From: Heliocybe sulcata | Lineage: Eukaryota; Basidiomycota; Agaricomycetes; Gloeophyllales; Gloeophyllaceae | Direction of reading: 5' to 3' | Length of the DNA stretch: 64,000 nucleotides | Assembly: GCA_004369045.1 (NCBI GenBank) | Contig: ML213519.1 | Location: forward strand, 229,060 to 293,059 | Shown: positions 1-64,000 of the stretch, piece by piece | How the letters are laid out: each line of letters begins with the position of its first letter | Position numbering within the stretch: the stretch's first letter is position 1 | Translations under genes and position numbers: made by a program | The notes under the pieces: generated by a model | Seen by the model: only the letters and a program-made list of their open reading frames with translations | Database searches by the model: none | What the model was told of the DNA's origin: nothing

Positions 1-869
1 AAACATTCATCCATGGCCGCCTCCGGCGGCCCCCTCCCCTTATCAACGAGCTTGCGAGCTCGCACCTTGATACCATCAAATCTGAAAATCCAACATTCTG
101 GAACAGCCCCACTCTGATCCATAACTAAGAAATCCTGGTAAATAATGTAGTGAATACACCATAATGGGTGCACTTCGCTTTGCTTTGACTGTGTGTCGGC
201 ACTACCCGCTGTTCTGACGGCAATGCCCGTCGAGTTTGGAACTGCGATGGCTCATGCGGACACTTCGCTGACACCATAAGTAGTACAATACTTCACTAAA
301 ATTCTTAGATGCCACACGGATCTGGCCAAATAGTGATAGTATTTTCACAAGGAAGATCAGAAATTATAAGTTTAATATGATGTAGAAACTTCAATGATGC
401 TCGTCCGCCACCGAACAAGGGCTCGCTTGCTCGGGTATTGGCCACATGAGCCTGTGGTAGGACAATACCGTAGTAATATTCCGGACTTGATCAGGCTTAC
501 TTCTCCACTACTCAATTTCTTAGAATATTCTTGCTAGTATGGTAGTAGAGTGTAAGGCCTGGGTACCTACGGAGGAGATAATTGCCTGTGTTGGGTTTAA
601 ATATATTATTTATACCACCATAGAGGTCTGCGTGAATATTTTCAGGAATATATGGATTGTCTTCGCTTCACCATTAATCGTTTGGTCTCGGCGACACTAC
701 AAACTGTTTTGTTATCGTGGGAAAGGGTAGGTCGCACCACATTTCCGCGCGGATTGAGAATCCTCAATCCTGATTGGCTGTTTGCTGTTCCTCGATTGTA
801 GTTGACTTTGACTCTGCATCCTTTATCTGTGCGTCCTGTACATTACTTCTACACGTATGGACCTATGTT
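1..869. other. Left edge, no gene supported
   Basis: This stretch holds only short unlinked reading frames. The last exon of the dioxygenase-like gene ends at 870, so this is its downstream flank. The first 60 bases are GC-rich and the rest is AT-richer. I see no repeat end or terminal inverted repeat that would mark the edge of a mobile element. Confidence 0.5.
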
Positions 870-3800
870 CTATCCACGTAGTCTTAGTACTGGAATCTGG
901 TTGCGTACAATACTGTTTATTTCATTATTAGCTCGCTCTTTTGTATTGAAGGTATTTCCACTCACCTGTTTATAATTATCCACGCTTTCGGGATGTCCTC
1001 TGCTTGGAAGTTGACGAATCGGTTGCTCGTACGGGATATCTTGAATACTATAAATTCCCCTTTGAATCTAGCGCCCTTGCATTCCCTTGCGATTGATGCG
1101 TTGTGTGTTCTATATCTTCGGCTCCGGTTGTAGTAAAAAGCATATCTCTCGTCCGGGCCGATCGTGTTGGGTATGGGTATGTACCAGCTCGCGTTCACTC
1201 GCTTCGATTTGATTTTACTCGGAAAACTGAAGTGAGTGTCGATGGATCTTGCTACGCTGGTCCGGTTGTCGTTTACGTGATGATCTACCATACTTGATAT
1301 CATTCCGGGTGGTTCTTGAATTGGAATCTTGTAGCATACTATGTGGTTTGTCTATGCTTAGATGTTAGCACGTGGAATGTTAATTATATTATATTGCCTT
1401 ACCGTCGTAGGCATAGTACTCTGTCCCTCGGATGGTGGGGGGGATATGGTGGGGGAAATTGCAGCGATCAGGTCAGCCCTCTTGATATTTGTTCGTACGG
1501 CAATCAGTTTGGGGGATATGATCGATCTGCTTACCAGGATCTTCTTCGCCAAAGGTGGCCTAGAACCTTGATCGCCACCTTCTCCCATGGGTGGTTTGTT
1601 CGTGTTTCCATTACTGGGTGGCTGCAGTTTGTTGTTGTTATTATTCTATGAGTGGCGTTGGTTTTATTCCGTGGTAGTGGTATGGATACGCCCTTTATTA
1701 CAACGCCGACGCTCTTCGTAAGTTGTGTACGATTATGTTATATCTACCCCCGCCTGTTGCTCCTTCTGTTTTCGATCTTTTCCAATCCACCTACAAATGG
1801 CATGCATATCTTGCCTACCTCCTTTATGCGTTCCCGGATCTTCCTTTCGCCTCGTGTATTGATCCTTGCTTTGATCTCTTCCTCTAGTTCAACCCATCTC
1901 GTGCTCACCGGCTTCCGGCCATGCTCTATGCGGATCAGCTCTCTCGGATGTTCGAATGCCTCCCACACCTCGTCCAAGAAGCACAGGAAGGAGTTTCCGG
2001 TGAGCGTAACCAGTATGTCGATAAAAACTCCTTGATCTTGCCAGAGACTATCCTTGCCGGGTTTTCGCGAGTATCCCAACCAAAGACAGAGTATCTTGAT
2101 GACTTCGTCCGAGACTACTTCGTGGCAGTGGTCTCGGTTCTCCCCGTCGTTCACGAGTCTGAGGCGGGTGGGTGGGATGACCGCTTTGCAGTTGTTGGGG
2201 TAGTCCGGTAGGTAGTCTTTGGCGTCGAGATCCAGTTGATGGCTATGGCATTGCGTAAAATGATCCAGTACCTTGTTCACCAGCTGCGTGAGCCAGTTTG
2301 TTCTGTTCTTCTTGAGTACATCTTCGCACGCCTTCCGGCACTGTACCTCCATAAATTCCCATATCTTCCATACTCCCATCATGACACCGTGTCTTATTAC
2401 TCTTCTCGCGATTCCGAGTCGCTTCAGACTGGTGCGTCCTTTCTTGAGCTGGTCCATGATAACTAGAATATCGTTTGCCGTCTGAAGGGTGCGCTCGGGG
2501 CTTCCATCTTGTTTAGTGAATGCTAGGAGTTTGGTGGAAAATACCGCTATTTGAGACGACTTGGGAAGGGAATATGTCGTCGACACATTGGGATTAAGAT
2601 CTATCTCTTCAGCTAGGGAAGCGATGATAGCCTGTAGCGCGTTCCTGTCGAAAATTTCGAGTACGGACGCCTTATAGTCGATCCGGACGCGCGTCGCTAT
2701 AAGCATCCAGTGTAAGTCATTATTATCTAATGGCGCTGTCGTGCGTACCTCCAACTGGAAGCTTCGTTGGTGACTGCTCCTTGCCTTTCTTCGCGTTTCC
2801 CGTCGCATCTTTGTCTACTGGGTTACCTGAATCCATCATTAGATATTAGTATATTGATTTTCGCGTTATCGCGCCTGAGCACTTACCGCGGCGTCTCTTC
2901 TTCTGCCTCTCCTCTGACTCTGAGTATTCCGAATCCTCCGGTTCAGTCACGTGGACGTCTGATTCGGTCTGCCTCTCGCCGTCTTGATTGTGGTCCCCAC
3001 TTCGATCCATGAGAGACTGTCGTTCTGCCTCTTTAAGTGTCGACGTACTTCCTTCTGCATCGCCTGGGATTACACGGCGAGTGTCTGTTTCCTCCTGAAA
3101 GGCGTATCATCCGGTAGCGTCACCTATCCTTTCAGGTCTTGTTTCGATTACGACTTCGCAAATGAGCCGTTTGCGTTTCTCTGTGTGCCTACGTCGTCAC
3201 AGCCATTTATAGAGCAGTTACCTCTTTACGTACCTATTCCTCTTGGTCTCGCGCTCTGTAGGTTCCCTAAGATCTCCGGAGCGCGTGCTACAAATTGCAG
3301 CTCAATTTTACCGTGGGCTATGGAGTTGTTAGTTGATTTACTATGTAGTAAGTTCTGGTTGCGGCACTTACGTCTTGAAGGTATTGTACCTTCAACAGCC
3401 GTTGGACCTCCTAGCAGCAGGCGCTGCCTCCTAACGAGTTTGTCCCATTGAAGGGATATCTGGATAGATTCATCGTCGTCCACTACAAGATGGTCTAGTG
3501 TCAGGTCGTCGTTAGACCCCCGCTCTTTGACTCTGATGTGTGACGCCATGGTGTTTGGATTCCAATCGTAAACGTAAACCGGGCTGAACTTGTTTAGGTA
3601 GTCCAGCAGCGAGCCTAATAGTTTGATCATGTATACGGGGTAGCGCTCGCCACCTACCATATGCCCGTCCGTCATCATATTACTCGGACGAGAAGAGTCG
3701 TGTAGATATGGCGTGATTTCCTGTCGCCAGGCCTCCGGAGGAAGGGCTTGCACCCCGAGCTCGATAGCTGACTTCTTCTCTATCGGCGGGGGGAATAGCG

Positions 3801-5478
3801 ATATGCGGCTTTTCATAATATTGGCCAGGTTGGATCGGTGGTATAGTACTGTCGTCACAGAATAAACATCATCGGGAATTTCGGTCATACCAGGAGGTGC
3901 CGTCGAGGGTGCGCGTCCGTGCAGTCGAAGACCAGAAAATGCTATCGCTGTGGATTTCCGCATCTCGATGAATATGCCGAACTCCAGTAGGAAAAAAACG
4001 CGGGGGTATAGCTGGCCGGTGGATCAGTTAAAGTGACCATGAGCGAGTACGATCCTATTTCGTCGCGAGTGTCCGGATGCGCATCTCCCGCCCTGCCCAG
4101 GTCATCTTTGAGGTGGCTTCCGCTGCCATCTAGAACAGGTTTGGAGACGTTAACCTGAAAGCCTGTCCAGTAATTCTTGTTGTTGGAATGCCCGAGCGGT
4201 GGAATGTTATTGATACATCCTATGTTCTCCAGTAGATCTCTTCTGTCTTTCGGAGCGTGCAGCATAGCTATGCCGCCGTATTCGGTCATCGTCTGTAGTG
4301 TGAAATTAGTACGTGCTTAGTATATGGACATTGATGCGTACCTGGAGTAATTGAACCCTCATGTCCTCGTCAGCCGGTATATCCGGGCGGTGTTTCATAG
4401 TACGCGCTGGGTGAGCGAGAGACCTCGGTCCTTCCAGTGTGTAGCCCATCGAATAGCATCGTTTTCCCTGGTTGTTGGACGGCTTGGGAGTCACGCGCCA
4501 TAGAAGTCGTTCCAGCGCTATACCACCTCGCGGGTGCATAGTGCTGTCCGGAGGATTGTTCGTCCGCTCGATCATGGGCCCCAGAACTTGTTCGGTTACC
4601 TCTGTGAGTCTTCGCTGTATAGAATCATCGGTGACCAGATTGTTGGCCATCATAACATGATGGTCGGTAACCCAGGCCTGAAGGTCATCGTCCGACGGAG
4701 ATAGACTATGGATATCTTCGTGCGTGGACCCCAAGATACGCGTGAACAAAGCGTCTCCTGGTTTTAACTCAACATGACCGCGGTCTGATACGTCAGAGGC
4801 TGAGCGCAGTCCAGAGGGTATATGACGATTGGCACAATCCAGGAGCCTATAGGGACCTTAAGTTGCTGGTAACAGGGACAACGAAAGACTGTACGCACTT
4901 GCTCGCGACCGAGGCGTCTGATACTTCCGACATGACAACTACCGCTCTCCCCCACGGCCACTGCGGGTGCGGGCAGCCCTCGTTCTTGTCGTATATTAGG
5001 TACCGCTCTTGCAATTTACTGATAAATTCTGTGGGTCTGTTCCGAGCGGCGGTTCTGCTGTGTGTTGCCATAACTGACTGGATCACGAGTGTCATCAGTG
5101 GTTATAGCAATATAGGGTCAACTAGCGCACCTGGTATATGCGAATACCTGCAGGGGATGCGTCGGGCAATCTGGTGGGTGGATTGATTGTTTCCTTCAGT
5201 TACGGGTGGTCCACGAAATCGGTGAAGACTTGAAGATTTGGATGTGTCTCGGGCGGTTCGGTCAGATCCCAGACGACACGGGTCATGCTGCCGCGGAAAT
5301 CTAAGATAGTCAGGTACAATTGCCCGGATTCCGTGGCGCTTGTTTCTGGAAATTGGTCTTGCCTGGTTATGGTCAGCGCCGCCCCATCCCGTCGCGACGA
5401 TGTGATTCGTGTCGGAGCTGGTTGCCCTCGTAGCGCGAGGCATGCTACGGACATCGCACGTGCGGGCGGCACTCTGGT
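870..5478 (-). CDS. TET/JBP-type 2-oxoglutarate/Fe(II) dioxygenase, multi-exon, apparent frameshift in core
   Basis: Likely oxidises 5-methylcytosine or a related base in DNA, as fungal TET/JBP enzymes do. Exons, high to low: 5204-5478, 5123-5147, 4899-5077, 4342-4846, 3372-4292, 3230-3317, 3155-3188, 2887-3094, 2749-2826, about 1748-2696, one near 1.54-1.63 kb, 1403-1480, 966-1351, 870-912 (stop 870-872). Introns are about 45-60 bases and phases agree throughout, except for the core offset and an unresolved junction near 1.6-1.75 kb. The core exon shows an HxD iron-binding pair (AHPDTRDE), then SYSLMVTLTD, then FSGLRLHGRAP with the distal His, then a YSVTTVLYHR strand, in the order expected of the family. 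The offset lies at the seven-A run 3992-3998; eight would keep frame. A KR-rich, acidic linker leads to a C-terminal part of unknown function. Fungal TET/JBP genes are known to expand with KDZ transposons; no KDZ transposase is visible here. The family call rests on motif order, not on a search. The 5' end is unresolved. Confidence 0.68.
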
Positions 5479-6626
5479 CTAAATCTTTAGTTATCGTCTT
5501 GATATCTTTGCCTGTGTGTATTCAGGTGTTAGTTGAAGGGATATGTGTTCAGCAATCAGTCGGCGGGATAAACTGTGCGGCATGTTGCAGATGTCGATCT
5601 CGCGTACCTAGAACTTCTGGAAATGAGGCTGTGCTTGCTTCTATATTGATCGGGTGTGCCGCTCGGAACGGTTATGCTCCGCAGTTTTGCTGAGTATACT
5701 ATACGGTGATTGGAGATGGTTCCATCATCAGATGATGTGATACGCCTGGCGGTAGATTCGTCCCATCTCGGTGTATTGAAGCGGGTGCCGGGAGTTCCCT
5801 GCTATCCGGTGTGTTGGAGTGGGTGGCTGAAGATCGCCGTACTTGTTGGTATGAATCGACAAGTTGCAACAGGGTCGTGTATTCATTATATCCGGTAATC
5901 AGGCGGTTCTATCATGCCGAGTTAACGGGAGTGAGTTATATGTCTTTGAATAGCCTGAAACAAACGGGCATTGGCTTAGTGTATTTTTTACTCACTGTCT
6001 CGTCTCTATAAACTTGGTTAACTGAGCTGTATCTTATTATTAACAACCCGATTGAAATGTGCTCTGGTTGCTACAGGGAAAGGGGCTGCGTCCGTATAGG
6101 GGGCAGGCCGGGGAGGCTTGGTTGGAACCGATCGCCGCGTGTAAGTTGCGGCAGATCTATGAACGGAATATCCGGAAGTGATACCATATTTGGTAGTATG
6201 ACGCACATCCAGCTGTGATTTCTTCAATTTCGCTGCTGCATGTGCGTCATTGTCCTCTTTAAGAATCGTGCCGTCCCTCGCGATATTGGATTATTGAACG
6301 CGATTTCTCTCTTCAAGGCCATCAGTTCACAGTTATCCATTTAATGTTCCGCGTACGGTGCAGTTCCTGTCTCTCTCTCTACGTCGGCATATGCAATATC
6401 TATGCGCGTCAGAATCCGTGTAAGAATTCAGTGCTTACTCGGTGTTGATTGGTTGCTGATCTCATGAGCGTACCGGTATCGACGTTGCACAGCCACTCCA
6501 ATCCGGCGTCTTCCGCGGTACCTTAAACATGACTTCTCATCTATATTTATAGCTCATAGGGCGCTTTCCTCGGGTTACGCTTAAATGTGGAATACTTGCT
6601 GTCTGTCTATTCGGACTACAATATAT
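5479..6626 (-). other. Unresolved 5' region of the dioxygenase gene
   Basis: The first secure exon of the dioxygenase gene opens after a splice acceptor at 5479, so N-terminal exons should lie here. Minus-strand fragments that read like coding sequence include one ending near 6018, rich in Pro and Arg (YTRRSVPTKPPRPAPYTDA), and a Lys/Asp-rich stretch near 6240-6280. I could not join them in one frame, so no start codon is proposed. The neighbouring upstream gene stops at 6627. Confidence 0.4.
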
Positions 6627-7858
6627 TTACGTCTCCATCTCTTCTGGTTCATTGTATCTTATATCCAGTCTAGCCAACTGGCACCGCGTATGGACTTCCG
6701 GGTCTTCTTCAGGTCTGGTACTCCACTTGATTGTGATCTGCCTGGGTATGTCTCTTATTTTCTCCGGGTTATCACGGCGTGATTGAGCTGCTGCAGCCTG
6801 TGGGTAGAATAGATGGTGTGAGTGTGACTTTCTAATATGTAGTAGTATGTACTTACGTCTGACAGAGAGCAATCCAGTAGAGCGACCGCACGAAGCAATA
6901 GACCCAATTTGCAGCTATCTCCAGTCGGAATGGCCATAAATGCTAGCTCGACCTCTACTATATCCCCGATACGGAATATGGCGGGGTTGACTCTTGTGTA
7001 CCTATTATCAAGCCAGAAACTCGGTGATAATCACTCTCGAACTGATTGTATCGGATGACTTACATGGCATTTTGGTCGCCTATTTCAGTGACTGAGTAGT
7101 AATTGACTACGTTGTCTGCAGTATGGAACCACGTATCGTCTTGCAACCTAGTAAGTACGCCCCTCGGATCCACCTGTTTGTCAAATGCTATACCACTTGA
7201 CGGATCTAGGTGTCTCTGAGCGGTGAAATATCTGCATGGAATGTCCATGCATGTATATCCTTGGTATTCCGAGTGCATCCAAGGTAGCATCATACCGTCC
7301 TTGAAAGACCGCGACATGTGTCGGTGTATGATGCTAATGCCCTCAGTCACCGACTCCCAGGTTTCAGTGGACAGGCCCGTCAGTTGAACGCTCTGTTTCA
7401 GATACTGTTTCTTGTGCGTCTGTCGAATACTGATATTGCGTTAGCACACAGTCGGTTTGAAGGTCGGACGACACACTATATCGGTTCAAGTTGGGGCGGT
7501 AGGTCTTTTCCGCATAACATTCCTATTACTCTCATGCTGACTTCCTCATAGCTGCCGTCCTCATCGGCGTGATACGTCAATATTTGCATCTTGGGATTTA
7601 AAGGGTTGGTACGTAGGATTGTTCCAAGACGTATGCGGTCTGGCTAATTACCCTGTTATTAGCATAATCCTTCTGCGTGAGCGATCGAGAAGCGTACACT
7701 GTTCGGTACGTTGGCAAGCATCTTCCACTTGATATCTTCCTTGTCCTGTAGGTTTTGCGACCATGTTTTGATTTTTAACTCTAAACAGATGAGCATGGGG
7801 TCGGAATCTCCAGCTATGGGAGTAGCTTACTTGCTGTGTCGAGGTCGTATCCCTCCAT
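6627..7858 (-). CDS. Hypothetical multi-exon gene with IGDIVEVELAF motif
   Basis: I do not recognise a named domain. Exons seen, high to low: 7831-7858 (possible ATG at 7858), one starting at 7780 and ending near 7.70 kb, 7477-7643, 7064-7429, 6857-7001, 6627-6797 with TAA stop. Splice phases agree in the last four exons and two introns carry clear CTAAC/CTAAT-type branch points. The C-terminal half contains NPAIFRIGDIVEVELAF followed by a hydrophobic segment LGLLLRAVALLD. From memory, similar proteins recur as unnamed families in Agaricomycetes; I cannot confirm this. It lies in the same orientation as the dioxygenase gene and just upstream of it. The 7.64-7.70 kb junction is ambiguous between two donors. 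Confidence 0.55.
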
Positions 7859-8169
7859 ATTGAGACTTAGGTTGGTGGGGGATAATCGGGATGGGAGTCA
7901 GCGTTCTCTAACGCAGTGAACGCCTGTGGTATGGCCGTTCCGTACCGTAAACCGCTGCCCGAGGATCCACTCCGTCACCGACCACTGTGATAATTGCGTC
8001 CATGCGTTCCAACTATCGGACTTTCGGCATGTTCTCCCTACTGACTGTGTTATGGTGCGTCCGCCCCACCTACTCCGTGCTCAGACTGACTCATTTGGGA
8101 AACTTATCATTGTGTGGCACATGGTTGTCGATATCCTCGTGTGCAGACAATGATGGTCATACTGTGGAC

Positions 8170-8412
8170 TTAAGATCCGGGCTCAATCGGTATCACAGCA
8201 AGGGCACTTTGCCTGGATACCGTTCTCCGATGTATAGATACGCATTCCCGTGGATTTTCCGGGCGGCTAGGGATTTTGCTAGAAAGGAACTTCCTTGGAT
8301 CCGCGACCTTCACATCGGCCAATAAAGGATAATACTGATCATTATCGATGCCCGATAGCTTGGAATATAGCCACTCATTGTCCGACCCGATACGATAAGC
8401 AGGCCTTATAAT
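8170..8412 (-). CDS. Open coding-like segment, possible 5' exon of the 6627-7858 gene
   Basis: Eighty codons without a stop, with a protein-like composition (SDNEWLYSKLSGIDNDQYY, then PLLADVKVADPRKF). There is no in-frame ATG upstream, and a possible splice acceptor lies just 5' of it. The sequence between 7858 and 8170 contains further coding-like fragments that I could not splice together. It may be the first exon of the gene that ends at 6627, or a decayed neighbour. It faces the plus-strand gene starting at 8459, so any shared promoter would be under 50 bases, which argues that one of the two 5' ends is wrong. Confidence 0.35.
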   Translation of the reverse strand: MIRPAYRIGSDNEWLYSKLSGIDNDQYYPLLADVKVADPRKFLSSKIPSRPENPRECVSIHRRTVSRQSALAVIPIEPGS

Positions 8413-8458
8413 CAAGATGTTTTACGATGTGATGTCCCTCGCTCTCAGTGAATCATCT

Positions 8459-11400
8459 ATGCCTACTCGGTATGCACCCATCTACGCTTCTCACCATACT
8501 CTAACGCCGAATCTTTATAGGAAGTCTGGACGAAAGTCTACGCCTAATACCCGCCTCGGAACGTGAGCAGTTTTTATTACTTATTTGCTAACTTACTAAT
8601 ATCTTTTTTTTTTATCCGTTGATTTTATTGCGTCGCAAAGACCTATTGAGTTGACATCTCATTCCAAGTAAATAACTACATGAATGTCATCGCGTCGTTT
8701 ATTAAATCTGGATTATTATATCTAGGATGCCTCGGAAGGCCGTGCATCAGGATGTGACGGAGCGTGTTCAAGTATCGGAGGATGGTCAAGGGCAGTCCGG
8801 GACTGAGTGCGTATCTCTATTCTTCCATGGAACTACTCAATGAATACATGGCCAGGGAGGAAGTATCTATGAAAACCCCTGCACGTAAGGTGGCTGGCGT
8901 ACGTAAGACGCCGGTCAAGAAAAAGTGAGCATTTAATATATCACGGGTCACTTAGTAACATTTCTATGATAAGGCTGTCTAAGGTAAAGTCCGTGGCGGT
9001 TGTGGAGTCGAGCGATGAGGACCAAGAAGTTCGTGACATAAGTAAACATCGGTTAGTCGATTTCCTATACCTGTTACCACCTCATTTATCTAATGTTCGA
9101 CCCTTCGCTGACCTAGCGGATCTGGATGCAGTAGTTTTGGATGAAGCGCTAGAAGATAAGTCAGTATTGGAGGAAGATGTGTTGATTGTCAAGGAGTAAG
9201 CAACCGCCTCCATGTGATCCTGCTGTATTAATTCCTTTATGATATTCCAGTAAGAAAGCCAGTAATGTGTCGCCTGGCCCAAAGGCTCGTGCAGCTAAGT
9301 CAAGGTATGTATTTATTGAACCTGCGCATTATTATGCTTAATGGCTACATCCATAGTATAAAGTCTAAAAAGGTGGTGTTACCAGTTGGTCGGGGTTTCG
9401 TGAATGAACACCTCAGTCCTGACGCCGAGCACCACCATTAGCAGGTCTATGATCTGACTTCCGAGAACGAAGGAGAGTGCGTTAGACCCAATCATTTATG
9501 TGCTATGGAGGGTTCATATTAATTTTATGTCAGTTTTCCTATGCCTACCCAACTTATCCATGGGACTCCGAAGCGTAAGGAACGTGGTGAATCCAAAGTT
9601 ACCTTCCTGGACGAGAAGATGTAAGTTTATAAGCTTATAGTGTGACGATTGTAAGGTGCTAAACTCGCTCTTATAAGTGCAATCAAGGGAAACAAGCGTA
9701 CCATCCCTAATTCTGACAGTGATGTGGAGGTGGTAACATCTGACATCAAGTGCATATTTTTACGACTTTATATATTTTGGTCTGACACTACATAAAGATC
9801 TTTGGGCGGCTCCAAGGCGGTCGATTCTGCCTTTTCAAAGCCAAAGACATCTCCCAAAAAGTAAGTCACTTATCGTGTGCATGGCATTTATATGATCTAA
9901 CATCATGCAGATCCGTCCCGAAGCGTTGGAAGATCAACACCCCGGTTACGTTCCAGACTACGTCAGCCACACCTAGCCGCACCCAGCAGAAGTTGACTAC
10001 GGCGGTCGAGCCTGTTACACCCACTCCAAAGTAGGTGTCATAATAAATTCGTTAACTAAAATCCAAACGATTCGTCCCCTAGGTCCAATAAGCGTTCCCG
10101 CGTGCTGGATGTGCTTGACGTTGATCCTGAAGATTCCGATGATGGATCTGACGGGGATGCCCGTGACCAGGTCAAATGCGCTCCAGAAGATGAAGGTTCA
10201 GAAGCCGACGTCCTGACTGGCATTGATGTTAATGCAAACCAGGCGGAGGAGGAGGGAGATGAGGAGGAGGAGGAGGAGGAGGTGAAGAGTCAGAGTGGTA
10301 GCGATCAGGAGGATGACGATCGTCCTAAAAAAATGTGAGTAACTGTCATATATCTGTACGGCTATATCCTGAACGTATCCGTATCAGTCACCGTAGTGCA
10401 GATGACACTCCGCCGAAGATAATGTAAGCGTTTTTTTTTTGATTTTTTTTTTGTTTTGATAATATTTGCCAACGCTGATTCACTTTCAGTAGGAGGCTTA
10501 CTCCCGAGGCGTCTACGCCAGTTACGCCGGCAGACGTCTCCAGCCAGGCTGTTCCTGAATCGCCTGGGTGAGTGGTTCTAAAGCCGTAATGACGCTTACC
10601 TGATGTCTGAAAGATCCGACACCGAGGAGGACCCCACTCTTGACAGTCTTCTGGTTGACCCCGACCTCGAGCACACTTATAAGGCACTGCCACGATTACG
10701 CCAGTAAGTACATATTAATTATCGAATCATGATGGTGTTCTTACAACAACAACATAGCATTGTTGAATTGCACCCGTACGGTACTTATCGTACAAACAAC
10801 AACGAGGGTCGTGCATTCTTTGGGGGGTATCGCTACTTCTTCAAGTGCCACAATCTTCCACCCTGCCAGTTAAAAGCGCCCCAGAGGAGGAGCGATCCTG
10901 TCTGTGCCCACGTCCTCCAGAATCTCCAGTAAGTGTATTATTTACTACTAATATATTTATCTAATGGCTTATAGGTTCGTGGAATCCGCCATAGTCTTCG
11001 TCCAGAAGAATACGGCAGTCATTAACCTATCCAGGATTTCCCCCGGCATCCTGTCTCTCTCCAGGGCAAACAGTCCCTACGTATGTATCCAGGGTAGTGC
11101 ATCTCCTGCGCTTTGCGTGTCTACCATTCTGGTGAAAGAGAGTCACATACAGAGACCCATCGCACGGGGACCTGTACAGCTTAAGTACATCTCTGGTCTA
11201 CTGCATGCTGTTGAGTTGGAGCGGTGGTGCAGCGTACTTGGCACTGTTTACAATCAGTTGGAAGGTATTGTGGCGCGCATGTTCGGAGGTGCCATCCAGT
11301 TCAGTACGAACGCCTCACCTGCGTCTGTACGAGATGAAGGTATGGATCGTTAACATATTTATTGATAATCATTTAATTATTATCTTAGGACCCTCTACGC

Positions 11401-11827
11401 CCGCAATCTCTACTGATGCTCCTGTATCGGTGTTTAGTCCAGTTAAAGCCAGGCCAACTCTTGCTGGAAGCTCCAGGGCATCTGGAGTGGCTGAGGCCAG
11501 CGGTGGTGCTAATCTTGATGCCGAGGATAAAGGTGTGTAATTGCGATTCATGATGAGGTATCATCGACCATTGACATGTTTATAGTTCCTATATACGATG
11601 CACGTTTAGGCAGAGTCGACAAGCCGCTCAACTGGGCCAGGTGGATCGACCGGCTGGATAAAGTTGGTTTACCTATGTATTCTTCTGATGAGATCCGGTA
11701 CGGTTCGGTGGCCATGGTGGGTTATACGGTGAACAGGTGGATTCCGGGTGCCGATGCAAAATCTAAAGTCCCGGTATTGTCTCTGAATCTACGCTGGGTT
11801 GTATTGTTGTACAGCCCTCCCATCTAA
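8459..11827 (+). CDS. Orphan 753-aa protein, 20 exons, charged N-terminal half
   Basis: Function unknown. Exons: 8459-8469, 8521-8562, 8726-8806, 8856-8924, 8974-9195, 9251-9304, 9357-9384, 9442-9476, 9534-9620, 9678-9749, 9798-9860, 9911-10030, 10083-10334, 10388-10423, 10490-10567, 10614-10703, 10758-10928, 10975-11339, 11389-11532, 11586-11827. They sum to 2262 bases with no stop, TAA at 11825-11827. The N-terminal half is basic and Ser/Thr/Pro-rich with repeated PKK/KSKK motifs, then a Glu run (10246-10284), which suggests a nuclear, DNA-binding protein. The C-terminal half is globular: a Cys/His-rich stretch (FKCHNLPPCQL ... DPVCAH), a region ending GTVYNQLEGIVARMFGGA, and a tail with WARWIDRLDKVGLPMYSS and LNLRWVVLL. 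Sixteen of nineteen introns are phase 2. It is read toward the Helitron and divergent from two orphan genes. Confidence 0.72.
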
Positions 11828-12251
11828 TAATAGATATGTGATGCGCTTGTCTGAATCAATAACAATAACTACCGTGGATGACGCTTGGTGGAAATGCAGA
11901 TATTTGTCTTCAGCAGGGTGCGCATAAAATAGTCAAATATCATGCTACAAAGGGTAATGTGATTAATCCGATGCACTTATTCAATCTACCGACCCTAATA
12001 TGTGGAATATGGGATACAGTTTTGACATATACCCCACCATACATAGCTATCGAACATACAATATTATGTTGCGTATCTCCCACAGATGGACGCAATCCGA
12101 ACTAATCTGCACCGGCAAAACCCGGACTGTGTACTATTTCTGTTTTTGGGAATTGGCCTTCGACCTTCGGGTAAATTCACCGGCAACTGATCGGTGGCTA
12201 TATATATATATCCCAGATTTCCACCTATGCAGTTTGATCATATATATAGGA
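11828..12251 (+). other. AT-rich spacer before the Helitron reading frame
   Basis: No gene is supported. The stretch contains AT-rich runs (a TA repeat near 12200-12213 and another near 12238-12250). The Helitron 5' end, expected to begin with TC, should lie here or slightly upstream, but no single TC is distinguishable without an alignment of copies. Confidence 0.4.
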
Positions 12252-12351
12252 TTTGTGGCGGTGGCTGAATAATGATGAATGTTCCGATCATCCATTAAGT
12301 CTCCGCCATTCATATTACCTCCCACCCACACATTTCAACTACGCTATCAGA

Positions 12352-15300
12352 ATGCACATGCTACACATTCTCGATTATTATAAGATGGTCTATGACCAGC
12401 TCGAATTCGAGTATACAACAGGGCAATCCTGGCTCTTTACAGAGTACAACAACACGCAGTTCCTGTCGGTTCTGCGTCCCGTTGCGCGGGAAATATATAA
12501 CTCTTGTCTCGTGGTCACTGCATTGTACCTATTGTGCAACACATTGATCATTTTGCTGAGTAAAAAAACTCTAACTATGAGATGCCTACAAACCATGACT
12601 CTAATAACAATGACCTACCTGTCATGCTACAATGCTCTTGATACGGTTATCAATGTCAAAGTGTCTACTAGAGATCTGGATAATTTTACCAGCTTGAGAA
12701 GTCCATCCACTCCTACTATGCCTGGTTGTATACACCGTGATTCCCCTGAAATCATGGACGTTTGTTTATTGTCCGAACAGTACCAGAACCTTGTGAAGTC
12801 AAGCGACACATTATCATACGTAGTTACCAGATATACATATCATAACCCCAGCCAAGCGCTTAATACAATAATTGGGATGTCTAAGGAACGTGATGGTAAT
12901 TATACCGGTAATCAGAGACAAGTTAGCAGAGGTTTGCACAGTCTGAAGAAATTAATATATTTCACAAACCTGATTAGTGTATGGTCGTGGAGACTTCAAA
13001 TTGGTAATGGCATGACACTGATGGTGACAATAGTTACATTATCTATTTATCGGAATATTCTGACTAAGTGCACCTATCAAGGAATGATTATATCTAATAA
13101 AATAAGATTATTGTGTTATAAAGTTACTAATATTCCCTTATTGACTACTGCTATTTTTATTATGATGCGTAATAATGGTTTTCGTAATTTCATACGTTCA
13201 CGGGTAACAGATGGCAACAAAATCAAGGGTTTCAACCTGACATGCAACTATGCTTACCGACATGTTGGAGGAGGTCCACCCGATAAACCTTCCGTTAGGG
13301 CATCTTACCATATCAATAAAATATGTTCGTTTCCTCGTCATATTCCTGATGGATGCGAGACAGAGTCATATATGGGCAACCCACATACACACTTTAAATT
13401 TATTGATTACTGTTTATGGGATGATGCTGTTCATGAGTACGGTGACAATAAATCTGTTATAATATTTGAGTTACCATTGAATGTATTGGTACCCGAGTTA
13501 ACCGGAGTCAAGTTAAAAGAAATAGCAGATTTCCATCATATCCCTTTCGGCACTAGGTGGTCAATTCCAATTTTAAAAGAAGCTATATTATCTCATGAAT
13601 ATACCCGCTGTCCTACGTATCACACAATCTTGTCTCCCTATATTCCAGGCATAGGTTCAAAATATTTTAAATCAATTGCTAAGTTGCTAGATCAAGATGA
13701 GAAGCTCAAATGGACCGCATACAAAAATGGTAATAATAACAGCAGGAAAATGCAAGAGCAAACAGAATTGGAGCCATCTTTCCCTCCGGATTCTCTACCA
13801 AGATCAACTGTCCAACAGATCATGAGAAATTTCAGTATGGACCAGGAATGCTCTAATATTGAGGAAGCCGGGTGTGGGGTTTGTGGAATATTGTATCCCG
13901 TTTTATCCATGTCTAATCTCAAAGATTTTCAGCAGTATATGCATCTACTGTGCATTGAAGACAGAGTTGTATCTAGGATAGAGCGTACAGATGCCTCGGA
14001 TTTAATAAGGCCCTTCACCGGACCTATACTCGCTACTGATTGTGACAAAATATGTCCTGACTGTGTTTTGAGTTTGAATAAAAGTGAACGACCGACTCAA
14101 GCACTGGCCAATGGATTGTGGTTAGGTAATGTACCAACCAGCTTGCAGGAGCTTACTCTAGCTGAGAAGATGCTGGTGGCCAGGGTGCGACATAATAGAT
14201 GTGTTGTGAGAGTGGCTTCAGGTGGCCTAAAGATGCGCGCCAATGCTATCATGTTCTCGAACCCAACGCCCAAAATTTATGATGTGCTACCGCCACCAAA
14301 ACAGGAGATGGATGAAGTATTGGCCTTTATCTTTACGGGGCCTACGCGACCTACGGAAGAGGAATTCCGTAGAACACCAATGCTTGTAAGTCACAAGCGG
14401 GTGACTGCTGCCCTGGAGTGGTTGAAACTAAACCATAGTGATTATCAGGATCTAACTATCTCATATGAAAATATAAAAGAATACAAGGATAACAGTATTC
14501 CTGTGGTTATGAGTTATCATCAAAGCAACAACCCTACAGGTGATAGCCTAGGAAAAGGTTTGGATTTTGACGGTAATGATCATGGTACCCAAGCGGGATC
14601 CTGCCCCTTAGTAGTACATGGCGTAACTGGCTCAGACCTAAATATTAAGAGTATTAAAGCTCTCAAGGCAATCGCTATGAAACATCTCACCAATACAGGT
14701 AAAGTGCTGGCAGTGGGACATGCGGATCAACCAGAGTCGATATATAATAATCCTCAGTTATATCCACAGATGTTTCCATGGTTATTTCCTTATGGACTTG
14801 GAGGACTTGGTAACAACAACGGCTACCGACCCATTCCAGAGAAAGCCCATAAAAAGTGGCTATTAATGTATTATGATAAGCGTTTTCAGCTTGATCAATA
14901 TTTCCCAATTATTGCATTCAACCAAGAACAGATAAAAGCTAGTACTACTGGTGGATTTTTAGTTGCCGAGCGCAACTCATTTGATGACATCACACAGTGA
15001 CTTCTTTCGATAGACAAGTCGACGCTATCACGGTTGGCATCCAGAATGGCTGGTGGAGAGAGTGTGCACCCATACACCGAGGAAGAAAAGATATGTTTCC
15101 AATTACTAAATGACTTGGACTTAGTAGGTGGCCACGTTGATGGCTCACTTACCAATAAAAAATTCATGCGTAATGAGATATGGTCACTTATAGCCTATAA
15201 AGGAGCACCATCATGGTTCATTACATTCGCGCCAGCAGATGTTCAACACCCAATATGCCTATACTATGCAGCAACAAAACAAGAGTTCAGACCTGAAATA

Positions 15301-18300
15301 CTGCCGCATGATGAGCGTGCCAAGCTAATAGCTACTAATCCTGTTGCAGGTGCACAATTTTTTGACATGATGGTAAAATTATTCATAAAAGATGTTCTGG
15401 GAATAGGATCGGATCAACCTGGATTATATGGTGAATCTTCTGCTTACTATGGAACTGTGGAACAGCAAGGTAGATTGACACTGCACCTTCACTTACTATT
15501 ATGGATTTCAGGCTCTCTAAGCCCCCAAGAAATACGAACTAATATGATGGATGTCAACTCAGCATTCCGACAAAAGATGCTTGAATATCTAGAAGGAGCT
15601 CATCAAGGGCATTTCATAGATAAAAATTTAAGTGAAGTGGAAAATGATGTCAAATTCGCTGAGAGTGACCCCCTTTACAAGAATCCGACGCAGACGCTTC
15701 CTGACATACCTCCTGTGCCATGTAATCATTCAAGTGATCCACAATGCCCTAGATGTGATACGAGTAACAAGTGGTGGATTAAATTTAAAGGCACTGTCAA
15801 TGACCTACTTTATAGATCCAATATACACAGTTGTGGCGATCATTGTCTTGTGAATGGGGTATGTAAAGCACGGTTCCCAAGACCAATTATACCACAAACC
15901 ATAGTAGATGACAATGATGGATCAATACAGCTCAAGAAGTTAGAAGAAAGATTGAACACATTTACGCCTACCCTAACATACCTACTCCGGTCCAACTCTG
16001 ATGTAACCAGCTTACTATCTGGAACGGCCTTGAAAGCTGTGGTGGCATATGTTACTGATTATATCACTAAGACCCCACTCAAGACATATACTATTTTCCA
16101 AACTATCAGAGATGTATTTGATCGGCAGTCTACAATGTTAGGGGGCAATCTAAGAGAACAGGAAAAAGCTAGAAAACTACTTACTCAGATTGTAAACTCC
16201 CTCTCAGTAAAAATGGAAATTGGAGCCCCTATGGCCAGTGCTTATATCCTTGGTAATCCAGATCACTATACAAGCCACAGGTTCAAGAGCGTATACTGGA
16301 AATCTTATGTAAGCGAAGTATTAACATCATGGCATAGCGACGAACTTGTTGAATTATCCACAAATACAAAAGTAAACCCCAAAGACCAAGTATTGGTAAG
16401 GAGAACCCGAGATGGATATACAATGTACTCGCCTGTAATGGACTACACACACCGTTCGCATAAATACGAAACAATTTGTCTGTATGATTGGTTCAGATTA
16501 TCGAGGAAATTACCACTATCCAAAGTGAACAATAGTAATAAGACTGAAGACATAAAAATCGATCGAAAACAAGACATCAAAGGTCTAGTATTTACTGCAG
16601 GCCATCCGCAACAGAGCTCCCATTATGCTACTTTAGTATCAGAGACATTTGCCCTCGTACCCAACTTTATAGGTGGTAATCTTCCGAGACAAGACAGTGG
16701 AAGTAGGGAATTTTACTGCATCACAATGCTCACACTTTTTAAATCTTGGCGTAAAGGTACTGATCTGAAAAAGTTCAATGAATCTTGGGATGAGGCTTTC
16801 AGTAATTTCAGGTTTTCCACCAGACAAACACAACTGATGTCTAACTTTAATATCCGATATGAATGCTATGACGCACATGATGACTATTCCAAACAAATAA
16901 AGAATGGGATTATACCAGGTATGCCCACTCTACACAACAAAGAGTTACTATTACGAATGGGTATTCAGAGTGACCAAATAGATGACATGTATGACAATAT
17001 GAATTTTGTGGAACATCCTGACGCAGCAGAATTCGGTCAGATAGGGAATAAGGCAATTAAACGACTCAGACAAATGGAGGAAATGGAAAGTGTATTAAAG
17101 GGGTCAGGTTGGATGGACAAATGCCAGGATATTTCCAACTTCATTTTGCCTGATGATATCAATATTCAAACCAGAAGTAGGCAGCAATGGGTGGAACTTA
17201 TCCAGTCTAGACGTAATGATGTACTGCAACAGAAAGATAATGACAGGATTCAACCAAATATAACTGGACTTTCAGGAGCCCTACCGACTACTGACCCGAA
17301 TAAAGTAAAGGTTGTGGACAAACGTTATCTACTAAAAACATATATAGCTGAATTACCATCAGTTGTTGACTTACAATCATCAATAATCAACAAATTCTCG
17401 TTGCGTCCCCAACAAGAGAGAGCCTTCAAAATTGTATCTAACCATGCATCAATGCCTCAAACAGAACAGTTGATGATGTATTTAGGTGGTATAGGTGGTA
17501 CCGGCAAATCTCAAGTAATAAAAGCACTGATTGACTTCTTTAAATCCAGGAATGAATCCTACAGGTTTCAAGTCTTAGCTCCGACAGGTTCCGCAGCAGT
17601 GATTGTGGGAGGATCAACCTACCACTCTATACTTGGTGTAACAGATATCAATGATGCTATAAATAAGTCTAACTCCAGTCAAGCAAAAATACAAGGTAAA
17701 TTAGAAGGTGTCGACTATATATTTATAGATGAAGTTTCTATGGTTAGCTGCTATGATCTATACCGTATATGTGCCCAGCTTTGTAGAGGCAAATCAAATG
17801 TTGAAGATCCCTTCGGAGGTGTCAACATGATATTATGCGGAGATTTTGCACAACTGCCGCCTGCGATGAATAAACCACCACTCTATAGTCATACTGTAGG
17901 AACAAATCCTGGTCCAAGAATGTCCCTTATGGCTCAACAAACAGCTATTGGGAAGGCATTGTGGCATCAATTCACAACAGTAGTCATCCTCCGTGAAAAT
18001 ATGAGACAAAAATCACAAACACATGCAGATACTAAATTACGCACAGCATTGGAAAACATGCGTTACAAATCTTGTACAGAAGATGACATCCAATTCCTAC
18101 GCACCAGAATTGCAGGCACCGGACCCGATAGACCAAAGTTAGCACAAAGCAGATTTCGACATGTATCAATGATAACAGCTCGAAATGCTCATCGTGATAA
18201 AATAAATATATTAGGGGCCAAGCAATATGCAGAAGATACCAACCAAATTCTCGTAGACTTCTACTCCGTTGATAAGTGGAAAAGCAGCTCTCGATCCATG

Positions 18301-20085
18301 TCACGTAAGAAGGCAAAGCAATCAAAAGAGCTGAGATCTTCTGAGATCATTGATGCTCGTACCCAAACTATTTTGTGGAACCTACCGCACAATGACTCAT
18401 CTCACGTCGCCGGCAAATTATCCTTATGCAAAGGGATTCCTGTCTTAATAAAAAAGAATATAGCCACAGAATGCTGTATTACCAATGGTGCTGAAGCCAG
18501 GGTCGTATCATGGCACAGTCATGTTGAAAATGATGTAAATATATTAGACACCCTATTTGTGGAACTCATAAACCCACCCACACAAGTGCAACTAGATGGC
18601 TTACCGTTAAATGTTGTTCCCATAAACAGAGAGAGCACTGATATTGAATGCAAAATGCCCAATGATGCAATCGAAAAGATTGTCAGACAACAAGTACCAA
18701 TCTTACCCAACTTCGCAATGACTGACTACGCTGCACAAGGCAGGACCAGGACAAACAATGTTGTTGACCTCAACAACTGTGGGAGTCATCAGTCATATTA
18801 TACTTGTATATCAAGAAGTTCATCTTCAGAAGGCACAATAATAGTACAAGGTTTTGATCCCAAGCAAATCATGGGAGGTGCCTCTGGATACTTAAGACAA
18901 GAGTTTCGAGAATTGGAAATATTGGATCACATAACTGAACTACGTTACAATGGTAATCTACCCGATCATATCGATGGACACCGTAGAAATACCCTTGTAC
19001 GAGCCTATCAAACATGGAAGAAGGATGAATGTCCTGCAGGCGTGCATGCTGCAATTAGATGGAGTAAGGACAATCCCTTCAAACTATTAGAGGAAATTAC
19101 AGATGCCCCATGGATGATAGTAACTTCGAAAGGCCCCAAAGTTGATGAATTGAGACAGCTGACCAAGCGCCCTGACACTGACATTTATAACAATTTACTC
19201 ACAGGAACAGATAGACCGGACAAAATCACACATGGAACGGGCATCACAGCAAGCCCGTCACAGCAAGCCACTGAACCAAAGGGATTTATTTGGGCTTCAA
19301 CTTACAGCTGTGCTTATGATGCAATGCTTAACGTGATATATAACATATGGTCAGAGAATACCCCGAAATGGTCACGTAGAATGAGACTTAATGAACACAT
19401 GAATATCCTGGTAGCTGCATTTGAGAGGACCAAAGAACCCCAAACCACTCTTGAGGATGCAAGGGATGAACTGCGTGTACACCTCAACAATTACAATAGG
19501 ATGAAGTTTCCCATGCGTAGGGGAGCTGGAACAAGTGTTGTAGATTTATGCGAGACACTTCTTGCAACAGAGTCCATGGGAACCGTGACGTCGATATGCA
19601 CCAGGTGCAATAATAAAATCGAAGTGCCAATAGATCAGCTGATGTTCAGCTGCTACAGAAATTCGAGAAGAAACAACCTTCAGGAAGCACTTTCCCATTC
19701 GGTCAAACAATGGCTAAAGACAAACCTGGACCGCAACGGTACTTACCTGGGAGTCAAATGTTGTAGAACTAACATAAAGAGCATTTCAACACTGGAAAAA
19801 CTTCCAAGGATAATCGCTTTTCATGTGGAAGAAACGGGCTTAATACCAGATAAATCATTCAGTTTAACAGTAGAAAGAAAAAGATGATATCACCTCCGAG
19901 GCCTAATATACTTCGGTGACTATCATTTCACATCCAGATTCATATCCAAAGACAAGAATATCTGGTTCAATGATGGTATGAGGAATTGCACCTTAGAGGG
20001 TAACTTAAGAGATACCAGTTTAGAATCACTACTACGAGCGGGAAATAAAACAGTAACACTGGCTATATATTCGGAAATAATTTAG
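12352..20085 (+). CDS. Helitron Rep/helicase protein with USP-like C-terminus, two in-frame TGA
   Basis: One frame runs from 12253 to the TAG at 20083-20085, broken only by TGA at 14998-15000 and 19885-19887. The first in-frame ATG is 12352. Order of parts: an unassigned AT-rich N-terminal region; a SAP-like stretch near 13470-13620; a Cys-rich region resembling DUF6570 near 13860-14300; the Helitron Rep domain with HUH-type HLHLLLW near 15484 and the two-Tyr motif AYVTDYITK near 16046; a Pif1-family helicase with Walker A GGIGGTGKSQV near 17488 and Walker B FIDEVSM near 17725; then a cysteine-protease-like domain with a Cys box TYSCAYDAML near 19300, a CTRC zinc-binding pair near 19600, and a His box IYFGDYHFTSRFI just past the second TGA. 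Both TGA sites could be CGA that lost a C, as expected from deamination at CpG. Confidence 0.88.
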
Positions 20086-20762
20086 GCGACCTCAGGACTC
20101 GAAAAAACATGCCATGCTTGCAATGGCCCTCTTCCACAAGTATTTATGGAGTTATTTTTCACAGTTCATTCAAGTTGGTTATAAAGCCTTTGTTCACAGA
20201 CGCTGCAGTTGATCTGGTGTAAGATGCACCGCATATTGCCACTTACACAAAAGAGAGCAGTTAGCCCCTAGCTTGTACTTGCCAGATCCAAAACATAAGA
20301 ACTCCTAAAAGATATCCATAAACGGGAGGTGGAAGCGCCCAGCAAGAGAAATTTCAAATGATCACCATAAATAGTAGAAAAACATATATCGAAATGGTAA
20401 TCTGAGCCCACTAAGGCAATTGCCCCTGTTGCCCAGGAACGAAGAGAGTCCATACCACTCAACTGATAACCGATTCTTGGGGAATCGGAACTTGTGTAGT
20501 CAATAACAAGCAGCGCTCTAGAGACATGCAAGCAGCCAATCAGAAGCCAGGAACCCCGGACGACGCGGAATCGTGTGCGCCACATTGGTTCCCACAGTAA
20601 GAACCAAGTTACTGATCCACCAATGACAAAAAAATCCACAGGACCCATCTCAGACAATGTAAAATCATCAAAATATTTTCAGATATCATCACATATGTGT
20701 AGATGATATATTTGAAGTCTCAGGAAGAAAGAAGAAAATTTCATGGAGCCAGAAGGAGAACA
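20086..20762. other. Helitron 3' flank up to the gap
   Basis: No gene is supported. A minus-strand frame at 20268-20657 has no recognisable domain and lacks splice context. The candidate Helitron right end lies at 20217-20271. Confidence 0.4.
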
Positions 20763-20822
20763 NNNNNNNNNNNNNNNNNNNNNNNNNNNNNNNNNNNNNN
20801 NNNNNNNNNNNNNNNNNNNNNN
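20763..20822. other. Assembly gap (60 N)
   Basis: Sixty unknown bases between the Helitron and the duplicated LURP-one/lipase block. The true distance and any Helitron target site or repeat boundary here are unknown. Confidence 0.99.
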
Positions 20823-21044
20823 GTATTCTCGGCAAAGATTCCCACGGGCTTTGAGGTTCGGCACAGGCACGAAATTTTATCTGGATAAAGACGCCTCCTT
20901 CGTAAACTCAGGACTCGTAACATCCCTTTCGTTGCAAGGATGGTACGAGCAAAAGAAACATGAGGGAAGTGCTTCACATGTAACAAAACAAGTATAGACT
21001 GCTAGACATGCGGATGATATAACTGGATTATAGGGCCCAATGGC

Positions 21045-21853
21045 CTAATTCTTGTCATTGACCGCTTCGTCCAGGCAGACACAAACTGCTGCCATCATTG
21101 CCGTATCAACTGAGGTTAGACCCTTTAGTGCGACCCTCATACCAATATAGAACCAGTTTTGACATACCTCCTGGAGCGACGGTCAGATAGTACGTCTGCT
21201 TATCAAAGAACACTTGTCCGACGTTCATGAATTTCCTGCGGATCTGAGCCACGATGATATTGCCCGCATAAATCTCGGCATGTTTGGTCAGGAAGGAGCC
21301 TTTCACAAAAAGCTCTACTTCTCGGCCATCAAAGTTCTTGAAATGTACCGAAAGCTCACTGCCGAGTATAGTGAAGTGGTGCTTCACATGGCAGATCTTA
21401 GGTCCCTCACTCTCGCCAGCATATATCTACAGAGTATATGTAGTACTTAGTACCGGTGCTCTTCGTACAGTGTCAGGATTACTCACCCGGAACTGCTTGA
21501 ACAACGTGAGGAGCTTGTCCTGAATGTTTAAAATTGGCTGACCTTCTGCATCGCATAGGAGCTTCCTGCTCCGTAACGACAATATCTTGCCCTTCACCAT
21601 AAAAAGCAGTCTCTCATCAGGGGTGGTAATATCAAAATCGTCGCCAGTAAACGACAGTTTCTTCTCCCGGAGCCTCATGGTGACTTCACCGCGGTGCTGC
21701 GTGAAGCGACGTATAACTCCTAACGGAGCGCCAACGCTAGCGTGGACAATTCCTGTCAGCGAAATATTAATGCGCCGGACATCCAGAATAACCAATGACT
21801 TACCCGGACATTGGTGGAACAGTTTCGAGCTCACTGGAACCGCAGATACCCAT
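21045..21853 (-). pseudogene. LURP-one-related (tubby C-like) protein, copy A, one-base offset
   Basis: LURP-one-related proteins fold as a tubby-C-like beta barrel; their fungal role is unknown. Exons by comparison with copy B: 21804-21853, 21487-21752, 21168-21426, 21045-21109. Exons 1, 3 and 4 have exactly the same lengths as in copy B, but exon 2 is 266 rather than 265 bases. The extra base lies in the first 17 bases of the exon and puts exon 1 out of frame with the rest (total 640 bases). The barrel itself remains open, with LREKKLSFTGDDFDI, MVKGKILSLRSRKLL and DGREVELFVKGSF. It may be broken, may start at a downstream ATG, or may use a shifted acceptor. The four-exon layout otherwise matches its duplicate at 24880-25673. 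Confidence 0.75.
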
Positions 21854-22497
21854 CACGCTAACGTGTAAATCCGGTGATACCAGTCAAATGATGTGATGGT
21901 GCAAAGACGGGCAAGGTCCGTATGAGGACTTCTGATGCGCTGCACGTTTACTTTAAATATGATCATGATGTATAGCAGAGCATAGCCAACAAGGCTGCGC
22001 TGTCTTGCCAAGTCTCCTGATCACGAGTTCAATTAGGCACCAGCACAGCCCTACTAGCCCTCCTCAATTGATAGATTCGCTGGAACCGTTGTGCCGGGAA
22101 GTGATGCATGAGGATCAAGCTGATTGACCTGGATAACGAGGAGGTAAAAGCTAACTGATCCGATAGCTTTGCGTGCCGCTTCCAGAGATCCAGAATCCAA
22201 TCGCCTTTCGGCGGGATCAGCTGGAAGCTATCAGCCCGAATCGAGGACGACAGGGATTTGGAACCGTTTCAAGCTAGTGAAGGACAACTCACCGCAAAAC
22301 ATACGAAGTCACATGGCGCACCCGCCAGTGAACTGCTCAACTTCTCCTCCTCCTGTCAAGTTGAATAAATTATAGAAATCTGTCCGTTGAGGTGGATTCG
22401 AATACAGCAAAATAATGAAGGCTCTGTCCGTTTCCACAAACCCACTATGATACCCAGAGGAGATAGAAAGACGGCCGGCGACACAGGAAGGACACAG
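21854..22497. other. Spacer between LURP-one copy A and lipase
   Basis: No gene is supported. Parts of it align by eye with the spacer in unit B (25674-26154), so it belongs to the duplicated block. It should contain the promoter of the LURP-one gene and the lipase 3' end. Confidence 0.45.
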
Positions 22498-23885
22498 CTA
22501 GAATGGACAAGCGGATCCACTCATAGAGATGTTCTGGAAATATGGACCTGCAAGGCAGTTAGAGAACGGGCACAGCCGGAACAAGGGAACAACGGACCGC
22601 GATGATTAGCCACGCTCGCGTCCAGCAGCGAATTTCCATCCGAGCAGTTCTACGAGGGAAAGTCAACTCGATCCTTCAGAGATTATTGTGGTCTATACGC
22701 ACGTCGTTCTCGGTCCCCGGGCAGGCAACCGTCTGGATTGCACCAGTGGCATTCGCACTCACGATATGCACTTCGCCCTGGGGTTGAACATATCCTAGGA
22801 GCTGAGGCGGCACCGTAGGGACCGGGTCGTTCTGATTCGTGATGTGTGTGAACGATGTCCCCAGCTAGCGGACGGCGTGAGCTTGGATACAGCAGCGGGC
22901 AGAAGTTGAGTTACGTACATTGCTATCCACGAGGTCTGCCCACTCTTGGTTTCCTACTCTGGGTAGACCGAAGATGGTCGTTGTCAGAGAGATGGATGGG
23001 TCGAGGTTCATCTTCAACATGACTGCGTCCATGGATGCTACTGCCGCACCTGTATCGAGCGTATTAGTTAGATATGGAATGAGCAATTGTCATTGCGAAG
23101 CGGGATTGAGACATACCGAGACTGTGCCCAGTGACAAGAACTTTCTTCGCCCCAGTCGAATTCAGTGCATCACGGACTCCGGAAAGAACACCATCTGCGG
23201 TCCGCTCGAAAGTCTTCTGGAACCCGTCATGTACTTGCACGTCCTCTGTCATATGTGCTCAATGCTAGATACCGCAGTTTCAGGAAAACTAAGGCGACGA
23301 CGTACTGCCGGCTTGGGGGAACAAAGTGGTGTTCAGGTCTACCAGTGCGATTTGAACGTCGTTCGCTATCGACAAACTGGAGTGAAAGTATGAGCGGGAT
23401 CACTTGGACTAGCACATGAGACGCACATGCTCTTTGAATTGGTACCCTGATGTGCAACGACGACACTCTCGGTGTCCGGGTCGCTGGCGATGAAGTCTGC
23501 AACAGCACATCAAGTCCACGAAGCATAGCTCTTGTACAAGTTTGCTCACACATCGGGATTAGACCATCATCTTTAAACAGGTGTCAATCAGCTTGAAATA
23601 CTTATGCGACACAGATCACCCACCTCCACCGGCTTGCAGGATCTTCACATTCGGACCTACTGCTGCACACTGTTCGCCACATTGCCAACTTGTCACTGCT
23701 TGACTAGAGCAATACGCAATTCTGCTGAACAGTGCAGGCCTCACAAAGTCCCCTTCGATCGTGGTATCCGGTACTGTGGTGGTTGCGAGCGACTCGGCTC
23801 GTCGATAAGATGGCCTGGCCGGTATAGGTGCAGGAGCTGCTAGGCTGATTGCGAAAAGACAAGCAAGGACGGCAAGTAGCAGCAT
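22498..23885 (-). CDS. Secreted class 3 lipase, complete, 315 aa
   Basis: Hydrolyses acylglycerols or related esters outside the cell. Nine exons: 23624-23885, 23550-23570, 23427-23496, 23306-23376, 23117-23245, 22919-23049, 22703-22864, 22598-22649, 22498-22547. They sum to 948 bases with no internal stop (TAG at 22498-22500). The protein begins with a signal peptide (MLLLAVLACLFAISLAAPAP). It has the nucleophile motif TGHSLG split by intron 5, the catalytic Asp in NQNDPVPTVPP, and the catalytic His in VANHRGPYF near the C-terminus. Length and order fit fungal Lipase_3 enzymes such as the Thermomyces type. A 21-base exon 2 is unusual but in phase. Copy B of the block keeps only a fragment, so this is the working copy. 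Confidence 0.9.
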
Positions 23886-24862
23886 CGTTAATTTCTTTCG
23901 TTATACCGGAGCTCCGAGTATTCGTGGACGTGAATGAGCGACTGAAAACGGATGAGAGTCGACCTGCGAAGAGAAACCAGCCCTGCTGGTGGTAAGAAAG
24001 AGAGGAGTCCACCAAGCAAAGGCGAAAGAGAGCAAGTGGCGACAGTCCTTGTATCCCAAGACTCTTTTAAGTTGCCATGTTGGTCGAGCACGTTGATATG
24101 ATCTTCCTTGATAGCGGTTGCTTGACAGGTCGTGTGGCGGTGCCGCCACGCAGTTCCTACGAAGTACGACGTCGCGGTTCCCAAACCCTTCCTTCGTATA
24201 ACATTAGTCTTGCCGCAGGGTAGTTTTGCTCAAGTTTCCGCTAGGGCATAAATTCTGCACTCGGTGCGTTACTTAGACTGCGTATGAGGTTTTGAGGATC
24301 TGAGAGTATTAATGACAAGGAGCTGTGATCGCATTTGGTGGGATATCATCGATCTAACCGATGGGAATTACCTATGTTTGCGCGTTCTGTGTGATACCCC
24401 CTACAGGATATGGCTTCTTGGTCCTCATAGCCTACAGGAACCATGGTACCGTTAATCCTCGATTGGTCCTCTACTCCGCAACGCCAAACAAGCACCTTAC
24501 CGAGTGTTTACATCCTCGGTACGCGCATCAACTCAGCCGCACATCAAATGTGATGCCATACGGACGACGTGATTATCACTCGGTTGGTACTCGACGCAGA
24601 TGGGTTGTTCCTGAACATGGACGCCGGTCCTCTCGTTGTGCATGCCGAGAGGATTATGTACGAAGAATGGCCCACGCTCTCAAGGTTGCTCAGGCCAAGC
24701 TCCCCATGACTCCCTTGGCCTATGTGCTACTAGACTCCGCGATCCCCAGATTATGACATTCGAATCTTCTTTACTTTGGCTTGGCTCGACTGCTGGATTC
24801 TCAACGCAATGGCCGGTCCGAGGTCGTCCATCAAGTCGATCCACCAGTAGCAGAAGTATGGA
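23886..24862. other. Upstream flank of lipase, conserved in both duplicate units
   Basis: Holds the lipase promoter. The part at about 24440-24760 is conserved in unit B at about 26640-26900. Read on the minus strand both copies share a protein-like stretch (ERTGVHVQEQ here, ERTDVHIQEQ in B) with an in-frame three-base length difference, so it may be the remains of a third gene. No domain is recognised and both copies meet stops. Confidence 0.45.
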
Positions 24863-24879
24863 CCATAGGGTGCGATGCC

Positions 24880-25673
24880 CTAATTCTTCTCATTGGCCAC
24901 TTCATCCAGACAGACGCAAACTGCTGCCATCATGGCCGCATCGACTGAAGATAGACTCCTCAGTCAGACTCTCATACTAATATAAAGCCAGGCGGGACAT
25001 ACCTCCTGGACCAACGGTCAAATAGTACGTCTGCTGATCAAAGAATACCTCTCCGACATTCATGAATTTCCTGTGGATCCGAGCCACGACGATGTCGCCG
25101 GCGTAAATCTCGGCATGTCTATCCAGGATGGAGCCTTTCACCAGGAGCTCTACTTCTCGGCCATCGAAGTTCTGGAAATGTACCGAAAGCTTGTCGCCGA
25201 GCATAGAGAAGTGGCGCTTCACATGGCAAATTTCGGGTTCCTCGGTCTCACCAGCGTATATCTATGTAAGTACTTAGTACTGGTATTCTCCCTACAGTAT
25301 CAGAAGTACTCACCCGGAACTGCTTGAACAACGTGAAGATCTGGTCTCGGATATTCAGAATTGGCTGCCCTTGCGCATCACAAAGGAGCTTCCTGTTCCG
25401 TAGCGAGAACACCTTGCCCTTCATGATAAGAAATGGTCTCCCATCAGGCGTAGTAATCTCGTAGTCGTCTCCAGTAAAGGACAATTTCTTCTCCCGGAGC
25501 TTCAGGGTGAATTCGCCGTGATGCTGCGTGAAGTGGCGTATAACTCCTAACGGAGCACCGATGCTAGAATGACGATTGCTGTCAACGAGCTGCGCAGGAC
25601 ATTGAGAACAACTGATGACTTACCCGGACATTGGTCCGACCATTTTGGGCTCACTGGAATCGAACAGACCCAT
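24880..25673 (-). CDS. LURP-one-related (tubby C-like) protein, copy B, intact, 212 aa
   Basis: Four exons: 25624-25673, 25314-25578, 25003-25261, 24880-24944, total 639 bases, stop TAG at 24880-24882. Start ATG at 25671-25673 gives MGLFDSSEPK. The barrel strands read LREKKLSFTGDDYEI, IMKGKVFSLRNRKLL, FKQFR, HFSMLGDKLSVHFQNFDG and REVELLVKGSILDRHAEIY, and end with an AVCVCLDEVANEKN tail typical of the fungal family. About 210 aa is the usual length. In plants LURP-one proteins are linked to defence, but nothing here shows a function in fungi. Copy A has the same exon plan with one extra base. Confidence 0.88.
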
Positions 25674-26154
25674 CACAGGAACGAGCAAATCTAGCGATAC
25701 CAATCAAAGGATGCGATGGTGCAAAGTCGGACAAGATCCGTATGAGGTGATGATTGAGTACTTCTTCTACGCTGCACTTTTCCTTTAATATGGTGTATAG
25801 CAGAGCATAGCCAACGAGGCTGCGCTCTCCTGCTAACAGTCTCCTGAAAGAATTAATCAGGCGCCAGCACAGCTTATTCGCCGAGGCGATGACTACCACC
25901 ATACCGGCGGCCGACACTACGCGCACCCGCAGCATTCATCGCCAAGTCTATTTCATTGTCTTCCTCGAGACCAATAATAACCTCGAACCTTTTCAAGCTT
26001 TCCACAAAGGAAAGCTCGCCGCAAAACATACAAAGCGGCACAGCACTCCCTGCGGAGAACAGCTCAACTCCTCATCCTCCCCAATTGAATAAATTATAGC
26101 ACTCTGTCCGTCGAGGTGGATTCGAGATTCGAATACAATTCAGAAAGTCCTACA

Positions 26155-26461
26155 TAGTCTATACGCAGATCATTCTCCGTGCCCAGGCAGGCAGCCGTAA
26201 GGATTGCACTACTGGCATTCTCTTTCACGATATGCGCTTCGCCCTAGGGAGTTGAACGTATCCTAGGAGCTGAGCGCTGAGGGGGCACAGGGTCGTTCTG
26301 ATTCGTGATGTGGATGAACGATGTCCCCAGCTAGCGGACGGGCATGAACATGGACAGTCGCGGGGATAAGTCGAATTACATACATTGCTATCCACGAGGT
26401 CTGCGCACTCTTGCTTTCTTGCCCTGGGTAAGACGGTCGTCGTCAGAGAGATAGATGGGTT
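26155..26461 (-). pseudogene. Lipase fragment in unit B
   Basis: Matches the exon 7, intron 6 and exon 6 end of the lipase at 22498-23885. Recognisable strings include the antisense of the NQNDPVP region and of the DLVDSN exon end. The nucleophile exon, signal peptide and first five exons are absent: the fragment joins directly to the sequence that lies upstream of the lipase in unit A. It also carries small length changes. It cannot encode a lipase. Confidence 0.85.
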
Positions 26462-27015
26462 CTGCTCAAGAATCTCCTAGGCATAGATTTCGCACTCGGC
26501 GCGTCATTCAGATTGCGTATGAGATTTTGAAGATTGGCAAATCTCAAAGACAGGATCTGCGATTTGCGCGTTTTCCGATACTCACCCTTGCACAACATGG
26601 CCATCTTCTCTTGACAGCCTACAAGGACTATGGCACCGTTAAACGTTAATTCTCGGCTGGTCCTCTACTCCACAACGCCAAACATACACCTTACCGACTG
26701 GTTTCATCCTCGGTATGCGCATCAACTCGGCTGCGCATCAAATGCGATGGCATACAAACGAGCAGCTGATTATCACTCGGTTGGTGCGCAACCCAGATGC
26801 GTTGTTCCTGAATATGTACGTCGGTCCTCTCGCTGTGTATGCCGAGGGCCCAATTATGTGCGAAGAACTTGAATGACCCATACTCTTGTTGCTCTTCCGT
26901 CACGCAGATGGCGACATTCGAATTTTCTCCGCTTTGACTGGTCTCGACCAGTTACCTCTCAACGCAACGGCCGGAGCGAGGTCGCCCAGCAAGCTAATCC
27001 ACCAGTAGCAAAGGT

Positions 27016-29435
27016 GACAGGAGCCTTTACATCCTTTATGAAGATTCGAGCGTCCCAACAAGCTGCGCTCCTGGCGCATCGGCCAAGCTCTCCTTCCGTC
27101 TAAACACATGGAACCTTCACGAGAATTGTCGCCCAGATGACTTTCGCCGAGACCAGCTTCACAAAAATGTAGCTCTCCAGACCCTCTTCGTCTTGGCTGA
27201 TCGCGGCCCGAGCTGGTCCATACCGCCGAGCATCAACCGCCCGGAACTTGCCATGCATCCGACTAGGTGATTTCCTCCCACCGCGGTGCACTGGCTGCCG
27301 ACACCCTCGGCTCCCACTGCATATCCTACACTGGAACCCAGTACGCTACGTAGGTGGAGAAGGGCGTGTGCGGGGCTGAGGCTTACTCTCCATCTCCGCC
27401 AGTGACGTGCCCGACTCGCATACAGTTGAAAAGGCATATCTCCTGCGAGTGAACGTCCTCCGATGCAGCGGAGTTGGCGGTGGGGATATGTCAACAGCTT
27501 GACAGAGCGCCAATGGGTGCGAATTCTGACCCACGATTTGATATAAATGCCAGGAGGGACGGAGCATTCCCACCTAGTTCGTCGCTCATATCGATATGGT
27601 ACGGCATTGGCGCGCCACCCATGGTGTTGTGCAGGGAGCGTCGGCGGCAGGAATGACGGGCGCCGCCAGAACAGCTGTGAAATCGACAAATGCGCCGATA
27701 CTGGCAGTTTGGAAGACACAAGTAGGCAGCTGTAGAGGTTGGCTACTCGGTATCGGGTGAGGCGATATTTACCGCGCATTGCAGGGTTAGCTGTGTCCAT
27801 CAGAATTATTAGGGCCGCGCACATTGGCGAGGAAGGAATCCGAAGCAGCTGTGATAAACCCAAAGCGGAGCCACACGTTGATATCACGGCACACTGCAGT
27901 GCACGAAGTTAATGAGATATTGGGGAGTCTCCGGCGCAAGCTGGTAAGCAGAAGAAGTGAACGCCCATAGCGGCCTCGGCCACCGTGAAACCTGGGACTG
28001 AATGTGCGACCAGAGTTGGCAAGATCCATCGAGCGAGTATTACAGTGGGGCCAGAAGCACGGGGACGTCGCCGAACCACCGAGATCAGTAGTTCATAACG
28101 ATTGAAAGATCCGAAGTGTATGAGATACTGCAGTGCACGAAATGGTAACCGTCGGGCCAGGAGCAATGTTTCAAGCCGGATAGCGGTATTCGGAATCCAA
28201 GATAGGGATAGTAAAGCTCGTCCGCTGAGACCCAGGTATCGAAGTGCGCCCAATAGGAGCGAGAGACTCGTATAAGTAGAAGCCAGCATCCCAAGTTCGA
28301 AGGTACCAGTAAGGCTTTAATAGGATTTTGATAGGAGACTGTGAGCGACAGCCCAGGAGTAACTTGACAGTCGATGTCCCGCCCGTGATCGTCTGGGGTA
28401 CATATGGGGCGCTGCAACGGAGGTGTCTTCGCCCTGATCAGTACACTCGCCAGTCAGTGATCACTGCACTGCCGTGCAATACTGCACGTGCGCATCTATT
28501 AGAGTTTGCAAGGTCCGCCAAACGCCTTGCAATTGGACGTATCTGTTGAGATGCCATAGAGCAAGTGAAAGCTTATTAGTTTGAAATGAAACTCATGACT
28601 TAGTCTACGCCGCGGTAGGCCGAAGAAGTGTACTGCCTGTGATAACCACCATCCTCTGGATTCGCAGACTGAAGAATAGGCACTGTCGTGTATATGGGTC
28701 CAAATTTTCTGCGCCTTCATTTCGGGCCGCGCAATTTGCAGTGAAAATTTTGGCACTCAGTCTAATGACTGAATGGTTATTAGTTGCGTCGCCGGTATTT
28801 CGTCTGGTAGCCAGGCCTCCGGGGTATACACCTCCGGACCACGGCCTAAACTTGCTGCGGTGCTGATGCTGAGCGAGACGGAACCAGGCGATGACCGACA
28901 GTTGCATTTTACGCCCCCGAGAGACACACAGAGACTGCAGCTATGGTCGTGAGCCAGCCGAACGTGGCCAGTAATAGCTCACGCGACAGTCAAGGACCAC
29001 AAGCGCGACGATGGCCAAGAAGGCAGTCATCGATGAAGCCCGGAGATGAATCTTAGATGCGTGAGCCCATAGATCGAGAAGTGCCGAGAGTGTTCCTGGA
29101 AGAGGAGTGACGCCACGTGGGCCGCGACAGCTCTATTCTGGGCAGTGGGCTATGGCATGCGCGAAAACTTGTCGAGCGTACTGGGGCTGCTATACCGTCG
29201 TCCCATAAATTTTCTGCTCTCATTGTCGGGTCACTGATCGCCATCGAGAACGGTTGCGGTGGTCGCCAGAGGGGATGGTGGTCGGCTAGGGAGGCAGGGG
29301 TAGGCGCGCCATCAAATAGAGCGGCCTTATCAGCGGGAGCGCCGTTATCTCGAGCGCCAGTGATGGGAGAGGCGTGAAGCGAAGTAGCTTCACATGGTGC
29401 CTTGGACGCCCTTGCCCGGAGTGCGCTTCTCGCCC
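27016..29435. other. Intergenic, possible decayed membrane-protein fragments
   Basis: No complete gene is supported. Minus-strand fragments at about 27346-27900 read like the tail of a fungal membrane protein (a hydrophobic FQTASIGAFVDFTAVLAAP stretch followed by a polar tail rich in Pro/Arg), and fragments lie at about 27900-28900, but frames do not join. The longest frame (242 aa at 27159-27887) mixes unrelated composition and lacks splice sites. Confidence 0.4.
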
Positions 29436-29559
29436 TTAAATATTCTCCGTGCATCATCTCTTCCTTCCTCCCCATTCCTCAGCTCTTTACACAGCTTCGA
29501 GAGTTCCTCTCCCCTCCCCTCCTTCCTCCGCGTGAGCAGTTCGTCTGCACGCTACCACC
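29436..29559 (+). promoter_or_regulatory. Promoter of the amino-acid permease gene
   Basis: A TATA-like TTAAATATT lies at 29436-29444, followed by a pyrimidine-rich leader to about 29530. This pattern is common at fungal transcription starts. The start ATG is at 29560 in a good context (CCACCATGG). Confidence 0.5.
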
Positions 29560-31510
29560 ATGGAGCCCACGCACCATCTCGAGAAACAGAGCAGCGGCTC
29601 CTTCGACAAGTCCGCGTCGGTCGAGAAGGGCGCTTCTTCAGAGGATGTCCACGTCGTCCAGGCGCGCGAACAGTATCACTTCGACGCCAATGACCTCGAC
29701 CGTGTCCAGCGCCGGCTTCACGAGCGCCATGTCCAGATGATTGCCATCGCTGGTACCCTTGGTACGGGTCTCTTCCTTGGTTCCGGTAATTCGTTGCAGG
29801 GAGCGGGTCCGGCGGGTGCCCTCATCGCTTACGCTCTCGTCGGCACGGTCGCCTACTCGTCACTTTGTGCCGTCGGTGAGATGACCAGTCTTGCTCCCGT
29901 CTCCGGTACCTTCCCCCACTTTGCGGCAAGATGGGTCGACCCTGCTTTCGGTTTCGCGGTCGGTTGGAATTACTTCTACACCAACTTGATGTCCGTCCCC
30001 GTCGAAATCTCTGCTGCCGCTATCCTGGTGACTTTCTGGGATGAGAATGTTCGTCACCGTGATCTTCCCATTTCGTAATACAGTGCTTACTCTGATGCCA
30101 TCGCAGTTGTCCCACCAATGGATCTACACACTTGTCGTTTGCATAGTGGTTTGCGCTATCAATGTCTTCGGTGTGCGATGGTTCGGCGAGGCAGAGTTCG
30201 TGTTCTCGATAATCAAGAGTAAGTTTTTTTGCACAGTTCCGGGTCTGCTGATTCCAACCGTTCGGCATCCAGTCTGCCTGATTCTTGGGCTCATCCTAGT
30301 TGGTTTGATCATCGATCTCGGTGGAGGCCCCGACCACGACCGTATTGGATTCCGCTATTGGCGCGATCCCGGTGCATTCGCGCCTGCAGGTCTCGTGTCC
30401 AACCTGAACACGGACAAGTTCTTGGGCTTCCTCTCGGTCATCGTCCAGGCTGCGTTTTCATTCCAGGGTATGGAGCTTGTTGCCATGTAAGCAGTGCTTT
30501 CGTGATTTCTTTCCTTGAGTGCTGATGATTAATGATTCTGCAACGCAGTGCTGCATCTGAGACTCACAACCCACGCCACAACATCGCCAAAGCTGTCCGC
30601 CGTGTCTTCTACCGTATCTTGGTCTTCTACGTGTTGGGCATTCTCATCACTGGTATGCTCGTGCCGTATAATGACCCGGACCTGCTTGGCGGCGGAAGCA
30701 GCAGCGCCCAATCTCCCTACGTCATTGCCATCCGGCGTGCAGGCATCAAGACGCTCCCTTCCATTATCAACGCTGCGGTCTTCACCAGCGCATTCTCTGC
30801 TGGCAACTCCTTCCTCTTTTGTTCCAGTCGTATCCTGTACGGCCTGGCCCTTCGGGGGCAGGCGCCGCGTATCTTCACTAAGTGCACGCAGGCGGGTCTG
30901 CCCATCGTGGCCGTGGTGTCGTGCTCCGCGGTATCCCTGCTCAGTTTCATGAGCGTATCGAGCGGCGCTACCACGGTATTCAACTGGTTCGTCTCGCTCT
31001 CCACTGTCGGTGGATTCTTCGGGTGGTGGGGCATCAACATCACGTACGCGTTCTTCCACCGCGGTCTGAAGGCGCAGGGCCGGGATCGCACGGAGTTGAT
31101 CTACTACAGCTCGCTGCAGCCGTGGTTGAGCTACTGGGGCATCTTCTGGACTTCGATCTTCATCTTGATTAATGGGTTCGAGGTGTTCTGGGACTTCAAT
31201 GCGGCTGGCTTCTTGACGGCTTGTGAGTGTCCTCTGTTTCGCATGCGATTACTTGAACTCATGTATGCGCGGAAGATATCAACGTCCCGCTCTTCTTCTG
31301 CCTCTGGATATTCTGGAAGGTCTTCAAGCGGACACGCGTATGGAAGCCACTCCAAATGGACTTCACGACAGTAAGTGACGGATGCTGGTTGTACGGTGTC
31401 GATGACGCTCACCTGGTCGGGTATAGGGTATCCCCTCAGTTGAGGAAACCGAGGAACCTGAAGTGCCCCCAACAACATTCTGGGGCAAGGTCGGGAAGTT
31501 CCTGTTCTAG
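29560..31510 (+). CDS. Amino-acid permease (APC superfamily), 555 aa
   Basis: Proton-coupled uptake of amino acids at the plasma membrane. Six exons: 29560-30048, 30107-30218, 30273-30486, 30549-31222, 31276-31370, 31427-31510, total 1668 bases, stop TAG 31508-31510. After a charged cytosolic N-terminus of about 55 residues, the first membrane segment carries the family motif (MIAIAGTLGTGLFLGSG), followed by the alternating hydrophobic segments expected of a 12-pass transporter (for example LVVCIVVCAINVFGVRW and FYVLGILITGMLVPY). The C-terminus is short and polar. Closest in type to the yeast GAP1/AGP group; substrate cannot be told. Minus-strand frames inside it are shadows. Confidence 0.93.
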
Positions 31511-32177
31511 TTGTCGGGTAGTTATGACCGCTTCATGCTATACGATAGATACCATAGCGCGGGTGACGTGTGCTGTAATTATTAAAATTATTATGAATGT
31601 GGCTTACCTTTGCTACAAGCATCCATCGGGTCGGGGTTCCCCGACCCCAGATCGACGCATATGTTGACCGTCTCCCTTTCGTACAATCCTGCAGAACGAA
31701 TGCCTACATTCCTAGGTAGGAAGAACTCAGGGTAAGGCCGACGCATATATCGACTTCCTTCTGTTCATACGACGAACCAGTGTCAGTACGTCCCGCCTAA
31801 ACTGCCAGATGTGATATCTTACCTTCCGTTGCAGTTGGCCTAAAATGCTTTAATTTCGGCGCGTCTCCCTACCATCGACTGCAGTGCACCTCGTCTTCTG
31901 CAAGAGTCATCGATATCCCTCGTTACCCTTGCACGAGACGGCATCGATCCGACTACTTTACTTCACCTGTATGGTCGGGCAACCAGACGAATCTTAAACA
32001 GAACAGATATGTCTTTAGTCGTCTCAGGGGAGAGAAGAAGATGCTGGAAGCAGGTCAGATCCTATTGAATCTCCGACAGGTGCGCGACGCGTCCCGCGGT
32101 AACGTGAGGTCACGAGATATGAAAGAAGGTTACACATCACGTGCTTTGCCAGAACGCTTTAGCAGGTCACTCACACC
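31511..32177. other. Intergenic between permease and F-box gene
   Basis: No gene seen. Holds the permease 3' region and the promoter of the F-box gene. Confidence 0.5.
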
Positions 32178-33978
32178 ATGGCCAGGAGACGCGCTACCTT
32201 GTCAAGCATGCCTCTCTGGATCACCAAGTACGACATTGTCTGCCTGATATTAGAAGCACTGTTAGAAGGCCATGTCGATCGCAGCAGCGACTCTGATATC
32301 CTCAACATCGGGCTAACATGTCGCACCCTTCTTGAGCCTGCCATGGACTGTCTTTGGCGGCAGAGACACATTTTCAGTCTGATTCGGCTCCTTCCAAAGG
32401 ACATCATTGCTCTTCAACGTGGTTTGTGGCCGCGTCCATCTACTTGGGTGAGTATTGTGTTTTGCTGAAGAAGATCGTGGGGTTGTACATATACAAGCAT
32501 ACTTACGTCTATAGCAGAGAGTCACCAGGGTTCTTACCCCCGAAGATATTGTCACTAAGGACGGCACCGAGAGTCGATTCTCTTTCTACTCAAAACGCAT
32601 CAAGTGTTTGGACATGGGTTACTCTTGTATTCGACTGTACAATCACCATTCCTCCGGTGACTACATTACGCTAGAACTCAAGAAGAAGATACATGATTTA
32701 CGCACTATGGACCATCCTACATCCTGGTACGGGCGGCTGCTATCTGATGATCGCATCGAGGAACCGGTGGATGCACTGATGAACCTCTTTCGTGGACATC
32801 CAGACATGGGACAGCTGCTCATGCCGCAGCTGGACACGTTGTCTTGCACATCATCCCTTGACAAATCCTTCGAACTCTCTGTCACTCTGGCACACGGTTT
32901 ACGTTCCCTCAACATCGACATATTCGACTGTTTTACTGAGATGCAGACTTCCAACTTGATGTCGCTGCTTCGATCTCAGAGCAGAGTGGAAGAACTGTGC
33001 TTCTGCGGCTCCATTTGTCCAGACATGGAGGAACTCCCTTTGTCGGAAATAATTGATACCCTTCCCAATTTGCGGATTCTATCTCTTCCCAGTTGTGTCC
33101 CGGTGCCCCACAGGCACGCCTCCTGCTTGGCAAAGGGTGCGAATCTCGAAATTTTGCAAGTGCGTCTTATTCGAGGCGAGTCATTATTTGCCGGCAAATG
33201 GCAGGGCGGATTCGCAAAGCTCAAATCACTTCGGGTGACGTTAGATCATCTCGACTCCGATGCAGCGCTCTTCGGGCTGGCCAGGGCCTCTCGACTAGAG
33301 ACGCTGGACCTGGTGATGTACGCCGGTCCTACGCAGCAGTCGCTATCCGCTTGCTTTGGTAGTCTTAAGGTCTTACCGACATCCATACAGAACTTGTTCA
33401 TTCATGAGGAGCAGCACAAGGGTCACTTCAGCACTAGCTTCTTCAACAGGGACTTTGTCAAGCATCTCCTACAACTTTCTGGACTCCAAAATGTCATTAT
33501 ATCCCTGACCGCCGTATGTCAACTCGACAATCGCTCCCTAGAGGAGATAGCGTACGCGCTGCCGGCTCTGAGGTGCTTTCAGATGTCGATGTACGGCATG
33601 CACGGTCCCCTACGCTGTCCAATGACGTTGGATGGCCTTGCGGCGCTGCCCCGGGCATGCTCGAACTTGCAGCACGCTGAAGTCAGCATCAGGCGCGAAG
33701 GCTGCTGCACGATGAGGATAGACAAGACGACTGTGGTTGGACGTGGTCTGATCTCGCGCCTGGAGCTTACCTTTCATGGAAAATGGGGTCCTACGCAGAC
33801 GGATGGTCTGCGCAGGTTGATAGGATCGGCGTATGAAGACCTCGAAGAGGTGCGGCTCTGTGGATCCATTCAATTTGAAGAGGAACAATCAGATGACGGT
33901 ACTGGTGGCGTCACGGACATGATTGCTTCGCAGCTAAGACTCCCTCGTAGCATCCCTGTCCGTTACCAACAGACCTAA
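32178..33978 (+). CDS. F-box protein with leucine-rich repeats, 577 aa
   Basis: Probable substrate adaptor of an SCF ubiquitin ligase. Two exons, 32178-32447 and 32515-33978 (intron 32448-32514; an acceptor three bases on is equally in frame). An F-box-like segment lies at about residues 14-55 (ITKYDIVCLILEALLEG ... LTCRTLLEPAMDCLW). The rest shows irregular leucine-rich repeats (LRSLNIDIFD, LPNLRILSLPSC, LKSLRVTLDHLD, LETLDLVMYA). Agaricomycetes carry hundreds of such genes and the substrate is unknown. Stop at 33976-33978. Confidence 0.85.
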
Positions 33979-36028
33979 ATCTATGCCTAACCTAGACATC
34001 CGATTGGACCACATAGCCATTGGCGACGCAGGTTGCATGCAGACGATGGCCGGACTTGGTGGGCTGTCTATGAAATGTATGGCTGCGTTGACCGTTGCAA
34101 AATGTAAACCCGCCCTTGCATTCCTGCTGATCAAGAGGACATTGAACCTCCGAACAAGGATGTGCACTGGGGCGATAATCCTGACGCGACTGGTCTCTAG
34201 GCAAAGGGATCGCGCATCATTAGTAACATCCATAATACAACACATGACACAGACCACATGAGGCCGAATTAGAGCTCCGGGTATCTTCATTAGGGCCCAA
34301 GAAAGGAAAGTAGGCGTTGCGGTCACCCTCAGAGCGGCCGAGATTGAACATTGCCACTTTCTCTGATGTCCTTCATTGTCTTATACAAGCCCCTTGGTGG
34401 ATGTACCTGAAGAGCATCATCACAGACCTGCGAATACGTCTGCCGAACAAGTTCGCTATGTCTCACCATGAATGAACTGCGCACAACGGTCAGGAGTCCA
34501 ATCCAGCTCTTTCGCAATCTCGCTCATGGCTTCTAGGACTTACTCCAATCAAATTACGGCAGGGTGCAGGAGTCCTCCGCACTCACCGAAGCGGCTGGAC
34601 CCCCTTCATCGCCACATCTTGCAGCTCGTCTATCGGTATGACCCATTCACCCGTATTTGCCTCGCCAATACCTGCGACGGATGGAGTGAGCGAGACCTCA
34701 AAACTATGCTTGATATGCTTGTATTGGAGACAGGTCGTCGTGAACGCAGATCGGCGAGTCTCTATCACCCGCTCTCGTAGACACCTTTATAGCGCCAACA
34801 GGCACAAAAAGTGGGTTTAAGCATATGTATCTTCAGTTCAGTTTCTTCGATGGATCCTGACATACCTAAGGCAACCGAAAGACCATATCGCCAGAACATG
34901 CCGAAATACTTGATATCAAACGAGGGCGACATGGTGATATTGCAGAACAGGGAGCTCTGCTTGGGATGATACAGCATCGGGATACGAACATATCTTGCAA
35001 TCATAGTAGAATTAACGTGACGGACCGTGACGGGACGCGTTTGCGCGTTATTTGTTATTATTTGCAGTAGAGCTGTAAGTTGGCTTCATTTCTCTTGGCT
35101 TCATTTCGCACGGCCCTCCGCCTCCTTGTGTACTATATACTGACGTCGGTATTTGGTAAGTGCTTTGCCTGTAATGAAAGCTTCTTCAGGACATGATTCA
35201 ACGGCGCTGCGTTAAATATGCTCCAGATAGATAGTTGTCCAAGTAGGTCACAACTCTCCTCTTATCCATCCCAACGCAAACTGTCCGGTCCTCAAAAGTG
35301 CGTTTCACTCGTATTGTCTATTTCACGTACGTATCTTTCTGAGGTCTGTTTGTTTTCCATCGCCTTCGCTACCTCTACATTGATAGCCACTTTTGAATTT
35401 AGGCTCTATTCCGGTGCTGTGCCATGCCCTCTCCTTATATAATGCTTGCTGGGCCCATAGAACCTCTGTATCTTACTGACTATCGTCGATAATAGTCTCA
35501 TGACAAGTTTTTGACTGCAGTGCATCTCATCCTGCAATTCGGAGACGTACCGGGACAGACAAAATTACGGTACGTTTCTCTTGCGCACTTGGTGGTCCGT
35601 GGTGGGTCCGGGTGATGAATTACTTGTAACAGAATGATGGCCTGAGAGTAACCCGTGTACATCAGCGTACTGGCCGGCCAGGTCCGCACAGGCACCAACA
35701 CGGCCAACCGATACTGCCGACCTTCCCGTCCTACTACTTGGGCATTCGCGAGCCGGGTTGACCGAGACCTGTTCCGGCATAGCCTATGTGGCGGCTGGTG
35801 GACGTGTCAGGGTTTCAAGGTGTGAGCACTGGGCGCTCGTTAACCTCATTGCTATGCATAGATGTGGTCAGTTCCTGATGCACTCATTATAGCATAACGG
35901 ACCTGTAGGTCACTTGCAAGGCGGTACGGAAGAGATCGTGAGGTATAAAACATGCTTCGGGGCCGCTAGGCTACGGTATCGGTGCACCTGAGCCAATACT
36001 CGCGGTGGGACTCAGATAGCCTGCAAAG
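33979..36028. other. Intergenic, one weak minus-strand gene candidate
   Basis: Mostly empty. A minus-strand candidate at about 34329-35004 begins with ATG at 35004 and a clean donor after 34866, and continues in a coding-like frame (VIETRRSAFTTTCLQYKHIKH, about 34600-34770), but the only good acceptor puts the frames out of step and meets a stop. It may be a decayed gene of unknown family. Nothing is supported at 35010-36028. Confidence 0.35.
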
Positions 36029-36882
36029 ATGTCCCCCCACTTCTGTTGCTGCCTCCCCATCCGTCTTGGAGCGTTCTTGATATCGTTCATCCAGTTCGGT
36101 CTCAACGGCATCATTGCGGCCCTTATCTGGATCGCTGTAGCGGGAAATCGCGACCGTAAGTTCCTATTGTTGTTCCTGCTCCGCGATGTTCGTGACTGAC
36201 TCAAGTACTCAGACCACTTCCTGGATACCAAGGATATGTATCGGGACACAATCGTCCAAGGCGTTCTCTTCAGTCTGATGGCCGCGGTGGCATTGGGAGC
36301 GTAGGTGCAATTATTGCCCAACTCAATCACGAAGACCGATCCCGAACCATTCCTTAGGTTTATTGGATCCATCCGCAACCGATCTGGGTGGATGGTGCCC
36401 TATTCGATCATTACTGGTGTTTTATTAGTCGCCAGGACCGTGGTCGCTGTCCTGAACATCATCACCATCGCCCGAGAGCCAGACTCCGAACTGATCTCCC
36501 AATGCGTCAACGACCAACCCAACAACCAGCAGAACACGGACTTCTGCCATAAAAACTACAAATGGATTAAGGCGCTGGCCATTATCATCTTCATCGTACC
36601 CCTGCTTGTCGAGACCTGTTAGTGCTACTCCCCTTTCGTTCCTCTGTACGCGCACTAATAGAGTCAACCGTTACAGATGCACTCTGGATCATCCACCAGT
36701 ATGGCGAGAAGTTGGAGGACAAAGAGGAAGAAGCTGGCTGGTCGAAGTCACAGGCCTACTCCATGTCCACCGGTCCCTACGCTACAGTCGGGCGTGGTAG
36801 TCAAGAGGGCCTAACGAACGCACCGTATAACTATCCATACAGCGACGGCGCTCACTCCTTCGGTAACAAGCCCGACGCGTGA
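36029..36882 (+). CDS. Small four-pass membrane protein of unknown function, 226 aa
   Basis: Four exons: 36029-36155, 36213-36300, 36358-36617, 36677-36882, total 681 bases, stop TGA 36880-36882. The N-terminus has a Cys cluster (FCCCLPIRLGAF) leading into the first membrane segment (about 11-36). Others lie near IVQGVLFSLMAAVALGAF, SIITGVLLVARTVVAVL and IKALAIIIFIVPLLVETC. A Cys- and Asn-containing loop (CVNDQPNNQQNTDFC) sits between segments three and four. The C-terminal tail is cytosol-like, Ser/Tyr/Gly-rich. The plan resembles fungal tetraspan membrane proteins, without a family name I can give. Confidence 0.85.
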
Positions 36883-37266
36883 TGCCACGACTTTGGACTT
36901 GCCGGGGAGACTGCAGTATCTGCCGTTCCACAGATGCGCTGGCCTAATGCTGAGTGGAAGGGACTTTTGTACAGGGAGGTCGCATAGTAAGGTTACAGAG
37001 AATGGACTGATATTCAATATCATACTCGCATTAACGACCATCGTGGATTGCGTGCCATACTTGTGGATTGTTTGATTTGTAGCCTGTCTTCGTTATTTAT
37101 CCATAAAACTGGCGCGTGTGGGGAAAGTAAGTCGACGTATGATTGTCAGGTTGTCAGTATACAGATGTTGCCAAACCAGGGATATATGTGAATCCGATGA
37201 AGGCAAGGACCTCCGTTAAGTAGTCTATATGTGCTCCGCCAATCCAAATTACACGAAGAAGACAGC
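36883..37266. other. Intergenic between converging genes
   Basis: No gene seen; holds the 3' ends of two convergent transcription units. Confidence 0.5.
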
Positions 37267-39410
37267 TCAAACATACTCCCAAATCTCAACCCGCCCCCCA
37301 TTCCGTCCAACCACAATCCTCCCTCCCTCCTCATCAAGCCCAAGGTGCATCCACTCGTCCGCTCCTCCTCGCCCAGCACCGGTGACCACAACTCCGCCCA
37401 TATTCGCCACTTCATCATCGTCCTCGCTCTTCCGAGACGCCCCAGCATCACGGATGCCGAAAGTCATAGACGCCGTCTGTGCCGGGGGAACCTGGCGCGT
37501 GGCCGAAGCAAACGAAGAGCCCAGCGTCGACGGCGGGTTGTCAATCACGTTCACATCGGCGGCCTCGGCGTCAGCATCATGGCCTGCCACCTCACTCGTT
37601 CCTACCAGTCGTCCTTCCGGATCCGTCATGGACACACCGCGACTGGGACCAGAACCAGACGGCACAACAACCCTCCCCGCTATCCGCTGCCCAAGCTCCC
37701 CGCTCACACCCCACATTTCTGTCTGCGTGTCCAGCCACAGTGCAGTGCCCCACTCGCCCAAGACCATATCGCTCGGCGCGAACAAACGCACGGTGCTCGA
37801 CAATGACGAGACGAGCGTGGGCGTCTGGTCTGGGGTAGCGAGGTACGGCAGGTCCGTGAGCGGGTTAAGTAAGGATGGGAAGAGGGTGTGGGTTTTGGTC
37901 GTGATGGGAGACGCAGACGGCGGGACAGTGAGACTTTTCGGGCCGGGGATGTAGGACGGGTTAGGATGCAGCACGAAATGGTGTAGGAGGTTAACGGGCC
38001 AGGGGAACCAGCTGTCGAATCTCATGAATAGGTGCATTGTGGTCGGCTCGTATTGTCTGCCTTTCCCCTTGGCAGTGGTGGCCGAGGTGTTCAGTCGGCT
38101 GGTGTAGCGCTGTCTAGACTTCATTTGGAAGGACACTGATACTGAGTCAATTCGCCATTGCCACTTGTGCAATACTACCGGGTGCACAACTTGAAGGCCA
38201 CTGTCCGGGCTAACAAGCGGAGGTGACGATGATGGAGAGGACATAGATGGGGAAGATGACGAATGAGGGAGCATATACACCTCCAGCGAAATCGTGCGGA
38301 ATAGGATGAGGAAGTTGGTATCTTCTAGAAATACGGCATTGACGCAGACACTTGGCTACGGTTTGAGCTGTCAGTCGTTGCATGTCGTGCGGTGAGTGAA
38401 CGATCGCGACGATACCTGGACAACTGTAGGGTCTCGCAATTCGTATAAGACCTTTCCCGTAGTAACATCCCATACTCTCACTGCATCTGATTCGTTTGTA
38501 CCGACAAGAAGAGATCCGTTGAAGATATGGAGACGCCTGCATCCCGGGAAATGATTCAGGTACTTGAAGGCATACTCAGGGTTCTGATCCGGAGAGTCGA
38601 GATCCAGGGCATGTATGAAAGTGGCCGGCCTGCTCAAGCAGCTCTCATTACCGGCGCGAACGCGGGAACAGCAGCCACCTACTGGACTGATTCATTCCCT
38701 TCTACTTTGCACGTTACGGACAGAACACCTGATGCATGTGGGTCACAGTTCACGGCGACGCTGACAATTTCTGTGAATCGTCGGACGGCCACACGCTTCG
38801 GGCCGCCAGATGCTTCCAGGTCCCAGCATTGCACAGTGTACCTTCGCCGTGAAAAATTGGTATGGCCAGTGACCGTGAGTAGATACCGATTTCCCCTTCC
38901 TGGCAGGAACCTAATAACAGCGCCTCTGAGCGTATCTCTCGATTCCTCTTCGGGCAAAGGAACAATCTCAGTGCGCTTGATTTTCCTGGGAGAAGGTGAC
39001 AACCAGTTCTTCCGCAAACGCAGAGCCCGGACGATCATATGTTCAAGGTCGGAGGCGGATAGTGAGGACATGTCGCGAGAGTAGAGCCCTGGGATAGGTA
39101 TGTCCATAGGTAGCACTTCGAAGAGCATGACATTGTACCAAACGGCGTGCATCCTAGTGAGAGTGTACATGGGCTTTGCGGTCTAATACAAGAAGGAATA
39201 CGAGAGCAAAATGACTGTTAGATTTGAGGTGGAATCCACAAAAGGGCAACGCAGGGCCTAATATATACGACTCACCGTCCTCAACGACAAGATATCAAGC
39301 ACAGACAAGTAGCTGAGCACGTGTAGAAGGATGTCGACCGGAAGGCTTGGGAACGAGAGATCTGTCCCATGCCCACCTGCGACTATCGTGTTGTCTTCGA
39401 CGCGCATCAT
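37267..39410 (-). CDS. F-box protein with beta-propeller-like C-terminal part, 645 aa
   Basis: Probable SCF ubiquitin-ligase adaptor. Four exons: 39276-39410, 38683-39182, 38416-38629, 37267-38355, total 1938 bases without a stop (stop 37267-37269). Start is one of two adjacent ATGs (39410 or 39407). The F-box reads FPSLPVDILLHVLSYLSVLD, closing in exon 2 with MYTLTRMHAVWYNV. Later sections look like degenerate WD-type blades (YTVQCWDLEA, VRVWDVTTGKVLYEL, GRNGGRVEIWEYV). This F-box plus propeller-like plan is frequent in Agaricomycetes. It is divergent from the G-patch gene, 336 bases apart. Confidence 0.85.
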
Positions 39411-39746
39411 GCTATTCCTCGGTGTCGCCAGTCAGATTCGCCCAGTGAAAGACCTTTCGCAAATACAAGATATGGGTATAATGCGTTCGATTGTAATCCG
39501 TCGGCCTTCGGGCTTGCTGAAATTCAAGATTCGCTGGAGGTCGCCCGCCTCGATAAGCAGGGTATTCGTATCAAGACAAGGTATATGCAGGACCGACACA
39601 AAAGAGCAGCAACCTGTGAGCGCTAACTTCCGCGGCTGTGGCCAGCGCAGACGTGAGGATTCAAGCTCACGAGCGTCTCGAACGCTTGAGCCGGCGAGGA
39701 GGCGGCCCGGCCAGCGCCATCCAGCGCTTTCTCCTGAACCACCAGC
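39411..39746. promoter_or_regulatory. Divergent promoter between F-box and G-patch genes
   Basis: The 336 bases between two start codons in opposite directions must serve both genes. No TATA box stands out. Confidence 0.5.
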
Positions 39747-42700
39747 ATGCACACCAGCAAGCTCAAACGGAAGCTCAATGACTTGGGCGTGAACGCGTCT
39801 AGCTCGAAAGCAACAGAGAACTTTTGTTTGGTACGTCAACCTTGATTTCAAAGGAGAGTATTCTGATCCGGCAACTGCAGATTGGGACACCGCTCCCACC
39901 GCTCGAGAAACGAGATGCGGGCGAGTTCGTGCCGTTGTGGAAGCAGGAGGTATGTCGCTCCTTCTGCTCTTGAGTAATTGAGGCATGAATATGCGCAGGT
40001 GAGGGACGAGAAGGGCCGGAGGAGATTGCACGGCGCATTCACAGGAGGCTTTTCCGCTGGTTACTTCAACTCTGTAGGATCGAAAGAAGGTGTGTATACC
40101 AATTACACTATACGGAACTACTCCTAACAGCTACCATAAGGATGGGCTCCATCCACCTTCGTCTCATCGCGATCCGATAGGGCGAAGCAGAAGCAAGCCC
40201 GCCCGGAGGATTTCATGGACGATGAGGACCTCCGAGAGATCCGAGAGAGCCGCAAGCTCGTCGACGAGAACGAAGAGATGGACCTGGTTGGGGGCACCCA
40301 GGCTGAGCTGAAGCGCCGCGCGGGTGCCGGTGAGGTCGAGAAAGAGTACGCATATACCTTACGCACATCGTTTGGTCCCTGCCACTCTGTGACTCGCATT
40401 GCAGTTCCATAGCGTTCAAGCTCGAGGAGGCGCTGCTCCCTCCACCCAAGGATTCTGTCGGGGCGAAGATACTCAAGAAGATGGGATGGCGCCCGGGTCA
40501 GGGTGTAGGTCCCCGCCTGACTTGGAGGCAGCGGAAGATGCAGGAAATTCAGTTTGCGGGCGGGGACCCTTCGACGTTGAACGAAGAGGACGAAGCTGAG
40601 GAGGCAAAGAAGCACATGTACCCGCCCCGGGATACGCCACTCGTCCTGCCGCCACGGAAAGAAGATACCCATGGCCTAGGATATGTCGCAGGCATGAAGT
40701 TGGGTGACATTGTGAGCGGACAGGAAGATGGAGGGCGACAGGGCCCGCAGATATCGGGTCTGTTGTGTCTTCCGCATTATCTGACTTGTGTCATCTGATG
40801 TCCGTCGTTCAGCCGGATTCGGTTTGGGTGCTCTCAATGATGCCGAGGACGAAGACATGGATATCTATGACACGGAGATGAGAAGTGGGCGGGCACGTAC
40901 GGCATACGACATTCTTGATGCTGACGACGAACCGACTTCGAGGTACCCGCGACCTGCTGAGGGTGTCACAGCGAGTACAGTACGTCTCACTCTAATGATT
41001 TGTTTTCTTTGTTCTTAGTCCTGTTAAAGGCTGCTGAGTCCCGCCAATCCTTCCGCGACGGTACCCTTGTCCTCCCCGGCTTCGTCATCGTCGACGAGCC
41101 TCTCATCGAAGACCGATGGTGATTGTTGGGTACCGTCAGGTGGTTATTCTCCATTGACGAGTTGCTTTACTGCAGGTATCCGATTCCGGATGTCCCAAAG
41201 GGATGGAAACCGGACCCACGAAGAGTGTGGCAGAAGAACAAGGAGAACCGGGAGAAGGAGCAACAGGTGCAGGAGCTTCCCAAGCCTGCTACGCATCAGC
41301 AATGGAAGGCGGGGATCACACCGGGGCAGGTTCGTACAGTGCTCAGGCTAGCAGCGAGGATGCGTGCTTACGAAAGGTTAGAGAGGGAACCTCCTCGGGG
41401 AGACGCCGATTAAGGCCGCTCCTCGATCGGTCTTCGAATACATGTCTCAGAAAGACAGGGAACGACTACAGAACATATCTAGCAATCTCTCTACACCTCC
41501 TGAAGCTCCAAAGGTCCAGTCCCAGGAACCTCCTCCCCCGCCTTCTAGCACCCCTCGTGTAGAACCATGGATAGCCAAAGCAGCACTGCAAGGCTTTCAG
41601 CCTTTCACCAATGACCCGGTCAAACAATCACGGTACACGACCTTCCTGAAAGCGCAAGCCGAACCGGACGCACCGCTCCCCCAATTGACGCCTCTTCCCA
41701 GTCAGCAACCTGATGTGTTCCGGAAGGAGCTGGAGGACTATGCAAAGGCAGCGGTGGTGTTTAAGCCGCTGTCCGCTGCTATGGCTGGGAGGTTTACGTC
41801 TGCAGCGGTGGTGGAGATGGGGCCGCAGGTGAATGAGGGTTTGCACACGCCTGCATTCGAGCCTGAAAAGGAGGAGGCTGATGAAGGGAAGGGCAAGGAG
41901 GAGCCGGAGGACGAGAGCCCGAAGGCTCACGCTGCAAGGATGGGCATGTATGGGCTCATGACGAGGGAGGTCACGGCCTGGATGCCGGCAAGACTGCTTT
42001 GCAAGCGGTTTGGGGTGAAGGAGCCGATTCCGGAACCTGTGGAGGGTGAAGCGGGGCCGCCACCGGCTGCTGCAGGGGCTGGGACGAACGTGAATAAATG
42101 GACACCAGAGGCGGCATTGGCTGAGGCTTCTGGGTTCACACCGACTGGCGCTGAGGGGAGTAACGCAGGGGCCTCAACCACAGCTGCTGGCTATACCTCC
42201 CTCAACGAGAACCAGTCTCAAGGCACAGGCGGCGTCAAGAGCCTGGACCATGTGGGGCTTGGCGAGGATGAGACGCAGGGCGCGGATATATTGACGTACG
42301 AGCGGCCGTCCATGGATGTCTTCAAGGCTATATTCGCAAGTGATGACGAGGATAGTGATGATGAGGAGATGAAGGATGAGGAAGATGAGAAGATGGACGT
42401 GGATATGTCGTCTCCTCTTGCTGTCAAGCAAGAAGAGTCCACGCCGGGGCACCTTGTCGAGGCGGCCAGTACAACCAACTACAAGCCGACCGTGGCTGGC
42501 GTTAAAGAAGACATCGACCTCGCGACCTTCAAGCCCACCTTCGTCCCACGCTCAGAATCAAAGAAGGCGAAGGCGAAGGACAAGGAGAGAAAAGAGAAGA
42601 AGAAAAAAACGAAGACGCTCGTGTCGTTCGAAACGGAGGAGGATGGCGGGTATGACGTCCCTCTTCCTCCGAGAGGAAAGGATAAGGACAAGGAGCGCGC

Positions 42701-42896
42701 TAAGAAGAAGAGGAAGGATAAGAAGGACGACGCGGGCGAGGACAATGATAGTATGTGGGTGGAGAAGCCCGCGCCAGAGGTCGTCAAAGCCCTCGATACT
42801 TCGTCCGCTTACCTTGTCGAGGATCCTGCGGATACTGCGACAGGCGGTGAAGTAGGTCCTCCACGAGGACGCAAGCGTGCCGTGGATTTTATGTAG
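39747..42896 (+). CDS. G-patch domain RNA-processing protein (GPATCH1/TGH type), 908 aa
   Basis: Nuclear protein linked to pre-mRNA splicing in animals, plants and fungi. Nine exons: 39747-39830, 39881-39949, 39999-40089, 40141-40345, 40405-40757, 40813-40979, 41030-41118, 41176-41329, 41382-42896, total 2727 bases. The N-terminus matches the DUF1604 region of the family ([21 protein letters not shown], then [20 protein letters not shown] and [14 protein letters not shown]). The G-patch follows with [18 protein letters not shown], a helicase-activating motif. The C-terminal third is acidic then Lys-rich ([15 protein letters not shown]). Its stop lies 38 bases from the stop of the convergent MAK11-like gene. 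Confidence 0.92.
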
Positions 42897-42934
42897 GATC
42901 TATGGTGAATGCAATATAATAATGCAGTATGCTT

Positions 42935-44517
42935 TTAATCCTCCTCGACATCGCTTGCTGAATTATCCTCGCCGTCCTCTTCCTCGTCTGCATCCAACTC
43001 TTGCGGCGCCCATTCTTCCTCCCGCTGGCCTTCCTCCTCTTCTTCCCTCGCTCTCTTTCCAATGCCAGGTGGACTCTGAACCTCTCCCTCGCCGAGCGCC
43101 ATGCAGGTCAGCCTGCTGCCCTTCGTGTCGTATTCCGCGACCGCTTGGATGACGGTCACGTTGTGTTTATTTAGTGACGCTTGAGATAGCGAGGACTCGA
43201 GATCGTACACGAGGACCTTCCCGTCCGAGGAGATCGTGCTGGCGACGGTGGTAGATTTTCGCGTGGACGGTGGTGGGAGGGAGATGCGGAGGGTGTCTAC
43301 GGCTTTTACTCTGCGAGTAACGGTCAGCGCGGCACAAGGATGGATCAATCCGCTCGTACCTATTTGAGTGACCCGTCATTTCGGCTACAATAGAGGGCAC
43401 CTCTTTCTTCGAGGCAGTGGCGACATCGTACAGTGAAACCTTTTTGTCTTCTGCGGCGACGAGCAGGAACTCCGTCTGGTTGTCTGCCTGCACGCTGCAT
43501 TTGCAGAACTTGACGTCGTGCACACGCGAGGGATGCGTGATGCTGCACAGCAATGACATATCCTACGGCGCGGTGAGACGTGATTTAACAATGGAGGGAG
43601 AGGATACGGACATACAGTAGCGTATACGTCTATTGTCTTCTGAGCTTGTACGACGAACATGCTACCATCTGAGGACCATTGCACGATCTCGCCCTCTATA
43701 TAGGACACTGTCAGAGGTGCCATTCCATGAATATTGCCACAGCGGTTACCTTTCCCGAGCTTCACACTGGCGCTTCCCTTGCCGCGCATGAGGTCCCACA
43801 TCCTGAGTGTCCTGTCTCTCCCGACACTCAGTCCGACCTTGCCTGAGGGATGTACGGCGAACGAGTTGACGCGGCCCTTGTGGCCTTTTAGAGTGCGCAG
43901 GACGGCCCAGTCTCTGGTGTGGAACAGCGAAAGCATGCCGTCCTCCGAAGCAGACATGAGGTGCGAGCGTGAAGGGAACGTCAATTGTGTTATCGATCCT
44001 ACATATCGTCGTTAATTGACGGAGGTAGGATTGAAGTTCACCGGGGCTCACCTTCATGATGCATCAGCCCTCCAATTTCTTTCCGTCTCCGCAAATCCCA
44101 TACCTTGATTATTTCGTCCGCGCTACCCGTTGCTAGCCACTTGCCTCCGTCCGGAGATATTGAGATAGCCTTCACGCAAGATACGTGCGCGGGGAACGCG
44201 AATATCGGTTTGAGGGTGTATTCCAAGCCCTCGGATTCATCGAAGGAAGTCGAACCCTCCAGCCCGTATAAAAGCTTCTCGTAGGAGCCTGCTACAATTT
44301 TGAATGTCATAGGCAGCTTTGACTCTGGCTTGTCTGCAGCCGGTGGTTTCAATTCCTTCGAGGATACAGTTTCCTTTGCCTTGCCCTTTGCAGCGGACTT
44401 TGCTTTCGGTGGAGCGGGTGATTCGCGCCGTCTCCTAGCATTTAGACCTTTCCCATCTATCTTTTGTTTCTTGGACGGTCGAACAGCGTTTTGTGTTGCT
44501 TGGGCTGAAGGAGACAT
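42935..44517 (-). CDS. MAK11: MAK11-like WD40 protein of 60S ribosome assembly, 457 aa
   Basis: Orthologue type of yeast Mak11 and human PAK1IP1, nucleolar WD40 proteins needed for 60S subunit maturation. Five exons: 44052-44517, 43750-43998, 43616-43695, 43360-43562, 42935-43310, total 1374 bases. A basic nuclear-localising N-terminus (SKKQKIDGKGLNARRRRE) precedes propeller blades: FKIVAGSYEKLLYGLE, LATGSADEIIKVWDL, LMSASEDGMLSLFHT, GLSVGRDRTLRMWDL, LLVAAEDKKVSLYDV. The family's diagnostic opening (IVAGSYE..LYG) and GKVGLSVGRDRTLRMWDL are present. The acidic tail (EEEDGEDNSASDVEED) fits. Symbol by motif similarity only. Confidence 0.9.
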
Positions 44518-46092
44518 TTAGACTGCAAGCGGAGAGGATAAGTTTCATTACAAGTGCGATCAAAACATATCCTTCCAAAGCAAACTTCCCACGGATTGTC
44601 CCCGCCACCAATCCAATCGCGAGCGCCCCCTTCTAAGTTGGACTTGTTGCAATACTGACCGACGTGCCAACCGACAGAACGCGGTATAAATACGGGAATA
44701 ATCGTGTCTTTCTCCTCTTATTCAACCATACTGCGGTGTTTTGCGCGGCATGTGTCCGAGTCTCTTCAGTCCTCTTCGCATTGAGGTCGAGCTCTCCCTT
44801 CCGGCCCTCCTCCTGGAGCCGAGTCTCCTTCTTCGAGTCTACACCACCTTGGGCTTCATTGATATGCCAAGGGGGGTTAAGTCTCTGACTCTCAAGAGGC
44901 TCGCAGACTGTTAAGACGAAGACACTGTTCGGTCTGTTGGTCGGACTAAATGCTGGACCTGCTCAGCGTCTGCAAGGTTGCACGCTACCTAGCATTCTTC
45001 CTCGCTGACGACATCCAATCCACGCGTCATCCGGCTTCTCAGTGGGCGACGTGCAAGCACTGGTATGGACTGCCTTAGTTCCTGGTGGTCCTTTCTCGAT
45101 ATCCGCGGTCGCCAGTGTCATACGACATCAGGCATCTCTTCAACGAGTCTCCAGCTCTGTTCTTGCTGCCCTTGACTGTTTCTGCTTATCCCTTCAGTTC
45201 TTGGAAGCTGCTAATGTCAGCCCTGGGCACTCTGAAAGACGATAACGAGGGCGACTCCTCGCTGTATGGGAAGACTCGATCCTGCTCGTTCGTGGCGCCG
45301 GCATGGTGGACGTCTCTGGTGGCTGCTATGACGGGATACACCCCATAACCGTGGAACTCGACCCATCCGAACTTCGGCCCCAGCTGTCCTGTTCTTACCG
45401 GGGCCCAAACTACCGCACTCCTTGACGAGACACATCTGGTCGCCCGGCTTGGTCCTATACCAAACACCCGTCCGCTCCTTCCATTCAAGCCCTGCCCTCT
45501 GCTTTCGCTCTACTAATGTTATCTGCGCCTCGCGTCTTCGTATCTATCACCTCTTTCTGCGTCTCTTGCTTTCGCGCAATACTGGATCTCATGTTTTCAT
45601 TCTCTACCTGGTTTTCGTGTGGTTATGTTCTTGCTCTCTGCTGCTCTCTCAAACTGCACTGCAAGCTGGTTCTCGCGGCTCCCTGCTCCAGGTGAACGTC
45701 CAGCAGCTGTGCTCTGGAAATGCACTCTCTCGCCAACTAGCATGGGCCTTATACACAGCGCCGGTCGCCTGCTCAAGGTGGGCTCTACAAGCTTGCTTTC
45801 CTTGGGATGCTGCACATATCATCGCCGCTTTCGCCGCACCCAAAATTCCATGGCACTGGGCTGCACTCATCAACTGTCCATGGAGCTCCGTGAATACGAG
45901 AGGTTCCAACGGGACTTTGGCACGGATTGGGACCAGTGGGCAAGCCCCGCTCGATTCACATTAATTTGGTATATACTCTAGCTATAACTGCACCACCTAA
46001 GGATCCCGCTCGAGAGCAATTAGCTTCTACAGAACATTGCAGCACATGCACATCCATTCTAGTGTCTATCGGTTACGCAGAACTCCTAACGA
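44518..46092. other. Intergenic, no gene supported
   Basis: Several plus-strand frames between 44664 and 45981 (up to 180 aa) are rich in Ser, Leu and Cys, lack domains, and overlap one another in different frames, as non-coding pyrimidine-rich DNA does. A transcribed non-coding region is possible but not shown. Confidence 0.45.
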
Positions 46093-48628
46093 TTAATGGT
46101 CGCTCGTATGCTTCGCGTACCGGCTCCAAGACCGGATCTTGGGTCCCCAGACATAGAAGATCCAGGGGACGAGTGAGAACAGGATCGACAGGAAGCCCAG
46201 CAAGCTTAAGGCCCAGTGGTTGCCTAGCCGCCTATCAGCCACATGCACACGTGGGTCAATAAGTGCGACGTACCGAGCTTCTCGAACATGGGCGCGGTCC
46301 ACATCACGGCGCCTCCGCAGGCCACGTACCGGATGAGCGTGAGCGACGAAAGGGCGGAGGCTGCGTAGGATTCGTATGCGTCGATGATGTACTGGTAGCT
46401 CGAGATGAAGCACGTTAAGATTCCTGTAATCGAGCGAATGTGAGTCTGTACCGCAACGAGCAAACGCAGAAACGACGCACCGGCTCCGAAGAGCGCTCCG
46501 CTGATAATCGCAGGCCACGGCCCGACAGGCTTATAACACGTCCACGCACTACATCACACACCCATCAGCTCACAGCTCATCTCTATCACAAACGCACTCA
46601 CAACCAAAACAAGCTAATTGGGAACAACCACGTTCCCCAAATCGCCAGGCCCAGCCTCGTCTCGGGCGGGGGCGGGCGGAACTTGATCTTCTCCGCCCGC
46701 TCGCCCTCGCCCGTCTTCTCGAGCTTCGCCTTTTCAGCTTCGAACTCTTCGAGATTGGCGTCCCACAGCTTCTTGTAGTGGCGGTAGGTGAACGGGGTGA
46801 GGGCGAGGATGAAGAGGAGCCCAACGGAGATGGGGATGAAGGTCAGGCCCAGCTGGCCGGCGTTGAAGTTGTATCTGCGCCGTTCCGCTCATGTTAACAT
46901 CAGGTCTCGAGGGGATGGAGGAAAGTGCTCACGGTGCAAAGATGAACGGATAGGCCTCAAAGTTTCCGAAGAGCACGGCATATACCACCGTCATGTATAG
47001 CGAGAACAGCAGCACAATGGGTTCGAGCACCGGAAGCACGAATGGCCGCGCCATTGTTGTCCAGAAGTCAGTCACGAACGAGACGTTGAGGCGGTGGCGT
47101 TCGGTCGGGGAGAGATAGGCCGGGTTGCCACTCGCTTTCCTTGCAGCAGCGGCTTTCATCTGCGAATAGAAGTCGTAAGGAAAAGTAGGCCACACTGTCC
47201 GAGATGGCTATACCTTGAGCAAAGCAGGCGCATACGTCTCCGGTAACCAGAGCGCCATCACGACCAGCAGCGCCAGGCCCCATATTGCTGTGATCCAGTC
47301 GCACCACCTGCAAAGCAAATCAAATTGAGCACCGAACACACGGGAGACAACGACGGATCGACCTGGTGAATGGGGCGGTTTCGGCGGCAGAGGGGAGTGG
47401 TGGGGGAGGGGGGGGGGTCAGCATTTGGGACTTATGCGTACTTGTATCCTAGCCGGGACTGCCCGACGAAGCCGCCGATGATGGGCCCCAGGACGGGGCC
47501 GAGAAACCCGCAGAAGGCGAAGACTGCGGAGAGGTTAGCGAGGACGAAGGGGGGCCGTGAAGCGCGGGCATGCTGACAAAACAAGAAGACGCGGTCTATT
47601 ACTTACATGGAAATGAAAACGTCCGCTCGAGCGGGCTCCACATGTCCGACAGTGTGCCTCCCTGAAAACAATCAGTGTCACGCCGGAGGTGTTTGCGTGT
47701 CTTTACTGACCGCATTACTCAGAACCGGCGAGCCAGCAACGCCCGCAAAGAACCTGAGGATGACGCGGGCTTCGATGGTATTGGAGAGGGCGGCGCCTCC
47801 TTCGAAAAGTACGAAGATGAGGAGGGTGACCTGGAGGATTGAATTGTCAGTGGGGTGAAGGGAGCAGGTGACAATATTGTGGCATGGAAATCTTGGGTCA
47901 CGTGCGAGAAGGCTAGCTTCTCGCGCATATACTTCACGTCCAAGCGCATACACCCCTCTCAAGCGCATATGCCCACTAAAACGAAGGGATGAAGCACTCA
48001 CAATATAAACCGGATTCCTCCCTCCAAGCTCACTCAACGGCGCAAAGAATGGGCTCGCAATTCCGAACCCGATCAAGAACATCGCCGTCTCGAGTGACAG
48101 CACTTCCTGCGAGACACCCAGCGCCGCCGAGGCGCTGTCTGCGGCAGACTGGTCGATGGACGCGGCCGCGCCTCCGATCAAGGCGATCTGGCCGACGAGG
48201 AAGGTGACCAGCCAGCGGCGCGTATCCGACCAGCTGTGCAGGGCAGGACAATCAGTGCAAGATTGGTAGGTAAATGAGCAGATGGATTTACTTGTGCGGG
48301 TTCTGGCACCACGAGGAATGAGAACGTTATGAAACACGAAGACGAAGAGATGGCGCACCTCGGGGTCCCCATGCGTCCAGGCTACCAGGTATGGGTCCTC
48401 CTTCTCCTGGGCTGACGTCTCGACTGGCTCCCTCGGGGCGCCGGGTATACTCTGCCTCTCCAGGTCCTCCTCGGGGTCCGCGATCTCCTCGTCTCGCGAC
48501 GGCACACGCGTCGGGCCTGCGTCCAGCGAGCTCGACGGCGAGGTCGAAGAGCTCCCTTGCTCGCGGTCGCGGGCTTTGAGGACGTCCGGGTGGGTGGCAA
48601 AGCGGCGGTATGCAAGGTAGCTTTGCAT
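46093..48628 (-). CDS. Major facilitator of the DHA1 drug/polyamine proton antiporter group
   Basis: Proton-coupled export of drugs, polyamines or similar compounds at the plasma membrane. Exon 1 is 48359-48628. An 11-base microexon, 48292-48302, rebuilds the group's hallmark DPENPHNWS across the junctions. Exon 3 is 48002-48233. Further exons carry the fungal DHA1 signatures LIFVLFEGGAALSNTIEARV, GGTLSDMWSPLERTFSFP, FLGPVLGPIIGGFVGQ and LPETYAPALLK. The last exons include FISSYQYIIDAYESYAASAL and LGNHWALSLLGFLSILFSLV (stop 46093-46095). The cytosolic N-terminus of about 80 residues is acidic and Ser-rich. Substrate not predictable. I did not fix the junctions between 46.3 and 47.9 kb to the base. 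Confidence 0.88.
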
Positions 48629-48984
48629 CTTTTCCTTGTCCTTGTCCTAAACACGAGCTCCAATAGTGCTGGAGAAAGAAGGAAGGGAGAGCTCGAGACT
48701 TTCTATACTCTAGGGACGAGATGAGGTAAGGGAGAAGGAACTCTCGCCGAGGCGGCTGTCCATCAGAGTGGTGCTTTATAACACCGAACGGAGCTCCTTC
48801 ATACGCGACCGGTGAATCATTTCTGTTGAGGTCGGCAAAAATAGACGGGCGATAACAGAAAGCGGCAGGGCTTGCCGTCTGTGGCCATTCCATGGATACC
48901 GCGGTGTTTCGCTCATTGCTGGTAATCCGCGGGAGGGCAAACTGCTCGATAGGTATACATACGAGCGACTGGATCGGAAGACAT

Positions 48985-49046
48985 GACCATGACAGTCGTC
49001 GATGGAACTTTGCACGACCATGACAGTCGTCGATGGAACTTTGCAC
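48985..49046. repeat. Two tandem copies of a 31-base unit
   Basis: The unit starting GACCATGACAGTCGTCGATG is present at 48985-49015 and 49016-49046 without a mismatch. It lies upstream of the DHA1 transporter start. It may be a simple replication-slippage duplication. Confidence 0.9.
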
Positions 49047-49149
49047 GGACGGATGGCGGTCCGGTGCCCCGGAACGCCGAGTGCGATGAATCCAGAAACT
49101 CAGATAACAGTAGAAATTAGATTTCTCGTCGTGCATCGACCCTTCCACA

Positions 49150-50100
49150 GCGGGAGTTGCACCATTTTGAGTGTTGCAATATGTTGGTCGAAATAGATTA
49201 CACCTGGTAAATATATAGGATTAGCTTTTGACGGCAGCCGATATAATTACTGACAAGGTGATGCAGATGTATAGCAATTTATTTTATTAGATACAACATT
49301 GTAGTGACATTCAATATGCAATATTTTGACGATATCAATGTGTCTTGCAAAATATCACATTGGGCTCATGCTGGGGGAGCATTGCCGAATCTAACATTGA
49401 GGGAACGAGAATATGCGGTAAAAAAGATCATATTTCACAACATCAAAAAAGGAAGATAAAACTAAAATATAGAAATATATTTGCACTGATCTGAAAGCTA
49501 ATACCGGAAGTAAAGCTATAGCCGAACGTCTAAAGGTATTTCCCGGCTGGGCCAATACCTTTCGCAAGGTTGCGGAATATATAATTTGTATAACCATTTC
49601 GGGCAGTGTTTGCAGCTGATATTATGTATCTTGTAGTATTTATTGAACTATTGTCCACGTAAAAAGATCTATCGAGTAACATTTAGGGAACTCCCAAAAT
49701 CCCAAATTTGGCCATGTCCTAAATTGATTGCAGAGGAAGATATATTATTGGCATTATGCACGGCATTTTTATCTCTTCTATCCAATCTTGCCAAAGGAAT
49801 TACAATAGATAATATATGTAAGGAGCTATGAAGGATTTTGAGAATAATAAGTTTTGCAGGTTACGGAATCAATTACAAAATTAAATAGATTTGATTTCCA
49901 TTTCGACTAACATATCGTAACGTCCGAAATGGTGCAACTTGCAGCTTGCAGCAAAGCAAGGCAAATCACGTGACAAAATACTTCAGAACGCGCACAAGTG
50001 GCGCTACAGCCACGATTCACCAGTGGCGTACACGCTACACTTCTGCTCGAAAATGTCAGGCGAAACAAGTGGAATAGTATAAAGCAATGAAGGACCACAG
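49150..50100. other. AT-rich island without genes
   Basis: The sequence is clearly AT-richer than its neighbours and holds only short frames. It contains a perfect hairpin (49532-49562). It may be remains of an old non-coding element, or simply relaxed intergenic DNA. Confidence 0.5.
49532..49562. repeat. Hairpin with 9-base perfect stem
   Basis: AAAGGTATT (49532-49540) pairs with AATACCTTT (49554-49562) around a 13-base GC-rich loop. No run of T follows, and no open element boundary is visible. Confidence 0.7.
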
Positions 50101-52371
50101 AATCTTAAGGTGGAGCCCTGCAACGCCTTGACCGTGCATAGAGTACTAGTAATTGCAGTTCAATGAATTTTGTTATTACTAGCAGCTTGATAGCAGTACC
50201 ACATGCCACTCGCGCTCCACTGCGTCAATCTGAAAATGAGTATCGCGATTGCACACACTCCCACGCCTCGATCTTCTCCGTTTGAATGGCAGTTACGGTA
50301 TCAAGCTCAGTGAGACCAGCCAGAGGATATTGCCACCACTACAGGCCGCGTATAGTAGAATAGTCGCTGACGATGAGGATGATCAAGTTACGAGAAGGGA
50401 CCTGAGCCGCTGGAGTAATTTTCGGCGCATCGATGCCTAATCCGACATGCTGTACTATGCAGTGGCGGGCAGGACCGCCAAACCGTTAAGAGATCTCATA
50501 TGTTTTACCACGACCACAGATTGTCAAGAGGTCCAGGTGCTGCAGAACGGGTACGGCCTCGGCAGGTCCCTTTATAAGCCCGTAGTGGACTTAGCCAAGT
50601 CACCGAGGCGACCGACGGGCCTCATCACTTCGGCGATAGATACACCGTGGATTGTTTTGCGCGGATGGCGGAGCGGCTCGATTTGTTCAAGTAATGCCTC
50701 TTGGGACGGGATAAATGGCGATATGATCCGACCTCAAGTAACCTGATAGTTGGAGAGGTCTCCGGGGCTCCGGCACTGGCCAGAGCTGGCATATCACAAG
50801 GGACTATGATTCAGATAACATACCCCAATTTCGAGCACTTAAGAAGCATCGAAGGCCCGTGCAGAAGATGTTGATGTAAGAAACCATGAGTTCCGAAGGC
50901 ACTGAAGACGAATGAGTGCATCTTGCGGAAAACCGATATCTGCGGGCTTGCAAGAGGATAAATGCAGCTCCTCAACATCCAGTAGAGTCCAAATGGTACG
51001 GTCCCGTTCTCGGACCAGAATGGTTGCAATATAATGCGCAAGTAGCCAAGAAACAGCACAAGGGTCATGGTCATTTTGCAGGCAATCAAGTAGTTCTTCC
51101 GACTGTGATCGTCTTGAGCCTCGATAAAATTTGCTCTCGGTGGAGATCAGGGCGCGAATGTGTTTTGAAGAACAACCGAAGGGTATCTGCAGGAAATTTT
51201 CAGGCACGATGTTCCGTTTGGCGGTCTACTTCACGATGGTTAGCATGCTACCAATGGCAACACAAAAATGGCATATGAACGATGTTTACTCATACCATTA
51301 TATTGATCGGTCACCAGAACAATCGGACGAGGAGGATGCGCAGTCCGATGAGGTATATTTCGTACCTCACTCCTCCGCATAGGATCGATCCAAAGGAACA
51401 CTCGTGAATCAGAAGCATATTGAGGACCCAATTATCATCTTCATAACAAGGCAGAGCATAATTTTCGTCGCGCAGGATCAGGTTCCTTCGGTTTTCCGAG
51501 TAGCATGGCTCGCGTAGCTTCAGGAGATGCGCATGACCAAGTCAGACTAGCTTGTTACCGAATCCTCGTTCTTCGCGTGTAGCACTTCCAGACCGACTCG
51601 CAGAGTTTTCCAGGCATCCGAGTCCTTTGAAGGTGAACTGGCAATAATGCGGTGGAAGTGTACATTTAATATTATATAATTGAAAAGTACGTATATATAA
51701 GCAGGCTACTAGTTAATTATAAGGGACTTCGATTTATTATGACCGCCTATTATACCGTTCTGTCACGATACCGAAACATGTTTCAATCCCTTTCCCGGGC
51801 GACGTCCATGTATATTGACTACTGACCCTGTGTCTTGGTCATCTAGGCTGCATTTCGTTGCGGTTTGGGCTGCACCCTATATAATACCTCTCTAGGTGCG
51901 CGTGCTCGCCCTCACTAATAGCTTACGCACGTACCTCTGTGACGATGGCTGGAACAAAAGTAAGACTTGGCGGGTTGTCTGAGAAGTGCCGCTATGGATG
52001 CTGTCTTCCTGTCTAAAAGTAGGCTCGGCTAGGCCATTTGCTTTTCCTGTGACGTTAGTCGCTTTAGGACCCTGACTCGTCAAGCATGCGCTTGTTCGTT
52101 GTATCCATATCTGCGGTCAGTACAACAGTACAATTATCGCAAATAACTACCTTGGCAGCACGGGCGTCACTCGCCCTGATGGAATGGAGTTCCCAGGCTG
52201 GTTCTATCAACGAAGCTGCCCTTGGTCAGTTCAAGCATTCTTGATCGCGCGTCAAACGAAGCCTCGGAATTCAGGACCATGGCCCGCATCTTGTCGGGAA
52301 AATGAACACGAAGCGAATGATCTGTGGCAGTGACGGCCATACCTTCGAGTACAAGCGCGCCAAGCGCGCCG
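50101..52371. other. Intergenic, no gene supported
   Basis: Scattered frames under 125 aa on both strands, none with a domain or a consistent splice pattern. The last 200 bases hold the promoter of the GT17 gene. Confidence 0.45.
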
Positions 52372-53777
52372 ATGTATCCCCATCCAGATGTTCTGATCAT
52401 GATCACGTCTCGGCGACGCCGCAGAGTTCCGAAGTATCCTGGGCGGCAACATGCCACCTCGACCGCCATTGAGTCTGCCATGTACTATGCCCGCCGTCGA
52501 TTTGTCTTTGCACTATCCTTGATATTTATCCTCTCATTGCTTGTTTGGCTCAATGAGTAAGTACAAATGTTCTGTGCAGTGCGAGCAGACATGCGCTTAC
52601 TTGACCCTCTGCTTGAAGCCTCCGTGTCCGCAATTTCTTGTCGTACTCCACAAGACCGCTCTGGGATACACCTATCGGTCCTCACGCTCTCGTACCCCAC
52701 TACTACGCCAATGGAATAGCGTTCGATGATCACCTATGTTCCATACATGGATGGAGAAGTAGGGAGCAGCCAGCTCAGATCTGGGATGCCATCCTCGTGA
52801 GCACCGAGCTCGACCTCCTAGAAGTGCGAATGCATGAACTCGATTCGGTTGTCTCGAAATTCTTCATTGTCGAGTCGGATCTTACGTTCACTGGCTTACC
52901 GAAGCCGATGGCGTTCCAGGAGCACAGGGACCGGTTCAAGGCCTTCGAGGCTAAAATTGTGTACTCAGTCTTCCATGGCCGAGAGCTGGAGCGTGGCGAA
53001 TCGCCCTTCGAGAACGAGATAGAGCAGAGGAATCATATGGATGCGCTATTGAAATCCCACCCCAAACCAGAGGAGCCTCTTCTTGTCATCTACTCCGACG
53101 TCGACGAGATACCCTACTCTCACACGTTGCGGCTCTTGCGTCATTGCGACGCACCATCACCCCTTCACCTACAGATGTCGGAGTACCTGTATTCATTCGA
53201 ATGGTCGGCAGGGAAGCTCAGTTGGAGAGCACAGGTGCACCTCTGGAAGGATGGTGAAGGGGCCGGATATGGACACTCCCAAGTCGCCGACCATATGCTG
53301 GCGGACTCGGGGTGGCATTGCACGTTCTGCTTTAGGACTATAGGCGAGTTCGTTACGAAAATGAGAGGTCGCTTGAAGCCTGTACTTCAATCCAAGCGTG
53401 ACATTGACACGTCTCCTCAGGCTATTCGCATGCGGATAGGGTGACTGATCCATCCTTGCTGGACCCCCGTCGAATACAAGACATTATTTGCGCAGGAGAC
53501 GATATCTTCGGTATGCTGCCTGAAGCATATCGGGTCGGTCACAACGGTATCCTTCACTGGAGTATGAACACTAACTCATTTTTCGCGCATCGCAGTACAA
53601 GGACCTCTTTGCACTGCTGAATAAAGACCCGTAAGGAGCCAGCCGCAGAGTCATGCACAATTAACGCTTATACATCTCTGCAGGTCCCCTTCCGCCGTAC
53701 ATGTACCGCTGTACGTCTTACAGAACAGTGAGAGGTTCCACTTCTTGCTCCCTGGTGGGTGCATACGCGATGATTAG
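52372..53777 (+). CDS. Glycosyltransferase family 17, type II membrane protein, 391 aa
   Basis: GT17 enzymes are related to the GlcNAc-transferase that adds bisecting GlcNAc to N-glycans (MGAT3); the fungal substrate is unknown. Exons: 52372-52556, 52619-53367, 53421-53533, 53596-53630, 53684-53777, total 1176 bases. Start is ATG 52372, or ATG 52399 in the same frame. A basic cytosolic tail (SRRRRRVPK) precedes a single membrane anchor ([17 protein letters not shown]), as in Golgi glycosyltransferases. The catalytic region shows [32 protein letters not shown], the metal-binding-type [38 protein letters not shown]-like YSHADR and a C-terminal FLLPGGC. A 35-base exon 4 is in phase. Confidence 0.9.
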
Positions 53778-54100
53778 ATTCATCGGTACGTGGAACCTGC
53801 GTCATACGGTTCTCATGTTCTAAGGAGAACTTCTACGGCAGGGATGGACCGCATCTCCTTGAGACCGTTCTTGGGATAATATTCCTCACTTATGGCATAG
53901 AGCCGCCTTGCTCTTCGACCGCGGTTCTGTCCGCACAGATGAGCTTCGGCGTAAGGTAGTACATCCTTGAAGTCTTCCATTGAAGGATGTGGAGTTAGGA
54001 TTATACTTGCTTTCCGACATAGCTGATAGGCTCATGCCGTATATCCAGTTCAGTCCAGATGTTGTTCAACATCTGTACTGCCCCTCCTATAACAGCTCCA
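53778..54100. other. Intergenic between convergent GT17 and MYND genes
   Basis: No gene seen; 3' flanks of both genes. Confidence 0.5.
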
Positions 54101-56056
54101 TCAACACTCGCAGGGACATCCCTGTCCATGGATCACTCCCTCGACGAGGTCCGTTCGGACAAGGGGTTCACCGACGGGAAAGAGCTTGAGAAATAGTTCG
54201 GTATGGTCTCCTCGGCGTAGCCGAACGCTGACAGCAAGCGCTGGGCCTTGATATGTTTTCGCTTTATGGCGCAGATCCGCCCACCAACCACACAGTGGGG
54301 CTTGATGGACAGGACAGAATATACCGTCTTCGGCCGTTTTTATCTCCCTCTTCGTAGGGTACGCGTGCAGATCAAGCTTCAGCACGAGTAGCTTGGTTCC
54401 TCGTTCTTTGAAGACGTCCGGAACAACGTCCTTCATCTTCTCTTGCTCGATCCTCAGCATGAGCGAGATGAATTCAAAATCCTCGCGGGGCAACTTCTCG
54501 TACTGACCTTCTACCGTTAAGATTTGTGTCAGCTAATTGTCTGAGCCCGAGAAAGCTTGGTAGACGAACCGAGACGGCGCAGACGAAGAAGGTCGCATGC
54601 CTGCATGTGCGATCGACTCCAATGCGCTTCCTGGCAAGCCTTTGTGCAATACCGTGCTACTAGACACCGACTGCATTTGTAGAAATCGCTACGGGCTCCT
54701 TCCGTACGGCACTGCGCGGGTAAGATTATCCTGCTAGGAAACGAGATGACTGAGTGGCTCACCAGATCATGACTACATTTCTCTGGCCCCCGTACCAGCT
54801 GTGGAGCCGAGGACAAAAGCTCCAACTGACTTCTCAGACGAGATACGAAGACTCCCCAAGAGTCCGTCCAGACAGAGTCATTGCTAAACCTATTGAGGTG
54901 CATCTGCGATTGCACTATTGAAGTCCAAGATGAGGCCATTACCAATAGCACCGACCGATATACCGTGTAACCTGGCAGCTTATCGGTCAGAAGCCAATAG
55001 AAGCAATCTTCCTCATTACCAGCTAGGTACGGCAGCCATGGCTCGCACCGGAGCAAGGCAAGGAGTAGCTTCGCATCGAGGGCTTGGATCATCCAAGCTG
55101 TGGTGTCCCCGTAGTTGAGCATCAAGTACAAATTCCATAGTGCAGCCTGAACTGCAGCGCCATGTCGATCGACTTCCTCCGAGATTTCCGACGGATGCCT
55201 GGCTGTAAGCTTGACAAGAAGCTTCGTGACGACGGAGACGCAGTTCTCGGATAGGAAAGCATGGCGTAGCGTCCCATCATGCTCCGACAGGAGGGTAACA
55301 ATCTGGATGTTGCGTGAAACGTGTGTAGGATCGTCAGGGAGATGTGAGTGGATATCCCGCAGGAACTCCGTGGTGGCTGAGGCGATCTGCTGGCGACGAG
55401 GCCTGACAGGTGCCATAAGGTCCATATAGAGGGCAATCAGCTGGTAGTGACAGTGCGCTTCCTCCAGTATCATGTTCATTAACGTGGTTGCATGAAAGAT
55501 GCGGCCCGTCATCTCCCGAAACTCCGCGTTGCTTATTTCCATCGTCCATAATCTCGCCACCAAATCGAACAACCCTTTCGTCTCGAACATGGCACAAAGG
55601 GTGTTACGCTCCGAGTTCTTGAAGTGATGCAGAAGATAGATAGTAGACGAGAGGACTCCACAGTGGGATCCCGGCGCATTGGGGGATGGGTTTTGGAGGA
55701 GAGGGAGAACAGCCAGGATAATGAACTTCCACGCGGAGGGCCACGACCACAGTAACCCTCGTGACTCTTCACGTAGCGCCATCTCTTCATTGAAGTGGAG
55801 ATCCAAGCATACGTTCGCCGCGTGCAACAATGCAGCATCGTCCTGAAGCGAGCGGACTGGGACGTCGCAGTATTTCTCGAACAGGCTCTCCATCACATCC
55901 AGCAGGCTGTTCAGCTTATCGGCGGGCAGTCTTGGTCCGCTGGCGCTACGAGAGACGAGATCACGGAAGGCTGCGATAGATCCTGATCCTGCCTTGGAGC
56001 ACTGAGTCTACGGCAGCCCTGCCACATGAGCCATAGATTGCATGCCACAGTGTCAT
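54101..56056 (-). CDS. MYND zinc-finger protein, fungal type
   Basis: Function unknown; MYND fingers bind proline-containing peptides in protein complexes. Main exon runs from about 55990 down to 54570. A second exon, 54101-54510, follows after an intron with donor at 54569, giving EGQYEKLPREDFEF. A long helical, armadillo-like N-terminal region (HAANVCLDLHFNEEMAL, LWNLYLMLNYGDTTAWMIQA) precedes the finger at about 54590-54720, with Cys/His spacing CRTEG ... YKCSRC ... YCTKACQEAHWSRSH ... C. The likely start is ATG 56056 (MTLWHAIYGSCGRAAVDSVL). One base too many near 55985-55995 (after VLQG) would shift that start out of frame, or a further splice is needed; otherwise translation starts at ATG 55893. 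One of many paralogues expected in Agaricomycetes. Confidence 0.82.
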
Positions 56057-56388
56057 CCCGCGCACCTCGCATTGCAAGTCAGTCCAAGACATAACGTCAG
56101 ATATAAGGATGGTTATAGGAAGCAATGTGGTAGTCAGCGGAGAAGATGAGGGATGTGGCAGGTCCACGCGCAAACGCGAACTTTATGCCACAAGGGCACG
56201 TGAATGGCCAAACAAGTGCCAAACAACCACAAATGCAACATGTCACACCGGCATCACAAGACTGTGACGCACAGACACGACCAGTGTTAGCAAAACGTCA
56301 AGAGGCAGAGGAATACAAGCTGAAGGCCACTCACGGAGTTAATTTATATTACGAGCTTGGCCTATCCTACAGCAAACCAAGACGCTAC
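56057..56388. other. Intergenic between MYND gene and methyltransferase gene
   Basis: Both neighbours are on the minus strand, so this is the MYND promoter and the methyltransferase 3' flank. No gene seen. Confidence 0.5.
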
Positions 56389-58004
56389 CTATAATTTCTT
56401 AAATTTCCCTTGCATCCATACCCGGTACATCTTCAGCTGTCGCTTACGATTCACCAGCAGACGTCGGTCGACGCCTAGTTGTTCTGCCGAGAATAAGGGA
56501 TGAGGAGAGCAAGTCGGGAGTTGGAGAGGAAACGACAGGAGGCTGGGGTGAATGATGGGCGGTGGTAAATTCGCCCGAGCGCTTGGGTCAATTGCAGGTG
56601 AGTCGGTGGCTTTCTCCGTAGAGCTGAGGTTGCCGGGTTCTTCAGATGCAGAAACTGATGGAGTGGAAGTCAAGTCCATAGTGGAGACGTCTTTTGGTAG
56701 GGCGTCGGCGTCCTTCTCGACTTGTGTGGTCTCCTTGGTGTTCACTCCCGAGGCTCGCGAGCCCGTGAACAGAAGTGCCAGCTCGTCTATATCTTATAAG
56801 CTCATCGCATAACTGACGTGAGGTATACCAACCTATCTCAAAGAAATACACTCGCGTCTTGTCACCGCGAACGTATAGATTCTCTTCCAGCAGCCGGTTG
56901 CTCCGGAAACGCAGCTGGGCAAGATCATACCTACCGTAGTCGCGGAGCAAGAGTAATCCTCCAGGTTTCAGCATCTGGAATCTTAAGATCAGTAGGGAAT
57001 TCACATGCTGGCGCAGAGCATTACCTTATGAATGTTGGCTACCGCCCGCCCCCATTCGTCGGGGTGCAAGGCGCTGAGCACGAAGACCAGGATGGCGATG
57101 TCGACGGTGCCAGGTCCCATGTCCTCTGGAAGGTCTTCGGATATCAGGTCCCATTTCGAAGCGGTGATACTTCCCATGGGTGGATCGAGATAGAGCGGGT
57201 TGTTCTATAACCAGCCACTGTAAATGGAGTACCAGACGGGCTCCCCGCGGTAAACGTACCTGAACGAGCTTCACAGCATGCGAGGAGTAGTCGTGGGCTC
57301 GGAGCTTAAGGTGAGGGTTTTGGTTGGCTGTCAGGAGGGGAAAGACGGCGTTTCCGGCGCCTAAACATTGCCGTTAGAGCAAAATTACTTCATACTGACT
57401 GCGCTTTCCTACCGCAGCCAATCTCAGCAATAGTAAGTGGGCCGGCCTGAAAGAAAGTATAAGGAACACTTGTGAATGAGCCAAGGTAATAGACGTCGGT
57501 CACCTCGGGTTTCGTGGCTTCCATGAGTTCCGGGAACTCCGTATGTAGCCTTCCATGACATGAGAGCCAATTCCGCTATGTAAATCCCGCACATACCATT
57601 TGCGATTCTTGAAGAAATTGCTCTCGTTGTTCTTGTAGAAGTTATCCCTAAGAGAAGTCAGATCTTCTAGAGCTTCGGCGGACATCATGACCCTCGCACC
57701 AATGTCGCGCTGGTTTATCGTTGTACTTGTGCTTTTCTTCATCAGCAACTGGCGCTGAATGCTGCCTCGCTAATGAGGCTGCTATCTTCTCGACCTGATC
57801 GTCCGGAGGGGGGACGTGGTCCCAGGCATTTTGGCTGAAGACATCCGCTTCATCTGTAAGAAATCTGTCTTGGATGATTTTGATCGGTATCGACTGCAGA
57901 ACGTGATGGAGGATTATGTACCTGGATCCCCAAGGCGGTTTCTCTGACTTGATGTCATGCACCGAAGAAGTTGCTTTGGGCTTGGGTGCATGTGGATCAT
58001 ACAT
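56389..58004 (-). CDS. METTL2/Trm140-type tRNA 3-methylcytidine methyltransferase
   Basis: Transfers a methyl group from S-adenosylmethionine to cytidine 32 in the tRNA anticodon loop, by family. Start ATG 58002-58004. Exon 1 encodes a PPWGSR segment; the next opens with [16 protein letters not shown], the family's N-terminal signature. Then come [23 protein letters not shown], motif I as [14 protein letters not shown] (interrupted by an intron), [30 protein letters not shown] and [34 protein letters not shown] follows, and the C-terminus ends with [18 protein letters not shown], a diagnostic tail. A Ser/Pro-rich, low-complexity insert (about 56530-56740) separates the catalytic fold from that tail. 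In budding yeast the same enzyme is fused to an actin-binding protein (Abp140); no such fusion is seen here. Exon junctions were not all fixed. Confidence 0.88.
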
Positions 58005-58653
58005 GGTTGCAAAACGAAGTTGACGTCGTAATGCTGTTGACTCCAGATGAGTATGCAGTTACTGACACAAGCAAGTAACCAGCTGGTACCTCCAAATCCT
58101 TTTCTCAGTGCTGAGGCCAGATTTCAATGCTTGACTTCGGGTAACACTTTCTGCAGGTGGAACTTCGAGCTCCAATCATATTCGACAGGCGAAGAGGATC
58201 TGGAAGGCTGGGATGACAAAGGCAACTTTGCACGGAGATTGAAGCCTGACCACGCAACAGTCTTGAATATGGTAATATGCCTTCGTCAGAAAGCCCTTCT
58301 GTGCTCTGTACAGTCTCCATGAATAGTGCGGTTTCTCTGCAGGTTTGGTCTTTCTTTGCAAAGGCAGCAAAGCATTTCCAGACCCACCAGGGTGACCTTT
58401 TATGGCTGTTTATTCAGTCTCCGACAAACACCATTTTTGTCCTCTAGACCCGAGCTACGCAGGGCCTCGGCATCCCATACGGCCGGGAGCATCACCGCTG
58501 GATAGGATCGTGAAACGCGCCAAAGTGCCTCTGCGCAGTGGGAATATCGTTTGTGCTCTTTCGTGTTCTATATCATCGACTTGTACTGTTACAGCTCGTA
58601 GCTGGATGGACTATCAGTGATTGGTCTCGACTCCCAATTGCATACACATTGTC
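58005..58653. promoter_or_regulatory. Divergent promoter region of methyltransferase and Rho GEF genes
   Basis: The two start codons face away from each other across about 650 bases. Short frames inside (up to 91 aa) have no domain. No clear TATA box or other element could be named. Confidence 0.45.
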
Positions 58654-61600
58654 ATGTCGACAGCGACCGCCCGCGCAGGTCCCCCGGACGATGAAGACCT
58701 CCAGGCCCTCTACAAGGAGGTATGGGCCAGCTTTGCCGACGAACAGTTACCTGGGCAGAGCCCTGCGTCGCAACCCTCTGTTTCGCCGTCCGGGAGACAG
58801 CGTGAAGACATAGAGGATCTGTACAACGCGTATGCAGGCGAAGATTCTCAGTTTGATGCTGGGAGGTCGAGAGCTACGAACGGATCATCATCTGCAGTAG
58901 GGCGTTCTTCATCAGCTCAGGCAAGCTCAAGCGTGTCCCGGTTATCCTGTAAGTAACTTAGCTGCTTGACTCCGACGTGGGGACTGACCGCCATCAAGCG
59001 GCAACTGCCTCACCGAGCCTTCCAACTTCGCCCCGAGATCGATCCCTTCCTTACGCACCGACTTCCCCGAACCAGGCCAGGCCGTACAGGAAACTCCCGC
59101 CTGTGCCAGGTTCTTCCTCTTCAGTGCCCACATCTTCCTCATCCAGCTCATACACTATGCCCGAGCCGAAACCATACGCACCGCCAGATGCGAGCTCTCA
59201 GCGTCAGAAGTACTCTAACGAGCTGTATGTGTCTTTGGTATGAGGTGCACATCGACCACTGACAGACGTATAATAGTGTTCCTACAGTTTCCTCTCCGAA
59301 CGGATCCTCTTCGAATGGTCTCCGACCACGCCCATCCACCGAGTATCTAGTCGAGAGACCCCCTCGGCCTCAAGGACTGCCACCAAGCCCGCGACCCTAT
59401 TACAACCAGTCGCAGTCGCAGGCGCCCACGAACCGCCCTTCGTCTCCCTCGAGTCCAGATAACCCTGTCTCCAACTCATATTCTCGCCAACCCAACGGAG
59501 GCTCTTCAGCATATCCAATGCCCGTGCCCAACAACTACGGCGGCGAGAATGGTATGTATGGTAATCCGTCTGGGTCGCAGTGGAATGGGCGCAATGGTGC
59601 AGGGAGTCCACCAGCTGTTCGCCCGACGGGCGCTCAAGCTCCGCAGATCCCTGGATATATCGTGCACCCAGTTGCGGACACAGGTCCCCCGGTGCCTCCA
59701 CCGCCGCCTCCTCCGGAACTGGTCAAGATGCTAACTGGGTCGGCTTACCCCTTTCCCCCGTCCAATGCGCATAGACAGTCTCCACCATATCTGACGCCAG
59801 GACCCGCGTTACATAATCCTCCCCCAAGGTCGAGCTCGCGACCAAATCTGGACGCGTATGATAATCAATACTTGAAGAGCGATGTCGCACCTCCACCGCC
59901 CGCGAAGGATGGGCAGGTATTATCCAGCAGGCCATCCACAGCGAATCTGGCGGGCCGTGAGTGTCTAGTTTATTCGTTCACTTCTGGTGGTATTGACAGA
60001 AAATGCAGCAACGAGAGTATCGCCAGGAACACTCTTGGACGCGACCACACCCGACGGCCTGGGCAGGTCGCCTTCAGAAGGGTCTTCGAGTGTCTCGTAC
60101 ACGCCTATGCCCAGTGTGGACCGCAATAACTCGGTCACTTCGACATCACCCTCAGTGGCTAGCACGGGCGACTTCTCCGGCGTCACCGACAGGTCCTCCG
60201 CCGCGACGTCGGTGTACAGCGGACATGTGTCATACCCAACGCCCATGCCTGATCTGGGTGAATCGAGCTCCCATTACCACAATCGGTCGTACAGCACAGT
60301 CTCTGCCAGCGGACCTGAGCCGGGCCCGTCGAATGGGCGTACTATCTACTCGGATTATCCGAAGGATATCAAGAGCAAGCTGGGCTTGAACCCGGAGGAT
60401 TTTGACGAGTATGAGGATGAGGATGATTTGTATGAGTACTCGGACTCGGAGGACGCGGAGGATCGGTTTGTCAACTTCTCGCTTTTGAGTCATATTGCGA
60501 TGCGGTTGAGGGATAAGGTCCCGAGGGGGACGCATGTCAAGGGCGGGATACCATACCCGAGGGCTTTCACTGGGAAGGACATTGTGGTAAGTGCGGCATC
60601 GGCGGGATGCGTATTCGCTGTTTCACTCGTACTGATTGGTCATTCAGTCTACCATCCAAGGCCAGATTCAACGAGAACTCCTCATCAACCACGGCATATC
60701 GACGAACGACAGGCGGATTGCGCTGCAGATCGCTCGTAGTCTGCAGAGCCAGCTGTTCTTCTATGAAGTGGAATGGGGTGGGCGAGTGCTCGAGGATGGC
60801 GTGGAGGACGTGTATATGTTCCTGGACGACGAAGAGGGCGCGTCGGACGCGCGTATTGAGAAAGAGGAGCTGCCGACGGGTGTCATCACGATGCTCACGA
60901 AGTGTTACAGCTCGGACTGTTCGGAGGAGCAGCCGTGTTATGCGTATTTGTGTCCGCGAAAGGTGAGATTCGACGTGCGGGTGACATGCGTCGTGAAGAC
61001 TGAATATGTGGTTCCGCATTTAGCAACGGATGATGCCCGATGAGCCGACGCCAGAACCTGTAGTTGCGGTCAAGGTAAAAAACCTTATATGGATTACGAT
61101 ACGGATCTGACTAGGAGTTGTATTTAGCGGACTGAGAACGACTGGGAAGTGCCGGAGGAAGTCATCAACACTCTTCCCTCTAGCGAAATCAATCGCCAAA
61201 CGTAAGTCGCCCGCTTGGTACTGCGATGCACATCTAAGGCTGGTTGTCCTCAGGATCATCCACAAGGTGATCAGCAAGGAGAAGCAATATGTGGAGGATT
61301 TGGATCTTGTCGAATCGGTTCGTTATCCCTCCGCATGCACTTGATACGAGTGAATCTGAGATTGTGTCAGCTCTTCATCAAACCGCTGCGGGCGGCTGAT
61401 CCGCCTGTCATTCATCCCGATCGCTTAGAGGATTTCATTGAAGAAGTGTTCGGAAATATCCTTGACCTTCGAGAGTGTAATCGACGGCTTCTTGAGAACT
61501 TGTATGTTCGGCAGCGAGAGCAAGCGCCGATCATACAGCGGATTGGGGATGTGTTCTTAGATGCTGCGACTGAGTTCCGTTTGGCGTATCCGATATACGT

Positions 61601-64000
61601 CGGTCATCTGCCTCTTGCAGAGAAGCGTATGAAGGATGAGACGGATAATAATGTGGAATTCAGGATGTTCCTTGAGGTAAGTGCTTCGTCGTTGGTGTCA
61701 TCCGATGTTTGTGCTTATATTGCGGGATTGAAGCATAGTGCTCGTAATCCCGATTCCCGGCGGATAGATCTAAGGCACTTCTTGACCAGGCCGTCTGAGC
61801 ATCTGCAGAAGTACCCGGTCTTGTTGGAAGCCATTCACAAGGAAACAGCCGAGGGTAACCCTGACGGAGACTTCCTCTCGGAGTCCATTCAGGCTATCAA
61901 GAACTTGCAAACCGTCGCCCAGTTGCTGACGTTCCAGTCCGCCATGGGCAAGGGTCCCACGGGCAAGTTTGAGTGGCATAATTTAGTCTCCGAGGAGTAC
62001 AGGACTAGTCTACCCAAGAAGGAGGCTAAGCGGCAAATGTGAGTAATTAGGATAGGCTGTGTCTCCGAGATAGTTATTCGTGACGCTTGCTAGGATCATC
62101 TTCGAGCTTATCAAAGGTGAAATGGCTTATGTCAAGGATCTGGAGAGCTTCGAAACCGTCAGTGCTTCCTTATCAAGTTGCTAACTTTCCTGATCATGTT
62201 CTTGTAGATGTACATCAGACCACTGTGTGCTGCGGACCCGCCGATCATTCCACCGCAAAGACTGGAATCGTTCATTCAGGATGTTTTCCACAACTACAAG
62301 CAATTGCTGTTCCACCATCGCAAGCTGCTGGAGACCCTGCACGAGATCCAGCGTGAACAACATCCTGTCATTCGTAGCATCGCTGAAGCGATTCTGGATG
62401 CCTTCCTGAATTTCCGAGAGGCGTATCTCGAGTATGTGCCAAACTACCCCATAGCTGCCTATCGGATAGACGAAGAGATGGCGAACAATGTATCGTTCAA
62501 AGCCTTCGTCGATCAATGTGTTCGCAACCCGGATGCGCACAAGCTTGATATCAAGAGCTTTATCAATCGGCCGATACCTCGGCTCCTGCGTTACGAGCTC
62601 CTCTTAAAGAGCATTTTGGACGAAACTCCCCCAGAGCATGAGGACCAAGATGCTATCCCTCAGTTGCTGGAGGTTATCAAGTCCTTGGGCAAGGAGACCG
62701 AGCCTGGTGTTGCATCTGCCAAGCAGAAGGTTGAACTTTGGCGCTACAATGCCAACCTGGTCTTCAAGACCGGGGAGCACGTGGTGCGTCCATTGTTGTC
62801 TGATTAGTGAGAGTAGATTCTCAGCAAATGATGCAGGACATGGATTTGCTCAACGAAAACCGATCGCTCATACATACCGGTAAACTACTTCGTCAACCTG
62901 ACACCGGTCTGGGTCTGGAAGGATGGACCGAGCTATTCGTTCTTTTGTTCGACAACTACCGTGAGTTATTCTGCTTTGTCGTGGTTGCCTGTCTTACGCC
63001 CATTGCAGTTGTCATGACGAAAACCAAGGAGAGAGATGGTGTCACCAGATACAATGTCAATCGAAGGGTGCGTCCCATTCTGCCCATTACGGACGTTCCG
63101 GAAACTCATGATGAGGATAGCCTATTCCTTTGGACTTATTGACGTTGGCCAACTTTACCGACCCTCCCACGCAAAGAGGCACCGGCATCATCGGCTTCAA
63201 TCGCGGTGCTAAGCATGCTGCTGAACCGCCAGTGCCTGCAGCAATGAGCAGTGCGGACTCCGCAACGGATAGCAAGGCCGTTTACCCTCTGACAATACAC
63301 TACAATGGGCGGATGGGGGGCTTGTACACTCTATACGCTGACAGTGCACAGATACGCGCTGAGTGGAAGCAGAAGCTAGAGGAAGCCATTGGGTTGCGCA
63401 AAGTGGTGCAGGAGTCCAACAGGGTCTTCGAAATCGACACGCTTAGTACCGACACTTTCCTCGTTCCGTCTATGCTCGCAGGGCCTAGCAATCCTTCCTG
63501 GAACAATGAAAATACATTCACGGGCAAGGTGACATGTTCTGTGCCGTTCAGTGAGTGCAGCTTTCGTCACGCAGTGTTTCTTGTTGTTCACTATATGGTT
63601 AAGCCACCGCGGACGGTCGTGCTCTTGTAGCCATCGGCTGTGCCGAGGGCGTGTGGATTGGATTCCGACACGACTCAAGATGTGAGTATGACGTAGATGC
63701 GTTAGGGCTTCACTCACCAAATTTTCACAGCAATGCGTCGTGTGCTGCATCTGAAGCAAGTGTCACAATGTGCTATGCTTGAAGACTTCGGCATATTCCT
63801 CGTTTTAGCGGACAGAGTTCGTACATATGCATATTGCAACGTCTGCTTACTCATATGATGTTGCTGCTAGTCTCTGTTCGCATACCATATCGAGGCTCTT
63901 GTGCCTTCGTCTCCTCAAAGTGTGCACACGTCCCAAACACCCCAGAAACTCAGCAAAAATTCAGAGAACGTGCATTTCTTCAGTGTGGGCAACCTCAATG
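58654..64000 (+). CDS. Rho guanine-nucleotide exchange factor (Rom1/Rom2 type) with tandem DH domains, cut by window edge
   Basis: Activates Rho1-type GTPases controlling cell-wall synthesis and polarity, by family. Exons: 58654-58948, 58999-59224, 59277-59956, 60000-60586, 60648-60962, 61024-61074, 61128-61201, 61254-61317, 61371-61676, 61734-62038, 62094-62157, 62208-62783, 62825-62960, 63009-63068, 63121 on, with phases in step. Layout: Ser/Pro-rich disordered N-terminus of about 480 residues; DEP domain (SLLSHIAMRLRDKVPRGTH ... YEVEWGGRVLEDG); first DH (IIHKVISKEKQYVEDLD ... DLRHFLTRPSEHLQKYPVLLE); second DH (IIFELIKGEMAYVKDLE ... DIKSFINRPIPRLLRYELLL); PH (IHTGKLLRQPDTGLGLEGW ... PIPLDLLTLANF); then the start of a CNH domain (RALVAIGCAEGVWIGF). 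The reading frame is open to the right edge, so the C-terminus is missing. Known relatives have one DH. Confidence 0.9.

Follow-up and report, generated by a model that had tools for sequence, protein, structure and literature searches.

Results

A candidate oxygenase gene inside a Helitron2-like element

The window, that is, the whole 64,000-nucleotide stretch analyzed here (C17:229060-293059; C numbers denote contigs), carries near its left end a minus-strand gene for a putative TET-like 2OG-Fe(II) dioxygenase, two orphan genes that we refer to as C and B, and a RepHel frame, all within a single element (Table 1). We compared this region with the rest of its own genome (31.6 Mb, 51 contigs) and located the exons by matching six-frame pieces to a paralogue on C5 (C5a); for the first exons we also verified the splice sites. 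The sequence-only reading had proposed a many-exon gene beginning at 5478 with agreeing exon phases. Conserved exons indeed extend down to ~965, but conserved coding begins near 5071 (the proposed first exon had no match to C5a at E 0.01), and the phases fail to agree once, at a frame break in a run of T at 3998-3992. The HxD pair, SYSLMVTLTD, and FSGLRLHGRAP are present in the claimed order at 4079-3907 of the minus strand, and HPD followed by FSGLRLHxRAP was found in all nine copies of the gene in this genome. Because its translated exons match eight other loci of the same genome, the oxygenase reading frame is a gene and not a chance occurrence. The C5a copy keeps one frame across the position of the T run but has stops elsewhere, and the catalytic part is open throughout in the C9 and C48 copies.

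Table 1. Coordinates of the features in the window (positions from its first letter)
Feature	Position	Strand	Basis or remark
Host repeat, left half	96..594	.	98-99% copies on C12, C3, C13
Helitron2-like element remnant, 5' end truncated, 3' end intact	596..20141	plus	Own-genome DNA matches, empty sites, joined ends
Putative TET-like 2OG-Fe(II) dioxygenase gene	965..5071	minus	Exon matches to C5a paralogue; nine copies in genome
Conserved exons of oxygenase gene	5071-4899, 4846-4342, 4292-3372, 3317-3234, 2730-1747, 1351-965	minus	Other small exons uncertain
HxD motif (HPD), putative Fe(II) ligands	4071..4079	minus	Kept in 9/9 copies
SYSLMVTLTD motif	4052-4023	minus	
Frame break in oxygenase gene, T run	3992..3998	minus	C5a, C8, C9, C48 copies read through
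FSGLRLHGRAP motif	3939-3907	minus	
Distal His of FSGLRLHGRAP, putative third Fe(II) ligand	3919..3921	minus	Codon from LHGR at 3924-3913
Orphan gene C, antisense to RepHel	6854..7826	minus	Matches in seven other elements
Orphan gene B, conserved part, sense with RepHel	10759..11824	plus	Matches in six other elements
RepHel frame, N-terminal part (DUF6570)	12250..15000	plus	Ends at in-frame TGA 14998-15000
RepHel: Helitron_like_N, PIF1 helicase	15001..19887	plus	
3' copy of asymmetric terminal inverted repeat, CTCAGGACTCG	20091..20101	plus	40 bp before element end
3' subterminal hairpin GCCATGC..GCAATGGC	20111..20127	plus	Fold; conserved at other 3' ends
Host repeat, right half	20142..20494	.	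Continues in C12 and C13 copies

The DNA search of the own genome returned sharp limits at 596 and 20141. The repeat to the left of 596 resumes to the right of 20141 in the copies on C12 and C13, so that one block was inserted there; in these empty-site paralogues, the homologues of 594 and 20141 are separated by 36 bp. Short derivatives on C9 (76 kb), C12, and C10 join the left region to the right end, and their left part extends ~240 bp past the homologue of 596, up to a terminus TTACGAGTCCTGAG that is the inverse of the CTCAGGACTCG near the 3' end. The window element has probably lost this 5' terminus along with 36 bp of the target. Genome-wide, TTACGAGTCCTGAG occurs at 137 sites and CTCAGGACTCG at 60, as compared to 1 and 0 for reversed-pattern controls. 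The hairpin, which was found only at the 3' end, sits between CTCAGGACTCG and the end of the element.

Helitron_like_N and PIF1 lie in one frame, with the in-frame stop of the window copy upstream of both; seven other RepHel copies were checked at the position of this TGA, and all five that were readable there read through. We take stretches at ~15481, ~16048, and ~17494 to be the HxH, YxxxY, and Walker A motifs of RepHel. Judged by its sequence organization, with Rep and helicase in one frame, an asymmetric terminal inverted repeat, and a hairpin, the element is Helitron2-like, asymmetric inverted repeats being a mark of Helitron2 (PMC5148889). The window element itself is a dead member, with a 5' truncation, the frame break in the oxygenase gene, and the stop in RepHel. 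The gene had been described as lying in accessory DNA next to a Helitron; the association is confirmed and is closer than supposed, as the ends and the empty site put the gene inside the element, between 596 and 20141.

The gene is a lasting cargo of the Helitron

By protein search, the oxygenase gene has nine copies in the genome, that of the window among them (C17, C5a, C5b, C5c, C8, C9, C48, C1, and C3). In each of the eight others, a Helitron 5' terminus lies 2.0 to 4.1 kb from the catalytic region, with the gene antisense to the element (chance expectation, 0.009 oriented 5' terminus sites per copy); seven of these termini were placed by the exact motif, among the first 100 of 137 sites listed, and that of C48 by DNA match. 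As the copies are related by descent, the placements are not independent. For C8, C9, C5c, C1, and the window, the exact pattern located a correctly oriented 3' terminus, and for C5a and C5b one was found in a diverged form; searches by exact pattern and by match showed none for C48 and C3. Six other elements thus have the gene between both termini, with lengths of ~18.5, 19.0, 20.8, 21.8, 22.5, and 26.7 kb (some ends set by hand from the loci). RepHel is present in the same element for six of the nine copies (C17, C5a, C8, C9, C5b, and C5c). The C48 element holds part of the RepHel N-terminal frame beside an unreadable stretch, RepHel was not found in the C1 element, and the C3 contig ends there. 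We conclude that the oxygenase gene is a lasting cargo of the Helitron, carried inside the element.

The two orphan genes travel in the same block, as had been proposed, and their order is conserved: in seven elements (C17, C5a, C8, C9, C48, C5c, and C1), the TET-like gene is succeeded by orphan C (antisense) and then by orphan B (sense), with RepHel parts after orphan B in all of these but C1. Orphan C also occurs at the end of the C3 contig. Both were absent from C5b and from outside such elements among the 22 (C) and 21 (B) matches listed at E <=0.001, and their conserved parts had no Pfam match below E 0.2. The start of orphan B, near 8727, is a guess.

Comparison of the window with C5a gave a pN of 0.15 to 0.26 and a pS of 0.72 to 0.84 in three segments of two catalytic exons, and 0.21 and 0.81, respectively, in the C-terminal exon. 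Ka/Ks of the oxygenase gene was 0.31 for C9-C48 and 0.54 for C5b-C3 (few changes), and that of RepHel was 0.06, 0.25, and 0.08 in three pairs. These substitution patterns show purifying selection on the oxygenase gene, at a synonymous distance near saturation. The catalytic region and RepHel yield partly congruent trees; C5c is placed differently, grouping by RepHel with C9 (support 95) and by the oxygenase with C1, C5b, and C3 (support 100), a discordance that suggests exchange between Helitron lineages. Among RepHel copies lacking the TET-like gene, those on C23, on C11 at 747 kb, and on C6 form one clade, adjoining the TET-bearing C5b. In a fourth, on C11 at 626 kb, no oxygenase gene was detected and the start of RepHel is missing; it is the nearest relative of the window RepHel (83%).

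Element copies decay at CpG

Across four copy pairs, transitions in CpG context amounted to 0.10 to 0.18 per site versus 0.005 to 0.022 at other G/C sites. The counts were 30/165 versus 33/2390 for the TET-less copies on C23 and C11 (747 kb), 90/666 versus 36/1609 for C9 and C48 (4.5 kb around the gene), 40/342 versus 4/798 for C5b and C3, and 9/92 versus 2/345 for short elements; the flanking host repeat gave 1/36 versus 3/187 and 2/36 versus 5/189 in two pairs. Among the stop codons logged in the copies, 19 of 27 are TGA (some counted twice via overlapping loci, and some intronic). The element copies thus decay mainly at CpG, a pattern typical of DNA methylation, and host DNA methylase matches above the cut-off were present at four loci.

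Along the window element, the observed/expected ratio of CpG (CpG O/E) declines, being 1.03-1.14 over 596-6595 and 0.54-0.58 over 14096-20095. The TET-like exons are host-like and unlike RepHel, with a G+C of 0.52 to 0.54 and a CpG O/E of 1.02 to 1.16. In RepHel, whose G+C is 0.39 to 0.41 in all compared copies, CpG O/E was 0.56, 0.47, 0.48, 0.48, 0.61, and 0.43 for the six TET-bearing elements, 0.27, 0.26, and 0.21 for the TET-less clade, and 0.48 for the TET-less copy on C11 at 626 kb; this comparison covers copies other than the RepHel fragments at C11:735690, C44, and C1:1711842 (29% identical). Synonymous NCG/NCN, over 1506 shared codons, was 0.046 to 0.086 in five TET-bearing elements (C5b was left out for its length), 0.041 in the C11 copy at 626 kb, and 0.009 to 0.026 in the TET-less clade. 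The difference between TET-bearing and TET-less elements amounts to one phylogenetic contrast, which age or lineage could produce as well, and the C11 copy at 626 kb does not fit it unless its 5' part was lost recently.

Fold evidence points to a probable 2OG-Fe(II) oxygenase

The window exons matched none of the curated Pfam families, and a profile search of the spliced protein against the TET/JBP family (PF12851) gave no significant match. One of the eight relatives, C5c, matched PF12851 below the cut-off (E 0.068; 12.8 bits versus a cut-off of 34.9), with its residues 23-83 corresponding to profile positions 88-146, and in scans up to E 10, Tet_JBP was the only oxygenase family to appear, for this one member. 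The HxD His of C5c falls at about column 90 of the profile and the distal His at 141, as counted inward from the match ends on the assumption of no nearby gap; the matches contain a few gaps. The same two columns are used in two of the three sub-cutoff PF12851 hits of the genome (C37 and C5:598k); profile comparison of the family with these two hits was not significant. A sequence search of the PDB up to E 10 gave no match for the family. In TET/JBP enzymes, an Arg after the distal His serves 2OG; here, an invariant Arg stands two before and another two after the distal His, and none was recognized at the usual distance.

AlphaFold2 modeled a long construct with a pLDDT of 33.8 and the catalytic exon with a pLDDT of 43.9 and a pTM of 0.43. 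When the weak model of the catalytic exon was searched with Foldseek, the first 41 PDB rows were all 2OG-Fe(II) oxygenases (best E 3.4e-3), with a few proteins recurring in many of the rows. They belong to the prolyl hydroxylase and small-molecule oxygenase types, and no TET was among the best 50 PDB rows. In a viral library, a 2OG-Fe(II) oxygenase came first (E 3.4e-4); of the best 50 rows, 19 were named as 2OG/Fe(II) oxygenase or prolyl hydroxylase, the others being mostly unnamed and some unrelated. Judging from this fold search, the protein is likely of the 2OG-Fe(II) oxygenase class. Of the TET/JBP-type identity proposed earlier, an HxD...His oxygenase-like gene is supported, whereas membership in TET/JBP is not established: the window protein fails the test set by the sequence-only reading, a significant TET/JBP profile match, and the fold evidence does not single out TET. 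A TET-like chemistry is plausible.

Discussion

We favor, with somewhat better than even confidence, a picture in which a Helitron2-like element carries an antisense cargo gene whose product counters CpG silencing and C-to-T decay by TET/JBP-like oxidation of 5-methylcytosine. A large rolling-circle transposon of this type (~18 to 27 kb) would keep the gene just inside its 5' end, and the product would be a 2OG-Fe(II) dioxygenase acting like TET/JBP on methylated cytosine in DNA. Active copies would supply the enzyme, 5-methylcytosine on the element DNA would be oxidized, and both CpG silencing and the accompanying C-to-T decay would diminish, while RepHel would move the element. We infer the Fe(II)/2OG chemistry from the fold search with a weak model, and we likewise infer 5-methylcytosine as the substrate and protection of the element's own DNA. 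For transposon TET/JBP genes, escape from methylation silencing has been proposed, with protection of the carrier put forward as a conjecture (Kojima 2025; PMC12730594). The same report defines PU, AG, and PE types, with HxE as the PE hallmark. A further-reaching and tentative version, to which we give clearly less credence, is that the HxD enzyme is TET-like yet outside these three types and forms an anti-silencing module that spares its own CpGs, so that its loss in one Helitron clade lowered CpG content there to about half, with the orphan genes as further parts of the module.

The cargo might instead encode a different sort of 2OG-Fe(II) oxygenase, e.g., a protein hydroxylase, and not a DNA-base enzyme, with a role unrelated to methylation. 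The structural matches to prolyl hydroxylase and small-molecule types without a TET in the best 50 rows, and the want of a TET profile match above the cut-off, speak for this; yet the sole oxygenase family to surface up to E 10 was Tet_JBP (in one member, at E 0.068), with the ligand columns apparently in register, and the published PE-type TET/JBP proteins are as hard to detect (PMC12730594), so that we regard this alternative as rather unlikely.

The remaining alternatives concern how the gene came to lie in the element rather than its chemistry. Helitrons capture host genes, and the TET-like exons are host-like in G+C and CpG O/E, as would be expected if a host gene were hitchhiking without a function for the Helitron. 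Purifying selection across a near-saturated synonymous distance, a position and orientation by the 5' terminus that recur in the eight other elements, and the common order with two orphan genes in seven elements argue against such a passenger, which is already disfavored and which we consider improbable. Alternatively, the gene could have been moved by a transposon of its own or a KDZ transposon nested in the Helitron, an association of fungal TET/JBP genes with KDZ and further transposons being on record (PMC12730594). KDZ matches, however (11 places from 21 rows), fall on the contig of just one of the nine copies, at a distance of 262 kb; the own-genome search placed none on the window contig, extending the earlier statement that no KDZ transposase lies within the 64 kb. 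Moreover, the short derivatives link the 3' end of the gene to the 3' end of the Helitron, and we deem a nested transposon very improbable.

The present copies show that a TET-like gene can persist as a stable constituent of a rolling-circle element, held in one place with two orphan genes through large divergence. A single genome here offers kindred Helitrons that have or lack the gene at the same G+C, and in one clade lacking it CpG content is about half as high, which makes the protection conjecture testable by methylomes and by comparison of many genomes.

Relation to known elements

A TET gene traveling with a rolling-circle element had seemed new to the sequence-only reading, a claim superseded by a report in which Helitron1 elements of Puccinia graminis and Pezizales, and Helitron2 of Agaricus bisporus, carry TET/JBP genes (PMC12730594); among the best matches of a literature search by title and start of abstract, no further report of this kind stood out. 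The closest parallel is the A. bisporus Helitron2, likewise a mushroom Helitron2 with a TET/JBP-like gene inside, of PE type by elimination from the text of that paper. The PE-type proteins share with the present family the difficulty of being detected as TET by sequence, being very remote from known TET (HHpred e-value of 1.4 to CMD1), but they have HxE, whereas HxD (HPD) occurs in all nine copies here. The P. graminis and Pezizales elements also bear a TET/JBP gene but are Helitron1, unlike the present ends with the asymmetric inverted repeat of Helitron2. The AG-type TET/JBP of Kyakuja/Zisupton transposons and CcTET resemble our family in being HxD and transposon-borne; CcTET, whose structure is solved, is a close relative of the AG type according to the same report, whereas the present family has neither a PDB sequence match nor KDZ linkage. 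The FoHeli Helitron2 of Fusarium oxysporum has asymmetric terminal inverted repeats and nonautonomous derivatives as well (PMC5148889). Its 3' repeat copy lies ~20 to 40 bp before the end, as compared to 40 bp here, and FoHeli1 and FoHeli2 measure ~5 to 6 kb, as opposed to 18 to 27 kb with three extra genes. Compared with the elements of PMC12730594, those described here differ in the HxD of all nine copies, the CpG contrast, and perhaps the conserved orphan cargo; what is new is the CpG-biased decay of the copies and a RepHel CpG content about halved in one TET-less clade.

Composition and ancestry of the Helitron elements

Within a single transposon, the Helitron2-like remnant at 596-20141 of the window, we observed a steep gradient of CpG and G+C: the end carrying the TET-like oxygenase gene is host-like in composition, and the part carrying RepHel, the Rep and helicase gene, is CpG-poor. 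In the C5c element, one of the copies on contig C5 of the same genome, the oxygenase gene and RepHel differ in their closest relatives, which suggests that cargo has been swapped between Helitrons.

Neighboring repeats and Helitron termini

At the left edge of the window, a short repeat (1-95; 14 other matches, 79-100% identity) directly adjoins the following repeat (96-594), with no base between them. To the right of the window element lies another Helitron 5′ terminal region in reversed orientation (20494-20922, partly an N run), copies of which occur at many genomic places. Another Helitron 5′ terminus, at C5 168347, follows the C5a element by at most 40 bp in the same orientation. Genome-wide, the terminal motif is found at 137 5′-type and 60 3′-type sites, and a large population of short elements, spread over many contigs, carries the same motif at both ends, the paired sites being separated by about 530-620 bp.

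Coordinates of Helitron elements and terminal motifs
Feature	Position	Strand	Remark
C5a element	C5:149314-168308		
C5c element	C5:705698-728232		
Terminal motif TTACGAGTCCTGAG	window 20920-20907	minus	part of reversed 5′ terminal region
Short-element pairs (examples)	C1:123858-124434; C4:261756-262286
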